Origin: Modicisalibacter coralii
GTDB lineage: Bacteria > Pseudomonadota > Gammaproteobacteria > Pseudomonadales > Halomonadaceae
DNA: 64,000 nt
Reading direction: 5' to 3'
NCBI RefSeq assembly: GCF_004117855.1
Contig: NZ_QWBW01000009.1
Span: 51,171 to 115,170 of the forward strand
Shown here: one piece after another, positions 1 to 64,000 of the stretch
Layout: every line of letters starts with the position of its first letter
Position numbering within the stretch: position 1 is the stretch's first letter
The notes under the pieces: model-generated
The model's database searches: none
Seen by the model: only the letters and a program-made list of their open reading frames with translations
What the model was told of the DNA's origin: nothing
Made by a program: the position numbers and the translations under genes

Positions 1-29
1 ATGGCATGGCGCAGCCCGGCGGGCCGGGA

Positions 30-236
30 TCAGCTCAGCGTGAAGCCGACCTTGATGGTCACCTGCCAGTGCTCGATGCGGCCGTGCTCGATGTGGCCGC
101 GGGTGTCGATCACCTCGAACCAGCGCATGTCGTGCAGGGTCTCGTTGGCCTTGGCCAGCGCCTGCTCGACGGCGTCCTCGATGCCCTTGGGCGAGGAGCC
201 GGTCAGTTCGATGTGCTTGTAGACGTGTTGGGACAT
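30..236 (-). CDS. Dodecin family flavin-binding protein
   Basis: A 68-residue protein beginning [11 protein letters not shown]. Dodecins are small cytoplasmic proteins that assemble into hollow dodecamers and store or buffer flavins. The size, the N-terminal beta strand ending in LTGSS, the central helix (residues about 16-30) and the W-F-E-V segment near residue 37 fit the family. The ATG at 236 is preceded by AAGGAG, which decides this start over a longer upstream frame. It stands alone, 190 bases from the clpP paralogue on the same strand. The family call is from recognition of the fold pattern only; flavin binding is inferred. Confidence 0.85.
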
Positions 237-426
237 GGGCCACTCCTTTTGCCGGGAAAGAAACGCGAACCCCGCTGGCGATTGTCGTGCAGCGGGGTGG
301 CGTGCCGACAGTATAGGCATCGGGCACCGGGCATTGTCGAATCAAGGCGTTGTACGAGAGTCGCCTGCGCTCGGCAACACGCCGTTAAACATCCGCTGGA
401 ACGCCAGCCCGGGCGTTTTTGCCGAT

Positions 427-1035
427 TCATGCAGCCAGGTCGCTGCGCCGTGTCATGACCGTGTCGATCAGCCCCCACTCGCGGGCCTGCTCGGCGTCCA
501 TGAAGTTGTCACGGTCGAGCGCTTTTTCGACGGTTGTCTCGTCCTGACCGCAATGCTGGGCATACAGCGCAATCAGCCGGCGCTTGGTTTTCTGAATGTT
601 GGCCGCGTGGATGGCGATATCCGACGCCTGGCCGCGAAAGCCACCCAGCGGCTGGTGGATCACCACCGAGGCGTTGGCCAGCGCCATTCGCCGGCCTGGC
701 TCGCCACCCATCAGCAGGAACGAGGCCGCCGAACAGGCCGTCCCCATGCACAGTGTCGCAACGGGGGCAGTGATGAACTGCATGGTGTCGTAGATGGCGA
801 AGGCACTGGAGACGACCCCGCCAGGGGAGTTGATATAGAAGGAGATCTCCTTTTCAGGGTTCTCCGATTCCAGGAACAGTAGCTGCGCGCAGATCAGTGC
901 CGCGGAGTCATCGTTGACCTCGCCATTGAGGAACACGATGCGCTCCCGCAGCAATCGGGAATAGATATCGAACGCGCGTTCGCCGCGAGAGGACTGCTCT
1001 ACCACCGTGGGGACGAGCTGCAGGCGGGTATTCAT
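427..1035 (-). CDS. clpP: ClpP-family serine protease, orphan paralogue
   Basis: A 202-residue protein of the ClpP peptidase family, which forms barrel-shaped cytoplasmic proteases fed by Clp ATPases. The triad is present: Ser102 in GTACSAAS, His127 in VIHQPLGG, and Asp176 in ALDRDNF, with the same spacing as E. coli ClpP (25 and 49 residues). The sequence around the nucleophile (GTACSAAS rather than GQAASMGA) departs from the housekeeping type. There is no tig, clpX or lon beside it, so this is probably a second ClpP rather than the canonical copy. Its ATPase partner cannot be read from the window. Confidence 0.9.
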
Positions 1036-1059
1036 GTCGGCTTCTCCGGTCGAAGGCAG

Positions 1060-1422
1060 TCAGGCGGCGAGGGCTTGCGGTGAGTGGCAACCGTCGTTGG
1101 CGGCTCGCCGCATGGCGATGCCCGGACGGTGAGTGAGACGTAAGCGTGTTCTACCTGCCGGCAGCGGGGTCAGCTCGATCAGCACCGTCGAGTCGGGTTG
1201 ATCGGTCGCGGGGTCGCGCCAGGCCAGCCAGACGCGTTGCGGCGCCTGTGTCTCGACGATGCGGTAGTCGATCCCGTCGCGCCTGGCCTCGGGGTCGCCC
1301 GGTTTGAAACCGATCCACCGGGTCAGCAGCGCCGGTGTCGTCACGGCCTTCCAGACCTGCTCGAGCGGATGGTCGAGATCGCATTCGTGCACGATCTCGG
1401 CGTGTCGAGACTCTTCACTCAT
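1060..1422 (-). CDS. SRPBCC (AHSA1-like) domain protein
   Basis: A 120-residue protein starting MSEESRHAEIV. The pattern of an N-terminal strand, then LEQVWKAVTTPALLTRWIGF and a later WLAWRD segment, is that of the START/Bet v1-like AHSA1 (activator of Hsp90 homologue 1) family of small ligand-binding proteins. Its ATG overlaps the end of the upstream arsR-type gene by 4 bases, so the two are translationally coupled. Such ArsR-SRPBCC pairs are common and the ligand is usually unknown. The much longer open frame through 1770 is an artefact that reads through arsR in another frame. Confidence 0.85.
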   Translation of the reverse strand: MSEESRHAEIVHECDLDHPLEQVWKAVTTPALLTRWIGFKPGDPEARRDGIDYRIVETQAPQRVWLAWRDPATDQPDSTVLIELTPLPAGRTRLRLTHRPGIAMRRAANDGCHSPQALAA

Positions 1423-1733
1423 GGGTCCATCTCCTCGAGAAGCGTTTGCAGATTGTCGAGACGCTGTGGCCAGAAGTCCTGGTAACGCTGGAGCCAGTCG
1501 AGCAGCGGTTGCAGGCCGTCGGGGGCGATACGGTAGCGCACCTGTCGACCCTGGCGGCTGGCCACGATCAGCCCGGCTTGCCTGAGCACGGCGACATGCT
1601 GTGAAACCGCAGGCTGGGAAATGCCCAGACCTTGGCGCAGTTCGGTCGCGTTGAGCTCGGCGAGCCTCAGGCGGTCGAGCAGGGCCCGGCGGTTGGGGTC
1701 GGCGAGCGCATGAAATAGCGTGGCTTCGTTCAT
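1419..1733 (-). CDS. ArsR/SmtB-family transcriptional repressor
   Basis: A 104-residue winged-helix protein. It opens with the family signature ATLFHALADPNRRALLDRL, followed by the helix-turn-helix around LGISQPAVSQHVAVLRQAGL (about residues 37-56) and the wing with GRQVRYRI. No cysteine-rich metal site is visible, so it is unlikely to be a classical metal sensor. It is coupled to the SRPBCC gene by a 4-base overlap. A palindrome (ATAAGT-N4-ACTTAT) ends 10 bases before its ATG and a second copy lies about 120 bases further upstream. Autorepression at these sites is inferred. The Shine-Dalgarno is poor. Confidence 0.9.
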   Translation of the reverse strand: MNEATLFHALADPNRRALLDRLRLAELNATELRQGLGISQPAVSQHVAVLRQAGLIVASRQGRQVRYRIAPDGLQPLLDWLQRYQDFWPQRLDNLQTLLEEMDP

Positions 1734-1742
1734 TCTCTTGAT

Positions 1743-1758
1743 ATAAGTGAAGACTTAT
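1743..1758. promoter_or_regulatory. Putative ArsR operator, proximal site
   Basis: Perfect inverted repeat ATAAGT-GAAG-ACTTAT located 10 bases upstream of the ArsR-type gene's ATG, where a bound repressor would block transcription start or ribosome access. It shares both half-sites and the 4-base spacer length with the site at 1862-1885. Confidence 0.65.
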
Positions 1759-1861
1759 CTTTTTGCCCACACCTCTCCAGCTCGCAGAGAAGACTGAGCT
1801 TGGCTTTCCGGGTGCCGGTTTACCGGCTAGCTAACCAAGAGCCCGGGACCAAGCACTGCTT

Positions 1862-1885
1862 AAAGATAAGTGCGGACTTATCTTT
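1862..1885. promoter_or_regulatory. Putative ArsR operator, distal site
   Basis: Perfect 10-base inverted repeat AAAGATAAGT-GCGG-ACTTATCTTT. The core is identical in half-sites to the operator at 1743-1758. It lies in the 299-base gene-free stretch between the ArsR-type gene and rsmB. No divergent gene starts here, so it probably serves the same arsR promoter. Confidence 0.65.
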
Positions 1886-2032
1886 CTGTCAAACACCAGC
1901 GGGCGCCTGTGCCGACATGATGTCGTGCAGGGCTCGAGGCGGCGTGCAGCGTTGAGCTGTACGGCCGGGGTAAGCTGGCGCGACCGGTAAAGGACAGCGG
2001 GAGGCAGGTGTGATCCCGGCCTCCACTGAACC

Positions 2033-3349
2033 CTAATTGCCCGCCTTCTCCAGCCGCGCGTAGAAGAAGCCGTCGTGGCCGTCGTCCTGCGGCAACAGCT
2101 GGCGTCCGGCGCCGGCGACACGCCCCCAGGCGGCCTCCGGCGTGGTCGCCTGGGCATCCGGGGTGCGTGCCAGGAAGGCGTCGATCTGGTCGGCGTTTTC
2201 CTCGGGCAGCACCGAGCAGGTGGCGTAGAGCAGGGTGCCGCCGGGGGCGAGTGTCTGCCACAGGGTATCCAGCAGACGCGCCTGCAGGGTGGCGAGTTCG
2301 CGCAAGTCGGCCGGACGGCGCAGGTGCTTGATGTCGGGGTGGCGGCGGATCACGCCGGTGCCGGAGCAGGGGGCGTCGAGCAGGATGGCGTCGTAAGGCG
2401 TGCCGTCCCACCAGGCGAGGGCACTGGCGTCGGCGCGCTCGAGACGCGCCGAGAGGCCCAGTCGCTCCAGGGTCGCGCGGACCCGGGCGAGACGCTCGGC
2501 GTCGACGTCCAGCGCCGTCAGCTCGGCATCGAAGGCTTCCAGCAGGTGCGCCGTCTTGCCGCCGGGGGCGGCGCAGGCATCGAGCACGCGCCGGCCGTTG
2601 CCGCCTTCCAGCGCCGGCGCGAGCAGGCCTTCGGCGAGTTGGGCCGCCTCGTCCTGGACGCTGACCTCGCCCTCGGCGAAGCCGGGCAGGGCAGCGACGT
2701 CGCAGGGCTCGGCCAGGGTGATCCCCGAGCCGGCATGGGGACAGGGCGACGCCGGGAGGCCTGCCTCCACGAGACGCGCCAGGTAGGCGTCGCGGGTGGT
2801 GCGCCGGGCGTTGACGCGCAGGGTCAGCGGCCCGGGGCGGTTGTTGGCCTCGGCGATCGCTCGCCAGTCATCGGGCCAGGCGTGACGCAGCCGCTTGAGT
2901 AACCACGGCGGATGCATCAGGGCCACGCCGGGGTCGCGGTCGACCCGGGCCTGGAGTGTCGTCGCCTCGCGCTGGAAGCGGCGCAGGCAGCCGTTGAGTA
3001 CCCGGGTGGCCCACTCCTTGCGCAGCGCGCGGGCGGCGCCGGCGGTTTCACCCACCGCGGCGTGGGGTGGCACGCGCATGTGGAGCAACTGGTAGAGCCC
3101 CAGCAGCAGCAGGGCCTGAACGTCGGCATCCCGGGGCTTGAAGGGCTGGCGGAGCAGCTCGCCGGCGAGCGCTTCGAGACGCGGCAGGGTCCGGCACACG
3201 CCGAAGCACAGCGCCTTGGCGAAGCCGCGATCGCACTCGACCACACCGGCCTCGGCCAGCGCCGCGTCGAGCCCGGCAAGCGAGCCCTGACCGGCCAGCA
3301 CCGGAGCGAGCACTCTCGCCGCGACGGCACGAACATCGACGCGACTCAT
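2033..3349 (-). CDS. rsmB: 16S rRNA (cytosine(967)-C(5))-methyltransferase RsmB
   Basis: A 438-residue protein with an N-terminal NusB-like RNA-binding domain (about 1-140) and a C-terminal Rossmann methyltransferase domain. Motifs are [10 protein letters not shown] for AdoMet binding, [17 protein letters not shown] with the releasing cysteine, and YATCSV with the nucleophilic cysteine. It methylates C967 of 16S rRNA. The ATG overlaps the fmt stop by 4 bases (ATGA), so it is coupled to fmt. The order def-fmt-rsmB is standard in gammaproteobacteria, where trkA often follows; here trkA is replaced by the arsR pair. Confidence 0.95.
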
Positions 3350-4320
3350 GCGCTTGCCTCCTTGCCCAGGACCTGCCCCGGGGCGAAGCGCTCGCCGCGG
3401 GCATTGAGCAGCTCGCGTACCGCCAGCGGCTTGCCGCCGGGCAACTGGGCACGGGTCACCCGCAGCACCTCGCGACCCTCGGGACCGCAGGCGATGCGCA
3501 GGGCATCCGGCGCGCTTTCCAGCAGCGTGCCGGGCGCCGACGCGGCGGCTACTGTGTCATCGGCCTCGGCCAGCCACAGGCGCAGCGTGTCGTCGCCCAG
3601 GCGCGTCCAGGCCACCGGCCAGGGGTTGAAGGCGCGTACCCGGGCAGCGAGTTCCGCGGCCGGTCGGGTGAAGTCCAGTGCCGCCTCGGCCTTGGAGAGC
3701 TTGGCGGCATAGGTCACGCCCTCGGCGGGCTGCGGGACGGCTTCGATCCCGGGCCCGGCGAGGCCCTCCAGAGTGGCGACGAGCGCCTCGCCGCCCAGCG
3801 CGGCCAGTCGGTCGTGAAGCTCGCCGCCGGTGGTGGTCGCCGTGATCGGCGTGCGGCGTTCCAGCAACACGTCGCCGGTATCCAGCCCGGCGTCCATCTG
3901 CATGATGGCCACGCCGCTTTCGGTGTCGCCGGCCTCGATGGCGCGCTGGATCGGCGCCGCACCGCGCCAGCGCGGCAGCAGCGAGGCATGCACGTTGAGA
4001 CAGCCGAGGCGCGGGATGTCGAGCACCGCCTGGGGCAGCAGCAGGCCGTAGGCGACCACCACCATGACGTCGGGCCGGTAGGCGGCGAGTTCGCGCTGCG
4101 CGTCATCGGCCTTGAGGGTGGCGGGCTGATGCACGGGCAGGTCGTGTTCGAGGGCCAGCGCCTTGACCGGGCTGGGGGTGAGCTTGCGGCCGCGCCCGGC
4201 GGGCCGGTCCGGCTGGGTGTATACGGCGATCACGTCGTGGCGGCTGGCGAGCAGGGCGCGGAGACTCTCCGCGGCGAAATCCGGAGTGCCGGCGAAAACG
4301 ACGCGCAGGGATCGGGTCAT
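3346..4320 (-). CDS. fmt: Methionyl-tRNA formyltransferase
   Basis: A 324-residue enzyme that formylates Met-tRNA(fMet) using 10-formyl-tetrahydrofolate. It shows the start [15 protein letters not shown], the active-site region [17 protein letters not shown] and the downstream catalytic D in [12 protein letters not shown]. The C-terminal OB-fold domain for tRNA contact begins near residue 205. The gene lies between def and rsmB. A terminator-like hairpin separates it from def, so it may have its own promoter in the 115-base gap. Confidence 0.95.
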
Positions 4321-4378
4321 CGACAGGGCCTTGCTGAGGGGGAGTTGGGCGATAGGGTAGCGGATGGGGCGCCGGACG

Positions 4379-4410
4379 AAAAACGCCGGAGTCGCAGGGG
4401 CGGCTCCGGC
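4379..4410 (-). terminator. Rho-independent terminator between def and fmt
   Basis: Read on the minus strand, GCCGGAG pairs with CTCCGGC across a 12-base loop and is followed by a GTTTTTC tract. It sits directly after the def stop codon and would uncouple def from fmt, which are usually co-transcribed. Confidence 0.6.
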
Positions 4411-4435
4411 GGGGTCGTACGGGGGCGCGGTGCCG

Positions 4436-4948
4436 TCAGGCGGACTGCGTCTGACGGTGGCGCTTGTTCATCTTCTTGAGCACACGATCGCGCTTGAGCG
4501 GCGACAGGTAGTCGACGAACAGCCGACCCTCGAGATGGTCGCATTCGTGCTGAATACAGTGGGCGAGCAGGCCGTCGGCCTCGAGTTCGTAAGGCTGGCC
4601 GTCCCGCCCCTGCGCCTTGAGATGCACGCGCAGGGCACGCGGTACCTCGGCGTAGTATTCGGGGATCGACAGGCAGCCTTCCTGCATCGGTTCGCGCTCG
4701 TCGCCGAGCGGTTCGTACTCGGGGTTGATCAGTACCAGCGGCCGGGAACGATCGTCACTGACGTCCATGACGATCACGCGGCGATGCACGTCGACCTGCG
4801 TCGCCGCCAGGCCGATGCCGTGCGCGTCGTACATGGTCTCGAGCATGTCGTCGACCAGCGCGCGTACCTCGTCGTCGACGGTCTCGACCGGCGCTGCCCG
4901 GTTACGCAGCCGCTCGTCGGGGAATTCGAGGATCTCTAACTTGGCCAT
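4436..4948 (-). CDS. def: Peptide deformylase
   Basis: A 170-residue metallohydrolase that removes the N-formyl group from nascent proteins. All three signature motifs are visible: [16 protein letters not shown] and QHECDHLEG, which supply the metal-binding Cys and two His and the catalytic Glu. The start [15 protein letters not shown] matches the family. An upstream in-frame extension of 32 residues is rejected because it runs through the promoter. There is no Shine-Dalgarno before this ATG, and a good -10 box ends 7 bases upstream, so the message may be leaderless. Confidence 0.95.
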
Positions 4949-4954
4949 GGCGTT

Positions 4955-4982
4955 GAATATACCGTGTTCGGTTTGTGCAACA
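4955..4982 (-). promoter_or_regulatory. Putative sigma-70 promoter of def
   Basis: On the minus strand TTGTTG, a 16-base spacer, then TATATT. The -10 box ends only 7 bases before the def ATG, so transcription would start at or next to the initiation codon. Confidence 0.5.
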
Positions 4983-5207
4983 ATCTGCCGACCATTGTAG
5001 TTGGCGGGCTCGCAATACGGAACCGCCGGCGGATATCGCGACAATAGGATACCCCTATCGGGGCGATAGCCGGGTCAGACGGCTCCGGCTGCCAGCGACG
5101 GGGGCCGGGTGCGATACAGCAATTTTTGAGACATCATGAGAGCGGCGAGGTTCCAGGTCCGCCGCACCGCACGGCGTCCCATACGAGACATCGAGGTCGC
5201 AGGGAAA

Positions 5208-6302
5208 ATGACACAAACGACGACAAGCGCAGCGCGCTGGCGGCGGCGGGTCGGGCTGGCCCTGCTTGCCGGTGGCTTGCTGCTGGCGGGCTGGGTGCAG
5301 GCCGCCACACCCAGCGTGCGCGACGACGCGCCGGCCCGTTATACCGTGACCCGGGGCGATACCCTGTGGGACATCGCCGGGCGTTTCCTGGACCACCCCT
5401 GGCAGTGGCCGAGCGTTTGGCGCGGCAACCCGCAGATCGACGACCCTCACTGGATCTATCCCGGCGACGTCGTCTACCTCTACCGCGAGGATGGCGAGCC
5501 ACGGCTGGGCGTCGAGCGCGGCCAGGGCGGTGTCGTCCACCTCTCGCCGAAGGTCCGCGAGGTGCCGCGCCGCCAGGCGGTGCCGCCGCTGCCGTTGGGC
5601 AAGGTGCAGCGCTTCCTCGAGGCCAATCGGGTCGTCGACCCCCGGGTGCTGGAAGGGGCGCCCTACGTGATCGCCGGCGACGATCGGCGCATCATCAGCG
5701 GTGCCGGCGATCGCCTCTACGTCCGTGGCGACCTGCCCTCCGGCGAGCGTTTCGGTATCTATCGTCCCGGCGAGCGATATGTCGATCCCGACACCGGCGA
5801 GTTCCTGGGACTCGAGCTGGAGACCCTGGGCGAGGCGCGCCTGCTGAACCGCCAAGGCGATGTCGCCCGCTTCCGGGTCACGAGCTCGCGTCAGGAGATT
5901 CGTGCCGGCGACACGCTGCTGCCCATGGAATCGCTGCCGGTGACGACGGCATTCCAGCCGCACGCGCCGGGGCACCCCGTCGAGGGCCAAATCCTCTCGG
6001 TACCGGGTGGCGTGCAGTTCATCGGCCGCCTGGATGTGGTGGCACTCGATCTGGGACGTCGCGAGGGGCTGTCGCAGGGGGCGGTGCTGGCGGTCACCCA
6101 GCAGGGCGAGACAGTCACCGATCCGCAGACCGACGAGAGCGTGCAGCTCCCTGGCGAAGATGCCGGCTGGCTGATGGTCTTTCGCGTCTACGACCGGGTC
6201 AGCTATGCGTTGGTGATGCACGCCACCCGCAGCCTGGCGGTGGGCGATCGCGTGCATGCGCCGTCCTCCGACGACCTGCTGGCAGGGTCGCCAGCGCCGT
6301 GA
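5208..6302 (+). CDS. LysM-domain periplasmic protein
   Basis: A 364-residue exported protein. Residues 1-31 form a signal peptide (RWRRR then a hydrophobic stretch to WVQA|ATP). A LysM peptidoglycan-binding domain follows at about 44-95 (YTVTRGDTLWDIA ... WIYPGDVVYL). The rest contains no motif I can name. It precedes dprA exactly as in pseudomonads and other gammaproteobacteria, divergent from def. The start is chosen for its AGGG Shine-Dalgarno and signal peptide. The stop overlaps the dprA GTG by 4 bases. A cell-wall role is inferred from the domain. Confidence 0.88.
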   Translation: MTQTTTSAARWRRRVGLALLAGGLLLAGWVQAATPSVRDDAPARYTVTRGDTLWDIAGRFLDHPWQWPSVWRGNPQIDDPHWIYPGDVVYLYREDGEPRLGVERGQGGVVHLSPKVREVPRRQAVPPLPLGKVQRFLEANRVVDPRVLEGAPYVIAGDDRRIISGAGDRLYVRGDLPSGERFGIYRPGERYVDPDTGEFLGLELETLGEARLLNRQGDVARFRVTSSRQEIRAGDTLLPMESLPVTTAFQPHAPGHPVEGQILSVPGGVQFIGRLDVVALDLGRREGLSQGAVLAVTQQGETVTDPQTDESVQLPGEDAGWLMVFRVYDRVSYALVMHATRSLAVGDRVHAPSSDDLLAGSPAP

Positions 6303-7411
6303 GTCTCGGGCTTCGCGAATGGCTGGTCGTGGCCCATCTGCCGCAACTGGGCCCGCGGCGGCTCGCCGAGGTGCGGGCCCAACGGCCGGCCTGGCCACAT
6401 GGCTGGCTGGCGGTGCTGCCGGCGGCGGCCCGCGATGCCCTGCGCCTGTGGCTGGAACGGCCGGCGGCCAGCCCGATCCAGGCGCGCCTCGAGCAGGCCC
6501 TGGCCTGGGAGGCGCGTGATGACGCGCATCATCTGCTGTATCCCGAGCATCCGGCCTGGCCGGCGTTGCTCGACGAGCTGCCCGATCCGCCGCCGCTGCT
6601 GTGGGCGCATGGCGACCTTGCCGCGCTGGACCCGCCGGGGCTGGCGATCGTCGGCACCCGGCGGCCGACCCGCGACGGCCTGGACAATGCCGCACGCTTC
6701 GCCGGCGAGCTGGCCGCCAGCGGCTTCTGCGTGATCAGCGGCATGGCGATGGGCATCGACGGCCGTGCCCACCAGGCCGCTCTCGACGCCGCCGGCCCCA
6801 GCATCGGCGTGCTGGGCTGCGGCATCGACGTCGTCTATCCGTCACGCCATGGCGAGCTCTATCGGGCGATGCGCGAAGGCGGCGGCTTGCTGCTCAGCGA
6901 GCACGCCCCGGGCACCCGCGCCAATCCGGTGTTCTTCCCGCGTCGCAACCGTCTGATCACCGGGCTGTCGCGCGGCGTGCTGGTGGTCGAAGCCGCCGAG
7001 AAGAGCGGCTCGCTGATCAGCGCGCGGTTGGCCACCGAACAGAATCGCGAGGTGTTCGTGCTGCCCGGCTCCCTCAACAACCCCCAGGCCAGGGGGTGCC
7101 TGAAACTGATCCGTCAGGGCGCGACAATGGTCCTCGAGCGCGACGACATCCTCGACGAGCTGGGCCCCTGGGCAAGGCCGGTCGCGTCGGCCGACGCGCC
7201 CCCCGGGGCCTCGGCCCTGGCGGCGGCATCCGCTCGGGGTCCCGCCGACCCGATCCTCGATCTGCTCAGCGACGCGCCGACGCCCCTGGATCTGGTCATC
7301 GAACTGTCGGGACGCGACTTCGCGCACTGCCAGCAGCGACTGCTCGAACTGGAACTCGAGGGGCTGGTGGCCCAGGCGCCCGGCGGTTGGGTGCGTCTGG
7401 CGGGCCGCTAG
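6299..7411 (+). CDS. dprA: DNA-processing protein DprA
   Basis: A 370-residue DprA/Smf protein, which loads RecA onto incoming single-stranded DNA in transformation. The Rossmann-like core is clear: LAIVGTRRPTRDG, ISGMAMGIDGRAHQAAL, GCGIDVVYP, FPRRNRLITGLS and AAEKSGSLISARLA. An N-terminal helical part and a C-terminal winged-helix-like region (after about 300) flank it. The likely start is GTG at 6299 in the GTGA overlap with the LysM gene, matching VSLGLREWLVVAHLP. The upstream open frame is a shadow of the LysM gene. It is coupled to the gene before it. Confidence 0.93.
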   Translation: MSLGLREWLVVAHLPQLGPRRLAEVRAQRPAWPHGWLAVLPAAARDALRLWLERPAASPIQARLEQALAWEARDDAHHLLYPEHPAWPALLDELPDPPPLLWAHGDLAALDPPGLAIVGTRRPTRDGLDNAARFAGELAASGFCVISGMAMGIDGRAHQAALDAAGPSIGVLGCGIDVVYPSRHGELYRAMREGGGLLLSEHAPGTRANPVFFPRRNRLITGLSRGVLVVEAAEKSGSLISARLATEQNREVFVLPGSLNNPQARGCLKLIRQGATMVLERDDILDELGPWARPVASADAPPGASALAAASARGPADPILDLLSDAPTPLDLVIELSGRDFAHCQQRLLELELEGLVAQAPGGWVRLAGR

Positions 7412-7524
7412 GCTTCCCCCAGGAATGGCGACGTCGCCTTGTCGCCCAACCGTCGGCCCTCTGTGGCCACCCGCCGGCCATGCTAGAATCTGTGCCTGTT
7501 TTTTCAGTGTCTCGGAGATCCCGG

Positions 7525-8079
7525 ATGATCGCGCAAGACGTCCTCGACCATGCCGTGGCCAGCCTGCGTTCGGGCGGGGTGGTCGCCTATCCCACCGAGG
7601 CGGTCTGGGGGCTGGGTTGCGACCCGGACGACCCCGAGGCGCTGCGTACGCTGCTCGCGCTCAAGGCGCGCGATCCCGCCAAGGGACTGATCCTGATCGC
7701 CGGGGATCTCGCGCAGCTCGAACCCTGGCTCGCCGGCCTCGATGCCGCTCGGCGCGGGCCGCTCGAGGCGTCCTGGCCGGGCCCCAATACCTGGCTGGTG
7801 CCCGACAACGGCCGTTCTCACCCCTTGCTGCGCGGCGATCATGATCGTGTCGCGCTGCGCCTCAGCGCCCATCCGCCGGTGATCGAGCTGTGCGCGGCCT
7901 TCGGCGGCCCGCTGGTCTCGACCTCGGCCAACCGCGCCGGCGAGCCGCCGGCCCGCGATGCCGAGACGCTGCGGCGGTGCTTCGGCGATGCGGTGACTCT
8001 CGTCGAGGGCCCGCTGGGCGGCGAGACGCGCCCCAGTCGGATCCGCGACCTGCTCAGTGGCGCCACGTTGCGCGAATGA
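7525..8079 (+). CDS. tsaC: Threonylcarbamoyl-AMP synthase
   Basis: A 184-residue YrdC/Sua5-family enzyme that makes threonylcarbamoyl-AMP from threonine, bicarbonate and ATP for the t6A37 modification of ANN-decoding tRNAs. Visible features are GGVVAYPTEAVWGLGCDP, the LKARDPAKGLILI nucleotide/substrate loop and VSTSANRAGEPP. The length matches the short TsaC form lacking the Sua5 C-terminal domain. ATG at 7525 has GGAG 7 bases upstream. The gene sits in the usual dprA-tsaC-hemF-aroE order. Confidence 0.94.
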   Translation: MIAQDVLDHAVASLRSGGVVAYPTEAVWGLGCDPDDPEALRTLLALKARDPAKGLILIAGDLAQLEPWLAGLDAARRGPLEASWPGPNTWLVPDNGRSHPLLRGDHDRVALRLSAHPPVIELCAAFGGPLVSTSANRAGEPPARDAETLRRCFGDAVTLVEGPLGGETRPSRIRDLLSGATLRE

Positions 8080-9865
<1,786 letters not shown>

Positions 9866-9884
9866 GCGTCGGTGGCGTCGCGCC

Positions 9885-10679
9885 TCAGCCCGGCCGCTGG
9901 CAGTTGGGCGTGCGCCCCGCCGCGCGGGCCTGCTGGTAGAGTTCCAGCGCCTGGTTCATCTGCGCATCGAGCCCGTCGATGCGCTGGCCGTGACTGGGGT
10001 GGGTGGACATCCACGCCGGCGGCTGGCCCTGGCTGGCGGCCGACATGTTCTGCCACAGCTCGATGCTCTCGCGCGGGTCGAAGCCGGCGCGGGCCATCAG
10101 ATCCAGCCCCAGGGTGTCGGCCTCGCTCTCCTGCTTGCGCGAGAAGGGCATCAGCACGCCGTACTTGGCGCCCATGCCGAGCAGCCCCATCACCTGCTGC
10201 CCGCCCTGGCTGTCCAGGCCGGCGGCCGATTGCAGTACCGACAGGCCGGTCTGGGTCGCCGCCTGGGTGGAGACACGCTCGTTGGCATGGTGGGCCAGCA
10301 CGTGGGAGACCTCGTGGCCCAGCACCGTGGCCAACTGGTCCTGATTCTTGGCCACCGCCAGGATGCCGGTGTTGACGCCGATGTGCCCGCCGGGCAAGGC
10401 AAAGGCGTTGGCCGAGTCGTCCTTGAAGACCTTCACCTCCCAGTTCTCGCCGTTGTCGACCTGAGCGGTGATCGCGTTGGCCACGCACTGCACATAGTCG
10501 GCCGTCTGACCGCCCACGGTGGGCAGCTCCTGCTGGTACTGGGTGAAGCTCTGGTCGCCCATCCGATCGATCTCCTCGTTGGAGAACAGGGTCAGTTGCG
10601 AGCGCCCGGTGGGCGTCTGGCTGCAGGCGCCCAGGGTGAGCGCCAGCGCGACGATGGCGCCCAGCGATTTCCGTGTCAT
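9885..10679 (-). CDS. M48-family metalloprotease lipoprotein
   Basis: A 264-residue putative outer-membrane or periplasmic lipoprotein. Residues 1-19 form a lipoprotein signal ending in the lipobox LGAC. The zinc site HEVSH (His122, His126) and the downstream ESEAD glutamate are present, as in the LoiP/YcaL branch of the M48 peptidases that handle misfolded envelope proteins. ATG at 10679 is selected for the signal peptide; the 35-residue in-frame extension upstream would bury it. It is convergent with aroE and divergent from the DUF815-type ATPase. The substrate is unknown. Confidence 0.9.
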   Translation of the reverse strand: MTRKSLGAIVALALTLGACSQTPTGRSQLTLFSNEEIDRMGDQSFTQYQQELPTVGGQTADYVQCVANAITAQVDNGENWEVKVFKDDSANAFALPGGHIGVNTGILAVAKNQDQLATVLGHEVSHVLAHHANERVSTQAATQTGLSVLQSAAGLDSQGGQQVMGLLGMGAKYGVLMPFSRKQESEADTLGLDLMARAGFDPRESIELWQNMSAASQGQPPAWMSTHPSHGQRIDGLDAQMNQALELYQQARAAGRTPNCQRPG

Positions 10680-10807
10680 CGAATCTTTCTCCCTGAAGCT
10701 GACGAAGGGGCCCCGACTGGACAAGCCGGGCGCGTTCCGTAATGGTGTTCGGCTCCAAGATACCCCGTCGCCGGGCGGGGTCAACCAGACGAGAGGAGAA
10801 CGTCGGC

Positions 10808-11671
10808 ATGGACGAGCAATTGGCGCAGCGCCTGCACCGACTGCTGGATCGCGTCGAGGCCTGGCTGCCGCCGGAGCCCCCGGCGGTCGACTGGTCGCGG
10901 GACGTCGCCGCGCTGTGGCAGCGCCACCCCCTGGGGGGCCAGTTGATTCCGGTCAGCGCACGCGACAGCGTGCGGCTCGACGAGCTGGTCGGCGTCGCCC
11001 GCCAGCGCGAGGCGCTGCTGGCCAATACCCGCGCGTTTCTCGCCGGGCGCCCGGCCAACCACGCGCTGCTGTGGGGGGCGCGCGGCAGCGGCAAGTCGTC
11101 GATGGTCCGCGCGCTGCTCAACACCCTGGGGCCGGAGGGGCTGCGCCTGATCCAGGTGGATCGCCACGACCTGGCCGGCCTGCCGGCGCTGGTCCAGCAA
11201 CTGCGTGACGTCGAGCATCGCTTCATCGTCTACTGCGACGATCTTTCCTTCGAGGGGCACGATGACGCCTACAAGGCGCTCAAGAGCGTGCTCGACGGCA
11301 CCCTGACCGGACCGCCTGAGAATGTCCTGCTCTACGCCACCTCGAACCGCCGTCATCTGCTCCCCGAGTCGCTCGCCGACAACGAGGCGACACAACTGGT
11401 CGGCGACGAGCTGCATCATGGCGATGCCGTCGAGGAGAAGATCTCGTTGTCGGATCGCTTCGGTCTGTGGCTGGCCTTTCACCCCTTCAACCAGGATTCG
11501 TACCTCGAGGCCTGCCGCCACTGGGTGGCCCATCTCGGCGGCGACGCCGCCTGGCACGACGAGGCGCGGGCCGAGGCCATCCGCTACGCTACCTTGCGCG
11601 GGGTGCGCAGCGGCCGGGCCGCCTGGCAGTTCGCCTGCCATTGGGTGGGCAGCCGGACGCCCGCCGGCTGA
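10808..11671 (+). CDS. DUF815-type P-loop ATPase
   Basis: A 287-residue AAA+-like protein. Walker A is GARGSGKSS (about residues 95-103) and the Walker B-like strand is IVYCDDLSF. The family feature KSVLDGTLTGPPENVLLYATSNRRHLLPE follows. A short N-terminal region with no motif precedes the P-loop. Proteins of this family are widespread and their role is not established. ATG at 10808 has GAGGAG 9 bases upstream. It shares a 128-base intergenic region with the divergent M48 lipoprotein gene. Confidence 0.88.
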   Translation: MDEQLAQRLHRLLDRVEAWLPPEPPAVDWSRDVAALWQRHPLGGQLIPVSARDSVRLDELVGVARQREALLANTRAFLAGRPANHALLWGARGSGKSSMVRALLNTLGPEGLRLIQVDRHDLAGLPALVQQLRDVEHRFIVYCDDLSFEGHDDAYKALKSVLDGTLTGPPENVLLYATSNRRHLLPESLADNEATQLVGDELHHGDAVEEKISLSDRFGLWLAFHPFNQDSYLEACRHWVAHLGGDAAWHDEARAEAIRYATLRGVRSGRAAWQFACHWVGSRTPAG

Positions 11672-11744
11672 GACAAGTAATGCCCCTGGCCTGAAAGCCG
11701 TGCCATCATGAGGCCGAGACCACTCGCCGTAGAAGGATGACTCG

Positions 11745-14552
11745 ATGCCGAGATTCGGCGATCGTCTGCCCACGCTGCTGGTCTGGCTGGGCTCGCTGCT
11801 GCTGGCAGGGGGCTTCGGCGCGATGGCCTGGCTGGCCATGGGCAGCGATACCCAAGGGCTGAGTCACGATTTCGCCCATGTCGCCACCGAGCAGGCGACC
11901 ACCGTTCGCGCCACCGAGACCGGCCTGATGCGCGAGGCCAGGACGCTGGCGGCGGCGCTGGCCGCCGATCCCTTGCTGGGTCGCGAGGCCGATGCGGCCG
12001 GTGCCTCGCACGAGGACGCCCGGCGCGATCTGCGACGGCGCCTGGAACACTACCTGGACGGCCTGGTCGATCAGGGCGTGGCGCGCATCGCCATCTATTC
12101 CGATCACGCGACGCAACCACTGGCCAGTGTGGTCAATACTGCCCTGGCGACGCGCTTGCCGGGCGCCGGAGGGAACGACGAACGCGGAACGCACCTGGTG
12201 GTCGGCGACGCCGGGGTCTTCGTGCGGGCGCTGGCACCGCTCGGCGAGGCCAGCCGCGTGGTGATCGACACCGTTCTGAGTCGTGAACTCAGGGCGCTCG
12301 ACGCCCGGATCGGTGGTGGTGTGGCGCTATTGGCGCGGCCGCCGGGATCGGCGACGTCCTGGAAACTGATCCGACGCACCCGCCCGGAGATCACCGCCTG
12401 GCTGAACGACGCCGAATTGCCGTCTTCCGGCGACGAGGAGCGCCATACGGTCGTCGACATCCATGGCCGGCATTTTCTGCTCACCGTGATACCGCTGAGT
12501 TTCCGGATCGCTGGCGCGATGGCGCCGGTATCCTCGGGACGTGCCGCGGTTGCGGTCTGGCAGGACGTCACCGACGAACTGGCCGCCTATCATGCCGACC
12601 GCTTAGGAACGTTGCTGCGCTGGGGCGGCGCCTGGGTGCTGGCGCAGCTGTGTCTGCTGGGGCTGCTGCTGGGTACCCGCCGCGCGACTCGCCGGCAGGT
12701 GGTCGCGAGCCAGCGGCGGCTGCAGAAGATCGCCTCGCAGACCCCGGGCATGATCTATCAGTTCCGGCGCAGCCCGTCGGGACACTACAGCTTCCCCTAT
12801 GCCAGCGAGGCGATCCGTACGCTCTACGAGATCAGCCCCGAGCAGGCCCGGCAGAACGTCGACTCGGTCTTCGCCATGATCGACCCGCGTGACCTGCCCG
12901 AGGTCCAGCGCACCATCGAGGTCTCGGCGGCGAACCTGACGCCCTGGCAGGGGGAATATCGCGTCCATTATCGCGACGGTCGCATGGCCTGGATGGCGGG
13001 GCAGTCGATTCCCGAGCGCGACGACGAAGGTGGGGTGCTCTGGCACGGGTTCATCCATGACATCAGCGAACGCAAGCGTATCGAGGAGATGAAGAACGGT
13101 TTCGTCTCGACGGTCAGTCACGAGCTGCGCACGCCGCTGACGTCCATCAGTGGCTCGTTGAAGCTGTTGAACGGCGGGGCCCTGGGCGCGTTGCCCGAGA
13201 GTGCCCGGCCGATGCTGAAGATCGCGGAGCACAACGCCGAGCGTCTGACCCACCTGATCAACGATCTGCTGGACATGGACAAGTTGGTGGCCGGCCAGAT
13301 GGCCTTCGACATGCAGATACGGTCGCTGATGCCGCTGATCGACGAAGCCATCGAGAGCAACCAGGGCTTTGCCTCGCAGCACGAGGTCGTGGTGGTGCTG
13401 GCGGCACGGGTGCCGGAGGTGCACGTGCGCGTCGATGCCATGCGCTTTCAGCAGGTGATGGCCAACCTGCTCTCCAATGCCATCAAGTTCTCGCCGCCGC
13501 AGGGGCGGGTCGAGATACACGTGGGCCTGGTCGGCGCGAAGGTGCGCATCGCGGTGAGCGATCGGGGGCCGGGGATTCCAGCCGACTTCCAGCCGAAGAT
13601 CTTCGAGAAGTTCGCCCAGGCGGACGCCACGACCACACGCCAGAAGGGGGGCACGGGGTTGGGCCTGGCCATCACCCGGGATCTGGTGATGGGCATGAAA
13701 GGCGAGATCGGCTTCGAGACCGAGCCGGGGGAAGGCACGACCTTTCACGTCGATCTGCCGATCCCCGAGGATAGCGCCGCCGCCGGGTCGCTCGAGGCCG
13801 ACGAGGCACCCTCACCGGGGGAATCGCGCGGCAACATCCTGATCGTCGAGGACGAGGCCGACGTGGCGTCGCTGATGCGCTCGATGCTGCACTACCGGGG
13901 CTATCGCGCCCAGGTCGCGCGGGACGCGGCGAGTGCCCGCAGTCTGCTGACCCGAGAGGCCTTCGATGCGGTGACCCTGGATCTGCGGCTCCCCGACGAG
14001 CATGGCCTGGCCCTGCTGCGCTGGTTGCGCGATACGCCGGCGACCGAAGGGTTGCCGGTGATCGTGGTCTCGGCGACGTCCGACGACGGCCTGCTGCCGC
14101 TGGACGGCTCCCTGGCCGTGCAGGACTGGCTCGTCAAGCCGATCGACGATGCCCGCCTGGCCCGTGCGCTGCGCAAGGCGCTCGGCGTCGGTCGTTCGCT
14201 GCCCCGGGTGCTGTATGTCGAGGACGATCCGGATCTGGGCGACGTGATCGCCGCCTTGACCCGGGAGCGGTTCGACATGGAGATTGCCGGGAGTCTGGCG
14301 GCGGCACGGCAGTGCCTGGCCCGCGATGAGTACGCCCTGGTGATGCTCGATCTGCAACTGAGCGATGGCTCGGGGTGGGAACTGCTGCCGACGATCGCCG
14401 GCCTTCACCCGCGACCGGCGGTAGTGGTGGTCTCCGGCAGGGACCTGAGCGAGGCGGAGCTGGCCCGGGTCGACGGTGCCATCGCCAAGTCCATGATCAC
14501 CCAGCAGGCGTCCCTGAAGACCCTGCTGGCAACCTCCCGCGCGGGCGGCTAG
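11745..14552 (+). CDS. Hybrid sensor histidine kinase with two receiver domains
   Basis: A 935-residue inner-membrane sensor. Order: TM1 (about 8-32), a periplasmic sensor region without a recognisable domain, TM2 (about 290-308) and a PAS-like domain (about 325-445). Then comes HisKA with phospho-acceptor His459 in [13 protein letters not shown] and the HATPase domain ([25 protein letters not shown]). REC1 has Asp746 in TLDLRLPD, and the C-terminal REC2 has Asp869 in MLDLQLSDG. It starts at ATG 11745 after AAGGA. No response-regulator gene adjoins it, so its output is unknown. The 3' end overlaps the convergent der gene by 4 bases. Confidence 0.92.
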
Positions 14553-15952
14553 CGCCGGCTGCGACGCGCCTCGCGGGTGCGTGCCAGCTGGCGGGCGCGG
14601 GCCTTTTCGCGGTCGTTGGCCCCGGCGTTGGGGTCGTAGGGGTTGCTGCCCGAGCGGAACTCGAAGCGGATCGGGGTGCCGCGCACCTTGAGCACCTTGC
14701 GGAAGGTGTTGGTCAGGTAGCGCTTGTAGGCTTCGGGGAGCGCCTGCGTCTGGTTGCCGTGAACGACGATGATCGGCGGATTGCTGCCGCCCTGGTGGGC
14801 CATGCGCAGCTTGATGCGCCGGCCGTTGACCAGCGGTGGCTGATGCTCGCTGATCGCGTCCTGGAGGATGGTGGTCAGGCGGTTGGTCGACCAGTGGGCG
14901 GTGGCGGCCTTGAAGGCGCGCTCGATCGACGGGTAGAGATCGCCCACGGCGGTGCCGTGCAGCGCCGAGATGAAGTGCAGGTCGGCGTAGTCGGCGAAGC
15001 CCAGGCGGCGCTTGATCTCGCTGCGCATCTTGTCGCGCTGCTCGCTCTCCAGGCCGTCCCACTTGTTGACCGCCAGCACCAGCGCCCGCCCCGAAGAGAG
15101 CACATAGTCGAGCAGGTGCAGGTCCTGTTCGACCAGCCCGCTGCGGGCGTCGAGCACCATGATCGAGACATGGCACTCCTTGATCGCCTCGAGCGTCTTG
15201 ATGATCGAGAACTTCTCGGCCACCAGGCTGACGTTCTTGCGCCGGCGCACGCCGGCGGTGTCGACCAGCACGTAGGGCCGGCCGCGGCGCTCGAAGGGAA
15301 TCTCGATGGCATCGCGGGTGGTGCCGGCCTCGTCGAAGACCACCACCCGGTCCTCGCCGAGCAGGCGGTTGACCAGCGTCGACTTGCCGACATTGGGTCG
15401 GCCGATCACGCCGATGCGGATGCCCTGGTCGGTGTCGGGCGGCGCCGGGTGCTCCTCGCGTTCGGGGAAGGGCGCGAGCACCTCGTCGATCAGCGCGGTC
15501 ACGTTGCGCCCGTGGCTGGCGGCGATGGGCCGCGGATCGCCGAGCCCCAGCCCCCAGAACTCGGCCATCGCCGAGTGCTCCTCGAGACCATCGGTCTTGT
15601 TGACCACCAGCCAGGTCTTCTTCTGGTTGACCCGCAGGTGATTGGCGATCGCCTCGTCGGCGGGAATCAGCCCGCTGCGCGCATCGACCAGGAACAGCAC
15701 GATATCGGCCTCGTCGATCGCCAGCAGCGACTGCTCGGCCATGGCGGCGTCGATGCCCTGCTCGTCGCCGCTGATGCCGCCGGTGTCGATGACGGTGTAT
15801 TCCTTGCCGCCGAGCTGGCCGTTGCCGTACTTGCGGTCGCGGGTCAGCCCCGGGAAGTCGGCCACCAGGGCATCGCGAGACCGGGTCAGGCGATTGAAGA
15901 GCGTCGATTTGCCGACATTGGGTCGGCCGACGAGGGCGATCACGGGATTCAT
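14549..15952 (-). CDS. der: Ribosome-associated GTPase Der (EngA)
   Basis: A 467-residue protein with two tandem GTPase domains followed by a KH-like domain, needed for 50S assembly. Domain 1 has GRPNVGKS near residue 8, DTGG and NKTD. Domain 2 has a second [12 protein letters not shown] and NKWD. The basic C-terminus ends RRSRR. Gene order der-bamB-yfgM-hisS is the normal gammaproteobacterial one. Confidence 0.97.
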
Positions 15953-16070
15953 GGAGTCAAGGAGCCGGAGTCAGGAGCGGGATTTCGCGCCGCCCAGGAC
16001 GGGCGCGCGGTCAAGGACGCGATTCTAGCATTACCCGGGCGGGGCGCCCAATGCTTGCGCGACGGTGATG

Positions 16071-16094
16071 CCGACGGGCCGGGCGGCCCGTCGG
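16071..16094. terminator. Hairpin downstream of bamB
   Basis: A perfect 10-base stem CCGACGGGCC/GGCCCGTCGG with a 4-base loop sits just after the bamB stop. No T-run follows on either strand, so intrinsic termination is doubtful. It may be a 3' stabilising stem. Confidence 0.35.
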
Positions 16095-16102
16095 CGCGGG
16101 GG

Positions 16103-17260
16103 TCATTCGCCGCCGCGATCGCTGACCCGGTAGGCGGCGAGGTCGCCGTCGTTGTTCATCACGAAGAGCTGCTTGCCGTCGGCGAGCGGCGTCAGGCTGA
16201 TGCCGTCGCCCAGGTCGGTGCGGCCCACCAGTTCGCCGCTCTCGGCGTCGAGCAGGTGGATGTAGCCCTGGTAGTCGCCGACGGCGATGCGCCCGTCGAT
16301 GAAGGTCGGCGCGGTCAGGCTGCGTCCCTCCAGGGCATCGGATTCCCACATCACCCGGCCCGACTTGGCGTCGATGGCCATCACGTGGCTGTTCGCGGTG
16401 ACCGTGAACAGAAAGTCGCCGACCAGAGCCGGGCTCAGATAGCTCGAGGCCTCGCGCTCCCAGAGGATCTCGCCGCTGGTCGCCTGCAGGGCCAGCAGCC
16501 GGCCGTTGTAGCTGGTCACGTAGAGGCGGCCGTCACGGGTCAGTAGCGGCTGGCCGTCGAGATCGACCAGCCGGTCGACCTCGGTGCGGCCTTGCGGCAC
16601 GGCGACGCGCATGTCCCACAGCGGCTGGCCGTTGCGGTTGTCGAGGGTGACCAGGCGGCCGTTGGCGAAGCCGGCGAAGCTGACCTGGTTGATCACCCGC
16701 GGCGTGCCGGTGCCGCGCAGGGTCAGGGCCGGCTCGTTGCTGGTGTAGACCCAGCGCTCTTCGCCGGTGGCACGATCCAGGGCGGTCACCGCGCCGTCGA
16801 CGCTCTGCACGACGAGCAGCTCGCTGTTGGCCTGGGGCGGTGCCAGCACCTCGCTGGAGACCCGCGAGCGCCACACGATGCTGCCGTCGTCCTGATCGAG
16901 AGCCAGGACCTCGCCGTTGCGGGTGCCCAGGTAGACCTGGCCGGCCACCGCACTGAGGCCGCTGGAGACCGGCGTGTCGAGCTCGATCTGCCAGAGCCGC
17001 TCGCCGCTGTCGGCATCGATGGCGCGCAGCAGGCCCGACTGGTCGGCGGCGAACAGCCGGCCGTCGTCGAGTGCCGGCGTGATCGGATAGCGGGCGATAC
17101 CCAGGCCGTCGCCGATCTGCTGGCTCCACTGTTCGTGGATGTCGACCTGACGGTCGATGTCGGTGAGCGGCTTGGGCGGATATTCCGGCTCGACGTTGCC
17201 CGAGCAGCCCGCCAGCAGCGAGATCAGCAGGGCCGGGGCGAGCAGTTGGGTAAGCTTCAT
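16103..17260 (-). CDS. bamB: Outer membrane assembly lipoprotein BamB
   Basis: A 385-residue lipoprotein of the BAM complex that inserts beta-barrel proteins into the outer membrane. The lipobox LLAGCSG places the modified Cys near residue 19. The remainder is a PQQ-like beta-propeller with repeated blade motifs such as G.LYVTSYNGRLLALQATSGEILW. ATG at 17260 lies inside a 4-base overlap with yfgM. The longer open frame upstream is a shadow of yfgM. Confidence 0.96.
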   Translation of the reverse strand: MKLTQLLAPALLISLLAGCSGNVEPEYPPKPLTDIDRQVDIHEQWSQQIGDGLGIARYPITPALDDGRLFAADQSGLLRAIDADSGERLWQIELDTPVSSGLSAVAGQVYLGTRNGEVLALDQDDGSIVWRSRVSSEVLAPPQANSELLVVQSVDGAVTALDRATGEERWVYTSNEPALTLRGTGTPRVINQVSFAGFANGRLVTLDNRNGQPLWDMRVAVPQGRTEVDRLVDLDGQPLLTRDGRLYVTSYNGRLLALQATSGEILWEREASSYLSPALVGDFLFTVTANSHVMAIDAKSGRVMWESDALEGRSLTAPTFIDGRIAVGDYQGYIHLLDAESGELVGRTDLGDGISLTPLADGKQLFVMNNDGDLAAYRVSDRGGE

Positions 17261-17916
17261 AGGGTGGCGTCCTCCGCACCGAGATTGTCGAGCTTGAGCT
17301 GGGCGCCGAACACCGGCTGACCGGCCTCGCGGGACAGGTCGAGCGCCTGCTGGTAGGCCTGGCGAGCCGCGTCGCGGCGATCCAGCGCGAGCAGGGTGTC
17401 GCCGCGGGTCACGGCGCGCTGGGCACCGAGAGTGTCGGGCACGCCGGCGTCGAGGGTGTCGAGCGCGGCCTGGGCCTCGTCGTCGGCGATCTGGATGCGC
17501 GCCAGGCGCAGTCGGGCGAGCCCCTGAAGATAGCTGTCGCCGCTGTCGTCGATCACCGCCTGCAGGGCCTTGCGGGCACCGGCGTGATCGTCGTCGGCGA
17601 TCTCCAGGCGCGCCTGGATCAGCGTGGCGAGACTGGCGTAGAGCGTGCCGCCGTGCTCGTTGCGCAGGGTGTCGATCAGGTCGTCGGCCTGGCTGATCGC
17701 CTTGTCGTCGAGGTCGTCGCGACTGGCCAGCGCGAGCAATTGCTGATAGCGCGCCGAAGCGGCCTCGGCCTGGCCGTCCTGGTAGCGTTCCCAGGCCTTC
17801 CAGCCGACCACCGCGGCCACCGCGACGACGACGCCGAGGAGCAGCGCCTTGCCGTTTTCGTTCCACCAGCGCTTGATCGCATCAAGCTGTTCTTCTTCGC
17901 TCCTAAGCTCGGCCAC
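17257..17916 (-). CDS. yfgM: YfgM-family SecYEG-associated chaperone-network protein
   Basis: A 219-residue inner-membrane protein with a short cytoplasmic N-terminus and one TM helix (about 24-41, ALLLGVVVAVAAVVGW). A periplasmic tetratricopeptide-like region follows. YfgM homologues associate with SecYEG and PpiD and aid export of envelope proteins. Translation appears to start at GTG (17916), which has a strong AGGAGGGG Shine-Dalgarno 6 bases upstream. The gene is coupled to bamB by a 4-base overlap and lies 53 bases from hisS. Confidence 0.92.
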   Translation of the reverse strand: MAELRSEEEQLDAIKRWWNENGKALLLGVVVAVAAVVGWKAWERYQDGQAEAASARYQQLLALASRDDLDDKAISQADDLIDTLRNEHGGTLYASLATLIQARLEIADDDHAGARKALQAVIDDSGDSYLQGLARLRLARIQIADDEAQAALDTLDAGVPDTLGAQRAVTRGDTLLALDRRDAARQAYQQALDLSREAGQPVFGAQLKLDNLGAEDATL

Positions 17917-17969
17917 CGATGGCCCCTCCTATGCCGTGAGGTTCCGTGCCGGCGGCACGGAACTGGGTC

Positions 17970-19250
<1,281 letters not shown>

Positions 19251-19312
19251 CGGGGTTGTTCTCCTGACGACCGACGACGGACCCGAAGGCCCGTCGCCGG
19301 CAAACGCGAAAC

Positions 19313-20428
19313 TCAGCCCTCGCGGGCGATGGTGTTCTGCTCGGCCTGTTCCTTTTCGCGAACCTTGTCGCGGATCAGCCGCTCGAGGTCGTCGACCAGG
19401 TGATCGTTGCGCAGCTTGGAGGCCGGCTTGCCGTCGATGTAGACGAGGTTGGCGGGGCTGCCGCCGGTCAGGCCGATGTCGCTCTCCTTGGCCTCGCCGG
19501 GGCCGTTGACCACGCAGCCGATCACCGAGACGTCGAGCGGCGTCATGATGTCGTCGAGACGTTCCTCGAGGGCGTTCATGGTGCCGATCACGTCGAAGTT
19601 CTGACGCGAGCAGCTGGGGCAGGCGACGAAGTTGATGCCCTTGGAGCGCAGACGCAGGCTCTTGAGCATGTCGTAGCCGACCTTGACCTCCTCGACCGGG
19701 TCGGCGGCCAGCGACACGCGGATGGTGTCGCCGATGCCGTCCATCAGCAGCATGCCCAGTCCGATGGACGACTTGACGGTGCCCGAGCGCAGGCCGCCGG
19801 CCTCGGTGATCCCCAGGTGCAGCGGCTGTTCGATGCGCGTGGCCAGATCGCGATAGGCGGCGACTGCCATGAACACGTCGGAGGCCTTGACGCTGACCTT
19901 GAAGTCGGGGAAATCGAGCCGGTCGAGGTGGTCAATGTGGCGCATCGCCGATTCCACCAGCGCGGCGGGGGTGGGCTCGCCATACTTGCGCTGCAGGCTC
20001 TTCTCGAGCGAACCGGCGTTGACGCCGATACGGATCGGGATGCCGTTGTCGCGGGCGGCGCTGACCACCGCCTGCACCCGATCCTCGCGGCCGATGTTGC
20101 CGGGGTTGATGCGCAGGCAGTCGACGCCCAGTTCGGCGACACGCAGGGCGATCTTGTAGTCGAAATGGATGTCGGCGACCAGGGGCACCGGCGAGCGGGC
20201 CTTGATCCGGCCGAACGCCTCGGCGGCATCCATGGTCGGTACCGAGACGCGCACGATGTCGGCGCCGGCCATGGCCAGGCGGTTGATCTGCTCGACGGTG
20301 GCATCGACGTCGAGGGTGTCTGTGTTGGTCATGCTCTGCACGGAGATGGGCGCATCGCCGCCCACCGCCACGGAGCCGACGTGAATCTGGCGCGACTTGC
20401 GCCGCTGGATCGGAGACTGAGCGTGCAT
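19313..20428 (-). CDS. ispG: (E)-4-hydroxy-3-methylbut-2-enyl-diphosphate synthase
   Basis: A 371-residue [4Fe-4S] enzyme of the MEP isoprenoid pathway converting MEcPP to HMBPP. The N-terminal TIM barrel holds RINPGNIG and the C-terminal cluster domain has the ligands in ACPSCSR and [14 protein letters not shown]. Its dependence on Fe-S supply is notable next to the reduced isc operon. Located between rodZ (6 bases apart) and hisS, as in E. coli and Pseudomonas. Confidence 0.97.
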
Positions 20429-20434
20429 TGCGAA

Positions 20435-21532
20435 TTACTCTCCCAGGGACTCGCCCAGCGTGAAACGGGCGACATTGTTGCCGCCGGTGTGAGCGCCGAG
20501 GTCGACGGGCTTGCCGCGATAGCTCAGCTCGACGCCGCTGGCATTGCCGATGGTCAGGCGAAACGGGGGTTCGCCCTCGGCGGTTGCCTGGGTACCGGCG
20601 GACTGCAGACCGACCAGGATGCGTCGGTCGTTGGCGTCGAAGATCTCGGTCCACGACTGTTCGTTGAAGGTGAATGACAGTCGACGGGCGTTGTCCGCCG
20701 CCGCACTGGTCGACTCGGCCGCCGCCGTGGTTTGATCGTCGTCGGCACCGGTCGCGTCACCGGTGTTGCCGGCGGCGGGTGTGTCGCCGGCACTGGCGGT
20801 GCCACCCGTGGTACTGGCGGCGTCGGTTGTCGGCGTGGCGGTGGCATTCGCCTGTTCGCTGGCCGGGTCGCCGTCGGCCGGAGTGGCGGTGGCGTCTTCG
20901 CCGCCCTGGGCCGGTGCGTCGTTGTCGTCGACCAGGCCGAGCTGGCTTTCCTTCTCGGGCAGCGGCGGGAGGTTCTCGTCGTCGGTGCCGGTCGAGGTGG
21001 TGATATCGCCGTTCGTCGACTCGCTCGCCGGCGCGTCGCTGACGCTCTGGGTGGCGGTTTCCTCGCTGTCGCCGAGGCCCAGCAGATCGTTACCGTTGCG
21101 GCTCTGCCACCACACCAGGGTCAGGCCGATCAGACCGGCGATCACCAGCAGCGTGAACAGCTTGATGACCCAGGCGCCGACCCGCGACGGTGGCCGGGAC
21201 ACCTGAACCGGTGTGATGCGTCGGTCGATGTCGCTCTTGGTGTCGCCGTAGAGGCGGTTGTAGGCCCCCACGACCTCGCTTTCCTCGAGGCCCATCAGGC
21301 GGGCATAGGCGCGCAGGTAGCCGCGCCGATAGGCGGCGATGGGGATCTCGCTGTACTGGTCGCTTTCGAGTCCGGTGACCACCGCCGGACGCAGGTTGAG
21401 CTGCACCGCCACTTCCTCGAGGGACAGCCCCTGACGCTCGCGCTCGCGCCTGAGCAGCTCGCCCGGCGAGTCGTTCCGGGCGTTGACGTCGGGGTCGAGA
21501 CTGGCTTCGTGTCGTTGTGGTGTGTCGCTCAT
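20435..21532 (-). CDS. rodZ: Cytoskeleton protein RodZ
   Basis: A 365-residue bitopic protein linking MreB to the elongation machinery. An N-terminal helix-turn-helix domain (about 22-95, GELLRRERERQGLSLEEVA ... AYRRGYLRAYARLMGL) precedes a TM helix near 120-142. A long, low-complexity, Thr/Ala/Asp-rich periplasmic linker follows (about 160-280). A C-terminal beta domain (DUF4115-like) contains SWTEIFDANDRRILVGL. The linker's acidic make-up suits a halophile. Confidence 0.94.
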   Translation of the reverse strand: MSDTPQRHEASLDPDVNARNDSPGELLRRERERQGLSLEEVAVQLNLRPAVVTGLESDQYSEIPIAAYRRGYLRAYARLMGLEESEVVGAYNRLYGDTKSDIDRRITPVQVSRPPSRVGAWVIKLFTLLVIAGLIGLTLVWWQSRNGNDLLGLGDSEETATQSVSDAPASESTNGDITTSTGTDDENLPPLPEKESQLGLVDDNDAPAQGGEDATATPADGDPASEQANATATPTTDAASTTGGTASAGDTPAAGNTGDATGADDDQTTAAAESTSAAADNARRLSFTFNEQSWTEIFDANDRRILVGLQSAGTQATAEGEPPFRLTIGNASGVELSYRGKPVDLGAHTGGNNVARFTLGESLGE

Positions 21533-21559
21533 GACTGAGCAGTCCTCTTGAAATCGTGG

Positions 21560-22309
21560 TCAGGGGGCTTGCCGGGACTCGTTCAACTGCCGGGAATAGA
21601 AAGCGGCCGTGGCACCGTCGCCGCGCGCGCTGGCGATCTGCTCGGCCAGACGCAGGCTGTCGGGCGTGGTGCCGACCAACCGGATGAAGCGTTGCAGTTG
21701 GGTCCAGGCACGATCCTCGTCGCCCCGTGCGTGGAGTGTTTCGGCGAGCGCCAGATAACTCGGCGCGTAACGTGGGTCGATCGCCTGGGCTTTCTCGAGA
21801 TCCTCGATGGCCGCCTGGCGATCGCCGAGATCGCGCCGGCAGCGCCCCAGGTTGGTGAACAGCTGGGCGCGATTGTCGTAATGGATGTCCCGGGTGGCCC
21901 GCTGGAGCTGGTCGCAGGCCTCGGCCACGTCGCCCTGGGCATAGAGAAAGGCCGCATAGTTGTTGCGGGCCCGGGTGAAGTCGGGGGCGGCGTCGAGCGC
22001 ACGGCGGAAGAACTGCCGCGCCAGGTCGCTCTCGCCCTGGCGTTGATAGAGCAGGGCGCTGGCCTGAAGGGCATCCGGGTCGTCGGGATCGATCGACAGC
22101 GCCTTGTCGAGCTTGTCACGAGCCCGGGGCAGGTTGCCCTGACGCATGTATTCGATACCCATCGTCACGTTGAGCTTCACCGCCTGGGCGGGGTTCGCGC
22201 CGCTCTCCAGACCGTCGGACTGCGTGGTGGCGCAGCCGGACAGCCAGAGCATGCCGAGCAGGGCGGCACACCACAGCGGGGCGAATGACGGACGTTGGCG
22301 ACGAATCAT
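21560..22309 (-). CDS. pilF: Type IV pilus biogenesis lipoprotein PilF/PilW
   Basis: A 249-residue outer-membrane lipoprotein with lipobox LSGCAT and about six tetratricopeptide repeats (for example PRARDKLDKALSIDPDDPDAL). PilF/PilW is the pilotin that localises and multimerises the PilQ secretin. It occupies the usual place between rlmN and rodZ. No other pilus gene lies in the window. Confidence 0.92.
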   Translation of the reverse strand: MIRRQRPSFAPLWCAALLGMLWLSGCATTQSDGLESGANPAQAVKLNVTMGIEYMRQGNLPRARDKLDKALSIDPDDPDALQASALLYQRQGESDLARQFFRRALDAAPDFTRARNNYAAFLYAQGDVAEACDQLQRATRDIHYDNRAQLFTNLGRCRRDLGDRQAAIEDLEKAQAIDPRYAPSYLALAETLHARGDEDRAWTQLQRFIRLVGTTPDSLRLAEQIASARGDGATAAFYSRQLNESRQAP

Positions 22310-22453
22310 GCACTCCTCTCGACAGTGACGGTCCCGGTCAGGACTCGCGTCGAATCAATACATTGCGGGGTGACGATGTCGAGTCGACCCGTGACGGCGA
22401 AGCGTACTCATAAAAGCGCCGCACCGAGTTGAAGTCAAGGACACCCCGGCGAC

Positions 22454-23581
22454 TCAGTCGGCATCCAGCTGAATCGATTGGATATAGCGTTCGTGGCGGC
22501 GGGTGCGGTCCTTGACCCGACCGACCAGCTGACCGCAGGCGGCATCGATGTCGTCGCCGCGGGTGCTACGGATCGGCGCCGTGTAGCCGAGCTCGTAGAG
22601 CCACTGCTGAAAGCGCATGGTCTGGTTGCGCGAGGGCTTCTCGTAGCCCGAATGCGGAAACGGGTTGAACGGAATCAGGTTGATCTTGCACGGCAGTTCG
22701 TCGAGCAGCGCGGCGAGCTGTTCGGCGTGCTCGCGCTGGTCGTTGACGTCCTTGATCAGCGTGTACTCGATGGTGATCAGGCGCGTGTCGTCGCACTTGG
22801 CCAGGTAGCGCTGGCAGGCATCGAGCAGCTTGCGAATATCGTACTTGCGGTTGAGCGGCACCAGTTCGTTGCGCAGCTCGTCGTTGGCGGCGTGCAGCGA
22901 GATCGCCAGACTCACGTCGATCTCGTCGCCGAGCTTGTCGATCATCGGCACCACGCCGGAGGTCGACAGCGTCACGCGGCGCTTGGACAGCCCGTAGCCG
23001 TTGTCGTCGAGCATCAGCTTCATCGCCGACACGACGTTGTCGTAGTTGAGCAGCGGTTCGCCCATGCCCATCATCACCACGTTGGTGACCGGGCGGTTGG
23101 CGGTATCGCGACGCGGCCCCGCGCTGCGGCTGGCGACCCACACCTGACCGATGACCTCGGCGGCGGTGAGGTTGCGCTGAAAGCCCTGCTTGCCGGTGGA
23201 ACAGAAGCTGCAGTCCAGCGAGCAGCCGACCTGCGACGACACGCACAGCGTGCGCCGGTTGCCGTTTTCGGAGGGGATCAGCACGGTCTCGACGTAGCTG
23301 CCGTCCTCGACCTCGAGCACCCACTTGCGCGTGCCGTCGCTCGACGTGCCCTCGTAGACCACCCCGGGGCCGCGAATCTCGGCCACTTCGGCCAGGCGCG
23401 CGCGCAGGGCCTTGGAGAGGTTGGTCATGGCCTCGAAGTCGTCGCAGCCTTCGTGATGGATCCACTTCATCACCTGGCTGGCGCGAAATTTCTTCTCGCC
23501 GATCGAGACGAAGAAGGCTTCCATCTGCTCGCGGGACAGGCCGAGCAGGTTGGTGCGAGGGGTATGGGTGGTGGCGGTCAT
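22454..23581 (-). CDS. rlmN: Dual-specificity 23S rRNA/tRNA adenine-C2 methyltransferase RlmN
   Basis: A radical-SAM enzyme that methylates A2503 of 23S rRNA and A37 of some tRNAs. The cluster motif [15 protein letters not shown], the [12 protein letters not shown] segment and the C-terminal methyl-carrying cysteine in DIDAACGQL are all present. ATG at 23581 gives 375 residues; a TTG three codons upstream is an alternative start. Neither has a clear Shine-Dalgarno. It lies between ndk and pilF. Confidence 0.95.
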
Positions 23582-23664
23582 GATGGTCAACCGATGGTCG
23601 GTGGGGCGGACGGCGAGGGGCCCGGAGCGGTCGGAGCGGGAGCCTGCGGCCCCCGCGAACCGGC

Positions 23665-24090
23665 TCAGCGCGGGCAGATCTCGTCGGCGCCGAAGAAGAA
23701 GGCCACTTCGCGCTCGGCGGATTCCGGCGAGTCGGAACCGTGCACGGCGTTGGCGTCGATGGACTGCGCGTAGTCGGCACGGATGGTGCCCGGCGCGGCT
23801 TCCTGCGGGTTGGTGGCGCCCATCAGGTCACGGTTCTTGGCGATGGCGTCCTCGCCTTCCAGGACCTGGACGACCACCGGGCCGGAGGTCATGAAACCGA
23901 CCAGCTCACCGAAGAAGCCGCGCTCCTTGTGCTCGGCATAGAAGCCTTCGGCCTGCTCCTTGGACAGGTGCAGCATCTTGGCCGCGACGACCTTGAGGCC
24001 GGCCTTCTCGAAGCGGCTGATGATCTCGCCGATGACGTTCTTGGAAACGGCGTCGGGCTTGATGATGGACAGCGTGCGCTGGGTTGCCAT
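23665..24090 (-). CDS. ndk: Nucleoside diphosphate kinase
   Basis: A 141-residue enzyme exchanging gamma-phosphates between nucleoside di- and triphosphates. It begins [14 protein letters not shown] and has the active-site histidine in [20 protein letters not shown]. It directly follows the truncated isc block; in Pseudomonas hscA, fdx and iscX intervene. A TATAAT box lies about 120 bases upstream, so it is probably transcribed on its own as well. Confidence 0.97.
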
Positions 24091-24207
24091 GCAGGGTATC
24101 TCCGTGAACAGGGGATGGCGTGAATACGGCTGCGCGCCGCGAGGATCGCAGCGCGCAGGAGTCGGGTTCAGGTGCCGGACCGCGGGGGCCGGGCTGAAAA
24201 GCGCCTA

Positions 24208-24213
24208 ATTATA
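24208..24213 (-). promoter_or_regulatory. Possible -10 box for ndk
   Basis: TATAAT on the minus strand in the 187-base gap between iscA and ndk, with a weak -35 (TGTCAA) 16 bases further upstream. Confidence 0.4.
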
Positions 24214-24277
24214 GCGGCTCTGGCGCGGCTTGACACCCCGCGCGGCCGGCGCTCACCGGGGGCTTACAAAAACCGGG

Positions 24278-24604
24278 TCAGACGCTGAAGCTCTCGCCGC
24301 AACCGCACTGGTCCTTGACGTTGGGGTTGTTGAAGCGAAAGAAGCGGTTGAGCCCCTCGTTGACGTAGTCGACCTCGCTGCCGTCGAGCATCTCGAGCGC
24401 CTCGGGAGCGACGAACACCTTGGCGCCGTGCGCTTCGAAGGCCACGTCCTTGTCGATCGCCTCGTCGGCGAAGTCGAGCACATAGCTGTAGCCGGAGCAG
24501 CCGCTGGGCTTGACGCTCACGCGCAGGCCCAGGCCGTGCCCGCGTTCGTCGAGCACGCGATGGATCTGATCGGCGGCGGCGGGGGTGATCGAGAGTTGCG
24601 CCAT
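24278..24604 (-). CDS. iscA: Iron-sulfur cluster assembly protein IscA
   Basis: A 108-residue A-type Fe-S carrier. The three conserved cysteines are in SGCSGYSY and the C-terminal CGCGESF. NNPNVKDQCGCGESF matches IscA rather than ErpA or SufA. ATG at 24604 has AGGAGG 7 bases upstream. It follows iscS by 43 bases; iscU, which normally sits between iscS and iscA, is missing. Confidence 0.93.
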   Translation of the reverse strand: MAQLSITPAAADQIHRVLDERGHGLGLRVSVKPSGCSGYSYVLDFADEAIDKDVAFEAHGAKVFVAPEALEMLDGSEVDYVNEGLNRFFRFNNPNVKDQCGCGESFSV

Positions 24605-24647
24605 GGTGGATCCTCCTGACTGCGAAGCGGCGATTCGTGCGAGCAAA

Positions 24648-25796
24648 TCAGCCGCGTAAGGTGGTGATGGCATGCCGAATGTCGGCGACGGCGGTGTCGA
24701 TGTCGGCCTCGTCGGTGAAACGGCCGAAGCTGAAGCGCAGCGCCGTCAGCGCCCGTACGCGGGGCACGCCGATGCCTTTCAGGACATAGGATGGCTCGAC
24801 GCTCGCCGAATTGCAGGCCGAACCGGTGGAGACCGCGATCCCGCGCAGTGCCATGAGCAGCGACTCACCGTCGACGCCGTCGAACGACAGATTGACGATG
24901 TTGGGCACCGCCACGCCGACGTCGGTGTTGCGGTGCACGCCCTGGAGGTCGTCGAGTTCGGCCAGGAAACGCTGCGCCAGGGTGGCGATGCGCGCCTGAT
25001 CGGCCTCGCCTTCGGCCTCGGCCAGGGCGAAGGCCTCGCCCATGCCGACGATCTGATGGGTGGGCAGGGTGCCTGAGCGCATGCCGCGCTCGTGGCCGCC
25101 GCCGTGGATCAGGGCCTCGAGGCGGATGTCGGGGCTGCGCCTGACGTAGAGCGCGCCGACCCCCTTGGGGCCGTAGACCTTGTGCCCGGACAGGGACATC
25201 AGGTCGATACCCAGGTCGACGACGTCCAGCGGAATCCGGCCCACCGCCTGGGCGGCGTCGACGTGGAACACCGCATCGCGGGCGTGGACCACCGCCGACA
25301 GCGCGGCCAGGTCGTTGATCGTGCCCAGTTCGTTGTTGACCGCCATCAGCGACACCAGCACGGTGTCGTCGCGCATCGCCGCGGCCAGGCGGGTCGGGGC
25401 GATGCGGCCGTCGTGACCGGGTTCCAGCCAGGTCACCTCGACGCCCTCGCGCTCCAGTGCCTGGGCAGTGTCGACCACCGCCTTGTGTTCGATGGTCGAG
25501 GTCACCAGATGATTGCCGCGATGGCGGTTGGCGCGCATGAAGCCGATCAGCGCCAGGTTGTCGGCCTCGGTGGCCCCCGAGGTCCAGACGATCTCGCGGG
25601 GGTCGGCACCGATCAGGTCGGCGACCTGACGGCGTGCCCCCTCCACCGCCTGTTCGGCCTGCCAGCCGGGCATGTGACTGCGCGAGGCCGGATTGGCGAA
25701 GACGCCATCCAGGGTCAGGTAGCGTGCCATGGTCTCGGCGACGCGGGGGTCGACCGGCGTGGTGGCAGCGTAATCGAGATAGATGGGTGCGTTCAT
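24648..25796 (-). CDS. iscS: Cysteine desulfurase IscS, C-terminally short
   Basis: A 382-residue PLP enzyme releasing sulfur from cysteine. The PLP lysine is Lys206 in SLSGHKVYGPKG and the persulfide cysteine is Cys328 in STGSACNSAS, matching E. coli numbering. The protein stops at ITTLRG, about 20 residues before the end of E. coli IscS, so the tail that contacts IscU (ending in EWAHH) is absent. No frameshift explains this, since the bases after the stop do not encode the tail. Sulfur donation for tRNA thiolation and cofactor synthesis remains plausible. Confidence 0.93.
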   Translation of the reverse strand: MNAPIYLDYAATTPVDPRVAETMARYLTLDGVFANPASRSHMPGWQAEQAVEGARRQVADLIGADPREIVWTSGATEADNLALIGFMRANRHRGNHLVTSTIEHKAVVDTAQALEREGVEVTWLEPGHDGRIAPTRLAAAMRDDTVLVSLMAVNNELGTINDLAALSAVVHARDAVFHVDAAQAVGRIPLDVVDLGIDLMSLSGHKVYGPKGVGALYVRRSPDIRLEALIHGGGHERGMRSGTLPTHQIVGMGEAFALAEAEGEADQARIATLAQRFLAELDDLQGVHRNTDVGVAVPNIVNLSFDGVDGESLLMALRGIAVSTGSACNSASVEPSYVLKGIGVPRVRALTALRFSFGRFTDEADIDTAVADIRHAITTLRG

Positions 25797-25836
25797 GGCT
25801 CTCTGTATACGAGTCGCGGCGCGGCCGGGGCGGCGC

Positions 25837-26307
25837 TCAGGGTGACGAGACGGCGATGGTGCTGTCGGCGACGTGGAGGCGCTGACGCTCGGCGATGTGG
25901 CGCACTTCCTCGCGTTCGACCAGCGTGCCCAGCGTGATGCCCTCGAGAAACCCGTGAATCTCCTGCGACAGCTCGCACCACAGATGATGCGTCAGGCAGG
26001 TGCGGCCCTGCTGGCAGTCCGACAGGCCCTGACAGCGGGTGGCGTCGACCGATTCGTCGACGGCGTCGATCACCCGGGCCACCGAGACGGCGTGCGGGGC
26101 CACGGCCAGCAGGTAGCCGCCGCCCGGGCCGCGCACGCTCTTGACCAGCTTGGCGCGCCGCAGCCGGGCGAAGAGCTGCTCCAGATAGGACAGCGAAATG
26201 CCCTGGCGCTGCGAGATGTCGGCGAGGCTGATCGGCCCCTGGTCGCCATGCAGGGCCAGGTCGAGCATCGCGGTAACGGCGTAACGTCCTTTGGTGGTCA
26301 GGCGCAT
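25837..26307 (-). CDS. iscR: Fe-S cluster regulator IscR
   Basis: A 156-residue Rrf2-family regulator. The winged helix covers about residues 1-75, with [11 protein letters not shown] as the recognition region. Cluster ligands are Cys92, Cys98, Cys104 and His107, at exactly the E. coli positions. IscR senses cluster status and represses its own operon when holo. A sigma-70 promoter overlapping a partial type 1 IscR site lies 90-120 bases upstream. It heads iscR-iscS-iscA. Confidence 0.95.
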
Positions 26308-26397
26308 AGGGCGGTCGGGTTCGAGACGGCGAGCGAATGGCCGCGGGTCCTGCCGTGGCTCGTGGCGAGCCGCCGGGACCGACGGAATAGTGCGCTC

Positions 26398-26426
26398 ATT
26401 ATGAGAAAACCCAGTATGACGGTCAA
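26398..26426 (-). promoter_or_regulatory. iscR promoter with partial type 1 IscR site
   Basis: On the minus strand -35 TTGACC, 17-base spacer, -10 CATAAT. The sequence GTAGTTGACC over the -35 matches 8 of 10 positions in one half of the E. coli type 1 IscR site; the other half is poorly conserved. It lies between cysE and iscR. Confidence 0.65.
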
Positions 26427-26450
26427 CTACTTGCCTGGCGGTGAACGGGC

Positions 26451-27332
26451 CTAGCGGCGCTCGCCGGAACGCCGGCGTTCGGTCTCGTCGCTTTCGGCGC
26501 TGGCCTCGACGGCCTCGTCAGCGGCAGTGGTCTCGCTGCCGCAGCAGCTGTCGACGTCGGCGAGAATCTCGGCGAAGTCCTCGTCGCGCAATTCCGGCAA
26601 CCGGCCTTCCCGGTAGCCGGCGTCGAGCTTGCGCAGCGTCGAGCACATGCGTTCGATGCGCTGGTCGACGGCGTGCATGTGATCGAGCATCGCCTGCATC
26701 GAGCGAGCCACCGGGTCGGGCATGTCCTGGCTGACGCCATAGGCGTCGAAACCGAATTTCTGGCGGATCGCCTCGCGACGCTCGGGGTCGAAGTTGGGCA
26801 CCTCCTCGGCGTCGGGATCGGCGCGCTTGACGATCTTGCCGGGAATGCCGACCACCGTGGCGCCCGCCGGCACGGCCTTGGTGATCACCGCGTTGGAGCC
26901 GATCTTGGCGCCGGCGCCGACGGTGAAGGGGCCGAGGATCTTGGCGCCGGCGCCGACGATCACGCCGTCTTCCAGCGTCGGGTGGCGCTTGCCCTTGTTC
27001 CAACTGGTGCCGCCCAGGGTGACGCCCTGATAGAGCGTGACGTCGTCGCCCACTTCGGCGGTCTCGCCGATCACCACGCCCATACCGTGGTCGATGAAGA
27101 AGCGCCGGCCGATACGCGCCCCGGGGTGGATCTCGATGCCGGTCAGCCAGCGCGCCAGGCTCGAGACGCTCTTGGCCAGCCACTTGCAATCGCGACGCCA
27201 CAGCCAGTGACTCACATGGTGGGCGAGCAGGGCATGCAGACCCGGATAGTTGGTCAGCACCTCGAGGAAGTTGCGTGCCGCCGGGTCGCGGTCGAACACG
27301 CTGTTGATGTCTTCACGCAGACGGCGAAACAT
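26451..27332 (-). CDS. cysE: Serine O-acetyltransferase CysE
   Basis: A 293-residue left-handed beta-helix acyltransferase making O-acetylserine for cysteine synthesis. Features are the hexapeptide repeats ([40 protein letters not shown]), the active-site His and Asp region in [15 protein letters not shown], and [11 protein letters not shown] at the start. It has a C-terminal extension of about 100 residues with an acidic end. Placed directly before iscR, it links cysteine supply to sulfur use by IscS. ATG at 27332 is chosen by family alignment. Confidence 0.95.
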
Positions 27333-27431
27333 GAAGCGTTCCTTGTTGACGGATCGGCGGGCGCAGGCCACGGCCGCTGACGGGATGATCACCCATTATT
27401 GGGGCGCCGCGCGCGCCCTGCAAGGCACCGC

Positions 27432-28205
27432 TCAGCGCCCGCCGGTACGCTTCTCGATGGCGCTGAGAATGCCGCGCAGGATGTTGACCTCCAGGGTATC
27501 CGGTCGGGCGCGCAGGTAGAGGCGGCGCAGGCGGGCCATCAACTGACGGGGTTTTTCGGGATCGTGGAAGCCGATGGCGATCAGCACCCGTTCGAGGTGC
27601 GCGAAGTAGCGTTCCAGGTCGGCGTGCTCGGCCGGCGGGTTGTCCCAGTCGATGCCGAACGGCGCGGCGTCGCTGCGGGAATGCTCGGCCCCGGCCAGCC
27701 AGGCCAGGCGGCATTCGTAGGCCACGACCTGCACCGCGGCGGCGAGGTTCAGCGAGCTGAACTCGGCGTCGGTGGGAATGTGCACGTGGCGGTGGCAATG
27801 CTGCAGCTCGGCGTTGGTCAGGCCGGTATCCTCGCGACCGAAGACCAGCGCGACCCGTGCCTGTCGCCCGGCCAGCTCGGCGGGCAGCGATTCGCCGAGC
27901 TGGCGCGGGGTGATCATCGGCCAGGGCAGGGTCCGCGAGCGGGCGCTGGCACCCACCACCAGGGTGGCGTCGGCGACCGCCGCTTCCAGCGTCGTGTGCT
28001 GCACGGCCCCGGCGAGCAACGCATCGGCGCCCGAGGCCCGCGAGATCGAGTCGCTGGTCTGGACCTCGCAGCGCGGGGCGACCAGGGCCAGGTCCGACAG
28101 GCCCATGTTCTTCATCGCCCGACAGGTGGCGCCGATGTTGCCGGGGTGACTGGTACCGATCAGCACGATGCGCAGCTGATCGAGGGAGAAGGACGGGTCG
28201 GACAT
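27432..28205 (-). CDS. trmJ: tRNA (cytidine/uridine-2'-O-)-methyltransferase TrmJ
   Basis: A 257-residue SPOUT-class enzyme methylating the ribose of position 32 in tRNA anticodon loops. It starts LRIVLIGTSHPGNIGATCRAMKNMG and has the knot motifs LVFGREDTGLTN and FSSLNLAAAVQVVAYE. ATG at 28205 is preferred; another ATG two codons upstream is possible. The divergent arrangement with suhB and proximity to iscR match E. coli and Pseudomonas. Confidence 0.94.
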   Translation of the reverse strand: MSDPSFSLDQLRIVLIGTSHPGNIGATCRAMKNMGLSDLALVAPRCEVQTSDSISRASGADALLAGAVQHTTLEAAVADATLVVGASARSRTLPWPMITPRQLGESLPAELAGRQARVALVFGREDTGLTNAELQHCHRHVHIPTDAEFSSLNLAAAVQVVAYECRLAWLAGAEHSRSDAAPFGIDWDNPPAEHADLERYFAHLERVLIAIGFHDPEKPRQLMARLRRLYLRARPDTLEVNILRGILSAIEKRTGGR

Positions 28206-28336
28206 GGGCATCACGGGTGGCGGATTTCGGGGCGGGCATTCTAGCATGCCTGAGGGCGTCGCGATTCCCTCGCGGCGCCGGGTCTGCTAGCATGCGCGGC
28301 GTTCTTTAACAGTTACCGACCCGTCAAGGCCCGATC

Positions 28337-29131
28337 ATGCATCCGATGGTCCAATTCGCGCTGCGCGCCGCGCGCAGCGCCGCCGAGCAATTCGTCCGTG
28401 TCCGCGAGCGCATCGAAGTTGCCCACGAAGACCGCAACCTCGATCGCCTGCTGGAGGACACCGCCCGCAACGCCGAGACCCTGATCGTCCGTCAGCTCTC
28501 GCGCGGTTATCCCCAGCACGGCGTCGCCGGCCGTTACACACCGCATCGCGACGGCGAGGGCGAAGGCCGCGACATCGTCTGGCGGATCGAACCCTTCCAC
28601 GGCTACTCCAATCTCGGTACCGCGAGTGCCGGCTTTGCGCTGTCGCTGGTCTGCCTGGTCAAGGGGCGCCCCGAACACGCCGTGGTGATCTGCCCGTTCA
28701 GCGACGACGAGTACCTCGCCAGCCGCGGGCGCGGCGCCCAGCACAACGGCAAGCGTATCCGCGTCAGCAAGGCCAACGGCATCGACGGCATCCGCCTGGC
28801 CATGAGCCTGCCGGAAACCTGGCTGCGCTCGCGTCACCTGCCGACCTATCTGACGCTGGTCCAGCAACTGGGGCCGCGCGTCGACACGCTCACCGCCAGC
28901 GGTTGCGGTCTGCTCGACATTGCCGAGATGGCCGCCGGCCGCGTCGATGCGGTCTTCGTGCTGGGCCTCGAGGAGCAGGACAGCCTGGTCGGTACCCTGA
29001 TGCTCAAGGAAGCCGGTGCCCTGATGGGCGGCCCCGACGGCGCACCCAGCGTGGCACCGGAGGCCAGCCTGATGGCCGCCAGTCCGCGGCTCTACAAGAC
29101 GCTGGTGCAGACCCTCAAGCCGCACGTCTGA
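28337..29131 (+). CDS. suhB: SuhB-like inositol monophosphatase-fold protein, catalytically degenerate
   Basis: A 264-residue protein collinear with E. coli SuhB, from the start MHPMVQFALRAAR to GRVDAVFVLGLEEQDSLVG. The metal-binding motif WVIDPLDGTTN is replaced by WRIEPFHGYSN (Glu85, His88), and the TEESGE loop by a sequence without the conserved glutamate. Only Asp215 of the usual metal ligands remains. SuhB is also a subunit of rRNA antitermination complexes, where phosphatase activity is dispensable; that role is inferred here. Its divergent position beside trmJ supports orthology. A strong terminator follows. Confidence 0.88.
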   Translation: MHPMVQFALRAARSAAEQFVRVRERIEVAHEDRNLDRLLEDTARNAETLIVRQLSRGYPQHGVAGRYTPHRDGEGEGRDIVWRIEPFHGYSNLGTASAGFALSLVCLVKGRPEHAVVICPFSDDEYLASRGRGAQHNGKRIRVSKANGIDGIRLAMSLPETWLRSRHLPTYLTLVQQLGPRVDTLTASGCGLLDIAEMAAGRVDAVFVLGLEEQDSLVGTLMLKEAGALMGGPDGAPSVAPEASLMAASPRLYKTLVQTLKPHV

Positions 29132-29156
29132 AGCCCTGCCCGCACGACTCTAAAAA

Positions 29157-29188
29157 CCCCGCTCGCGATCTCGCGAGCGGGGTTTTTT
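29157..29188 (+). terminator. Strong bidirectional terminator
   Basis: Perfect 10-base stem CCCCGCTCGC/GCGAGCGGGG with a 6-base loop, followed by TTTTTT and preceded by AAAAA. It ends suhB on the plus strand and can end the guanidino-catabolism operon on the minus strand. Confidence 0.92.
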
Positions 29189-29216
29189 CATGCCTGCCCG
29201 ATGGCGTATGGGACGG

Positions 29217-30677
29217 CTAGCTCCGCGTTCCCGACGCCGGCCCGATCAGGTGCTTGACCTCCAGGTAACCGGCCAGCCCCCAGGGGCCGAGTTCGCGGCC
29301 GATGCCGCTGCGCCCGAAACCGCCCCAGCCGGCCTCGGGCAGTACCAGCTGTTCGCTGTTGAACCACACGCTGCCGGCGCGCAGGGCACGGCCGACCCGC
29401 CGGGCGCGCTCGGGGTCACCACTGATCACCGTGGCGGCGAGACCGAACTCGCTGGCGTTGGCCAGGGCGATCGCCTCGGCGTCGTCGGCCACGCTGCGTG
29501 CGCAGAGCACCGGGCCGAAGATCTCCTCGCGCCACAGCCGGCTGGTCAGCGGCACATCGCGATACAGGGTCGGGGCGACGAACTCGCCATGGGCCGGCAG
29601 CTGGCGATGGCGGGCGTCACGCACCGCGACGAGCCCCTCCTCCCGGGCGATGGCCAGATAGCCCTCGACGGCGTTGCGCTGGCGGGCGCTGGTCATCGGC
29701 CCCATGTCGGTATCGTCGGCCAGCGGGTCGCCCAGGCGGATGGCGTCGATGCGCCGGGCAAGGGCGGCGTAGAGCGCCTCGGCCAGGCTGTGATGCACCA
29801 GCAGCCGCGAGGTCGCCGAGCAGACCTGGCCGCTGTTGAAGAAGAGGCCCGCCATCACCCAGTCGGCGGCTTGGGCGACGTCGGCGTCGTCGAGCACCAG
29901 GATCGGTGACTTGCCGCCGAGTTCCAGCGACACGCCGCGGCTGCCCGTGGCGGCGGCGCGCATCACCGCTTCGCCCACCGCGTTGCTGCCGGTGAAGGAG
30001 AGCTTGTCGATGCCGGGGTGCGCGCTCAGCGGCGCGCCGATGCCCGCGCCGTCGCCGAGCAGCAGATTGAACACCCCGGCGGCCAGGCCGATTTCGACGG
30101 CGATCTCGGCTAGTGCCAGCTCCGGCAGCGGCACCACTTCGGAGGGCTTGAACACCAGTGTGCAGCCGGCGGCCAGTGCCGGGGCGATCTTCCAGGCGCT
30201 GGTCACCAGCGGGAAGTTCCAGGGCGTGATCAGCCCCACGACCCCGGCCGGGTCCTCGTAGACCCGCGCCTCGATGCCGTCCAGGGCGTGCTCGACGAGC
30301 CGGCCCTGGCGGGCGTCCAGGGCCCGCGCCTGGCCGGCGTAGTAGCGATAGCAGGCGATGGCGTCGTCCATGTCGATGGCGGTCTCGGCCAGCGTCTTGC
30401 CGTTGTTGGTGGCGGACAGGCGCATCAGCGTCTCGCGGCGGCGCTCGAGGGCGTCGGCGAAGGCCTCCAGATAGCCGGCGCGACGTTCACCGCCGAGGGC
30501 CTGCCAGGCGGGCAGCGCGCGGCGTGCCGCGGCCACCGCCGCGTCGACGTCGCCAGCATCCCCGGCGGTGATATCGGCGAGCCGCTCCTGGCGATAAGGG
30601 TCCATCACCGGCAGGCGCCGTTCGCCCGGCGAGGGCACCCAGCGGTTGTCGATGAACTGGTGGTCGAGTCGTTGCAT
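29217..30677 (-). CDS. Aldehyde dehydrogenase, probable 4-guanidinobutyraldehyde dehydrogenase
   Basis: A 486-residue NAD(P)-dependent aldehyde dehydrogenase. Visible are PWNFPLVTSAWKIAPALAAG, the general-base glutamate in LELGGKSP and the nucleophile in NSGQVCSATSR. It lies 21 bases after the AruI-like decarboxylase, and downstream of guanidinobutyrase. This suggests oxidation of 4-guanidinobutyraldehyde to 4-guanidinobutyrate in the arginine transaminase route. Substrate assignment is from context; betaine- or aminobutyraldehyde-type activity is possible. Confidence 0.85.
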   Translation of the reverse strand: MQRLDHQFIDNRWVPSPGERRLPVMDPYRQERLADITAGDAGDVDAAVAAARRALPAWQALGGERRAGYLEAFADALERRRETLMRLSATNNGKTLAETAIDMDDAIACYRYYAGQARALDARQGRLVEHALDGIEARVYEDPAGVVGLITPWNFPLVTSAWKIAPALAAGCTLVFKPSEVVPLPELALAEIAVEIGLAAGVFNLLLGDGAGIGAPLSAHPGIDKLSFTGSNAVGEAVMRAAATGSRGVSLELGGKSPILVLDDADVAQAADWVMAGLFFNSGQVCSATSRLLVHHSLAEALYAALARRIDAIRLGDPLADDTDMGPMTSARQRNAVEGYLAIAREEGLVAVRDARHRQLPAHGEFVAPTLYRDVPLTSRLWREEIFGPVLCARSVADDAEAIALANASEFGLAATVISGDPERARRVGRALRAGSVWFNSEQLVLPEAGWGGFGRSGIGRELGPWGLAGYLEVKHLIGPASGTRS

Positions 30678-30698
30678 GACGAAGGTCTCGTGTCGGGG

Positions 30699-32294
30699 TC
30701 AGCCGTTAGGCCAGCTGTGAGCGTCGATTTCGATCAGGCAAGGTCCGTCGTCGGCACGCGTGGCGATTGCCGCGGCCAGCGCCCTCGGCGAGTCGACCCG
30801 GCTCGCCTGGCAGCCGAAGCCGGCAGCCAGGGTCTGGAAGTCCGGCGCCCGGAGATCGACGCCGCAGCGTGGTACCTCGTGGGCATCCATGTAGCGGCGG
30901 ATTTCCTCGTAGCCGGCGTTGTGCCAGAGCAGCACGACCACCGGCAGGCGTTCTTCGACGGCGGTGGCCAGCTCGCTCAGGGTGAACATCGCCCCGCCGT
31001 CGCCGACCAGCGCGACCACCGGCAGGTCGGGCCGGGCCAGGCTGGCGCCGAGTGCCGCGGGCAGGCCGTAGCCGAGGGTGCCGAAGCCGGTCGAGGCGTT
31101 GAAGTAGCGCCGCGGCTCGGGTTGGCTGACCAGGTGGTTGGCGGCGTAGACCGGGGCGGTGGAGTCGCCGACCAGCACCGCCTCCGGCAGTGCCTGGCGC
31201 AAGGTGTCGAACAGCGGCACGAAGGGCGCCAGGGCCGGATCGTCGGCCAGCGCCAGGGCCTCGAGCGTGCGTGTGGTACGGGCGACGCCGTCGCGGCTCA
31301 TGGGCTCTGGCACGAACGCCAGCAACTGGCGCAACGCGCCGGCCGCATCGCCCACCAGACCCAGGCTCGTGGCCTGGTTGCGCACCAGTTGCTGGGCGTC
31401 GATGTCGATGCGGATCAGCCGGCCGTCGAGCGTGAAGCCGTCATCGAACACCACGTCGTAGTCGGTCTCGCCGAGCTCGGTGCCCACGGCGAGGATCACG
31501 TCCGCCTCGCGGGCGAGTTCGCGCACCGCCGGCAGGGCGGCATTGGCGCCGAGATCCAGCGGATGGTCGCGGCCCAGCAGACCCTTGGCGTTGATGGTGG
31601 TGACGGTCGGCGCGTCGAGACGCTCGATCAGCGTCCGCGCGGCCTCGGGGGCGTCGACGCAGCCACCACCGAGCAGCACCAGCGGGCGCTCGGCCTCGCG
31701 CAGCCAACTGGCGGCCAGCGCCAGCCCCTGCGGGTCGACCGCCGGCGGATACAGGCGCGGGCCCGTCCAGTCGCGCGGCGTGGCGGCCGGCATGGCGAAC
31801 AGGTCGATGGGGATCTCGATGTGCACCGGTCCCGGGCGCGCCGAGTCGAATGTCGCGAACGCCCGGTCCAGTACCTCGGGCAGGGCGGCAGGGTCGAGCA
31901 GGGTATGGCTGAAGCGCGCCACCCCGGCGAGTGTCTGCTGCTGGCTGGGCAGTTCGTGCAGCCGTCCCTGGCCGCGACCCAGGGTGTCGCGGCGGTTGAC
32001 GCTGGAGATCACCAGCATCGGCACCGAGTCGGCGAGCGCCTGGCCCATGGCGGTGGCGATGTTGGTCATGCCCGGGCCGGTGATGATCAGGCATACCCCG
32101 GGCTTGCCGCTGGCGCGGGCGTAGCCGTCCGCCATGAAGCCCGCGCCCTGCTCGTGGCGTGGGGTGACGTGGCGCAGTGGCTGGCCGTCGAGCCCGCGAT
32201 AGAGCTCGACGGTGTGCACCCCGGGAATGCCGAAGACGGTGTCCACACCGTGGCGCTCGACCAGCAAGTGAATCAGCAGCTCGGCACAGGTCAT
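30699..32294 (-). CDS. aruI: Thiamine-diphosphate decarboxylase, probable 2-ketoarginine decarboxylase (AruI-like)
   Basis: A 531-residue ThDP enzyme of the acetolactate synthase superfamily. The catalytic glutamate is in RHEQGAGFMADGYAR and the ThDP/Mg motif is GDGGAMFTLSELA ... WHN. The N-terminal VFGIPGVHTVELYRGL is typical of 5-guanidino-2-oxopentanoate decarboxylases. It would convert 2-ketoarginine to 4-guanidinobutyraldehyde, matching the neighbouring dehydrogenase and guanidinobutyrase. The partner transaminase (aruH) is not in the window. ATG at 32294 is preferred; in-frame upstream starts to 32345 would overlap the yjiH-type gene. Confidence 0.85.
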   Translation of the reverse strand: MTCAELLIHLLVERHGVDTVFGIPGVHTVELYRGLDGQPLRHVTPRHEQGAGFMADGYARASGKPGVCLIITGPGMTNIATAMGQALADSVPMLVISSVNRRDTLGRGQGRLHELPSQQQTLAGVARFSHTLLDPAALPEVLDRAFATFDSARPGPVHIEIPIDLFAMPAATPRDWTGPRLYPPAVDPQGLALAASWLREAERPLVLLGGGCVDAPEAARTLIERLDAPTVTTINAKGLLGRDHPLDLGANAALPAVRELAREADVILAVGTELGETDYDVVFDDGFTLDGRLIRIDIDAQQLVRNQATSLGLVGDAAGALRQLLAFVPEPMSRDGVARTTRTLEALALADDPALAPFVPLFDTLRQALPEAVLVGDSTAPVYAANHLVSQPEPRRYFNASTGFGTLGYGLPAALGASLARPDLPVVALVGDGGAMFTLSELATAVEERLPVVVLLWHNAGYEEIRRYMDAHEVPRCGVDLRAPDFQTLAAGFGCQASRVDSPRALAAAIATRADDGPCLIEIDAHSWPNG

Positions 32295-32337
32295 GGGCGT
32301 TTCTCTCTCGTCTCTCTCGCGATTCATGGGCATCGAC

Positions 32338-33717
32338 TCAAGCAACCAGCCAGTGGCCCATGACCACGATGATCGGCAGGGTGATGGCGGTGCGCAGCAG
32401 GAAGATGGTCACCAGTTCCCACAACTTGAGCGGGATCTTCGATTTCAGCAGCAGGGCGCCGATCTCGGACATGTAGATCAACTGGGTCAGCGACAGGCAG
32501 GCGATCACGAAGCGGGTCAGCTCGCTTTCGATGTCGCTGGCCAGTACCGCCGGCAGGAACATGTCGGCGAAGCCCACCAGGGTCGCGGGAGCGGCGGCCT
32601 CGGCCTCGGGGATCCGCATCCATTCCAGGATCGGCACCATGGGCGTGGCGAGCCAGGTGAACAGCGGTGTGAACTCGGCGAGCATCAGCGCCACCGTGCC
32701 GATGGCGATCACCAGCGGCAGCAGGCCGAGGAAGATGTCGGCGACGTTGAACAGCGCGAAGCGTGCCAGCTTGAGCGGCCCCGGAGCGGTCTCGGCGCGG
32801 GCCACGGCCATGCCCAGGCTGTAGCGCAGCAGGTTCTGGTCGCCGGTGTTCTCCTCGGCGATTCGGCAGCCCACCGGCTCGTAATAGCTGTTCGGCTTGC
32901 GCGACAGCGGCGGCAGGCGCGGCACGATCACCGCGGCCACCAGGCCGGCGACCACCACCGTCAGGTAGAAGGGTACGAAGAGGTGGTTGATGCCGATGAA
33001 ACTGGTCACCAGCAGGGCGAAGGCAATCGACACGATGGAGAAGTTGGTGGCGATTGCCGAGGCCTCGCGGCAGTTGTAGAAGCCCTGTTCGTACTGCTGG
33101 GTGGTGATCAGCACGCCCACGGTGCCCGAGCCCATCCAGGAGGCGGTGGCGTCGATGGCGCTGCGTCCCGGCAGGCCGAAGATGCGGCGGAAGGGCGTGC
33201 GCACCAGGCTGCCGATGAATTCCATGAAGCCGAAGTCGACCAGCAAGGGCAGCAGGATGGCGGCGAAGAAGAAGAAGGTCAGCAGCACCGGGGCCAGGTC
33301 ATTGAGCATCACGCCGCCGGTAAAGGACGCGGTGACCACCTCGGGACCGACCTGGAAGTAGGTCATCAGTGCGAAGATCGCGCCGAGGGCGCGCATGGCT
33401 ACCCACAACGGGGCGACGTCGAACAGCTCGTGCAGGGCGCCTTCACGGGCCCAGCCCGGGTTGGCGAGCTTGACCACCAGCGTCAGCACGATGGACAGGC
33501 ACAGCACCGCCACGGCGATGGGTGGCAGGGCCTCGCCGAGCAGCGCCTTGAGGCCGTCGGCCATCAGGCCCATGCCGATGTTGATGGTGTCGCCGGTGGA
33601 GAAGGGCACCAGGAACAGGCCGATGCCGAGCAGCGAGGGAATCAGGAATTTCAGCAGACCGGCGCGACTCAGCGGCGCGGCCTGGGTGGCGAGGGTCGTT
33701 TCGATGGAATCGGCCAT
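32338..33717 (-). CDS. YjiH-family polytopic membrane protein, probable transporter
   Basis: A 459-residue inner-membrane protein with about ten or more hydrophobic helices and a nucleoside-recognition (Gate-like) pattern, for example SAIDATASWMGSGTVGVLITTQQYEQGFY. YjiH-family proteins are poorly characterised. Its place between guanidinobutyrase and the AruI-like decarboxylase suggests uptake of arginine or another guanidino compound. Spacing (66 bases before, 43 after) fits a single operon. Confidence 0.82.
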   Translation of the reverse strand: MADSIETTLATQAAPLSRAGLLKFLIPSLLGIGLFLVPFSTGDTINIGMGLMADGLKALLGEALPPIAVAVLCLSIVLTLVVKLANPGWAREGALHELFDVAPLWVAMRALGAIFALMTYFQVGPEVVTASFTGGVMLNDLAPVLLTFFFFAAILLPLLVDFGFMEFIGSLVRTPFRRIFGLPGRSAIDATASWMGSGTVGVLITTQQYEQGFYNCREASAIATNFSIVSIAFALLVTSFIGINHLFVPFYLTVVVAGLVAAVIVPRLPPLSRKPNSYYEPVGCRIAEENTGDQNLLRYSLGMAVARAETAPGPLKLARFALFNVADIFLGLLPLVIAIGTVALMLAEFTPLFTWLATPMVPILEWMRIPEAEAAAPATLVGFADMFLPAVLASDIESELTRFVIACLSLTQLIYMSEIGALLLKSKIPLKLWELVTIFLLRTAITLPIIVVMGHWLVA

Positions 33718-33783
33718 GAGAGGGCTCTATTGGTCTTGTAATGGGGTTGGCCCGACCCTCGAGGAGCCGGGCGACGTTGCGAA

Positions 33784-34740
33784 TCAGTCGCGGTGTTCCA
33801 CGCCGGGCAGCACGCAAAGCATCTCGTAGAGCAGGGTGGCGCCCATCAGCGCGGTATTGCCGCTGGGGTCGTAGGGCGGCGAGACCTCCACCAGATCGCC
33901 GCCGACCACGTTGAGACCGGCCGCGCCGCGCACGATCTCCAGGCCCTGGGCGGCGGTGAGTCCCCCCATCTCGACGGTGCCGGTGCCCGGCGCCACCGAG
34001 GGGTCGAGGCCGTCGATGTCGAAGGAGATGTACACCGGGGCGTTACCCATTCTCTCGCGGACCTCGGCCATCAGCGGCGCCAGTGACTGGTACCAGCACT
34101 GTTCGGCGGTCACCACACGAAAGCCCTGGTCGCGACACCAGTCGAAGTCGTCGGCGGCGTAGCCGGTGCCGCGCAGACCGATCTGGACGACCCGCTGGCT
34201 GTCGAGCAGCCCCTCTTCCTGGGCGCGACGGAACGGACAGCCGTGGGCGACCTCCTCGCCGAACATGTGCTCGTTGACATCGGCATGGGCGTCGATGTGG
34301 ATCAGTCCCACCGGGCCGTGCCTGGCGGCGATGGCGCGCAGGATCGGCCAGGTCAGGGTGTGGTCGCCGCCAAGCGTCAGCGGCACGCAGCCTTGGGCCA
34401 GCACGTCGTCGTAGAAGCGCGTGATGATGTCGAGATTCTTCGGCAGGTTGAAGGTGTTGATCGGCACGTCGCCGAGGTCCGCCACCTGCAGGCTGTCGAA
34501 GGGCGCGGCGCGGGTCGCCATGTTGTAGGGCCGCAGCATGCGCGACTCGTCGCGGATCTGGCGCGGGCCGAGGCGGGTACCCGGGCGGTTGGAGGTGCCG
34601 ATGTCCATGGGGATGCCGATGAAGGCGGCATCCAGGCCGCTGGCATCGGTCTGGGTGGGCAGGCGCATCATGGTCGCCGGACCGCCGAAGCGGGGCATCT
34701 CGTTGCCGCCCAGCGGCTGGTTGAAGGATGAGTCGCTCAC
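33784..34740 (-). CDS. gbuA: Guanidinobutyrase/agmatinase-family ureohydrolase
   Basis: A 318-residue ureohydrolase splitting a guanidino group to urea. The binuclear manganese motifs are GGDHTLTWPI, IHIDAHADVNEH and SFDIDGLDPSVAPGTGT. NQPLGGNEMPRFGG near the start and the overall length resemble Pseudomonas GbuA (4-guanidinobutyrase); GpuA-like 3-guanidinopropionase is the main alternative. The start is GTG at 34740, with AGGAGA 4 bases upstream; a longer frame reads through the sigma-54 promoter. First gene of the operon. Confidence 0.88.
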   Translation of the reverse strand: MSDSSFNQPLGGNEMPRFGGPATMMRLPTQTDASGLDAAFIGIPMDIGTSNRPGTRLGPRQIRDESRMLRPYNMATRAAPFDSLQVADLGDVPINTFNLPKNLDIITRFYDDVLAQGCVPLTLGGDHTLTWPILRAIAARHGPVGLIHIDAHADVNEHMFGEEVAHGCPFRRAQEEGLLDSQRVVQIGLRGTGYAADDFDWCRDQGFRVVTAEQCWYQSLAPLMAEVRERMGNAPVYISFDIDGLDPSVAPGTGTVEMGGLTAAQGLEIVRGAAGLNVVGGDLVEVSPPYDPSGNTALMGATLLYEMLCVLPGVEHRD

Positions 34741-34781
34741 GCGGTCTCCTGATTCGCGAATGAGTGGATCACCTTCCCTGG

Positions 34782-34797
34782 AGCAGGAAGCGTGCCA
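34782..34797 (-). promoter_or_regulatory. Sigma-54 promoter of the guanidino-catabolism operon
   Basis: Minus strand TGGCACG-CTTC-CTGCT matches the sigma-54 consensus TGGCACG-N4-TTGCW with a single mismatch and the invariant GG/GC pair at correct spacing. It lies about 40 bases upstream of gbuA and faces the divergent sigma-54 activator gene. Confidence 0.85.
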
Positions 34798-34871
34798 ATT
34801 CGTAATGAACTGTTTTCGAAGGCTTTCAGAGATCAGGGCGATGCGTTTTTGAATCAACTGATGGCGTCGGG

Positions 34872-34899
34872 TGATACGCTCATGAATCATTGATACGCT
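34872..34899. promoter_or_regulatory. Putative activator-binding direct repeats
   Basis: TGATACGCT occurs twice, 19 bases apart (34872-34880 and 34891-34899), 75-100 bases upstream of the sigma-54 -24 box. That is a typical enhancer distance. Flanking GGTGAT and ATCACC add partial dyad symmetry. The sites also overlap the region from which the divergent regulator must be transcribed. Confidence 0.5.
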
Positions 34900-34914
34900 G
34901 TTGCATCACCCGCG

Positions 34915-36255
34915 ATGCAGCGAGCCGCCATGACCGACATCGACCGCGCGATCCTCGATACCATCGTCGAGACCGCCCACGACCACTTCTTCATCGTCGA
35001 TGCCGGCGGGGGGATCCTCGACGTCAGCCCGGGCAGTGCCGCCGTCTACGGTCTGAGCCGCGAGGAACTTCGCGCCAGTACCGTTCAGCAACTGGTCGAA
35101 CGCGGCGTCCTGCGCCCTTCGGTGACCCTCGAGGTACTGCGTACCGGGCGGCCGGCGCAACTGATGCAGCAGACCGAGACCGGCCGACGGGTCGTCGCCG
35201 AAGCCTATCCGGTGTTCGTCGACGGCGAGCTGGTGCGGGTGGTCTCGCGGTCGATGGATCTTACCGACCTGCAGTTGCTGCAGGACGAGTACAGCCTGCT
35301 CCAGCAGCGCTTCAGCGATCACCTGAAGCGCGGCGCGGGCACGTCGCTGGACGATGCGCTCGACCTCGACACGCTCGAGGTGCGCAGCGCGGTGATGCGC
35401 GAGATCGCCTTGCTGCTCAAGCGCGTGGCGCCCACCGATGCCACGGTGCTGATGCTCGGCGAGTCGGGGGTGGGCAAGACCGCCTTCGCCCGACAGCTCC
35501 ACCGCTGGAGTCAGCGCGGCGAGGGGCCCTTCATCGACGTCAACTGCGCGGCGATCCCCGAGGCGCTGTTCGAATCCGAGATGTTCGGCTACCAGCCCGG
35601 TGCCTTCAGCGGCGCGGCGCGTCAGGTGCAGACCAAGCTGCTCAAGGTGATCCAGGACGGCCGCCTGACGCGCCTCGGCGATGTCCAGTCACGGCGGGTC
35701 GACTTCCGCCTGGTGGTGGCCACCAACCAGGATCTGGAAGCGCGGGTGGCGAGCGGTGACTTCCGGCTCGATCTCTACTATCGGCTCAACGTCATCCCGG
35801 TGACCCTGCCGCCGCTGCGCGAGCGTCGCGAGGACATCCCGGCGCTGGTCGAGCGCTGCCTGGGCCACCTCAACCAGCGCTATGCGCGCACCAAGGTGTT
35901 GCACCCGACGGCCTGGACGACGCTGATGGACAATGAGTGGGCGGGCAACGTGCGCGAGCTGGAGAACTGGCTGGAGCGTGCCTGGCTGGCGTCGCCGGGC
36001 GACGTGATCGGCGCCCCCGGCGATCGCGAACCCGAGGCGCCGGGGGTGGCGGTGGAACCGAGCCGCGAGGTCGGGGGCGCTTGCCTGGCCGAGGGCGAAA
36101 CGCTCGGGCAGGCGATGGCCACCCACGAACGGCGGATACTCGCCGCGCAGTGCGCGTCGGGCGAGAGTACCTACGCCATCGCCCGCCGCCTGGGAATCAG
36201 TCAGCCCAGCGTGGTGCGCAAGTTGCGCAAGCACGGCCTGCGCTGCGGCGGGTAG
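34915..36255 (+). CDS. Sigma-54-dependent regulator lacking the Walker B segment
   Basis: A 446-residue RocR-like regulator: an N-terminal PAS domain (about 8-115), a AAA+ domain and a C-terminal Fis/TyrR-type helix-turn-helix (TYAIARRLGISQPSVVRKLRK). Walker A is GESGVGKT at 182-189 and the sigma-contact loop is GAFSGA at 229-234. Immediately after GAFSGAARQ the sequence resumes at VQTKLLKVIQDG. About 24 residues, including the Walker B GTLFLDE motif, are missing in frame. Sensor I, arginine finger (FRLDLYYRLN) and NEWAGNVREL remain. ATP hydrolysis should fail. ATG at 34930 is an alternative start. Confidence 0.9.
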   Translation: MQRAAMTDIDRAILDTIVETAHDHFFIVDAGGGILDVSPGSAAVYGLSREELRASTVQQLVERGVLRPSVTLEVLRTGRPAQLMQQTETGRRVVAEAYPVFVDGELVRVVSRSMDLTDLQLLQDEYSLLQQRFSDHLKRGAGTSLDDALDLDTLEVRSAVMREIALLLKRVAPTDATVLMLGESGVGKTAFARQLHRWSQRGEGPFIDVNCAAIPEALFESEMFGYQPGAFSGAARQVQTKLLKVIQDGRLTRLGDVQSRRVDFRLVVATNQDLEARVASGDFRLDLYYRLNVIPVTLPPLRERREDIPALVERCLGHLNQRYARTKVLHPTAWTTLMDNEWAGNVRELENWLERAWLASPGDVIGAPGDREPEAPGVAVEPSREVGGACLAEGETLGQAMATHERRILAAQCASGESTYAIARRLGISQPSVVRKLRKHGLRCGG

Positions 36256-36268
36256 CGTGTTCGAAACG

Positions 36269-36296
36269 ACGACACCCCGCCGAAGCGGGGTGTCGT
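36269..36296. terminator. Hairpin between convergent regulator gene and secF
   Basis: Perfect 12-base stem ACGACACCCCGC/GCGGGGTGTCGT with a CGAA tetraloop. It sits 13 bases after the regulator stop. T-runs are weak on both strands, so termination may be inefficient. Confidence 0.5.
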
Positions 36297-36320
36297 GAGC
36301 CGGGGGGCGGTGCGAGTCGC

Positions 36321-37244
36321 TCAGGGCAGTTCGTCCGCCTCGGCGTTCTCCTTCTTGGCCGGGATCAGGTCCTCGCGGCGGAGCTTGAGGCCGATCAGCA
36401 GTGCCGAGGCCACGTAGACCGACGAGTAGGTGCCGATCCCCACGCCGACCATCAGCGCCAGGGCGAAGTTGTGGATCATGTCGCCGCCCAGCAGCAGCAG
36501 CGCCAGCAGCACCAGCAGGGTGGTGCCGGACGTGGCGAGCGTACGCGCCAGGGTCTGGTTGATGGCGTCGTTGAAGATCGCCGCCATGTCGTCGGTACGC
36601 GACTTGCGGATGTTCTCGCGGATGCGGTCGTAGACGATGATGGTGTCGTTGAGCGAGTAACCGATCACCGCCAGCACCGCCGCCAGCACCGTCAGGTCGA
36701 AGTCGATCTGGAACAGCGAGAACACGCCGAGCACGATGACCACGTCGTGGACCAGGGCGAGCAGGGCACCCAGCGAGAACTTGTACTGGAAGCGCAGTGC
36801 CACGTAGAGCATCACCACGCCCAGTGCCACCAGCATGCCCAGACCGCTCTGGTCGCGTAGCTGGTCGCCCACCTGGGCGCCGACGAACTCGGCGCGCACC
36901 AGGCTGACGTTGCCGCCGGCCTGGGCGAGCACGCTGGTGACCTGATTGCCGACGCCGGGGTCGAAGGCCTGCTGCAGGCGCACCAGCACGTCTGTGGGGG
37001 CGCCGAACGTCTGCACCGAGACGTTGCTGAAGCCGGCGCTCTCCAGTGTCTGACGCACCGCCTCGAGGGCCGGGGCCGTGGCGTAGCGCACCTCGACCAG
37101 GGTGCCGCCGGTGAAGTCGAGCCCCAGGTTGAGCTGCTGGAACAGCAGCGAGACGATCGAGATCAGCAGCAGCGCTCCGGAGAAGTAGAACGCCAGATGG
37201 CGCTTACCCATGAAGTCGAGCTGTCGATTGACGAGAGATTTCAT
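36321..37244 (-). CDS. secF: Protein translocase subunit SecF
   Basis: A 307-residue inner-membrane protein with six predicted TM helices and a periplasmic domain after TM1, partner of SecD in proton-driven protein export. Family features are LDFTGGTLVEVRY and VVIGYSLNDTIIVYDRIREN. ATG at 37244 has AGAGG 5 bases upstream; a GTG two codons earlier is less well placed. It follows secD by 9 bases. Confidence 0.96.
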   Translation of the reverse strand: MKSLVNRQLDFMGKRHLAFYFSGALLLISIVSLLFQQLNLGLDFTGGTLVEVRYATAPALEAVRQTLESAGFSNVSVQTFGAPTDVLVRLQQAFDPGVGNQVTSVLAQAGGNVSLVRAEFVGAQVGDQLRDQSGLGMLVALGVVMLYVALRFQYKFSLGALLALVHDVVIVLGVFSLFQIDFDLTVLAAVLAVIGYSLNDTIIVYDRIRENIRKSRTDDMAAIFNDAINQTLARTLATSGTTLLVLLALLLLGGDMIHNFALALMVGVGIGTYSSVYVASALLIGLKLRREDLIPAKKENAEADELP

Positions 37245-37253
37245 GGCCACCTC

Positions 37254-39104
<1,851 letters not shown>

Positions 39105-39171
39105 GGAAGCCCTGTCCTTGTTGCTGACGCGGAAAGAACGCTGCCGGCTGGGGCCGGCAGCGTGAGGGGAA

Positions 39172-39510
39172 TCAGAGAGACTTCAGGGTGCCCTTGGGCA
39201 GCACGGCCGCCACGGCGTTCTTCTGCACGTTGACCTCGGTGCCCTCGGCGATCTCCAGCGTGAGGAATTCCTCGTTCACCTTGGTGACACGCCCCACCAG
39301 GCCGCCGCCGATGACGATCTCGTCCCCCTTGGCCAGGTTGCTGATCAGCTTCTTGTGCTCCTTGGCGCGCTTGGACTGCGGACGCCACAGCAGGAAGTAG
39401 AAGATCAGCACGAAGCCGACCAGCATGACGATCTGCGCGATGCCGCCACCCGCGGCGCCACCGCCACCCGCGGCCTGAGCCTGGGCCTGGGGGATGAGGA
39501 AATCCAGCAT
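39172..39510 (-). CDS. yajC: Preprotein translocase subunit YajC
   Basis: A 112-residue single-pass inner-membrane protein. The Ala/Gly-rich N-terminus is followed by a TM helix (about 24-43) and FYFLLWRPQSKRAKEHKKLISNL. A small beta domain follows with GDEIVIGGGLVGRV. YajC binds SecDF. It lies 67 bases before secD. Confidence 0.96.
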   Translation of the reverse strand: MLDFLIPQAQAQAAGGGGAAGGGIAQIVMLVGFVLIFYFLLWRPQSKRAKEHKKLISNLAKGDEIVIGGGLVGRVTKVNEEFLTLEIAEGTEVNVQKNAVAAVLPKGTLKSL

Positions 39511-39599
39511 GGGTTGTTGTCTCCCGGAAGGTTACAGAGGTTGCAAATGCCGGGCCGAGGTTGGCCCTCGGCCGCAGAAAGGGGGTCTCGTGGCCGGCT

Positions 39600-40787
<1,188 letters not shown>

Positions 40788-41825
40788 TCAGGGCTGGCGT
40801 GTCAAAAACATGGCGTCGCCGTAGCTGAAGAAGCGGTAGCGCGTCGCGACCGCCTCGCGATAGGCGTGCATCACCGTGTCGTGGCCGGCGAACGACGCCA
40901 CCAGCATTACCAGCGTCGATTCCGGCAGGTGGAAGTTGGTCACCAGGGCATCGACGCAGCGCCATGGATAGCCCGGGTAGATGAAGATGTCGGTCTCGCC
41001 GCGAAACGGCGCGATCGTGCCGTCGTCGCTCGCCGCGCTGGCGCTCTCCAGGCAGCGCACGCTGGTGGTGCCCACCGCCACCACCCGGTTGCCGCGGGCA
41101 TGGGCGGCGCGTACCTGCGCGCAGACCGTCTCGTCGACCTCGATCCATTCGCTGTGCATGACGTGCTCGCGGATGTCGTCGACGCGCACCGGCTGAAAGG
41201 TCCCGGCCCCCACGTGCAGCGTGACGAAGGCCGACTCGATGCCTTTGTCGCGCATCGCCTCGAGCAGCGGCTCATCGAAGTGCAGCCCGGCGGTGGGCGC
41301 GGCGACCGCGCCGTCGCGGCGGGCGTAGACGGTCTGGTAGCGCTCGCGGTCGGCCAGTTCGTCCTCGCGGGTGATGTAGGGCGGCAGCGGCATGTGGCCA
41401 TGACGCTCGAGCAGCTCGATGAGCGGCGTCTCGCCGAGAAAGCGCAGCTCGAACAGCGCCTCCTGACGGCCCTCGACGACCGCGCGCACGTCGCCCTCGA
41501 AGATCAGTTCGGTGCCGGGCTTGGGCGACTTGCTGGCGCGGATGTGGGCCAGCCCGCGATGGGCGTCCAGCGGGCGCTCGAGCAGCATCTCGACGCGCCC
41601 GCCGCTGGCCTTCTGGCCATGCAGGCGGGCCGGAATCACCCGGGTGTCGTTGAACACCACCAGATCGCCCGGATCGAGCAGTGTCAGCAGGTCGGGAAAG
41701 CGCCGATGGGCCAGCTCGCCGCTCGCCCCGTCGACGCACAGCAGCCGGCAATCGCTGCGCTGCTCGCTGGGATACCGCGCGATCAAATCCTCGGGAAGCT
41801 CGTAATGAAAGTCGGCACGCTGCAT
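40788..41825 (-). CDS. queA: S-adenosylmethionine:tRNA ribosyltransferase-isomerase QueA
   Basis: A 345-residue enzyme transferring the ribosyl part of AdoMet to preQ1-tRNA to give epoxyqueuosine. Diagnostic stretches are [38 protein letters not shown] and [11 protein letters not shown] ... [14 protein letters not shown]. First gene of the queA-tgt-yajC-secDF group. It is divergent from the tRNA-Leu gene. Confidence 0.96.
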
Positions 41826-41941
41826 GGATCAAGAACCGCCAGGCCAGTGGATATCGAATCGGGGGTCAACGGATGCTCGGGTGGACCGTTTGGACAGGGC
41901 GCCCATGATAGCCGAGGCGGGCCTCGAAGTCAGGAGCGCCA

Positions 41942-41969
41942 TTGACGCGCTGACGAAGCCCCGTATAAT
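41942..41969 (+). promoter_or_regulatory. Promoter of tRNA-Leu
   Basis: -35 TTGACG, 16-base spacer, perfect -10 TATAAT. The tRNA begins 11 bases after the -10 box. Confidence 0.85.
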
Positions 41970-41980
41970 GCGATCCCGCT

Positions 41981-42067
41981 GCCGGCGTGGCGGAATTGGT
42001 AGACGCAGCGGATTCAAAATCCGCCGCTGGAGACAGTGTGTCGGTTCGAGTCCGACCGCCGGCACCA
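41981..42067 (+). tRNA. tRNA-Leu (anticodon CAA)
   Basis: An 87-base class II tRNA with encoded CCA. The acceptor stem is GCCGGCG/CGCCGGC and the anticodon stem is GCGGA/TCCGC. The loop TTCAAAA gives CAA, and a long variable arm is followed by T-loop GGTTCGAGTCC. Its 3' part, from the anticodon loop onward, is repeated exactly at 43400-43453, marking the integration site of a small element. Confidence 0.97.
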
Positions 42068-42068
42068 C
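42015..42068 (+). repeat. Left attachment repeat (inside tRNA-Leu)
   Basis: 54 bases from the anticodon loop CAAAATCC to the base after CCA, identical to 43400-43453. Confidence 0.9.
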
Positions 42069-42070
42069 GA

Positions 42071-42106
42071 AATCAAGCACTTAGCGGTTCCTTCCTTGGC
42101 TTGATT
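42071..42106. terminator. Hairpin just downstream of tRNA-Leu
   Basis: AATCAAGC pairs with GCTTGATT over a 20-base loop directly after the left attachment repeat. It could act as a transcript-ending stem for the tRNA or the integrase remnant, or be an integrase arm-type site. Confidence 0.35.
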
Positions 42107-42114
42107 ATTCGACC

Positions 42115-42350
42115 TTACCCCTCAGTGTCCACAAAGTGTCCACGGCACTTTCCGATCCTCGGTGCGTACTTGATCGCGTCCGCGAGATGGTCGGGGGACA
42201 GGTGCGCGTAGCGCATGGTCATCGTAATGGGTCTGATGCCCCAGTATCTTTTGCAGCGTGAGCACGTCACCGCCGTTCATCATGTGTAAGCTCGCGCTGT
42301 ATTCGGCACAGCCTCGCGGCAACTTTGGCACCGGGAACCATCGTAAGCGG
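42115..42350 (-). pseudogene. Tyrosine integrase, C-terminal remnant with frameshift
   Basis: Reading on the minus strand, one frame gives SLHMMNGGDVLTLQKILGHQ. After a one-base insertion near 42228-42232, another frame continues with ITMTMRYAHLSPDHLADAI and ends at a stop at 42115. Together these form the end of a phage-type integrase, with the LGH motif and the catalytic tyrosine in RYAHL. The N-terminal catalytic Arg region is not recognisable upstream. It is certainly inactive. Confidence 0.8.
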
Positions 42351-42547
42351 TCCACGAACCCACACCTTTTGCGGCCTGAGTTAGACCGCCAACGATTTCA
42401 AAGTGAAGTGCGCGTTGGAACTCGATGCCCCGAGTCATGAAAGGCCCGATCGTATGAAGCGAGATTGCATCTTGAACCAAGCCTGCGAGGTGGCAGGCGT
42501 TCGTCTAGAGCGGATGAAGATCAATTACGCCGAGAAGCGCATCGAGA
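42351..42547. other. Unassigned part of the element
   Basis: Between the integrase remnant and the antitoxin gene I see only degraded sequence. It may be further eroded integrase coding DNA, but no motif can be named. Confidence 0.4.
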
Positions 42548-42871
42548 TCATCCGGTGAACTCGACCTCGACGTGACCGGGCTTGGAGCGAGGTCGCGAGG
42601 GGCCAACGACGATACGAACCTCGCGGCCCAGACGAGCGAGGCAGTCGAGCATCTTGGCTTCGCTGATACCGCGGAATTGACCACGCAGCAGGCCGGAAAG
42701 CTTGGGCTGGGGGATGCCGACGATCTCGGCGGCCTTGGCCTGGGTAAGACGACGACGCTTGATGATCTCGGCGATCTTGGTGGCCAATTGGGCCTTGATC
42801 AGCATCTCGTCGGCGTCATTGCGACCGAGGTCGGCATAGACGTTGGTGCTGCCTTGTTCGATATCGATCAT
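42548..42871 (-). CDS. HigA-type XRE antitoxin
   Basis: A 107-residue protein with a helix-turn-helix at about residues 40-70 (LTQAKAAEIVGIPQPKLSGLL). It is the probable antitoxin and autorepressor of the pair. Its start overlaps the stop of the upstream toxin gene by 4 bases, giving toxin-first order as in higBA systems. It is retained intact in an otherwise decayed element. Confidence 0.88.
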   Translation of the reverse strand: MIDIEQGSTNVYADLGRNDADEMLIKAQLATKIAEIIKRRRLTQAKAAEIVGIPQPKLSGLLRGQFRGISEAKMLDCLARLGREVRIVVGPSRPRSKPGHVEVEFTG

Positions 42872-43236
42872 GACGAGGAACCTCTCAGGTGCTGTTCGAC
42901 GGCCTTGAGCCGATCGCGGATCTTGTCCAGGTCAGGCTTGGGAGTGGCTATCCCGCTGCTGGACTTCTTCTGAAAGCAGTGAAGGACGTAGACGGCACCC
43001 TGGAACTTAACCGTGTAAACGGCGCGATAGGTGTCGCCCTGATAGTCTTCGACTACTTCGAGGACGCCAGCAGAACCGAAACCCTTGAGGGGCTTGGTCT
43101 GGCTGTGCTTTTTGCCGATTTGCGCCTGGTGGAGCGCGTAGCCGAAGACATCCTGAACGTCTTCAGGCATGGTCAGCAGATCTTTCTTGCTGCTGGCGAC
43201 CCAGTAGAGCGGTTTGATGGCGTCCTCCAAATCCAT
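42868..43236 (-). CDS. RelE/HigB-type toxin (phage Gp49-like, DUF891)
   Basis: A 122-residue protein. Features are LYWVASSKKDLLTMPEDVQDVFGYAL near the start, KPLKGFGSAGVLEVVEDYQGDTYRAVYTV and VLHCFQKKSSSG. These match the Gp49-like branch of RelE/ParE toxins, many of which are mRNA interferases. ATG at 43236 lies next to a palindrome that is probably the antitoxin operator. It is first in the operon. Toxicity is inferred from family. Confidence 0.88.
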   Translation of the reverse strand: MDLEDAIKPLYWVASSKKDLLTMPEDVQDVFGYALHQAQIGKKHSQTKPLKGFGSAGVLEVVEDYQGDTYRAVYTVKFQGAVYVLHCFQKKSSSGIATPKPDLDKIRDRLKAVEQHLRGSSS

Positions 43237-43246
43237 GGTGGTATTT

Positions 43247-43264
43247 TATACCTAAAGAGGTATA
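43247..43264. promoter_or_regulatory. Operator palindrome of the toxin-antitoxin operon
   Basis: Perfect inverted repeat TATACCT-AAAG-AGGTATA starting 10 bases upstream of the toxin ATG, in an AT-rich patch that can also supply a -10 box. The adjacent GGTAT/ATACC adds an overlapping second dyad. Probably the antitoxin binding site. Confidence 0.6.
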
Positions 43265-43399
43265 AAGGCAATGCAGGGGGGACGTGGCCATATTGTGTCC
43301 ACGCCCAAGCCCGACAAAGGCGCTTGAAGGCGAAGTTAAACGCTATAAGTCGCTGATTTTTCAAAGTATAGATTGGCAAAGGCTGGTTCGGATACCCTG

Positions 43400-43453
43400 C
43401 AAAATCCGCCGCTGGAGACAGTGTGTCGGTTCGAGTCCGACCGCCGGCACCAC
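43400..43453 (+). repeat. Right attachment repeat (tRNA-Leu 3' fragment)
   Basis: Exact copy of 42015-42068: the 3' half of tRNA-Leu without its 5' half, so not a functional tRNA. Confidence 0.9.
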
Positions 43454-43459
43454 TTGGAA

Positions 43460-43492
43460 AACAGTCGCTTACGGGCGGCTGTTGGTGTTTTT
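43460..43492 (+). terminator. Terminator next to the right repeat, probably the original tRNA-Leu terminator
   Basis: AACAGTCGC pairs with GCGGCTGTT (one G-U pair) over a 6-base loop, followed by GGTGTTTTT. Its place right after the tRNA 3' fragment suggests it ended the tRNA transcript before the element inserted. Confidence 0.7.
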
Positions 43493-43685
43493 ACCCTTCC
43501 TTCTTCGGCATTGGGTCGCAGAAAGCGACAGAATAGGTCCGACAGTCGGCCATCGGTGCGTCGTGTAATGGCGTGATCGGGCGCCCCGGTCGTACCTCTC
43601 CGCAAAATCCGCAAGACTGTTCATCAAGCTGTCACCTCGCCTTGTCAGGATGTGCCCGCCACACCCAGGCAGGAGGCCACTTTTC
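43493..43685. other. Gap between element and zinc-ribbon gene
   Basis: No gene or structure that I can support, other than the ribosome binding site AGGAGG at 43672-43677 for the following gene. Confidence 0.4.
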
Positions 43686-43952
43686 ATGTTGAACCGTTCG
43701 AGACGTGTCGATTGCCCTGCATGCCAGGGCAGCAATTTCTGGAAGGGCGACCCCGGCCCCGCGGATGTCTTGCACTGCCGCCATTGCCGGGCTTTCATCA
43801 CCACCTACGACGACTATATTCACGATCGCATCCGTCGGGAGGCGGCGGCCACGCTGGCGGCGTTCGTCGGGGCGCGTACCGACGACGAACTGGCCCGGGT
43901 CGAAGCGCTGCTGCCCCGCTCGGGGGCGCGGCGGCAGACGCGGGCGGCTTGA
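43686..43952 (+). CDS. Small zinc-ribbon protein of unknown function
   Basis: An 88-residue protein with two cysteine pairs, VDCPACQG and LHCRHCRAF, 18 residues apart, forming a likely zinc ribbon in the first third. The remainder is helical and Arg/Ala-rich. ATG at 43686 is supported by AGGAGG 8 bases upstream; a GTG 12 codons earlier has no such site. GC3 is high, like the host chromosome, so it is not part of the integrated element. I do not recognise a named family. Confidence 0.7.
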   Translation: MLNRSRRVDCPACQGSNFWKGDPGPADVLHCRHCRAFITTYDDYIHDRIRREAAATLAAFVGARTDDELARVEALLPRSGARRQTRAA

Positions 43953-43981
43953 GGCCCAGGAGGGTGTCTCGGGCAATGATA

Positions 43982-44054
43982 GGTCACGTTAATTAATCAT
44001 AAGTTATGTAATAGCTTTAATTTGATAAAAAACTGTACTAAGTTAACTGTGACC
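43982..44054. promoter_or_regulatory. AT-rich element with dyad ends
   Basis: A 73-base, strikingly AT-rich stretch in a GC-rich chromosome. It begins GGTCACGTTAA and ends TTAACTGTGACC, an inverted repeat with one extra base. It immediately precedes the candidate regulatory RNA and probably carries its promoter and activator sites; weak -10 candidates are TACTAA and TAAGTT near 44036-44044. Confidence 0.5.
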
Positions 44055-44222
44055 TCGCCGATCAGGGAGTGATCGCGCAGGCAAGGAGGCTCGGGCCAGG
44101 ACGGCCCACGGTGGGCAAGGAAGGCAGCTTTCGACAGGATGTCGTGATTCGCCAGGGAGCCCGCAAGACCGACATGTTAGTGCCTCGAGCGCCCCATCCT
44201 GCCGGATGGGGCGCTTTGTCGT
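44048..44222 (+). ncRNA. Candidate CsrA/RsmA-sequestering small RNA
   Basis: An approximately 175-base gene-free transcript candidate with repeated GGA motifs shown in stem-loops. CGATCA-GGGAG-TGATCG is at 44059-44075, GGGCC-AGGAC-GGCCC at 44093-44107 and CGACA-GGA-TGTCG at 44132-44144. AAGGAGG (44083-44089), AAGGAAGG (44117-44124) and AGGGAG (44154-44159) lie in between. It ends in a 12-base terminator hairpin. GGA in loops is the CsrA/RsmA recognition pattern and this layout is that of RsmY/RsmZ/CsrB-type RNAs. The 5' end is inferred. Confidence 0.55.
44188..44219 (+). terminator. Terminator of the candidate small RNA
   Basis: Perfect 12-base stem AGCGCCCCATCC/GGATGGGGCGCT with loop TGCC, followed by a short TTTGT tract. 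No protein gene ends here on this strand. Confidence 0.7.
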
Positions 44223-44496
44223 TGGGGCCTCCCGAATGACAGCAATGTCTCTCCCGCTGGTGCCGGCAAGTGTGGCTGCCCAATGGCGGGCGGTCTGTCC
44301 TCTTGAACCCGGGTCTTCCGAGCGATACCCCTCGCCCTGAGGCATAGCTATTGCCTTGTTTTTACGGGTAAATGCTCGGAAGCATCTCGAACGGCGTTCT
44401 ACATGAATAAACTCGAATAAATGTCATCAGTTCGCCGGATTGCCGCTGGCTGCGAGGCGTAGAATGGCTCTCGCTGCATCCCAGCATCCCTGTTTG
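44223..44496. other. Gap with no supported gene
   Basis: No coding region that I can support. A weak hairpin (AGGCA/TGCCT at about 44340-44357) is followed by TTGTTTTT. An AT-rich patch at 44340-44425 could hold a promoter. Confidence 0.4.
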
Positions 44497-44523
44497 ACCG
44501 GCGCTTCCAGCGCCGGTTTTTTT
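44497..44523 (+). terminator. Strong orphan rho-independent terminator
   Basis: ACCGGCGC pairs with GCGCCGGT over a 5-base loop and runs into seven T residues. It lies upstream of the lysE-type promoter, and no annotated gene ends here, implying a short upstream transcript. Confidence 0.85.
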
Positions 44524-44642
44524 ACGTATGGCGCCTGGTTTCCCGACCTTGCCCGATCGGGGGCTGGGTTCGTACTCTGCCGCCTTCGCCGGTCATCGCA
44601 CGATCCACACCGAAAACTCGCCTTTGGTCCAATCCCGCTCTG

Positions 44643-44671
44643 CTGACTCAGCGGGTGGTGAGGCTTATCAT
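44643..44671 (+). promoter_or_regulatory. Possible promoter of the LysE-family gene
   Basis: -35 CTGACT, 17-base spacer, -10 TATCAT. This predicts a leader of about 70 bases before the ATG at 44748. Confidence 0.45.
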
Positions 44672-44747
44672 CGTTTCTACGACAACGAGGCCTTCTCGAG
44701 CCGGCGGTAGCCGGCCTCGCCCCATCGCCCCCTACAAGGAGAGAATC

Positions 44748-45362
44748 ATGCCCCTCACGCTTTGGCTTTCGCTGGCCGCAGTTTGCGCGATGGGGGCCAT
44801 GTCGCCGGGACCGAGCCTGGCGATGGTCCTGCGCCACACCCTGGGGGGTGGCCGCGCGCCCGGGGTGGTCGCCGGGGTCAGCCATGCGCTGGGGGTGGGG
44901 CTCTACGCCCTGCTCACCGTCTGGGGGTTGGGCGCGGTGATCGCCCACCAGCCGACGTTGTTCCGGTTGATCAGTTGGGTGGGGGCGGCCTATCTGGCCT
45001 GGCTGGGCATCAAGGCGCTGCAGGCCGGGCGCGGCGGTGCGCTGGAGGCGCGCGGCGTGGCCACCGACCCCGCCCAGGCGGCCCGCGACGGTGTGCTGGT
45101 GGCACTGGGCAATCCCAAGCTGATCCTGTTCTTCGTCGCGCTGCTCAGCCAGTTCGTGAGCGACGACATGGGCTGGGGCGCCAAGGCGCTGATCGTGGCC
45201 ACGGCGACGCTGATCGACGGCGTGTGGTACGTGCTGGTGGCGGTGGCGCTGTCACATTCCGCCGTGCTGCCCTGGTTGCAGGCACGGGCGCACTGGATCA
45301 ATCGTATCACCGGCTGCCTGTTGCTGGCCCTGGCGCTGCGAGTGGCGATTGGCTTTCATTGA
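44748..45362 (+). CDS. LysE/RhtB-family amino-acid exporter
   Basis: A 204-residue inner-membrane protein with about six TM helices. The family N-terminal signature is visible in AMSPGPSLAMVLRHTLGGGR, as is the conserved LGNPKLILFFVALLSQF. Such proteins export amino acids or derivatives; the substrate cannot be told from sequence. ATG at 44748 has AAGGAGAG upstream. It stands alone, convergent with the aidB-type gene. Confidence 0.9.
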   Translation: MPLTLWLSLAAVCAMGAMSPGPSLAMVLRHTLGGGRAPGVVAGVSHALGVGLYALLTVWGLGAVIAHQPTLFRLISWVGAAYLAWLGIKALQAGRGGALEARGVATDPAQAARDGVLVALGNPKLILFFVALLSQFVSDDMGWGAKALIVATATLIDGVWYVLVAVALSHSAVLPWLQARAHWINRITGCLLLALALRVAIGFH

Positions 45363-45397
45363 GCCCGCGAGCGTGCTGAGTTCGCCGTGCTCTGGGC

Positions 45398-47044
45398 TCA
45401 GGGCTCGATACGGGCAAGGATGGCGTCGAGCGGAGCGTCCAGCGGCAGCACGCCGTAGACCGGGCTCACACCGTCGCCCAGCCGGCTGCGGCAGAAGGTC
45501 TCGGCGATCGCGTTGGGGGCGTGTCGCAGCAGCAACGAGGCCTGCAGGCACTGGGCCATGCGCTGGGTCAGCCAGCGGGCGTTGGCCTCGAGCGCGTCCT
45601 GGGGCTCGCCCAGCGCCCGCTCGAGCTGGTCGACGGCACGATCGTAGTCGCTCGACACGCCGCGAGCGGCCGCGTATTCCTCGCGTAGCACGTCGACGCA
45701 TTCCGGATGGCGACCCATCGCCCGCAGCACATCCAGGCAGATCACATTGCCGGAGCCTTCCCAGATCGAGTTGACCGGCGCTTCGCGATACAGCCGCGCC
45801 AGCGGCGACTCCTCGACATAGCCGATGCCGCCGAGGCACTCCATGGCCTCGGCCATGAAACCGGGGCCGCGCTTGTTGTGCCAGTACTTGCCGAGCGCCG
45901 GCACCAGGCGGGCGAGCAACTGCTCGCGTTCGTCGGTGGCGGCGTCGAAGGCGCGTGCGGCGCGCATCACCAGCGCCAGGCTGGCTTCGGTCTCGAGCGC
46001 CAGGTCGGCGATCACGCGCCGCATCAGCGGTTGCTCGCCGAGCGGCTTGTCGAAGGCGTGGCGCTGGCGGACGTGGCTCCAGGCCTCGAGCAGTGCCTGG
46101 CGCATCATGCCGGCGGGGGCGGTGGCGGCATCGAGCCGGGTCTGCTGAACCATGCCGAGGATCGTCGCCACGCCGCGGTCGGGCTCGCCGATCGGCTCGG
46201 CCCAGGCGCCGCGGTATTCGATCTCGGCCGAGGCGTTGGCGCGGTTGCCGCATTTGTCCTTGAGACGCTGGATCTCGATGGCGTTGCGCTCGCCGTCGGG
46301 GGTGAAGCGCGGCACCAGAAAGCAGCCCAGCCCCTCGTCGGTCTGGGCCAGGGTGAGGAAGGCATCCGACATCGGTGCACTGCAGAACCACTTGTGGCCG
46401 GTCAGGCGATAGCCGTCGCCGTCGTTTTCGGCACGCGTCGAATTGGCGCGGACGTCGCTGCCGCCCTGTTTCTCGGTCATCGCCATGCCCAGCGTCACGG
46501 CGGGTTTCTCCCAGGCGGGGACGGCGCGTTCGTCGTAGTCCCAGGCCATCAGCCGGGCGTGCCATTCGTCGTAGATACGCGGCTCGCGGCGCAGCGCCGG
46601 GACGGCCGCATGGGTCATGGTCACCGGGCAACAGAAGCCGGGTTCGGCCTGGGTCAGCAGATAGAGGCCGGCGGTGTGTGCCTGCTGGCCGCCGTGGTGT
46701 TCTTCCTCCCAGGCCACGGCGTGCCAACCGTTGTCGAAGGCCAGATGCATCAGCTGGTGGTAGGCGGGGTGGTAGGCCACCTCGTCGAGACGACGGCCGT
46801 GACGGTCGAACAGCTTGAGTTCCGGCGGGTGGCGGTTGGCCGTCTCGCCCAGCGCCTGGACCTGGCGGCTGCCCACCGCCGCGCCCAGCGGGGCCAGACG
46901 CCGTGCCACCCAGTCCGGCGCTTCGCGGGCCAGCGCTTCCCGCAGCGGCTGGTCGAGGGCGAGCAGGTCACGATCGCCGGGCGGGGCGGGCTGGTTGTCT
47001 ACCCGGTGGGTGGCGAGCTGGCGGCGAGGGGCGCGATCGGACAT
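45398..47044 (-). CDS. aidB: AidB-like acyl-CoA dehydrogenase family protein
   Basis: A 548-residue flavoprotein of the acyl-CoA dehydrogenase superfamily. The FAD/substrate motifs are MAMTEKQGGSDVRANSTRA, HKWFCSAPMSDAFL and the C-terminal YREAPVNSIWEGSGNVICLDVLRAMGR. Length and these stretches match E. coli AidB, which binds DNA and is induced in the adaptive response to alkylation. ATG at 47044 matches the family start; the 55-residue extension upstream is rejected. It is divergent from the NUDIX gene. Confidence 0.9.
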   Translation of the reverse strand: MSDRAPRRQLATHRVDNQPAPPGDRDLLALDQPLREALAREAPDWVARRLAPLGAAVGSRQVQALGETANRHPPELKLFDRHGRRLDEVAYHPAYHQLMHLAFDNGWHAVAWEEEHHGGQQAHTAGLYLLTQAEPGFCCPVTMTHAAVPALRREPRIYDEWHARLMAWDYDERAVPAWEKPAVTLGMAMTEKQGGSDVRANSTRAENDGDGYRLTGHKWFCSAPMSDAFLTLAQTDEGLGCFLVPRFTPDGERNAIEIQRLKDKCGNRANASAEIEYRGAWAEPIGEPDRGVATILGMVQQTRLDAATAPAGMMRQALLEAWSHVRQRHAFDKPLGEQPLMRRVIADLALETEASLALVMRAARAFDAATDEREQLLARLVPALGKYWHNKRGPGFMAEAMECLGGIGYVEESPLARLYREAPVNSIWEGSGNVICLDVLRAMGRHPECVDVLREEYAAARGVSSDYDRAVDQLERALGEPQDALEANARWLTQRMAQCLQASLLLRHAPNAIAETFCRSRLGDGVSPVYGVLPLDAPLDAILARIEP

Positions 47045-47200
47045 GGCAGAGGGCTCCGCAGTCGAGCAAGGGAAGGCCTTTGCATCGAGCATGGGCCGCG
47101 CGCGGACGGGGGTCAATCTCGCCGTCGGGGGCTCGCCGGGACTGGGAGGGTCGCGGCGCCTCTGGCATGCTGGGCGTTTCACCGCGACCGCGAGGCCAGC

Positions 47201-47728
47201 ATGCCGCAAGCAGCGCCCTCCATCGACCTGGCCAACGTCAAGGCCGAGCGGGTCCAGCTCGTCGATGCCCGCAACCGCCCCTGCGGAAGCGCCCCGCGGC
47301 GGACGATGCGCCGGCTTTCATGCTGGCATCGCGCCACCTACGTGTTCGTGCGCGATTCCCGCGGGGCGCTCTGTGTCCAGCAGCGCACGCCGACCAAGGA
47401 GGTCTACCCCGGCTATCACGACCTGGCTGCCGGCGGGGTGGTGGGCGCCGGCGAGGCGGTCCACGTCTCGGCGCGGCGCGAACTGGCCGAGGAACTGGGC
47501 GTCGAGGGGGCCCGGCTGCGCTGGTGCCTGGATTTCGTCTTTCGGGACGCCGCCAACCGGGTTCATGGCAGTGTCTTCCTGACCGACTACGATGGGCCGC
47601 TGCGGCTGCAGGCCGAGGAAGTGGCCGGTGCCGAGTGGCTGGCCCCCGATGCGGCCCTGGCCCTGGAAACCTCCACCCCCGACAGCCGCCGGGCGCTGGA
47701 ACTGCTGCGCCAGCGCGGTTTTCTGTGA
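47201..47728 (+). CDS. NUDIX hydrolase (YfcD-like)
   Basis: A 175-residue hydrolase with a complete Nudix box, GGVVGAGEAVHVSARRELAEELGV, near residues 78-101. VQLVDARNRPCGSAPR near the start resembles the YfcD/IDI-like branch. The substrate is unknown. ATG at 47201 is supported by in-frame conservation of this start, though its Shine-Dalgarno is weak. Confidence 0.88.
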   Translation: MPQAAPSIDLANVKAERVQLVDARNRPCGSAPRRTMRRLSCWHRATYVFVRDSRGALCVQQRTPTKEVYPGYHDLAAGGVVGAGEAVHVSARRELAEELGVEGARLRWCLDFVFRDAANRVHGSVFLTDYDGPLRLQAEEVAGAEWLAPDAALALETSTPDSRRALELLRQRGFL

Positions 47729-47864
47729 AAGCCGGCACGGCGGGACGGCGATGGCCGGGGCAACTATCCTTGAAGATGGCCTCGACGGATCGTGAGCCGC
47801 GCATTGCTGGCAGGCCATGGCCAGACATGGCATCTTCTCCGTTCAGCGAAGCGAATGGCGGGCT

Positions 47865-48359
47865 ATGCAGATCTACACGCAAGATTGTCGGACCCAGAGC
47901 GGCGAGCCCTTCAACCTGCGCGCCCTGCGCGGTCAGGTGCTGCTGATGGTCAACGTCGCCAGTCGCTGTGGCTACACCCCCCAACTGGCCGAACTCGAAC
48001 GGCTCTATCGCCGTTATCGCGACAGGGGGTTCACGATACTGGCCTTTCCCTGCAATCAGTTCGCCCGCCAGTCGCCGGAGTCGGCGCGCCTGTTCGGGGA
48101 TTTCTGCGAGCGCGAGTACGGGGTGACCTTTCCGGTCATGGAGAAGGTGCGCGTCAACGGTAGCGATGCCCATCCACTGTTCGTGCTGCTGCGCCGCCAG
48201 GCGCCCGGCGTGCTGGGCAGCACCCCGATCAAGTGGAACTTCACCAAGTTCCTGGTGGGACGCGACGGTCAGGTGATCCGCCGCTTCTCGCCGCGCACGC
48301 GAACGGCGCGCATCGTCCCGGAGCTCGAAAAGGCCCTGGACACGCCTTTCTCGGCCTGA
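47865..48359 (+). CDS. Glutathione peroxidase family protein
   Basis: A 164-residue thiol peroxidase. The peroxidatic cysteine is in NVASRCGYTPQ, the family motif FPCNQFARQ follows, and KWNFTKFLV contains the conserved Trp and Asn. The Cys replaces selenocysteine, as usual in bacteria. It reduces peroxides with thioredoxin or glutathione. ATG at 47865 aligns with family starts. Confidence 0.92.
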   Translation: MQIYTQDCRTQSGEPFNLRALRGQVLLMVNVASRCGYTPQLAELERLYRRYRDRGFTILAFPCNQFARQSPESARLFGDFCEREYGVTFPVMEKVRVNGSDAHPLFVLLRRQAPGVLGSTPIKWNFTKFLVGRDGQVIRRFSPRTRTARIVPELEKALDTPFSA

Positions 48360-48363
48360 GCCG

Positions 48364-48759
48364 TCAGCGCGGCGGCGTCTCGCCGCGGGCTACCATCAGG
48401 CGTGTCATCAGGGTGTTCCAGCGCGGCCGGGTGACCATCGTCGTCAGCCCCGAGAACAGCGTCCAGAATCCCTTGCGCCAGCCACGGAGGCGGCGGTTGT
48501 GGGCGACCAGCTGACGCATCAGCCGGTAATCGTTGAAATCCCGCCAGTTGTCGGCCACCGACATCTGGTAGCGGGTCAGCACCGGGGCCAGTTCCAGGCG
48601 AAAGACCCATTCCAGTTGCTCGAGACTCAGTTCGTGGCGCTCGATCACCGCGACCATGCGGGCGTAGTCGGTCTCGCGGGGCTCGCGTTCCAGCCACAAC
48701 GGCGCCAGGGCGAGCCACAGATCGCCGCGTTCGTCGACCAGGGTCTGGGCGTCCTTCAC
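48364..48759 (-). CDS. Conserved hypothetical protein
   Basis: A 131-residue soluble protein beginning MKDAQTLVDERGDLWLALAPLWLERE. It is helical, rich in Trp and Arg, with no signal peptide, TM helix or named motif. The start is GTG at 48759, because GGAG lies 8 bases upstream; a GTG two codons earlier is too close to it. It is convergent with the glutathione peroxidase gene (4 bases apart) and divergent from fabV. Function unknown. Confidence 0.65.
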   Translation of the reverse strand: MKDAQTLVDERGDLWLALAPLWLEREPRETDYARMVAVIERHELSLEQLEWVFRLELAPVLTRYQMSVADNWRDFNDYRLMRQLVAHNRRLRGWRKGFWTLFSGLTTMVTRPRWNTLMTRLMVARGETPPR

Positions 48760-48926
48760 AGTCACTCTCCTCGGCTCGGCGGGGTGTCGGCGATTGTCGC
48801 ACAGCCTCCCGTTCGGCGCAGAGCGGACAGTCCCGCATCTAACCGCTAGAATAGCCGCATCAGTCGCCCCGCTCGTAGCGCGTGGCGCCCAAGGCAAGGA
48901 AAGTCTCAGGAAAGTCGAGGTCTGAC

Positions 48927-50135
48927 GTGATCATCAAACCCAAGGTTCGCGGTTTCATCTGCACCACCACCCATCCCACCGGCTGCGCGATGAACGTGCT
49001 CGAGCAGATCAATGCGACCCGCCAGGCGATCGGCGAGCGCGATGCTGGCGACAGTGGGCCGAAGAAGGTGCTGGTGATCGGCGCCTCCAGCGGTTACGGC
49101 CTGGCCGCGCGGATCACCGCCGCCTTCGGTTATGGCGCGAGCACCCTGGGGGTGTTCTTCGAGAAGCCGGGGACCGAGAAGAAACCGGGCACCGCCGGCT
49201 GGTACAACGCCGCGGCCTTCGATCGCTACGCCAAGGAGGAAGGGCTCTACAGCAAGGCGATCAACGGTGATGCCTTCGCCCACGAAACCCGCCAACAGGC
49301 GATCGAGACGATCAAGCAGGACCTCGGCGAGGTCGACCTGGTGATCTACTCGCTGGCCTCGCCGGTGCGCAAGCTGCCCGACAGCGGCGACATCAAGCGT
49401 TCCGCGCTCAAGCCGATCGGCGAGACCTACCGTGCCACCGCCATCGACACCAACAAGGACGCGATCATCGAGGCCGAGGTCGAACCGGCGACCCAGCAGG
49501 AGATCGACGACACCATCCAGGTGATGGGGGGCGAGGACTGGGAACTGTGGATCGACGCCCTCGACGAGGCGGGTGTGCTGGCCGACGGCGCGCGCAGCGT
49601 GGCCTTCAGCTACATCGGTACCGAGATCACCTGGCCGATCTACTGGCACGGGGCGCTGGGCAAGGCCAAGGAGGATCTCGACCGCGCCGCCGGCGAGATC
49701 GACGCGCGCCTGGCCGAGAAGGGCGGCAGCGCCAATGTCGCGGTGCTCAAGTCGGTGGTCACCCAGGCCAGTGCGGCGATCCCGGTGATGCCGCTGTACA
49801 TCGCCATGGTCTACAAGGTGATGAAGGAGCAGGGCCTGCACGAGGGCACCATCGATCAGCTCAACCGGCTGTTCCGCGATCGGCTCTACGCGGGCGAGGC
49901 GCCCGAGACCGACGACGCCGGGCGTCTGCGTCTCGACGACTGGGAGTTGCGCGACGACGTCCAGCAGGCCTGCAAGGACCTGTGGCCGACCGTGACCACC
50001 GAGAACCTGTTCGAGGTCACCGACTACGCCGGCTACAAGCACGAGTTCCTCAAGCTGTTCGGCTTCGGCCGCGATGACGTCGATTACGACGCCGAGGTCG
50101 ACCCGGTCGTCGCGTTCGACGTCATCCAGCTCTGA
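48927..50135 (+). CDS. fabV: Trans-2-enoyl-ACP (CoA) reductase FabV
   Basis: A 402-residue SDR-superfamily enoyl reductase completing the fatty-acid elongation cycle; FabV is typically triclosan-tolerant. Signatures are [13 protein letters not shown] at the start, [16 protein letters not shown] and the active-site [23 protein letters not shown] with the Y-x8-K pair. The start codon is GTG at 48927, fixed by the conserved [10 protein letters not shown]. It is followed 9 bases later by a lipoprotein gene. Confidence 0.95.
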
Positions 50136-50144
50136 GGCGCCGCG

Positions 50145-50822
50145 ATGTTCCGGTGCCGCACACGGCGGCCGGCTCGGGGGTGGCTGGCCGGCGGCTTGCT
50201 GGCCCTGCTCGCCGGCTGCTCGAGCCTGTATTACGACACCCTCGAGAACATGGGTGTCGACAAGCGCGAGCTGCTGGCCGAGCGGGTCGATGATGCCCGC
50301 AACGCCCAGCACGCGGCCGCCGAGCGTTTCGACTCGGCGCTCGAGACGTTTCGCGAGGTGGTGCGTGTCCCCGACAGCGAGCTGTCGCGCAGCTATGCCC
50401 GGCTCGATGCCGAATACCGGGCGAGTGCCGAGGCCGCCGACCGGGTCGACGCCCGCATCGACGACATCGAGAGCGTCGCCGAGGCGCTGTTCGACGAGTG
50501 GCACGACGAGCTCGATCTCTACCAGCGGGACGACTACCGCCAGCGCTCGGCGCGCCGGCTCGAGGCGACCCGCGCGCACTACGCGCAGATGATCGGCGCG
50601 ATGCATGACGCCGCCGAGAGCATGCAGCCGGTGCTGGCGACGCTGCACGACAACGTGCTGCTGCTCAAGCACAACCTCAACGCCCGGGCGATCGACGCCC
50701 TGCAGGGTGAGGTCGACCGCCTGGAAACCCGCGTCGCCGATCTGCGCCGGCGCATGCGCGCGGCCATCGCGCGCTCCGACGCTTTCATCGCCGATCTCGA
50801 TAGCGTCGATGCCCGCCGATAG
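50145..50822 (+). CDS. DUF2959 lipoprotein
   Basis: A 225-residue lipoprotein with lipobox LLAGCSS (Cys at residue 25) followed by YYDTLENMGVDKRELL. Long heptad-rich helices make it a probable coiled coil. It matches the DUF2959 family of uncharacterised envelope proteins. It lies 9 bases after fabV and its end overlaps the next regulator's start by 14 bases. Confidence 0.88.
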   Translation: MFRCRTRRPARGWLAGGLLALLAGCSSLYYDTLENMGVDKRELLAERVDDARNAQHAAAERFDSALETFREVVRVPDSELSRSYARLDAEYRASAEAADRVDARIDDIESVAEALFDEWHDELDLYQRDDYRQRSARRLEATRAHYAQMIGAMHDAAESMQPVLATLHDNVLLLKHNLNARAIDALQGEVDRLETRVADLRRRMRAAIARSDAFIADLDSVDARR

Positions 50823-51774
50823 TCGTCACCCCGCCACGCCCCGGCAGATCGGTTTCGTGCTGCTGCCGGGGTTCTCGCTGCTTGCCCAGGCCTGTGCCCT
50901 GGAGCCCTTGCACGTCGCCAATCGGCTGGCCGGCGAGCGGCTCTACACCTCGATCACCTTCGGCCTCGACGGCCGCGCGGTGACAAGCGCCGCCGAGCTG
51001 TCGCTGTCGCCGCAGAGCGTGGCCGGCAGTGACGCGGGCTCGCTGGACATGCTGTTCGTCTGTGCCCCCAGCCAGTCGCCGGGCGAGGCCCCCGCGCTGG
51101 AAGCCTGGCTGTCGCGGCTGGCGGGGCGCGGCGTGGCACTCGGTGGCATTGCCGGGGGCACCGAGGTGCTGGCGCGCGCGGGCGTGCTCGACGGCTACCG
51201 GGCCACGCTGCCCTGGCAGAGCGCCGAGGCCTTCGCGCGTGCGCATCCGGCGGTGCGGGTCAGCCATCACTTGTTCGAGATCGATCGCGACCGTCTGTCC
51301 TGTGGCGGCGGGACCGCGGCGATGGACATGATGATGACGCTGATCGCCCAGCACCACGGCCAGCGTCTCGCCGAGCGGGTCTCCGAGCATTTCGTCTGCG
51401 AGCGAATCCGCATGGGCGACGAGCCGCAGCACGTGCCGCTGCGCTCCCGGCTCGGCCACGCCCCGCAGAGCCTGATCGATGCGCTGGCGCTGATGGAGAC
51501 CAACATCGAGGAGCCGCTGACCACCCACGAACTCGCCGAGCATCTGGGGATCTCGCGGCGTCAGCTGGAGCGGCTGTTCAAGAAATATCTGCAGGCGGTC
51601 CCCAGCCGCTACTACCTCGACCTGCGCCTGCAGCGGGCCCGCAAGCTGCTGCGCGAGACCGACCAGGCGGTGGGCGACATCGCCCTGCAGACCGGTTTCT
51701 CGTCCGGCGCCCACTTCTCCACCGCCTATCGCAACCACTTCGGCATGACCCCGCGCGAGGAGCGCATGAGCTGA
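50809..51774 (+). CDS. GlxA-family AraC-type transcriptional regulator
   Basis: A 321-residue regulator with an N-terminal DJ-1/PfpI-like class I amidotransferase domain (QIGFVLLPGFSLLAQACALEPL) and a C-terminal AraC helix-turn-helix pair (TTHELAEHLGISRRQLERLF ... IALQTGFSSGAHFSTAYRNHFG). The N-terminal sequence resembles GbdR/ArgR-type regulators of quaternary-amine and arginine catabolism. Control of the nearby succinyltransferase operon is possible but unproven. ATG at 50809 lies within the end of the DUF2959 gene. Confidence 0.87.
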   Translation: MPADSRHPATPRQIGFVLLPGFSLLAQACALEPLHVANRLAGERLYTSITFGLDGRAVTSAAELSLSPQSVAGSDAGSLDMLFVCAPSQSPGEAPALEAWLSRLAGRGVALGGIAGGTEVLARAGVLDGYRATLPWQSAEAFARAHPAVRVSHHLFEIDRDRLSCGGGTAAMDMMMTLIAQHHGQRLAERVSEHFVCERIRMGDEPQHVPLRSRLGHAPQSLIDALALMETNIEEPLTTHELAEHLGISRRQLERLFKKYLQAVPSRYYLDLRLQRARKLLRETDQAVGDIALQTGFSSGAHFSTAYRNHFGMTPREERMS

Positions 51775-51881
51775 TGTCGATGTTTGGCCGATAATGTCCG
51801 CCATCGGGCCATGAGGGGACTGGGTGGATGGCATGCCAGGGCTTACGCTGACGGTTCATCCCTGATCGTGAAGACATCATC

Positions 51882-52439
51882 ATGAAAACTGCGCTCCTGC
51901 TCATCGATGTACAGGCATCCTTTCCGGCCCGAGAATACTGGGATGACAATCTCACGAGGACTTGGCGGGGCAGGCAGCGAGCCCTGCTGGACGGCGCACG
52001 CTCGGCCGGCATTCCCGTGATTCGCATTCTGCACCAGGCACCGGGCAGTCGAGGCCCCTTCGATCCCGACAATGGCCTGGTTCGTCCGCTGGCGGGGTTC
52101 GAGGACGCGGCGGCTGCCGTTTTTCACAAGACCGCTCACAATGCCTTTACCGATACCGGGCTGGCACGTTGGCTGATGACCCGGGATATCCGTCGTCTGG
52201 TCATCAGCGGCATCCGCACCGAGCAGTGTTGCGAAACCACGGCGCGTGTCGCATCCGACCTGGGCTTCGATGTCGACTTCGTCGGCGATGCGACACTGAC
52301 CTTTCCCATGACTCGGGCGGGGCGGACTTACACGGCCGAAGAGATCCAGGCGCGCACCGAACTCGTCCTGGCCGAACGCTTCGCGCGAATCGTCGGAACC
52401 GCAACCTTGCTCGACGAATGGCGAGGCCATGCGGCCTGA
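51882..52439 (+). CDS. Isochorismatase-family cysteine hydrolase
   Basis: A 185-residue hydrolase with the triad Asp9 (LLIDVQ), Lys in FHKTAHNAF and Cys in GIRTEQCCETTAR. The family includes isochorismatases, nicotinamidases and N-carbamoyl hydrolases; the substrate is unknown. It overlaps the following GlxA-type regulator by 11 bases. This coupled pair uses more A/T-ending codons than its neighbours. Confidence 0.88.
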   Translation: MKTALLLIDVQASFPAREYWDDNLTRTWRGRQRALLDGARSAGIPVIRILHQAPGSRGPFDPDNGLVRPLAGFEDAAAAVFHKTAHNAFTDTGLARWLMTRDIRRLVISGIRTEQCCETTARVASDLGFDVDFVGDATLTFPMTRAGRTYTAEEIQARTELVLAERFARIVGTATLLDEWRGHAA

Positions 52440-53403
52440 GTCGCGAGCGGCCCAAACCCGGGTCGGTGTATTGATGCTGCCTGGCCAGGTGCCGCTGGAT
52501 CTGGTCGGGCCCCTGCAGGTGCTTTGCAGTGCTGTGCGTCTCGACGCCGGGATCGCGGTCGATTACTTCGGGCCGGTCGAGTGTCTGGCGTGGTTGGGCC
52601 CCCTGACTCTGTCGGGGATCGCCCCGCTGCCCGAAAGCCTCGACGGCTATGACCTGCTGCTGGTTCCCGGCCAATATCGCGATGCTACGGATCCCGTCGT
52701 GCAGCAGCGCTGCGCCGACTGGTTGGGCGAACGAGCCGATCGGGTTGGCTGCATCATGAGCGTCTGTTCAGGCACTTTGCTGCTGGCGGCGGCGGGGCTG
52801 TTGGAAGGAAGGCGCTGCACCACGCACCATACCCTGCTGGAGCGCTTGCGCGAACTGGCCCCGCTTGCCCGCGTGCAGGGCGACTGCATCTTCGCCGAGG
52901 ACGGCCCCTTTCTGACCAGTGCCGGTATTTCCACGGGCATCGATACCATGCTGCATTGGCTGATGCGCGAGAAAGGCCACGACCTGACGCTGGCAGTAGC
53001 TCGGGACATGGTGCTCTACCTGCGTCGCAGTGGCCGCGAGCCGCAACTGGGTATCTGGCTGGAAGGGCGCAATCATGTCGATGTCCGCGTCCACCGCTTG
53101 CAGGATACCCTGGCTGCAAGGCCTGCTCGCTCCTGGAAGCTCGCGGAGATGGCCGCCGAGGCTGCGATGAGCGAGCGCCATCTGCGTCGACGCTTTACGT
53201 CATTGACCGGCATGACGCCGGGGGATTATCTCACCCGCGTGAGACTGCAGTTTGCACGCCAACTGATGGTCGAGACCGACTGGTCGCTGTCTCGAATCGC
53301 CGAAGCGGTCGGGCTCGGCGAGGATCGTCAGCTACGCCGTGCCTGGCGGCGTTTCTCGACCGACTCGCCGAGTGCCTGGCGTCGCCGGGTGGAAAGTGGC
53401 TGA
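52429..53403 (+). CDS. GlxA-family AraC-type transcriptional regulator, second copy
   Basis: A 324-residue regulator: DJ-1/PfpI-like domain (VGVLMLPGQVPLDLVGPLQV, with the elbow-like MSVCSGTLLLAAAGLL) and a C-terminal AraC domain (WKLAEMAAEAAMSERHLRRR ... ADYL-type second helix). Coupled by overlap to the isochorismatase-like gene, so it probably controls or responds to that enzyme's substrate. It is only distantly similar to the GlxA-type gene just upstream. Confidence 0.87.
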   Translation: MRPESRAAQTRVGVLMLPGQVPLDLVGPLQVLCSAVRLDAGIAVDYFGPVECLAWLGPLTLSGIAPLPESLDGYDLLLVPGQYRDATDPVVQQRCADWLGERADRVGCIMSVCSGTLLLAAAGLLEGRRCTTHHTLLERLRELAPLARVQGDCIFAEDGPFLTSAGISTGIDTMLHWLMREKGHDLTLAVARDMVLYLRRSGREPQLGIWLEGRNHVDVRVHRLQDTLAARPARSWKLAEMAAEAAMSERHLRRRFTSLTGMTPGDYLTRVRLQFARQLMVETDWSLSRIAEAVGLGEDRQLRRAWRRFSTDSPSAWRRRVESG

Positions 53404-53421
53404 GACGCGCTGCTCGGCGCA

Positions 53422-54039
53422 TCACGCCTTGCGTGCCAGCAGGGCGCGGAACAGCGAGCCCATCATCACCGGCTCGTCGCGTTCGACGACGAAGCCCGCC
53501 GCGGCGAGCAGCGGCCCGGCCTGGCGGGTGATGTCGGTGGCGATGGCGCGGGTGATCAGGTTGAGCGCGCGCCTGCCGAGTCCGGCGGGCCGGTCGTCGG
53601 CCTGGAACTTGTCCATCACGCACAACTGCCCGTCAGGGGCGAGCACCCGGTGTGCCTCGGCGAGCCCGCGGACAGGGTCGGGCATCACCGCCAGGATCAG
53701 GTGCATCACCACCACGTCGAAATGCCCGTCGGGATAGTCCAGTGCCGCCGCATCCATCACCCGCGCCTGGGCGTCGAAGCCCAGGGTATCGGCCCGGCCG
53801 CGAAAGCGCCGGACCATCGCCGGGGTCAGATCGCAGCCGTGCAGTTCGATGCCGCGGGGCAGATAGGGGAGGTCGAGTCCGGTGCCGCAGCCCACGATCA
53901 GCACGCGCTGACCGCCGGCCCAGTCCACCGCCTGGAGGGCCCGCTCGCGGGCCTCGCGGAAGGCCCGGTCGGCGACCCAGTCGTAGACCGGGGCGTAACA
54001 CGCGTAGCGCCAGCGGTTCCAGACAGTGGGGTCGAGCAT
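53422..54039 (-). CDS. Class I SAM-dependent methyltransferase
   Basis: A 205-residue methyltransferase. Motif I is RVLIVGCGTGLDLPYLP, followed by LHGCDLTPAMV, DAAALDYPDGHFDVVVMHL and a LAEAHRVLAPDGQL motif. The overall look is UbiE/PmtA-like, so small-molecule or phospholipid head-group methylation is possible. The substrate is not determinable. It is convergent with the GlxA-type gene. Confidence 0.85.
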   Translation of the reverse strand: MLDPTVWNRWRYACYAPVYDWVADRAFREARERALQAVDWAGGQRVLIVGCGTGLDLPYLPRGIELHGCDLTPAMVRRFRGRADTLGFDAQARVMDAAALDYPDGHFDVVVMHLILAVMPDPVRGLAEAHRVLAPDGQLCVMDKFQADDRPAGLGRRALNLITRAIATDITRQAGPLLAAAGFVVERDEPVMMGSLFRALLARKA

Positions 54040-54142
54040 GCGGCGGTCTCCGAGGCGCGCGGGGTATCGGTCGTATCATGCGCCGCTACCGTGACCTTGA
54101 GAAGACATCGCCGCCCTGGATATTGCCGTGCGCCCGGCGGCG

Positions 54143-54937
54143 TCAGGCCATGGTGTCGACGATGCCGCCCTCGACACGCAGTGCCGCCCCGGTGGTGGCG
54201 CTGGCTTGCTGGGAGGCCGCATAGACGCTCATGTGGGCGACCTCCTCGGGGGTGGCCAGGCGCTGGATGATCGACGACGGACGGTTTTCCCGAACGAAGC
54301 GGGCTTCCATCTCTTCCGGGGAGACGCCCTGTTCCTCGGCGGCCTGCTTGATCATGTTGAGCACGCCCTCTGAGCGGGTCGGCCCCGGCAGAATGGCGTT
54401 GACGGTGACATTGGTGCCGCTGAGTACCTTGGCCAGCCCGCGCGAGATCGACTGCACGGCGGTCTTGGTCATGCCGTAGTGGACCATCTCGCTGGGGATG
54501 TTGAGCGCCGACTCGCTGGAGATGAACTGGACGCGCCCCCAGTCGCGCTGTTTCATGCCTTGCGCGTAATGGCGCGACAGGCGCACCGCGCTCATCACGT
54601 TGACGTCGAAGAACTGCTGCCAGGTGGCGTCGTCGACCTCGAAGAAGTCCTGCGGGCCGAAGATACCCACGTTGTTGATCAGGATGTCGGTCTCCGGGCG
54701 GGCGTCGATCAGCGCCTGGCAGCCCTCGGCGGTACCCAGGTCGGCAGCTACACCTGAGACGGCGGCGTTGGGCACGGCTTGCTCGATCGCACCGATCGCC
54801 GCGTCGACGCGGTCCTGGGTACGACCGGTGACGGTGACCTCGGCGCCGGATTCGGCGAGTCCCTGGGCGATGGCGAAGCCGATGCCGGCGGTGGAGCCGG
54901 TGATGATGGCGTTCTTGCCGGTAAGATCGATACGCAT
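54143..54937 (-). CDS. SDR-family oxidoreductase
   Basis: A 264-residue short-chain dehydrogenase. It has the Rossmann motif TGSTAGIG, the structural NNVG, the catalytic Ser (SSESAL) and the YxxxK motif YGMTK. The C-terminal end is RVEGGIVDTMA. Substrate unknown. It is divergent from the succinyltransferase operon with a 221-base intergenic region. Confidence 0.9.
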   Translation of the reverse strand: MRIDLTGKNAIITGSTAGIGFAIAQGLAESGAEVTVTGRTQDRVDAAIGAIEQAVPNAAVSGVAADLGTAEGCQALIDARPETDILINNVGIFGPQDFFEVDDATWQQFFDVNVMSAVRLSRHYAQGMKQRDWGRVQFISSESALNIPSEMVHYGMTKTAVQSISRGLAKVLSGTNVTVNAILPGPTRSEGVLNMIKQAAEEQGVSPEEMEARFVRENRPSSIIQRLATPEEVAHMSVYAASQQASATTGAALRVEGGIVDTMA

Positions 54938-55095
54938 TGACGGTCTCCTTGTCGAAAGCGGGCCGCGAGCGGGCGCCCGCAGGATTGCTGGCCTGCCAAC
55001 AGCATGGGGCGAATATCGAATTCTTCAAGGCCCGCGCCGCCGCTGGCGTCGTCGGTAGTCGCCGCTTTTCATAATTCGTCGTCCCATCCCTGTAA

Positions 55096-56373
<1,278 letters not shown>

Positions 56374-56405
56374 GCCGCCATTCGCCATCGACGGGAGGAA
56401 ACGCC

Positions 56406-57470
56406 ATGCTGGTCGTGCGTCCCGCCAAGCCGGCCGACCTGCCGGGCCTCGAACGCCTGGCGGGAACGGCCACGCCTGCGCTGACCAACCTGCCGGCGCA
56501 CCGCGATCGTCTCGAGGAGCGCATCACCCGCTCGCAGCGCTCGCTATCCCGCGACATCGAGTTTCCCGGCGACGAGAGCTACACCTTCGTGCTCGAGGAT
56601 CTCGAGCGCGGCGAGATCGCCGGTACCGCCACCATCCGCGCCCAGGCCGGCGCCCATGAGGCGTATTACACCTATCGCCAGGAGACCCTGATCCACGCCT
56701 CTCAGCAGCTCAACGTGCGCCGCGAGGTGCAGACGCTGTCGCTGTCCCACGAGGTCTCCGAGGCGACGCTGTTGTGCGCGCTGTCGCTCGATCCGCGCTA
56801 CAAGGGCTCCAGCGCCGAGAGCCTGCTGCGCCGCTCGCGGCTGATGTTCATCGCCCAGTACCCGGAGCGCTTCGCCGAGATCCTGGCGATGGCCTTTCCC
56901 GGTTACCTGGACGCCGACGAGGAATCGCCGTTCTGGAACAGCGTCGGGCGGCACTTCTTCGTGCGCGGCTACCAGGAGATGAACCACCTCGCCGGCGTGC
57001 GCTCGAAGAGCTTCATCGCCGAGGTGATGCCGCAGTTCCCGCTCTACCTGCCGCTGCTGACCCCGGCGGCCCGGGCGGCGATCGGCCGCGAGCACCCGGC
57101 CCACGAGTCGGCGCTCGACGAGATGCTCGCCGAGGGTTTCGCCCGCTCGCGCCACGTCGACATCTTCGATGCCGGCCCGGTGATCAAGGCCGAGCGTGAC
57201 CGGCTGGAGACCTTCCAGCACAGCACCTGGCACCCGGTTCGCGTGCGCCCGGCGGCGTCGCTGCCCGACGCCGAACCGGCGATGATCGCCAACCAGAAGC
57301 TCGACGGCTTTCGCTGTGTGGTGGCGCGCTACGCCCTGTCGCCCACCGGCCAGTTGATGCTCTCGCCCGAGCATGCCGCGGTGCTCGGCGTGGAGGAGGG
57401 GCGTGCGGTGCTCGCCGCGCCGCTGAGCCTGCCCGCTGCGGAAGACGCCTTCGACGAGGGGGAACTGTAA
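56406..57470 (+). CDS. aruF: Arginine/ornithine N-succinyltransferase subunit alpha
   Basis: A 354-residue AstA-family acyltransferase, the first step of the AST pathway (succinyl-CoA + arginine). Features include LVVRPAKPADLPGLERLA, SYTFVLEDLERGEIAGTA, LSLDPRYKGSSAESLLRRSRLMFIA and EMNHLAGVRSKSFIAEVMP. Two tandem AstA paralogues (alpha and beta) form a heteromer in Pseudomonas, as here. GGAGG precedes the ATG at 56406. Its stop overlaps aruG by 1 base. Confidence 0.95.
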   Translation: MLVVRPAKPADLPGLERLAGTATPALTNLPAHRDRLEERITRSQRSLSRDIEFPGDESYTFVLEDLERGEIAGTATIRAQAGAHEAYYTYRQETLIHASQQLNVRREVQTLSLSHEVSEATLLCALSLDPRYKGSSAESLLRRSRLMFIAQYPERFAEILAMAFPGYLDADEESPFWNSVGRHFFVRGYQEMNHLAGVRSKSFIAEVMPQFPLYLPLLTPAARAAIGREHPAHESALDEMLAEGFARSRHVDIFDAGPVIKAERDRLETFQHSTWHPVRVRPAASLPDAEPAMIANQKLDGFRCVVARYALSPTGQLMLSPEHAAVLGVEEGRAVLAAPLSLPAAEDAFDEGEL

Positions 57471-58501
57471 TGCGCATTCGTCCCATCGCCCGCGGCGATC
57501 TCGACGGCCTCCAGCAGATCGCCCGGGAAACCGGGGTCGGCTTCACCTCGCTGCCCGACAACCGTGACTTCCTGGCCGGCAAGATCGCCTCGGCCGAGCG
57601 CGCCTTCGCCCAGCGTACCCCGGTCGACGACCGGCTCTACTTCTTCGTCCTCGAGGACGAGGAGAGCGGCGAGCTGGCCGGCTGCTGCGCGATCGAGGCC
57701 CAGGTGGGCCGCGAGGTACCCTTCTATCACTACCGGCTGGGCACCCTCGCTCACTCCTCGGTGCAGCTCGATCTGCACCGCACCATCGACACGCTGTTCC
57801 TGAGTTCGGACCACACCGGCGACGCCGAGGTGGCTTCGCTCTACCTGCGCCCGGAATACCGCGGCGTGGGCCGGCACGCCCGCAACGGCGCGCTGCTCTC
57901 CAAGGCGCGCTGGCTGTTCATGGCGCAGTTCCGCGACAGCTTCCCCGACAAGGTGCTCGCCGAGATGCGCGGCAAGTTCGACGCCGACGGCGTCAGCCCG
58001 TTCTGGGAATGCCTGGGCAGCCACTTCTTCCCTATGAACTTCAATGAAGCGGACAGACTGACTGGGTTAGGCCAAAAGAGCTTTATCGGCGAGCTGATGC
58101 CCAAGTTCCCGATCTATACCACCTTTCTCACCGAGCAGGCGCGGGCCTGCATCGGCGAGGTCCACGACGATACCCGCCCGGCGCTGGAGATGCTCAAGAA
58201 GGAGGGGCTGCGCTGGGAGGGCTACATCGACATCTTCGACGGCGGCCCCACCGTCGAGGCCTACATCGACGACGTGCGCGCGGTGCGCCAGTCGCGGCTG
58301 TGCCCCGTGGAAGTCGCCGGCAGCCTGCCGGAGAGCACCGAGCGCCCCCGTTGGCTGGTCGCCACCACCGACATGGCCGACTTCCGCGCCGCCTGGGTCG
58401 GCCGTGGCCCGGATGACGACGGCACCCTGACCCTCGGCGAGGCGGAAGCCCGACGCCTCGGCGTCACCACCGGCGACAGCCTGCGCGTTCTGGAAACCTA
58501 G
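57470..58501 (+). CDS. aruG: Arginine N-succinyltransferase subunit beta
   Basis: A 343-residue AstA-family subunit, partner of AruF. It has RPIARGDLDGLQQIARE, YFFVLEDEESGELAGCCAIEA, YLRPEYRGVGRHARNGALLSKARWLF and FNEADRLTGLGQKSFIGELMP. The ATG shares its A with the aruF stop. The codons at about 58032-58084 (including AGA, TTA, CAA, AAT) are unlike the strongly GC3-biased rest of the gene. Confidence 0.95.
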   Translation: MRIRPIARGDLDGLQQIARETGVGFTSLPDNRDFLAGKIASAERAFAQRTPVDDRLYFFVLEDEESGELAGCCAIEAQVGREVPFYHYRLGTLAHSSVQLDLHRTIDTLFLSSDHTGDAEVASLYLRPEYRGVGRHARNGALLSKARWLFMAQFRDSFPDKVLAEMRGKFDADGVSPFWECLGSHFFPMNFNEADRLTGLGQKSFIGELMPKFPIYTTFLTEQARACIGEVHDDTRPALEMLKKEGLRWEGYIDIFDGGPTVEAYIDDVRAVRQSRLCPVEVAGSLPESTERPRWLVATTDMADFRAAWVGRGPDDDGTLTLGEAEARRLGVTTGDSLRVLET

Positions 58502-61329
<2,828 letters not shown>

Positions 61330-61360
61330 GAGGGGCCGGTTCCGGCCGCCCGGGCCCGGC

Positions 61361-62395
61361 TCAACCCTGGCTGGCGGCGCCGCCGACCATGCCGCGCTGC
61401 AGGTCGTTGTCGCGCAGGTGCTTGGCGACGGCGTCTTCCGGCGAGCCGGCCATCTCGCGGAACATGCCCATCGAACCCAGCAGGGCGGAGGACTCGTAGG
61501 GCACGAAGACCCGCTCGCCCGCCTTGGCCATGGTCGGCAGCGCCTTGATGTAGCTCTGGCCGAGCAGATAGCCCACCACGGTGCGCTTGTTCTCGTCGCT
61601 CTCGCCGATGGCGTTGAGTACCAGCTTGATCGACTCCTGCTCGCCCTGGGCGCGCAGGATCGCTGACTGCTTGTCGCCCTCGGCGTTGAGAATCGCCGAC
61701 TCGCGCTGGCCCTGGGCCATGGCGATGGCGGCGGACTTCTCGCCCTCGGCTTCGGTCACCGTGGCGCGGCGCTTGCGCTCGGCGGCCATCTGCAGGCGCA
61801 TGGCGCTCTCCACCTCTTCGGGCATGGCGATGTCCTGGACCTCGACGCGGGTGATCTTGACCCCCCACTTGGAGGCCGGCGCCTCCATGTCCGCCTGGAT
61901 GGCGTTGTTGACCTCGGCGCGGGACTCGAACAGCTTGTCCAGTTCCATCTTGCCCACCACCGAGCGCAGCGTGGTCTTGGCCAGCACCTCGACCGCCTGG
62001 CTCATGTTGGCGACCTCGTAGACCGCGCGCTTGGGGTCGATGATCTGGTAGTAGAGCGCGCCGTTGATGGTGACGGTGACGTTGTCGGTGGTCACCACCG
62101 GCTGCCCCGGAAAGTCCATCACCGTCTCGCGGCGATCGATGCGCACCTCCTCGGTGGAGATCGGATAGAACTCCTCGCCCTGCTTGCGATAGCGGATCAT
62201 GCTGATCGCCCGGGGCTGCTCGATGAAGGGGATGATCACGTTGATGCCGCTCTCCAGCAGCCGATTGAAGGAGCCGAGACGTTCGACCACCATCACCTCC
62301 GACTGGCGCACGATGACCAGCCCCTTGATGATGAGGATCACGCCCAGCGCGACGATGATCAGGCTGATCAGCAGCCCGGGTCCGATGACATTCAT
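61361..62395 (-). CDS. SPFH/Band-7 stomatin-like membrane protease-associated protein
   Basis: A 344-residue protein with one N-terminal TM helix (about 8-26) and a Band-7/SPFH domain (VVERLGSFNRLLESGINVIIPFIE ... KTTLRSVVGKMELDKLFESR). A coiled-coil region rich in Glu/Ala follows (AEGEKSAAIAMAQGQRESAI). It overlaps the upstream nfeD-type gene by 4 bases. The stomatin-NfeD pair is a widespread membrane-microdomain module (QmcA/YbbK-YbbL-like). Confidence 0.93.
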   Translation of the reverse strand: MNVIGPGLLISLIIVALGVILIIKGLVIVRQSEVMVVERLGSFNRLLESGINVIIPFIEQPRAISMIRYRKQGEEFYPISTEEVRIDRRETVMDFPGQPVVTTDNVTVTINGALYYQIIDPKRAVYEVANMSQAVEVLAKTTLRSVVGKMELDKLFESRAEVNNAIQADMEAPASKWGVKITRVEVQDIAMPEEVESAMRLQMAAERKRRATVTEAEGEKSAAIAMAQGQRESAILNAEGDKQSAILRAQGEQESIKLVLNAIGESDENKRTVVGYLLGQSYIKALPTMAKAGERVFVPYESSALLGSMGMFREMAGSPEDAVAKHLRDNDLQRGMVGGAASQG

Positions 62396-62859
62396 GACGA
62401 TGATGACTCCGTGGGGTGGGGAAGCGTGACGATGGCGACGGTGCCATCGAAGCGCTGGAAGATGACTCGACGATTCTCGGGAAGCTCGGTCGTATCGCTG
62501 TCGGCGAGGCGCAGGCGATAGAAGTCGCCGTTGATCTCGATGCCCGTGGCGCCATCGAAGTCGCGCTTCAGCGTGTGGTAGACCTTGCCGCGTTCGGTAC
62601 CGGTGCCGGTGGTGCCGTAGGCGACGCCACGCGGCGAGAAGCGCGGGCGGATCACCTTGACCACCACCGGCAGCATCACCCCGGCGGCCAGGCCCAGCCC
62701 CAGCAACTGCCAGGTGAGCGAGGCGCCGAGGGCGGCCAGCAGTACCGCGGCCAGCGTCGCCACCGCCAGTCCCAGCAATACCAGCGCGCCGGAGAGCAGT
62801 TCGGCCAGCCCCAGCAGCAGGGCCACCGCCAGCCAGACATAGGCCATGTTCCAGTCCAT
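62392..62859 (-). CDS. NfeD-family membrane protein
   Basis: A 155-residue protein with two or three TM helices in the first 75 residues and a C-terminal soluble OB-fold domain (about 85-145, GKVYHTLKRDFDGATGIEINGDF). This is the short NfeD form without a serine-protease domain. Coupled to the stomatin-like gene downstream. Confidence 0.92.
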   Translation of the reverse strand: MDWNMAYVWLAVALLLGLAELLSGALVLLGLAVATLAAVLLAALGASLTWQLLGLGLAAGVMLPVVVKVIRPRFSPRGVAYGTTGTGTERGKVYHTLKRDFDGATGIEINGDFYRLRLADSDTTELPENRRVIFQRFDGTVAIVTLPHPTESSSS

Positions 62860-63062
62860 AGCGTTTCCCGGGATCGTATCGAAGGGAGGCCGCCCGCCCA
62901 GCGACGACGAACCCGGCCCTGCGGCCGCGTTCGGGTCGCCGTCGAGCGATCCGCCAATTTGCCTGCCGGCACACCGGACGGGTATCGGCGATCGCCGTCA
63001 CGTCGTGTAAGCCGTCGACGACGATAGCCTGTTACGCGTGTGGTTGGCGAGACCCGGCCGGG

Positions 63063-64000
63063 TCACTCGTCGGCGAGCCTGACCATCTTCGGCCGGCCGA
63101 TCAGCATCCCGGCCACGCTCTGGCCGGCGAGCAGCACCAGCAGGAACACCAGCGAGAGCTGCCAGTCGCCGTTCATTTCGTGCAGGGCGCCGAACAGCAG
63201 CGGGCCGCTGGCGGCCATCAGGTAGCCGACGCTCTGCGACATGCCCGAAAGCATGGCGGCATGCTGGGGGTGGCGCGTGCGCAGCACGATCATGGTCAGC
63301 GCGAAGCTGAAGCAACCGCCCTGGCCGGCGCCCAGCATCAGCGCCCAGCCGATCGGTGCGGCGGTGGGTGCCAGCAGCAAGCCCAGCAGGGCGATGGCGA
63401 TCAGCGTGCACAGTCCCAGCACCAGCAGGCTGTGGCGTGACAGCCGCGAGGACAGCCGGGCGATGAAGTAGCTGGCGGGAATGCTGGTGAGGTTGATCAT
63501 CGACAGCATGAGACCCGCAGTCGCCTGGGGGACGCCGGCCTCGCTGGCGACCGCCGGGACCCAGGTCTGCAGGGTATAGAAGCTCAGTGACTGGGCGCCC
63601 ATGAACAGTGTCAGGGTCCAGGCGACGGGATTCTTGAACAGTCGGGTCATCGACGGTCGATGGCTGTCCGTGCCGGCCTCGGGGCCCAGGCGCAACGCCA
63701 GACGCCACCAGATGATCGCCGAGACGATCCCGAACGCCGCCCACAGCCAGATCGGCAGCGACCAGCTGCCCGACAGCTGCATCAGGGGAATCGCGGTGCC
63801 GGCACTGATCGTCGCGCCCACGCCCATCATCACCGTGTAGAGCCCCATGGTGCGGCCCAGGCGGTCGCCGCGGTCGCGCTTGACCAGGCTCGGCATCAGC
63901 ACGTTGCCCAGCGCGATGCCCAGCCCGGCGCACAGCGTGCCCAGCAGCATGATCGCCACGCTCTCGACGCCGCGAAACACGCCGCCGATGGCGATCAGGC
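63063..64000 (-). CDS. MFS transporter (CynX/NimT-like), 5' end outside window
   Basis: The C-terminal 312 residues of a polytopic transporter with about nine TM helices visible. Stretches such as LGIALGNVLMPSLVKRD and GLYTVMMGVGATISAG are typical of the CynX/YeaN (NimT) group, which carries cyanate, 2-nitroimidazoles and other small anions. The open frame runs to the window edge. Substrate unknown. Confidence 0.88.
   Translation of the reverse strand, partial: LIAIGGVFRGVESVAIMLLGTLCAGLGIALGNVLMPSLVKRDRGDRLGRTMGLYTVMMGVGATISAGTAIPLMQLSGSWSLPIWLWAAFGIVSAIIWWRLALRLGPEAGTDSHRPSMTRLFKNPVAWTLTLFMGAQSLSFYTLQTWVPAVASEAGVPQATAGLMLSMINLTSIPASYFIARLSSRLSRHSLLVLGLCTLIAIALLGLLLAPTAAPIGWALMLGAGQGGCFSFALTMIVLRTRHPQHAAMLSGMSQSVGYLMAASGPLLFGALHEMNGDWQLSLVFLLVLLAGQSVAGMLIGRPKMVRLADE

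Follow-up and report, generated by a model that had tools for sequence, protein, structure and literature searches.

The stretch at positions 44048 to 44219 (plus strand) is very probably a gene for a Csr/Rsm-type, CsrA-sequestering RNA, one member of a family of siblings; transcription of this member probably does not depend directly on GacA. It lies in a 64,000-nucleotide stretch of Modicisalibacter coralii DNA, which was analyzed whole and is referred to here as the window. The preliminary description of this DNA had proposed such an RNA from the letters alone, and the proposal is supported by GGA-hairpin RNAs with their own terminators that occur elsewhere in this genome, in its congeners, and beyond the genus, as well as by the presence of an encoded CsrA. 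The product would be a small RNA of approximately 165 to 170 nt, similar in action to CsrB and RsmZ: its GGA signals, half of the six exposed in hairpin loops and half placed in linkers, would bind CsrA dimers, and this binding would relieve CsrA repression of mRNAs. The window RNA would thus be one sibling among a family in its own genome and genus; its transcription is predicted to be independent of GacA, and many siblings have a GacA-type box together with a TAAC-N4-GTTA element.

Sequence Elements of the Window RNA

Seven GGA motifs occur across 44048 to 44222 (at 44066, 44085, 44099, 44119, 44137, 44156, and 44204), six of them in the body (44048 to 44187) and the last in the terminator-like stem-loop, within its loop. 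Reading from a start placed tentatively near 44051, the RNA comprises hairpin 1 (CGATCA-GGGAG-TGATCG, 44059 to 44075, 6 bp), the linker GGCAAGGAGGC with a conserved AAGGA inside (44080 to 44090), hairpin 2 (GGGCC-AGGAC-GGCCC, 44093 to 44107, 5 bp), whose outer pair covaries, a GGA linker (44115 to 44123), hairpin 3 (CGACA-GGA-TGTCG, 44132 to 44144, 5 bp), the GGA-containing linker CGCCAGGGAGCCC (44150 to 44162), and the terminator-like stem-loop with a short T-tract (44187 to 44216). All three GGA hairpins are perfect and, together with the final 13-bp stem, are present in the minimum-free-energy fold (-80.2 kcal/mol, z -2.5), which is equaled in stability by 2 of 200 shuffles. The six GGA motifs described at the outset, three of them in perfect hairpin loops, are therefore found in the body as stated, and the three hairpins exceed chance: of 5000 dinucleotide shuffles of the stretch, 14 contain at least three, with a shuffle mean of 0.32. 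On the plus strand of the window, three GGA hairpins within 130 nt occur nowhere but here (12 of 12 such windows). The minus strand also has 17 such 130-nt windows, of which the 12 listed sit just below 42240, so that the feature is rare and yet not unique. This minus-strand cluster adjoins a tRNA, and its frame resembles by eye the end of an integrase, a piece of which gave no match when compared with Pfam; the cluster is probably a product of chance.

The region is free of genes in the sense that no plus-strand ORF of 60 aa or more lies over the RNA, as had been noted earlier, although shorter plus-strand frames of 56 aa (44069 to 44239) and 44 aa (44206 to 44340) and antisense ORFs of 100 aa and 73 aa exist. 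Upstream, the block at 43985 to 44047 (plus strand) is 78% AT, as compared with 32% for the whole window, a value that is reached by 0.017% of 63-nt stretches. The composition of the promoter-like block described previously is thus confirmed, but a consensus scan of the region finds no sigma-70 promoter by its rule. Guided by the promoters of related copies, a weak possible -35 element (TTTAAT, 44016 to 44021) and a weak possible -10 element (TAAGTT, 44039 to 44044) may be discerned by eye on the plus strand, both of which the scan missed. Likewise, the terminator stem, first given as 12 bases, is present and measures 13 bp in the fold, but its T-tract, TTTGT, is short, and a terminator scan of the region finds no intrinsic terminator by its rule.

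The GacA box has the motif TGTAAG-N6-CTTACA. No such box with three or fewer mismatches is found near the window RNA, which agrees with the earlier statement that a classical box is missing; four 3-mismatch matches lie elsewhere in the window, and the best score upstream of the RNA is five mismatches. The TAAC-N4-GTTA element is also absent there. As it has neither element, the window RNA is probably not transcribed under direct GacA control.

Related RNAs and Covariation

By score, the window RNA is not a member of any Rfam family. At gathering thresholds, a search of the whole window yields a tRNA alone, and in permissive mode the rsmX model (RF02144, gathering score 56) reaches 13.2 bits at E 4.3, which is no better than chance; the covariance search recommended in the preliminary description hence returns no family. 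Twenty loci, each with at least one related candidate, gave tRNAs only. When RF02144 was run over 58 relatives, one match exceeded the threshold, a clear rsmX of 79 bits in a genome of the same order (G056). The weak matches of this model that were read in the same genus (8 loci) appeared by eye to be gene ends with terminators and were dropped.

Homology was nevertheless found by other means. A blastn search (E 0.001) of 14 genomes of the genus recovered the window's own copy and gave no match in the remaining 13. With the window RNA alone as query against 275 genomes of the family, two genomes of other genera matched: G076 (78% over 82 nt, E 3e-9) and G119 (87% over 38 nt, E 6e-6), the latter no stronger than terminator-only matches (E 9e-6). 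Two matches in the genus, in G005 and G011, have E 0.0045, the chance level for 275 genomes. On reading, all four places hold multi-hairpin GGA RNAs with terminators; as G119, G005, and G011 are weak by E-value, they count solely through the RNAs read there. Six loci from this search (L106 to L111), matched within the terminator only, were set aside unread. Reading covered 13 of the other loci, leaving L113, L120 to L122, L124, L126, L129, and L131 outside it; L115 and L116 were Csr-like, and L112, L114, L117 to L119, L123, L125, L127, L128, L130, and L132 appeared to be coding or unrelated.

A covariance model, R1, was built from five rows, namely the window RNA and the G076, G119, G005, and G011 copies. 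In the window's own genome it detects copies on contigs C28 (67 bits), C35 (66), C10 (52), and C6 (27), and in other genera copies in G025 (122 bits) and G117 (70), with those of C28, C35, C10, G025, and G117 lying outside the training rows. One further match (G007:C11:814872) was judged by eye to be a terminator behind a gene. Among 95 RNAs, the nearest to the window RNA by alignment is the C10 copy of its own genome. An order of elements is common to many of these RNAs, with variation: hairpin 1, a GCAAGGA linker, hairpin 2 (GGCCAGGANGGCC), a GGA linker, hairpin 3 (GACAGGATGTC), a GGA linker, and the terminator. A search of plasmids and viral contigs gave no match, and a wider scan of genome contigs gave seven stretches, four of them in Halomonadaceae; those in Aeromicrobium, Nocardioides, and Stutzerimonas were by eye coding chance matches.

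Covariation was assessed in an alignment of 11 rows, A2, on which the structure of hairpins 2 and 3 and the terminator of the window RNA, the first row, was imposed. Nine of the 21 pairs are changed on both sides, in 18 cells, as compared with shuffle means of 4.0 pairs and 5.9 cells, and none of 500 shuffles reaches either figure. The covariation value is 0.220 against 0.119 when shuffled (0 of 500 shuffles), and structures slid along the alignment give 0.035 to 0.085, with 1 to 5 pairs and 1 to 7 cells changed on both sides, a comparison in which the first-row origin of the structure favors it over the slid versions. The covariation anticipated as a check is therefore present, but it resides mostly in the terminator (six of the nine pairs), with two pairs in hairpin 3 and one, the outer pair, changed in five cells, in hairpin 2. 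The latter hairpin is paired in 96% of cells and has three invariant pairs, its outer pair being GC in 4, AU in 2, CG in 2, and UA in 1 of the 11 RNAs and unpaired in 2. Hairpin 3 is paired in 70% of cells, and its two covarying pairs are unpaired in 7 of 10 and 6 of 11 RNAs. Hairpin 1 was misaligned by MAFFT; when anchored by eye, its second pair is TA in 5, CG in 3, and GC in 3, with pairing favored here by the choice of the arms by eye. The GGA motifs and hairpin 2 are conserved over the 11 RNAs.

Family Size and csrA Number in the Genus

Two further models, R2 (11 rows) and R3 (8 rows), were run on 14 genomes of the genus and the matches merged by hand. This gave 93 candidates, with E of at most about 4e-5 except for G013:C1:21932 at 2.5e-4; the model E-values are rough, 16 of the 93 served to build R2 or R3, and both models reward GGA hairpins. 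Weaker matches were left out, as were G002:C1:8824 (E 3e-5) and G003:C6:80953 (E 2e-7). A strict filter (at least five GGA, at least two GGA hairpins, and a T-tail) is passed by 78 of the 93 candidates and, among 6000 stretches of 165 nt drawn at random from 51 other loci, by 6, an inexact comparison in that candidates extend up to 328 nt. Among the 15 that fail is G008:C51:22794, which has one GGA and is probably false.

The candidates are distributed unevenly: 9 (8 strict) in the window's own genome, G000, 21 (19) in G002, 16 (15) in G007, 16 (11) in G012, 10 (8) in G008, 7 (5) in G011, 6 (5) in G005, 4 (3) in G013, 2 (2) in G009, and 1 (1) each in G004 and G006, with none of the 93 in G001, G003, and G010. 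With the same models, therefore, four genomes have 8 to 15 strict candidates, one has 19, and seven relatives have 0 to 3. A zero does not mean that Csr RNAs are absent, as G001 and G010 have GacA boxes followed by GGA-bearing sequence (L088 and L097), and G003:C6:80953, read later, is a good candidate, which gives G003 at least one. A sibling on contig C35 of the window's own genome (G000:C35:29251-29578, minus strand; locus L293, 753 to 1050) consists of a 68-nt tandem repeat of GGA hairpins in 4.4 copies with 94% match. It has 27 GGA in 328 nt, adjoins another Csr-type RNA, is preceded by TAACATGAGTTA, and seems to be a candidate sponge grown by repeat expansion, with no terminator found at its end.

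A csrA gene was found in every one of the 14 genomes; the window's own genome has one (G000:C15, 93.5 bits), G002 and G007 have three each, G012 has two, and the remainder have one. The number of csrA genes rises with that of the RNAs (Spearman 0.72, p 0.0035, n = 14, uncorrected for shared descent), as compared with a correlation of 0.46 (p 0.10) against genome size.

Promoter Classes

Stretches upstream of the 93 candidates, which lay outside the covariance models, were scored for both elements. A GacA-like box with at most three mismatches precedes 39 of the 93, versus 116 of 1860 shuffled upstreams, and TAAC-N4-GTTA with at most one mismatch precedes 54, versus 111 of 1860. The earlier remark that a GacA box is missing is correct for the window copy, whereas those 39 candidates of the genus have one. 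In 32 of the 93, a GacA-like box (at most four mismatches) lies exactly at -67 from the model start and is followed by TAAC-N4-GTTA, and in these 32 the T residues at -32 and -31 are invariant. Of the 54 occurrences of TAAC-N4-GTTA, 32 have the element at position -41 relative to the model start, 8 nt past the GacA-like box where that box is at -67. Neither element is found upstream of 29 of the 93, the window RNA among them. Related copies without the box have by eye TTGTAC (G076, G025, C10, and C28) or TTGTCC (G011b and G005b) 17 to 18 nt before TANNNT; the window copy has only TTTAAT-N17-TAAGTT.

Some csrA genes lie head to head with RNA candidates. In G002 (L370, G002:C12:20918-22068), a perfect GacA box (21143 to 21160) sits between csrA (21226, plus strand) and an RNA candidate (20918 to 21080, minus strand), and in G012 (L372, G012:C28:327509-328040) a 2-mismatch box (327802) sits between csrA (327509 to 327733, minus strand) and an RNA candidate (327885, plus strand). 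In G007 (L371, G007:C23:225866-226984), the RNA candidate is divergent from a tandem csrA pair, and the box (226147, two mismatches) sits between the two csrA genes. In three genomes, a GacA-like box also precedes what looks by eye like one and the same membrane-protein gene (L101, G000:C6:305952; L095, G008; L226, G011:C1:2358885), a gene rather than an RNA that may be regulated by GacA directly.

For part of the genus, we lean slightly toward a broader picture, namely an enlarged Csr system with at most about 20 sponge genes per genome, several promoter classes, some sponges head to head with csrA, and a window RNA released from Gac control. The classes would be GacA box with TAAC-N4-GTTA, TAAC-N4-GTTA alone, and neither, and some csrA and sponge genes would share one GacA box, head to head. 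The Gac-released class would then provide CsrA activity with inputs besides GacS/GacA, and a further regulator might act on TAAC-N4-GTTA.

Genomic Locus and Alternative Explanations

Upstream of the window RNA lies a tRNA gene (41981 to 42064), the 3' part of which (42015 to 42068) is repeated exactly, over 54 nt, at 43400 to 43453. The two tRNA ends bracket a 1.4-kb insert, whose Gp49-like and HTH_37 genes are presumably a toxin-antitoxin pair. Beyond the second tRNA end come a small zinc-binding-like gene (43686 to 43952), which matches zinc-binding and Lar families below threshold, then the RNA, and then a LysE-type gene (44748) that has close orthologues throughout the 14 genomes of the genus. 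Inspection of the letters of the 710 nt before the LysE orthologue in the 13 relatives revealed no Csr-like RNA, although GGA motifs number as many as 7 per 150 nt there (L005), and thus the position of the window copy is apparently not conserved. A tRNA end precedes the LysE orthologue in two relatives (L005 and L008), and the G011 locus (L008) has a tRNA-end remnant similar to that of the window. Directly before the start of the small gene lies GGCAGGAGGCC (43668 to 43688), which could form a small GGA-bearing hairpin covering the ribosome site and recurs letter for letter in 15 of the gene's 22 other copies in the genus; the gene itself is a possible CsrA target.

This arrangement bears on the idea that the GGA hairpins act in cis, as the 3' UTR of the small gene or the leader of the LysE-type gene. 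The RNA starts about 95 nt past the end of the small ORF and is on the same strand as both genes. However, when the small gene's 22 other copies were followed for 600 nt past their ends, no 165-nt stretch had three GGA hairpins, the maximum being two, in three copies (L036, L043, and L050), and a link between the RNA and the small gene was rejected upon this reading. In addition, related RNAs adjoin other genes by eye, and LysE lies 530 nt farther on, past another hairpin that ends in a T-run (about 44498 to 44524), so we consider a cis role very unlikely. That GGA motifs clustered here by accident, in intergenic sequence rich in GC, is barely credible: the number of GGA is by itself ordinary, being matched in 1060 of 5000 dinucleotide shuffles, and the minus strand has a second three-hairpin cluster, but homology across genera and inside the same genome speaks against it.

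The window copy might also be decayed, a silent relic of a Csr-type RNA gene from which the regulated promoter and some of the terminator have disappeared. Such a loss would fit the lack of both upstream elements, the failure of the scans to find a promoter or a terminator, and the lack of a blastn match in the 13 relatives. The three hairpins are, however, still perfect, and the copies C10, C35, G011b, and G005b are equally without the box, which makes its absence a feature of a class; decay is hence unlikely, and an intact CsrA-sequestering RNA remains the preferred reading.

Comparison with Known Csr/Rsm Systems

What is new here is the RNA family of the window copy and its size in part of the genus. 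GacS, GacA, and LadS are reported in Halomonas in the accessible part of a 2020 review, which for Halomonas anticariensis gives GacS-GacA, CsrA in brackets, and the small RNA as unknown (PMC7366521). For Halomonas hydrothermalis, the accessible part of another source gives a CsrA and never mentions CsrB (PMC12889724); the accessible parts of PMC13414033 contain no Csr RNA of Halomonas, and the accessible part of PMC5568370 does not name Halomonas. The family members scanned here escape Rfam, and that matters in a group for which a Csr RNA was, in the part of the review cited, given as unknown (PMC7366521). The spread among genomes (0 to 3 versus 8 to 19 well-formed candidates), together with the csrA trend, makes the question of Csr dosage testable within one genus.

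RsmX, RsmY, and RsmZ of Pseudomonas are short RNAs of a length class like that of the window RNA. They share with the present family several GGA hairpins followed by a terminator and the occurrence of several siblings per genome, and a GacA-like box precedes some siblings in the present family, whereas the absence of an Rfam match at gathering score and the lack of a GacA box in the window copy set the latter apart. We know of no genome with more than seven Csr/Rsm RNAs. That number is found in P. syringae DC3000, with RsmX1 to RsmX5, RsmY, and RsmZ, according to the part of the review available (PMC7366521), and is exceeded by the candidate siblings per genome here. Pf1 to Pf3 of Pseudoalteromonas fuliginea, likened by description only, are similarly newly found Csr RNAs of a non-model marine bacterium. 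CsrB and CsrC of Enterobacteriaceae and Vibrio also have repeated GGA hairpins; unlike these, the present RNA has no Rfam match, and the tandem-repeat copy on C35 of its own genome reaches 27 GGA. According to the accessible part of a study of Vibrio tasmaniensis, csrB copies usually number two to three, with four in this species, and the reason for several Csr RNAs per genome is raised there as an issue (PMC6262261). Its csrB1 to csrB4, as given in that part of the study, resemble the present family in that siblings occupy separate loci and are controlled differently (PMC6262261).
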